Assembly (NCBI GenBank): GCA_003519645.1
Contig: DOWI01000076.1
Coordinates: forward strand, 797-5,955
Source: Oscillospiraceae bacterium
GTDB taxonomy: Bacteria > Bacillota_A > Clostridia > Oscillospirales > Acutalibacteraceae
Reading direction: 5' to 3'
DNA: 5,159 bases
Shown: one piece after another, positions 1 to 5,159 of the stretch
Layout: each line of letters starts with the position of its first letter
How positions within the stretch are numbered: position 1 is the first letter of the stretch
Position numbers and translations under genes: made by a program
The notes under the pieces: generated by a model
What the model was told of the DNA's origin: nothing
Seen by the model: only the letters and a program-made list of their open reading frames with translations
Databases searched by the model: none

Positions 1-1
1 A

Positions 2-97
2 ATCGGTGCAGGCAGTGTCGTTACGAAAGACATCCCTCCCAATAGTATAGCTGTCGGCAATCCCTGCAAGGTAATCCGTACTCTAACAAATGATTAG
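2..97 (+). CDS. C-terminal end of a hexapeptide-repeat O-acyltransferase (5' truncated by window edge)
   Basis: The window opens inside a reading frame of 31 codons ending in TAG at 95-97. It reads [19 protein letters not shown] followed by [12 protein letters not shown]. Seen: the [11 protein letters not shown] pattern, then [10 protein letters not shown]. Known: this is the last coil and closing segment of left-handed beta-helix acetyltransferases of the maltose/galactoside/CatB/sugar O-acetyltransferase group, which move an acetyl group from acetyl-CoA to a sugar or similar acceptor in the cytoplasm. The catalytic His and the N-terminal part lie outside the window, so the acceptor cannot be told. 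Inference: with a polysaccharide-type glycosyltransferase downstream, a role in decorating a surface glycan is plausible. A serine acetyltransferase is less likely, because its C-terminal tail usually differs. The family call is secure and the substrate is unknown. Confidence 0.85.
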
Positions 98-98
98 T

Positions 99-127
99 TT
101 TACTTTGACTCACGTTATCCATATAAT
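99..127 (+). promoter_or_regulatory. possible sigma-A promoter downstream of the acyltransferase gene
   Basis: TTTACT at 99-104 (4/6 to the -35 consensus) and a perfect TATAAT at 122-127 are separated by 17 bp. The DNA is AT-rich, so a chance match is possible. A transcript starting near 134 would meet the hairpin at 224-256 after about 120 nt. Confidence 0.3.
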
Positions 128-223
128 ATTCCTTAAATTCAAATATTCTAATTTCCTATAATAAGCATAATCTTCATATAGCACTTGCATCTTTTTTGTT
201 ATCTTCATTACAGGACAATGTCG

Positions 224-263
224 AAAGAAGTCGATTGCTTTGCAGTTGGCTTCTTTTATTTTA
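224..263 (+). terminator. rho-independent terminator-like hairpin in repeat copy 1
   Basis: The left arm AAAGAAGTCGATTGC (224-238) pairs fully with GCAGTTGGCTTCTTT (242-256) across a TTT loop, giving 15 bp with three G-U wobbles. A broken T-rich run (TATTTTA) follows. The wobbles pair only in RNA made from the + strand; the opposite strand would have A-C mismatches. The hairpin therefore most likely ends rightward transcripts from the acyltransferase gene. Confidence 0.7.
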
Positions 264-274
264 TATGGTAGAAT
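246..274 (+). promoter_or_regulatory. extended -10 promoter in repeat copy 1, reading into the membrane protein gene
   Basis: TTGGCT (246-251) is a 4/6 -35 match. A 17-bp spacer ends in TGG, and TAGAAT (269-274) is a 5/6 -10 match, so the site has the extended TGnTAGAAT form. The -35 lies inside the 3' arm of the terminator hairpin, making one element that ends upstream transcription and starts new transcription. The start codon at 333 is about 58 nt beyond the -10. Confidence 0.6.
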
Positions 275-319
275 ATATAAATAAGATTAGTAATTTACAT
301 TAGCGAAATTAATAAGATG

Positions 320-325
320 AGAGGG
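320..325 (+). promoter_or_regulatory. ribosome binding site of the membrane protein gene
   Basis: AGAGGG lies 7 nt before ATG 333 but only 4 nt before the overlapping GTG 330. The spacing favours ATG as the start. Confidence 0.6.
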
Positions 326-332
326 CTAAGTG

Positions 333-863
333 ATGGTAAAACGAATATTGCCCATATTGTTACTTTTAGTGCCATATCTGTATACTATCCCGTTTTATAT
401 AGCTGCTAGTAATAATAATCAAAACTTTAACAAATTGCTGTATTTCGCTTTTTGGATAATGCTTTTTCTTTTACTCTTTACCCTTAATATCATTTATGTC
501 ATATTTAGGATATTACATAAGGAAAAAAGCGAATTTTTCTTGTTTTGGAATATGATATTAAAACTGTGTCATATTCCTATCTGTTTATTCGTATTCCTTA
601 TCGGAATGTTGATTGCATTCGTTCCAATAGGCTTCGTATTACTACCTTTTTTTATTACCTTTAATTATTTGTTACTCATATTAACTTCAATTTACGGAAT
701 AAGTGGTGTAATACAAGCTAGGCGAGAAGGTAAATTATCAACAAATGCAGCAGTGGTTTTAGGTATTTTGCATTTGTTCTTTTGTGCGGATGTTATATGC
801 TCCATTATAGCATTTGTAAGGGTAAAATTAAAAGGAAAAAGACATCATCTAAAATCAGTATAA
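333..863 (+). CDS. uncharacterized five-helix integral membrane protein
   Basis: This 176-residue protein is not assignable to a named family by eye. Hydrophobic segments at about residues 5-25, 36-60, 74-98, 100-126 and 138-163 suggest five membrane helices. A charged loop (HKEKSE) lies near residues 62-67, another (QARREGK) near 128-134, and the tail is strongly basic (KLKGKRHH). I chose ATG at 333 because AGGG at 322-325 sits 7 nt upstream of it. The overlapping GTG at 330 would leave only 4 nt and add one residue. No catalytic motif or signal peptidase site is visible. The gene is more AT-rich than the glycosyltransferase gene and is bracketed by the 65-bp repeats, the upstream copy supplying a plausible promoter. 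This suggests an acquired single-gene unit. Function is unknown; the membrane location is well supported. Confidence 0.8.
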   Translation: MVKRILPILLLLVPYLYTIPFYIAASNNNQNFNKLLYFAFWIMLFLLLFTLNIIYVIFRILHKEKSEFFLFWNMILKLCHIPICLFVFLIGMLIAFVPIGFVLLPFFITFNYLLLILTSIYGISGVIQARREGKLSTNAAVVLGILHLFFCADVICSIIAFVRVKLKGKRHHLKSV

Positions 864-892
864 TCCCAATTTTCAGGCGTATTTTTTGGGAT
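863..892 (+). terminator. weak hairpin after the membrane protein gene
   Basis: ATCCCAA (863-869) pairs with TTGGGAT (886-892) over a 16-nt loop, starting in the stop codon of the membrane protein gene. No T-tract follows (CTCTCTAC), so it is a poor terminator on its own. The stronger hairpin at 913-945 probably ends this transcript. Confidence 0.3.
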
Positions 893-912
893 CTCTCTAC
901 AGAACATTGTCC

Positions 913-951
913 AAAGAAGTCGATTGCTTTGCAGTTGGCTTCTTTTATTTG
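913..951 (+). terminator. rho-independent terminator-like hairpin in repeat copy 2
   Basis: The arms 913-927 and 931-945 are identical to those in copy 1: 15 bp including three G-U pairs, with a TTT loop and a short T-rich run (TATTTG). It is well placed to end the membrane protein transcript. Confidence 0.7.
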
Positions 952-963
952 ATATGGTAGAAT
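935..963 (+). promoter_or_regulatory. extended -10 promoter in repeat copy 2
   Basis: TTGGCT (935-940), a 17-bp spacer ending in TGG, and TAGAAT (958-963) repeat the arrangement of copy 1. A start near 970 would give a leader of about 35 nt before the remnant ATG at 1005, a normal spacing for a functional promoter. Confidence 0.6.
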
Positions 964-1004
964 GATAATCAATTTTTTATATGTATTATGCAGGTGGGGG
1001 TAAA

Positions 1005-1109
1005 ATGAGTTTACCCAAGAGAAAGCAGATACGCTTGAAGGATTATGATTACAGTCAAAACAATGTGTACTTTATAACCATTTTTGTTGCCGCCACCACC
1101 ATTATTTAA
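1005..1109 (+). pseudogene. N-terminal remnant of a REP-associated (Y1, IS200-like) transposase
   Basis: A 34-codon frame begins at ATG 1005 after GGTGGGGG (993-1000) and reads MSLPKRKQIRLKDYDYSQNN then VYFITIFVAATTII, ending in TAA. Known: full RAYT/transposase IS200-like proteins commonly begin with a basic R-K-x-I-R-L-K-x-Y-D-Y-S-Q-N-x-x-Y-F-I-T-I block and run to about 170-250 residues. Seen: similarity stops abruptly after FITI near position 1082. The HUH metal-binding motif and catalytic tyrosine are absent, and I could not find them in other frames down to 1251. This is a broken gene, not a working enzyme. Inference: it was cut by a deletion or insertion whose junction lies near 1080-1085. 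It sits just after the second 65-bp repeat, as expected if that repeat belonged to the transposase locus. A chance small ORF is less likely given the block match. Confidence 0.65.
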
Positions 1110-1251
1110 TATAGGGAAAACTTTGTTTACAAGGCGCTCGTTGATGATAATTATATTTTTTCACAAGCAGGCGAGTCATTCTATCTATTCAGTTTATCAA
1201 TTCTCTGCCGATAAACAAAGTAGGAAGGATCTCTTAAACAAAGATTAAAAT
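1110..1251. other. gene-free spacer between transposase remnant and glycosyltransferase, with short inverted and direct repeats
   Basis: I see no recognisable gene here. A perfect 10-bp inverted repeat joins ACTTTGTTTA (1120-1129) to TAAACAAAGT (1212-1221). GTTTATC (1192-1198) pairs with GATAAAC (1210-1216) over 11 nt. TAAACAAAG also recurs directly at 1235-1243. AGGAAGG at 1222-1228 looks like a ribosome binding site but is 23 nt from the next ATG. A weak promoter-like pair, TTGTTT (1123-1128) and GATAAT (1146-1151) with 17-bp spacing, could serve the glycosyltransferase gene. Confidence 0.4.
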
Positions 1252-3846
1252 ATGAAACGGAAAGCTGGGAAAAGAGTGGGTGTAGCTGAGCTTGTAAGTG
1301 TGGATATGCATAAGGTCAGTGTTATCGTTCCGGTTTATAAAGCGGAGAGGTTTCTTAACCGGTGTGTGGACAGCATATTAAACCAGAGATATAATAATCT
1401 TCAGATCATTTTGGTTGATGACGGATCGCCCGACAAAAGCGGGGAAATATGCGATGAATATGCCGCTTCCGATTCGAGAGTGGTGGTTATCCATCAGCCG
1501 AATCAGGGCGTATCGGCAGCGAGAAACGCAGGGTTATCGGCTGCTGAAGGCGACTTAATTTCGTTTGTGGACAGTGATGACTGGATCGAACCCGAAATGA
1601 TAGCTGAAATGGTAAACAAACTGATTGCGTATGATCTGGAAATTGTGCAATGCGGCCTCAGGTGGGTGGGCGGCAAGATTGGTAATCCAACCAGTTCCGG
1701 CAGTTTTCGGATTATGACGCAGTTTGAAGCGATAGAGAGTATGATCGGCGGCATTTGTTCCGTGGCAAATAAGCTATATAAACGTGATGTTATCATAAAC
1801 GAGCGGTTTACCGTAGGAAAGAGATTTGCCGAAGACCTGCTACTCAATACAAAAATAATGCTTAAGGTCAATTGTGTTGGTCTGTTGGATAAACCCTACT
1901 ATAATTACTATCAAAATGACGAAAGCGTTTCACACGAAAATTTTAGTTATGACAATATAACAATAGTCGAGATAAAACTGGAAATAACCGAAATGCTAAA
2001 AAAGGCAGATAAAAGTCTGTCAGCCCTGGCATATGGTCTTTTTATGATGTCTTATTTTGAGAATTTAATCAAGGCATACCAAATGCCTGAATCAGCAGAA
2101 AGAAAAAAATGCATCAGCAGGATGACAGAGATCGCAGTGAATACAGGCATACCGATTGCAGATTTAGCTGACCCGGATGCTCTGCTGACCACCATGACTG
2201 AAATGATTTTGAGCTACTATCTTATAACTGAAAAGCCAAAACGTGTCTTGGTAATCAGCCCGTATGATTTGATGTTCGGTTGTCTCATCCGGAATTTGCT
2301 TGGGCATGCAAACAACACGCCTGTCTTGGTGGACAAGGTGGAGCTAGACGATGAAAGCATCTTGGTAGAGGACGTATATGATAACATACTTGAGGTAGAC
2401 TGTCTGCTGCAGCCCGGCAGGCTAAAACGTTATGATTGTATCGTGATTACGGGTGTTTTTGAAACGCTGGGCAGAGAGAGTTCTCTGCAGCTTCTTAAAA
2501 ATATACTTCCCTACACCCATCAATCTGTTTTCTGTGTAACCACACTGCTGACCGAGAGGGAAAGCAGCGGCGGCTCTGTTGAAAGGGTACGGGAATATCA
2601 CCCTGTCGCATTCAGTGAATTTGATTTCTCATACCGATCTTTTCCTGTCGGGAAAGGCGGTCTGCAATGTTATATCTTTTATCCAAAATCAAAAGACACT
2701 AAGGCAACCGAAAAAATTACGCAAAAACCGCAGTTGAATTACAGCCATAAATTGAAGATTGCATATATTCTTCCGCACAAGCATCTAACCGGTGGATTGA
2801 AATGCCTCTTAGAGCAAATGAGGCAGCTTCAAAAACGCGGACATTCTGTTTATGCCATTTACAGAAACCAGCCGGCAGAAAAGGGTAATTCGGTTGCTCT
2901 TCCCGAGTGGTGCAATTTAGATCCTGCATACGATATCAGCGGGCAGGTGGTACTCGAGCCGGAGGATAAATTTGCGGAGAAGCTTCAAAGTTTTGATATC
3001 ATCATGCTTGGCTTTGCAAGCGGTCTTACCGACTTTGCCCAGCCGATTCATACCCCGGTGTTTTATTGGGAACAGGGATATGAGGGCCTGTATGGTGATT
3101 ACGGCCAATTGTTGGGGAGCAAGAACAAACATATACAATATAATCGGCTTCTCTATTCCATCCCTGTGAATTATCTAGCTGTTTCTGAGCTGGTTTCAGA
3201 AATTATGAATGTGAAATACGGTGTTGACGCCGGCGTATTGTATAATGGGATTGATCTCGAATTTTATAGACCCGATTCGAAAAAAACGTTTAGCGGGACA
3301 ATTCTTCTGGTAGGGAATCCGGCCTTGCCGTTCAAAGGGTTTGCATTTGCTTTAAAGTTACTGCATAGGGTCTGGTCCATGGGCTATAGGTTTAAAGTTA
3401 ACTGGGCATGTCAGGTAAAACCCGAGCTGCCAACCCTGCCGTTTGAAATTAATTATTATGTAATGCAGCCACAGGAGGTTCTTGCAAAGCTATATCGTGA
3501 AGCCGACATTTTTTTATCCGCCTCATTATATGAATCGTTTCCGATGCCTCCTCTTGAGGCAATGGCATCGGGTACGCCTGTTATTGCTGCAGACTGCGGC
3601 GGCATCAATACCTACGCCTGCCCGGGCGAGAATATGCTTCTGTTTGAACAGGGGGATATGGACATGGCGGCTACCGAACTTATTTGTTTGCTGGAAAATG
3701 AGGAAGTAAGAAAACTACTTGCCGAAAACGGAAGAAAGACTGCCGAACTATTTTGTTTTGAACGCATTGCCGCCGATTTAGAGGATTATTTCTATTCAGC
3801 ATTAGATGAAAAAGCTAACAGCAGGGCCTTCCAAAAAAAGGGTTGA
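1252..3846 (+). CDS. bifunctional glycosyltransferase: GT2 (GT-A) plus Rossmann-like segment plus GT4 (GT-B)
   Basis: This 864-residue cytoplasmic or membrane-associated protein is predicted to transfer two sugars during surface glycan assembly. Residues 21-230 form a GT2 domain: KVSVIVPVYKAE (21-32), VDDGSPDKSG (55-64), NQGVSAARNAGL (84-95) and the metal-binding VDSDDW (106-111). Residues about 240-325 look helical. Residues 329-478 look Rossmann/methyltransferase-like (RVLVISP, YDCIVITGVFETL, then a late DFSYRSF), but no glycine-rich SAM loop is visible. Residues 501-853 form a GT4 domain: GGLKCLLEQM near 514, LYNGIDLEFYRP (663-674), LVGNPALPFKG (686-696), and the nucleotide-sugar EX7E pair E761/E769 in ESFPMPPLEAMASGTPVIA. 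Start choice is uncertain: ATG 1252 has no good ribosome binding site. ATG 1306 (residue 19) gives MHKVSVIVPVYK, a typical GT2 start, but also has a weak site. Donors, acceptors and linkages cannot be told. Both active sites look intact. Confidence 0.9.
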   Translation: MKRKAGKRVGVAELVSVDMHKVSVIVPVYKAERFLNRCVDSILNQRYNNLQIILVDDGSPDKSGEICDEYAASDSRVVVIHQPNQGVSAARNAGLSAAEGDLISFVDSDDWIEPEMIAEMVNKLIAYDLEIVQCGLRWVGGKIGNPTSSGSFRIMTQFEAIESMIGGICSVANKLYKRDVIINERFTVGKRFAEDLLLNTKIMLKVNCVGLLDKPYYNYYQNDESVSHENFSYDNITIVEIKLEITEMLKKADKSLSALAYGLFMMSYFENLIKAYQMPESAERKKCISRMTEIAVNTGIPIADLADPDALLTTMTEMILSYYLITEKPKRVLVISPYDLMFGCLIRNLLGHANNTPVLVDKVELDDESILVEDVYDNILEVDCLLQPGRLKRYDCIVITGVFETLGRESSLQLLKNILPYTHQSVFCVTTLLTERESSGGSVERVREYHPVAFSEFDFSYRSFPVGKGGLQCYIFYPKSKDTKATEKITQKPQLNYSHKLKIAYILPHKHLTGGLKCLLEQMRQLQKRGHSVYAIYRNQPAEKGNSVALPEWCNLDPAYDISGQVVLEPEDKFAEKLQSFDIIMLGFASGLTDFAQPIHTPVFYWEQGYEGLYGDYGQLLGSKNKHIQYNRLLYSIPVNYLAVSELVSEIMNVKYGVDAGVLYNGIDLEFYRPDSKKTFSGTILLVGNPALPFKGFAFALKLLHRVWSMGYRFKVNWACQVKPELPTLPFEINYYVMQPQEVLAKLYREADIFLSASLYESFPMPPLEAMASGTPVIAADCGGINTYACPGENMLLFEQGDMDMAATELICLLENEEVRKLLAENGRKTAELFCFERIAADLEDYFYSALDEKANSRAFQKKG

Positions 3847-3871
3847 CAAATTGGTTTTGTCTATTTATAAT
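3843..3871 (+). promoter_or_regulatory. consensus sigma-A promoter of the riboswitch leader
   Basis: TTGACA (3843-3848), a 17-bp spacer and TATAAT (3866-3871) match the consensus at all 12 hexamer positions. The -35 overlaps the TGA stop (3844-3846) of the glycosyltransferase gene. Transcription should begin near 3878, giving a leader of about 240 nt before the ATG at 4120. Such a strong promoter suggests control is exerted mainly after initiation, by the riboswitch. Confidence 0.9.
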
Positions 3872-3904
3872 ATGAACCATATCAAATATATAACAACTGA
3901 ATAA

Positions 3905-3979
3905 CCTTGGCAAAGCTGGTGAAAGCCAGCGACGCAAAGCAATGAGTCTAAGACGGATGATTCCGTTATGATTGTCAGG
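3905..3979 (+). promoter_or_regulatory. cyclic-di-GMP-I (GEMM-I) riboswitch aptamer 1
   Basis: The conserved GEMM-I core is present: GGCAAA (3909-3914); a hairpin GCTGGT-GAAA-GCCAGC (3915-3930) with the GNRA tetraloop; GACGCAAAGC (3931-3940); a CTAA receptor segment (3948-3951); a second stem capped by ACGGA/TCCGT (3953-3957, 3961-3965) and closed at its base by CAAT/ATTG (3940-3943, 3971-3974); and P1 from CCT/AGG (3905-3907, 3977-3979). By alignment to the known Vibrio Vc2 aptamer, the ligand-contacting G20, A47 and C92 correspond to G3910, A3937 and C3976. All appear intact, so this copy should bind c-di-GMP. Confidence 0.93.
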
Positions 3980-3981
3980 CT

Positions 3982-4057
3982 GCATTGGGCAAAACTGGCG
4001 AAAGCCAGCGGCGCAAAGCGTTGAGTCTAAGGTGGAAAACCGCTACGATTGTCAAGC
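3982..4057 (+). promoter_or_regulatory. cyclic-di-GMP-I (GEMM-I) riboswitch aptamer 2
   Basis: This is the second aptamer of the tandem. Over the 44 nt of the 5' core (3988-4031 against 3909-3952) it matches aptamer 1 at 39 positions. It keeps GGCAAA, CTGGC-GAAA-GCCAG, GCAAAGC and CTAA, and the equivalents of G20, A47 and C92 (G3989, A4016, C4053). Differences: GACGC has become GGCGC (G4011), the base of the second stem has a U-U mismatch with a G-U pair, and the apical stem is GGTGG-AAAA-CCGCT. P1 is probably GC(A)TT with AAGC (4054-4057), whose last two bases are also the first two of the terminator. Confidence 0.9.
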
Positions 4058-4086
4058 TGCATTATGATTTCATAATGCAGCTTTTT
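4056..4086 (+). terminator. rho-independent terminator, expression platform of the tandem riboswitch
   Basis: GCTGCATTATG (4056-4066) pairs perfectly over 11 bp with CATAATGCAGC (4071-4081) across an ATTT loop, followed by TTTTT (4082-4086). It shares GC 4056-4057 with the probable 3' P1 strand of aptamer 2, so folding of the two is coupled. It lies 33 nt before the surface protein start codon, so control is by early termination and not by hiding the ribosome site. Confidence 0.93.
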
Positions 4087-4105
4087 GCATCTATTTTATA
4101 ATAAT

Positions 4106-4111
4106 GGGAGG
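4106..4111 (+). promoter_or_regulatory. ribosome binding site of the surface protein gene
   Basis: GGGAGG lies 8 nt before ATG 4120, an ideal spacing. It is only 3 nt before an out-of-frame ATG at 4115, which opens a two-codon frame (ATG GTA TGA) overlapping the real start. Confidence 0.85.
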
Positions 4112-4119
4112 CAAATGGT

Positions 4120-5159
4120 ATGAGAATCAGCAAAAAACTTCTTTCTCTTGTCCTAGCAGTCGGCATAGGCTTTACAACGGCGGGCATTCTATCGGCGGCC
4201 GCGGATCAGATCGCTGATGCGGCAGTTTATGCACAAGGAGATTTAATATTAGAAGGCTCTGGGATCATTAAAGGAGACGGAATTATAACCAAAGGCAAGC
4301 TGTCGGGCGGGAGCAACCCTTGGACAACCGGTCATATTTATGCAGCCGATAAAGTGAAGGTCGGAGAGCTTTCTGATGTTAATAAGCCGCTTGTTAAGAA
4401 GTATAACGGTGAAATAATCAATTATATTTTTAAAGATTATAAAAACTTCCCTGAAACCACCTATTTCATGAATAAAAGCACCGAGTATAAGGACGGTACA
4501 AAGGACTTGGTAATCGGATGGGATGAGTCTTTAGGGGAGAAGCCCAGTGGATTTACCCTGAAAGCCGATTCGTTCATCCGCCATTTGACGGTTGAATACG
4601 AGGTTACGCTGAATATCGAAGTGCCCCAAGGTCAGCTACGTGTTATACGAGCCGAACATCTTACAATGAACGGAACCATTGCAATCAAGGGCGGCGGAAG
4701 AGTCATTTTATATGTGGATCGTATGTTCAGCGGTATGAACGGGAAATTTAATGCAACCGGTTCCTCCTTCGGCAGTACAGATCAATTCACACTGATTATT
4801 GACAAGGGCGATAACAATATAAGCTTCAATGGTGCCCGGATTGGCGGTCATGTAATCTACACCGACAACAGGCTGCCGCTCGCCAATATATATATGCAGG
4901 GCAACCTTTATACCAAAGGTTATATTGAAATAAGCGGAACCGCTTATATAAAAGGTTTGGTGTATGTGCCCAACTCCAGAACACAGGTTCAAAACAGCTC
5001 CTATATTATGGGCAGGATTATTACCGATTATCTTACCATCAGCGGAAGCAGCTATGTGCAAAAAGGCAGTGTTTCCGGACTTCCCTCGGATGTGGCGGAG
5101 TTTATAGGAGATAAAAATGACGGGCAGGCGTTTGATGAAACCCAGCCCTCACAGACCAC
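4120..5159 (+). CDS. secreted beta-rich surface protein under c-di-GMP riboswitch control (3' end outside window)
   Basis: The frame is open for 346 codons with no stop before the window edge, so it is incomplete. Residues 1-28 form a Sec signal peptide: basic MRISKK, a hydrophobic core LLSLVLAVGIGFTTAGIL, and SAAA before DQ, with cleavage probably near residues 26-28. The mature protein is rich in short strand-like segments with alternating hydrophobic residues and G/N turns: DLILEGSGIIKGDGIITKG near 41-59, AIKGGGRVILYVDRM (188-202), DNNISFNGARIGGHVIY (231-247), then YIEISGTAYIKGLVYVPNS (268-286) and YLTISGSSYVQKG (304-316). This resembles the beta-helix-like C-terminal region (DUF7305 type) of PilX-like and other exported Firmicute proteins, but that is by eye. 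No sortase motif, anchor or repeat is visible before the edge. Inference: an exported adhesion, pilus or matrix-associated protein whose amount follows c-di-GMP. The signal peptide and riboswitch link are firm; the exact function is unknown. Confidence 0.85.
   Translation, partial: MRISKKLLSLVLAVGIGFTTAGILSAAADQIADAAVYAQGDLILEGSGIIKGDGIITKGKLSGGSNPWTTGHIYAADKVKVGELSDVNKPLVKKYNGEIINYIFKDYKNFPETTYFMNKSTEYKDGTKDLVIGWDESLGEKPSGFTLKADSFIRHLTVEYEVTLNIEVPQGQLRVIRAEHLTMNGTIAIKGGGRVILYVDRMFSGMNGKFNATGSSFGSTDQFTLIIDKGDNNISFNGARIGGHVIYTDNRLPLANIYMQGNLYTKGYIEISGTAYIKGLVYVPNSRTQVQNSSYIMGRIITDYLTISGSSYVQKGSVSGLPSDVAEFIGDKNDGQAFDETQPSQT

Follow-up and report, generated by a model that had tools for sequence, protein, structure and literature searches.

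Two abutting c-di-GMP-I aptamers and a single terminator as a probable riboswitch ahead of a surface-protein gene run in an Oscillospiraceae bacterium

The window analysed here is a stretch of 5,159 nt from an Oscillospiraceae bacterium of the class Clostridia (GCA_003519645.1, contig DOWI01000076.1, positions 797 to 5,955 of the forward strand). It contains the following features:

1252..3846, + strand: two-domain glycosyltransferase (GT2 + GT4), the upstream neighbour (from the ORF list and domain matches)
3843..3871, + strand: sigma-A-type promoter TTGACA-N17-TATAAT (12/12 consensus matches)
3899..3987, + strand: c-di-GMP-I aptamer 1 (RF01051, 68.0 bits; G3909, A3936, C3983)
3978..4064, + strand: c-di-GMP-I aptamer 2 (RF01051, 66.3 bits; G3988, A4015, C4060)
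4054..4086, + strand: terminator hairpin, the only expression platform seen (13-bp stem 4054-4066/4071-4083, T run 4082-4086)
4106..4111, + strand: ribosome-binding site GGGAGG (from the sequence)
4120..5157, + strand: DUF7305-like secreted protein with an ice-binding-like beta-solenoid fold (535 aa, 346 of them inside the window)

A promoter pattern scan of 3700-4200 yields six sites against a mean of 0.8 in shuffled sequences, and the one at 3843-3871 is the only 12/12 match, in agreement with the full-consensus promoter that had been predicted. The upstream glycosyltransferase gene ends at this promoter, its stop codon overlapping the -35 box.

Both aptamers score far over the RF01051 cut-off of 35 bits. 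The Rfam covariance scan, which shows one of two overlapping matches, returned aptamer 1 (E 2.9e-12); aptamer 2 was recovered by its own search of a 161-base stretch (E 2.2e-13). Each covers model positions 1-87, with non-standard pairs at one of 22 positions for aptamer 1 and two of 22 for aptamer 2. The two complete GEMM-I aptamers of the original prediction are therefore real by the covariance check that it had set beforehand as a test, and a tandem leader in front of a signal-bearing ORF is confirmed. Ligand contacts were numbered after Vc2, whose G20, A47 and C92 we take to correspond to model positions 11, 38 and 83. Both copies carry G, A and C there, so that in length, score (66-68 bits) and presumed contact positions they resemble other RF01051 members. 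The G rather than A at model position 11 would fit c-di-GMP and not c-AMP-GMP. Unlike in the usual c-di-GMP-I arrangement, the two copies abut and have nucleotides in common, their Rfam footprints overlapping by 10 nt. The tandem is present in two assemblies, the window and a contig of Ruminococcaceae UBA5396 (G001), and only there among the operon and surface-protein relatives examined; the single-copy calls rest on searches able to list both overlapping copies, as they did in G001.

The copies are 77% identical to each other and at most 70% identical to any of the 23 other aptamers compared, which makes each the nearest relative of the other. Since the operon relatives have one aptamer and aptamer 1 lacks a platform, aptamer 1 might be taken for a leftover of a tandem duplication, redundant beside aptamer 2, which would regulate alone. 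This is possible but somewhat doubtful: despite 23% divergence, 21 of 22 model pairs are intact in aptamer 1, as are the GAAA loop and the residues equivalent to G20, A47 and C92, and its score is slightly above that of aptamer 2. Given that no terminator belongs to it alone, aptamer 1, a local duplicate, would most probably act by assisting aptamer 2 and so sharpen the response or raise its sensitivity.

The ORF behind the leader starts at ATG 4120 after GGGAGG and continues past the window end; its full length is 535 aa in the 99%-identical locus L001. A single N-terminal hydrophobic segment (residues 6-28) bears out the predicted signal peptide. The best sequence-family match is DUF7305 (PF23981), which scores 32.2 bits with the 346 aa of the window and 22.4 bits with the full 535 aa, at a cut-off of 27. 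The fold is an ice-binding-like beta-solenoid, although Foldseek alone gave no match under E 0.001. Its closest known systems are the DUF3494 ice-binding-like beta-solenoids, from which it differs (10-17% identity in the ice-binding rows), and the putative adhesive domains of PF20597. Of the proposed 'adhesin or pilus-like' role, the adhesin-like part is consistent with this fold. Type IV pilins carry a prepilin motif at the N terminus; here, on inspection by eye, the N terminus looks like a signal peptide, and the pilin candidate was rejected. Four more surface-protein relatives have an aptamer that ends 34-68 nt ahead of the ORF. The G405 contig stops at the aptamer, and an extra copy may exist upstream.

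On the UBA5396 contig, 99.8% identical to the window, the surface protein heads nine same-strand genes. The run includes a coiled protein, an HD-GYP-like membrane protein (gene D), a HEAT-repeat membrane protein, a processive GT2 synthase (gene G) and three glycosidase-like membrane-anchored proteins. Where the ends of both neighbouring genes can be read, the intergenic gaps do not exceed about 70 nt. The junction between genes A and B is partly masked (L001 9734-9966) and may hide an internal promoter or terminator. Gene G has the motifs DAD, GED and QRRRW. In G001 and eight close relatives DxD, (T/G)ED and QxxRW are all present; three more distant relatives all have ED and QxxRW, and one of them the simple DxD pattern. 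Together with matches to chondroitin synthase (1.1e-7) and BcsA (1.7e-7) chains, these motifs are those expected of a putative processive GT2 exopolysaccharide synthase. Gene D keeps HD and HHE and lacks the P of GYP in all nine sequences (G001 and eight relatives). The model of a glycosidase-like protein resembles glycosidases, GH157 among them; the best E is 7e-11, and the TM-scores on the query are low, at most 0.33. For one operon protein, 3,245 relatives were found among 7,996 scored candidates.

A GT2-type synthase with glycosidase partners recalls the clostridial ccsZABHI locus and the Gram-positive pel locus, as far as these are described in the available parts of PMC7710045 and PMC7112168. 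The latter lists cotH, PPP and DUF4956 accessory genes beside pel, and a shorter operon relative (G289) carries a similar set of VTC, DUF4956 and CotH genes. Unlike those loci, the present one has a HEAT-repeat partner, three glycosidase-like proteins, an HD-GYP-like protein and a riboswitch; family searches of the operon proteins found no PelF/PelG or PilZ member. We infer that the operon product is a polysaccharide and that transcription from the riboswitch promoter probably reads through into the later genes. An unlikely alternative is that the switch governs the surface protein only, the later genes having promoters of their own. In G158, G133 and G014 separate aptamers indeed belong to the synthase operon and to a gene related to the C-terminal domain of the surface protein. 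In G001 and G006, however, the genes are contiguous, on one strand and in the same order, and no further c-di-GMP-I aptamer was found within the G001 run. Read-through into the whole run is thus the reading we retain.

The terminator has an ATTT loop and a TTTTT run at 4082-4086, two T of which lie within the stem, followed by GCAT. From aptamer 2, its 5' arm takes in the 3' strand of P3 together with the C92 equivalent. The hairpin with its T run is thus present, but 'perfect U-tract', as it had been called, is overstated: the run is only five T long, and a pattern scanner found no terminator in 3700-4200 (0.5 expected in shuffles). In computed folds the free leader forms the terminator and no antiterminator. 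When aptamer 2 is imposed as a constraint, the penalty is 11.9 kcal/mol, and the only hairpin left is one of 8 bp that stands apart from the U run. As the terminator is strongly favoured at equilibrium, control must be kinetic or ligand-driven.

We also folded the leaders of 19 of the relatives' 24 aptamers; the remaining five (G171:C25, G192:C1, G122:C14:28013, G080:C4 and G080:C20) lie at a distance or on separate contigs. In 18 of the 19 the hairpin 5' arm lies at least 6 nt inside the aptamer, starting 6-18 nt within it, which predicts an ON switch. By comparison of the leader sequences, the arms appear to vary in step (GGCTGC/GCAGCC, AGCTGC/GCAGCT, GCTCC/GGAGT). In three of the 19 (G014a, G158b, G133a) the 3' arm also holds the ribosome-binding site, and the platform there may be translational. 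Among the four other G001 aptamers, the terminator nearest to C97 begins 10 nt past it and none was found for C58, so the overlap is not general within that genome. Of the 19 genomes with a glycosidase-like gene of the operon type, 13 carry an upstream aptamer that shares its contig and strand (G127 and G210, with weak or partial matches, were left out before this count). Five of the 19 (G069, G088, G107, G285, G307) have no c-di-GMP-I match in genome or locus, so the operon can do without the switch.

An OFF switch, in which the bound aptamer permits the terminator and an antiterminator forms without ligand, would agree with the class I c-di-GMP riboswitches of C. difficile, which are OFF switches according to the available part of PMC11477304. 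We consider it improbable here, since the terminator arm belongs to the aptamer 3' strand in the window as in the 18 relatives' leaders, and free folding yields no antiterminator.

Taken together, we think it likely that the leader is an ON-switch c-di-GMP-I riboswitch in which two abutting aptamers and one terminator drive the surface-protein and exopolysaccharide run; that it responds to c-di-GMP is what its aptamers suggest. If c-di-GMP is absent, the 13-bp terminator would recruit the 3' end of aptamer 2 (AAGCUGC...) as its 5' arm, and transcription would halt about 200 nt past the start. With c-di-GMP bound, aptamer 2 would retain that strand; any hairpin still able to form would have no more than 8 bp and lie back from the U run, and the polymerase would read on. 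The output would be the secreted beta-solenoid protein and, through read-through, the rest of the same-strand run, so that an exopolysaccharide machine would be made in the high-c-di-GMP (sessile) state. The original interpretation as a whole is partly supported.

A close parallel is the triple-tandem c-di-GMP-I riboswitch Bc3-5 of Bacillus thuringiensis, reportedly an ON switch with the same terminator overlap (available part of PMC4759541). It shares the ligand class, the capture of the P3 3' strand and C92 equivalent by the terminator, the ON direction proposed here and a surface-protein operon; there each aptamer has its platform, whereas here two aptamers have one. Tandems of this class are known: the accessible portion of PMC9481103 counts 347 doublets and 12 triplets and places the class under multiple expression platforms. 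In the literature consulted, its tandems are treated as independent switches in series. The reading implied originally, a pseudo-cooperative two-checkpoint pair with a platform after each aptamer, is highly improbable here despite such precedent, as the footprints overlap by 10 nt and the window sequence has no U run between the cores. The arrangement instead corresponds to a dual-aptamer, single-platform riboswitch of the glycine type, for which the definition (PMC12452182) asks for a pair of homologous aptamers separated by less than 20 nt and a platform after the second: the gap is -10 nt and one terminator follows. What is new is two abutting c-di-GMP-I aptamers on one platform.

Family and class scans gave at least 23 other close pairs, with gaps of 39-196 nt among the matches listed; the class scan covered the strongest matches, so that close pairs among weaker ones are missed. 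An adjacency pattern, which needs exact core words, matched 32 of 391 genomes. Twenty of these were Rfam-scanned: three hold c-di-GMP-I aptamers (L086, which is G001, L076 and L077) and 17 do not. L076 and L077, both from Clostridia, are two further abutting pairs with a 7-nt gap and, read by eye, one terminator each. Their specificity position is A in the first aptamer and G in the second, and judging by these bases they could be two-signal c-AMP-GMP / c-di-GMP switches.

In the computed fold, the closing helix of aptamer 1 (CUGA 3897-3900 / UUGG 3985-3988) uses G3988, the G20 equivalent of aptamer 2. The fold suggests a physical coupling of the two sites, be it cooperative or by sequential hand-over. 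According to the available part of PMC9481103, the tandem glycine riboswitch likewise joins two aptamers to one platform. Aptamer family and ligand differ, and it is a tentative proposal, by analogy, that the present leader is a c-di-GMP-I counterpart acting cooperatively through one terminator.

If true, the shared-platform pair would be a natural system in which to ask whether the c-di-GMP-I class can be cooperative. The comparison also connects the c-di-GMP-I class with a clostridial GT2/HEAT/glycosidase operon, and a path leading from c-di-GMP to a surface polysaccharide could thereby be put to the test in Ruminococcus relatives.

The leader ahead of gene A, the secreted surface protein, is made up of the following parts.

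Parts of the leader in the window
3843-3871, forward strand: promoter TTGACA-17-TATAAT, both hexamers perfect (promoter pattern scan)
3899-3987, + strand: c-di-GMP-I aptamer 1 (Rfam, 68.0 bits)
3978-4064, + strand: c-di-GMP-I aptamer 2 (Rfam search confined to 3970-4130, 66.3 bits)
4054-4066/4071-4083, + strand: terminator hairpin of 13 bp, then five T at 4082-4086 (sequence)
From 4120, + strand: reading frame of gene A, GGGAGG ahead (sequence)

Both copies of the tandem riboswitch named in the original prediction give covariance matches, and the consensus promoter is in place. The terminator is present as a hairpin with its T run, but 4054-4086 is missing from the list of the pattern scanner. 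Overall the observation was correct and most of its interpretation holds; only the idea of a pilus-like component is dropped. The footprints of the aptamers share 10 nt (Rfam coordinates), which is why the first Rfam search missed aptamer 2. Both carry G, A and C at model positions 11, 38 and 83, which we take to be G20, A47 and C92 in Vc2 numbering, and standard base pairs are formed at 21 (aptamer 1) and 20 (aptamer 2) of the 22 model pairs.

Searched against genome contigs, the window protein finds one relative: contig DHOG01000014.1 of Ruminococcaceae bacterium UBA5396 (Oscillospiraceae in NCBI taxonomy; here G001), where the tandem is found as well. Window 898-5159 is 99.8% identical to this locus (BLAST), and the pair makes up two of the six c-di-GMP-I aptamers in G001. 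A 66-nt direct repeat (209-274 and 898-963, 94% identical) lies on either side of a 177-aa membrane-protein ORF (330-863) in the window. The UBA5396 contig, 99.8% identical elsewhere, aligns as with a single repeat copy and without this ORF, a pattern as if from recombination between the repeats or from assembly collapse. The short ORF at 981-1109 (SLPKRKQIRLKDYDYSQNNVYFITI...) looks like the start of what is presumably a REP-associated tyrosine transposase remnant.

The core of aptamer 2 begins where that of aptamer 1 ends. As this leaves no space for a terminator in between, the leader consists of two aptamers with one platform, not of two riboswitches in series. Between the two copies identity reaches 77%, against no more than 70% with any of 23 other aptamers used for comparison, consistent with a local duplication. 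This shared-platform form is rare among the genomes sampled, yet not unique. In 300 family genomes, 12 other same-strand c-di-GMP-I pairs within 300 nt have gaps of 46 to 196 nt (listed coordinates), and a class scan of 391 genomes gives at least 11 other pairs (gaps 39 to 178 nt) among the strongest matches listed. A class search for abutting cores yields 32 matches; the 20 checked by Rfam contain two real pairs beyond G001, L077 1466-1622 and L076 162-318 (minus strand), with a 7-nt gap and, by eye, one terminator. Both have A at the specificity position of the first aptamer and G in the second, as if two different signals were sensed; a DUF7507/DUF11-repeat protein comes next at L077.

The accessible part of a 2022 survey (PMC9481103) counts 347 c-di-GMP-I doublets and 12 triplets. 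Its flattened table, as we interpret it, classes c-di-GMP-I with multiple expression platforms and glycine and guanidine-II as dual aptamer with one platform. According to the excerpt of a 2025 survey with a 20-nt limit for adjacent aptamers (PMC12452182), c-di-GMP is enriched among tandem riboswitches and glycine among adjacent aptamers.

The 5' arm of the terminator (AAGCUGCAUUAUG) includes the P3 3' strand and the C92 equivalent of aptamer 2. In silico, the free leader folds into the terminator (-73.2 kcal/mol), and with aptamer 2 held (-61.3 kcal/mol) an 8-bp hairpin remains, set back from the U run; these energies comprise secondary structure alone, without ligand or tertiary terms. From this overlap and folding an ON switch is predicted. 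The same direction, with the same parts competing, is reported for Bc3-5 of B. thuringiensis (PMC4759541, in part), whereas that of the C. difficile class I switches is opposite (PMC11477304, in part).

All 19 leaders examined, which come from 15 relatives and represent 19 of the 24 aptamers listed by the relatives' RF01051 scan, contain a hairpin with a T run behind it. The hairpin starts 6 to 18 nt within the aptamer in 18 of them and 2 nt within in G080a. In G014a, G158b and G133a the ribosome-binding site also lies in the 3' arm, so control of translation is possible there. Among the other four G001 aptamers the hairpin overlaps at contigs C182 and C174, the terminator lies 10 nt downstream at C97, and no terminator was found at C58. 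The overlap is absent from two of these four, and the platforms of some relatives perhaps act on translation; for these reasons our confidence in a two-aptamer, one-terminator ON switch for genes A-I is marginally lowered, though still fairly good. Purine-rich GGAG is seen in the 3' arm of the aptamer-overlapping hairpin at L054 (G014a), L056 (G158b), L058 (G133a), L092, L093 and L094, close ahead of the start codon where this is visible, and the genes that follow are related to the C-terminal domain of A. Judged by sequence, these hairpins could combine masking of the ribosome-binding site with termination.

Three of the six G001 aptamers have A at model position 11, the G20 equivalent: L012:9620-10254 (C182), L011:683-774 (C97) and L013:9428-9509 (C174). 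The C182 aptamer precedes a type IV prepilin-like gene (MLKLMKRLKGKKGFTLIELI...). The operon leaders of G199 and G188 have A at this position too. In the accessible part of PMC9481103, a pocket G-to-A change is tied to c-AMP-GMP sensing.

Genes after the switch on the UBA5396 contig
A, same strand: surface protein, 535 aa
B, same strand: first part masked in the record
C, same strand: coiled protein, DivIVA-like by eye, 356 aa
D, L001:11656-13911: membrane protein with HD-GYP-like domain, 751 aa
E: H paralogue, 1011 aa
F: HEAT-repeat protein, single N-terminal membrane segment, 367 aa
G: GT2, 467 aa
H: glycosidase-like, 757 aa
I: glycosidase-like, H paralogue, 747 aa
After I: convergent gene, taken by eye for feoB

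All of A to I are encoded on one strand, that of the switch. Intergenic gaps are ~70 nt or less wherever both gene ends are readable (the A-B junction is unreadable). For gene C, a family search gave no convincing match. In all nine sequences compared, D retains HD and HHE and lacks the P of GYP; a role as c-di-GMP receptor or as feedback phosphodiesterase is possible. G contains LDAD, GED and QRRRW, and the PDB chains it matches are chondroitin synthase (1.1e-7) and cellulose synthase BcsA (1.7e-7). The model of H (pLDDT 82.5, pTM 0.82) matches GH157 (E 7e-11), beta-mannanase and GH2 enzymes, with query TM-scores that stay low (0.33 at most). Public records name the H relatives P0034, P0101, P0127 and P0141 'family 2 glycosyl transferase', yet the H model is glycosidase-like; the label looks transferred from the adjoining gene.

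Within the order, 22 of 295 genomes contain a match to H. A scan for RF01051 covered 21 genomes and found it in 15; the 21 are G006, G014 and 19 of the 21 H genomes besides G001, two having been left out for weak or partial matches. Of the 19, 13 carry an aptamer upstream of the operon that shares its contig and strand (G080, G087, G117, G122, G144, G158, G171, G188, G192, G199, G252, G289, G299); in G133 it is ahead of the B-D end, on a different contig. RF01051 was not found in five of the 19, and Rfam on their fetched loci was also negative. G006 keeps the G001 gene order; its leader is absent because the contig starts ~100 nt ahead of gene A. In G289, the one shorter operon relative checked, VTC, DUF4956 and CotH genes precede the glycosidase, resembling the set reported beside pel clusters of streptococci and clostridia (PMC7112168, in part). 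G080 (L048:15483-15915) has two divergent c-di-GMP-I aptamers, each ahead of its own gene related to the window protein; the minus-strand one also heads the synthase operon.

Gene A itself is matched in 14 of 398 family genomes, eight with E <1e-15. In seven of these an aptamer closely precedes the gene (G001, G014, G080, G192, G331, G405, G422); the eighth is G006, with its leader cut off. Matches are partial except in G001 and G006: in G331 the N-terminal domain is covered, with a second contig adding a short C-terminal piece, and in G014, G080, G192, G405 and G422 the C-terminal domain. The six besides G001 have a single aptamer per gene, and the G405 contig ends at the aptamer. For comparison, any c-di-GMP-I occurs in 50 of 300 family genomes under stricter filters.

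Neither twin c-di-GMP-I aptamers with a shared platform nor a polysaccharide-type operon headed by c-di-GMP-I was found described in the literature searched, which was available in part. New are the twin aptamers on one platform, a variant of known c-di-GMP-I tandems, and their link to a conserved, putatively polysaccharide-type operon headed by c-di-GMP-I.
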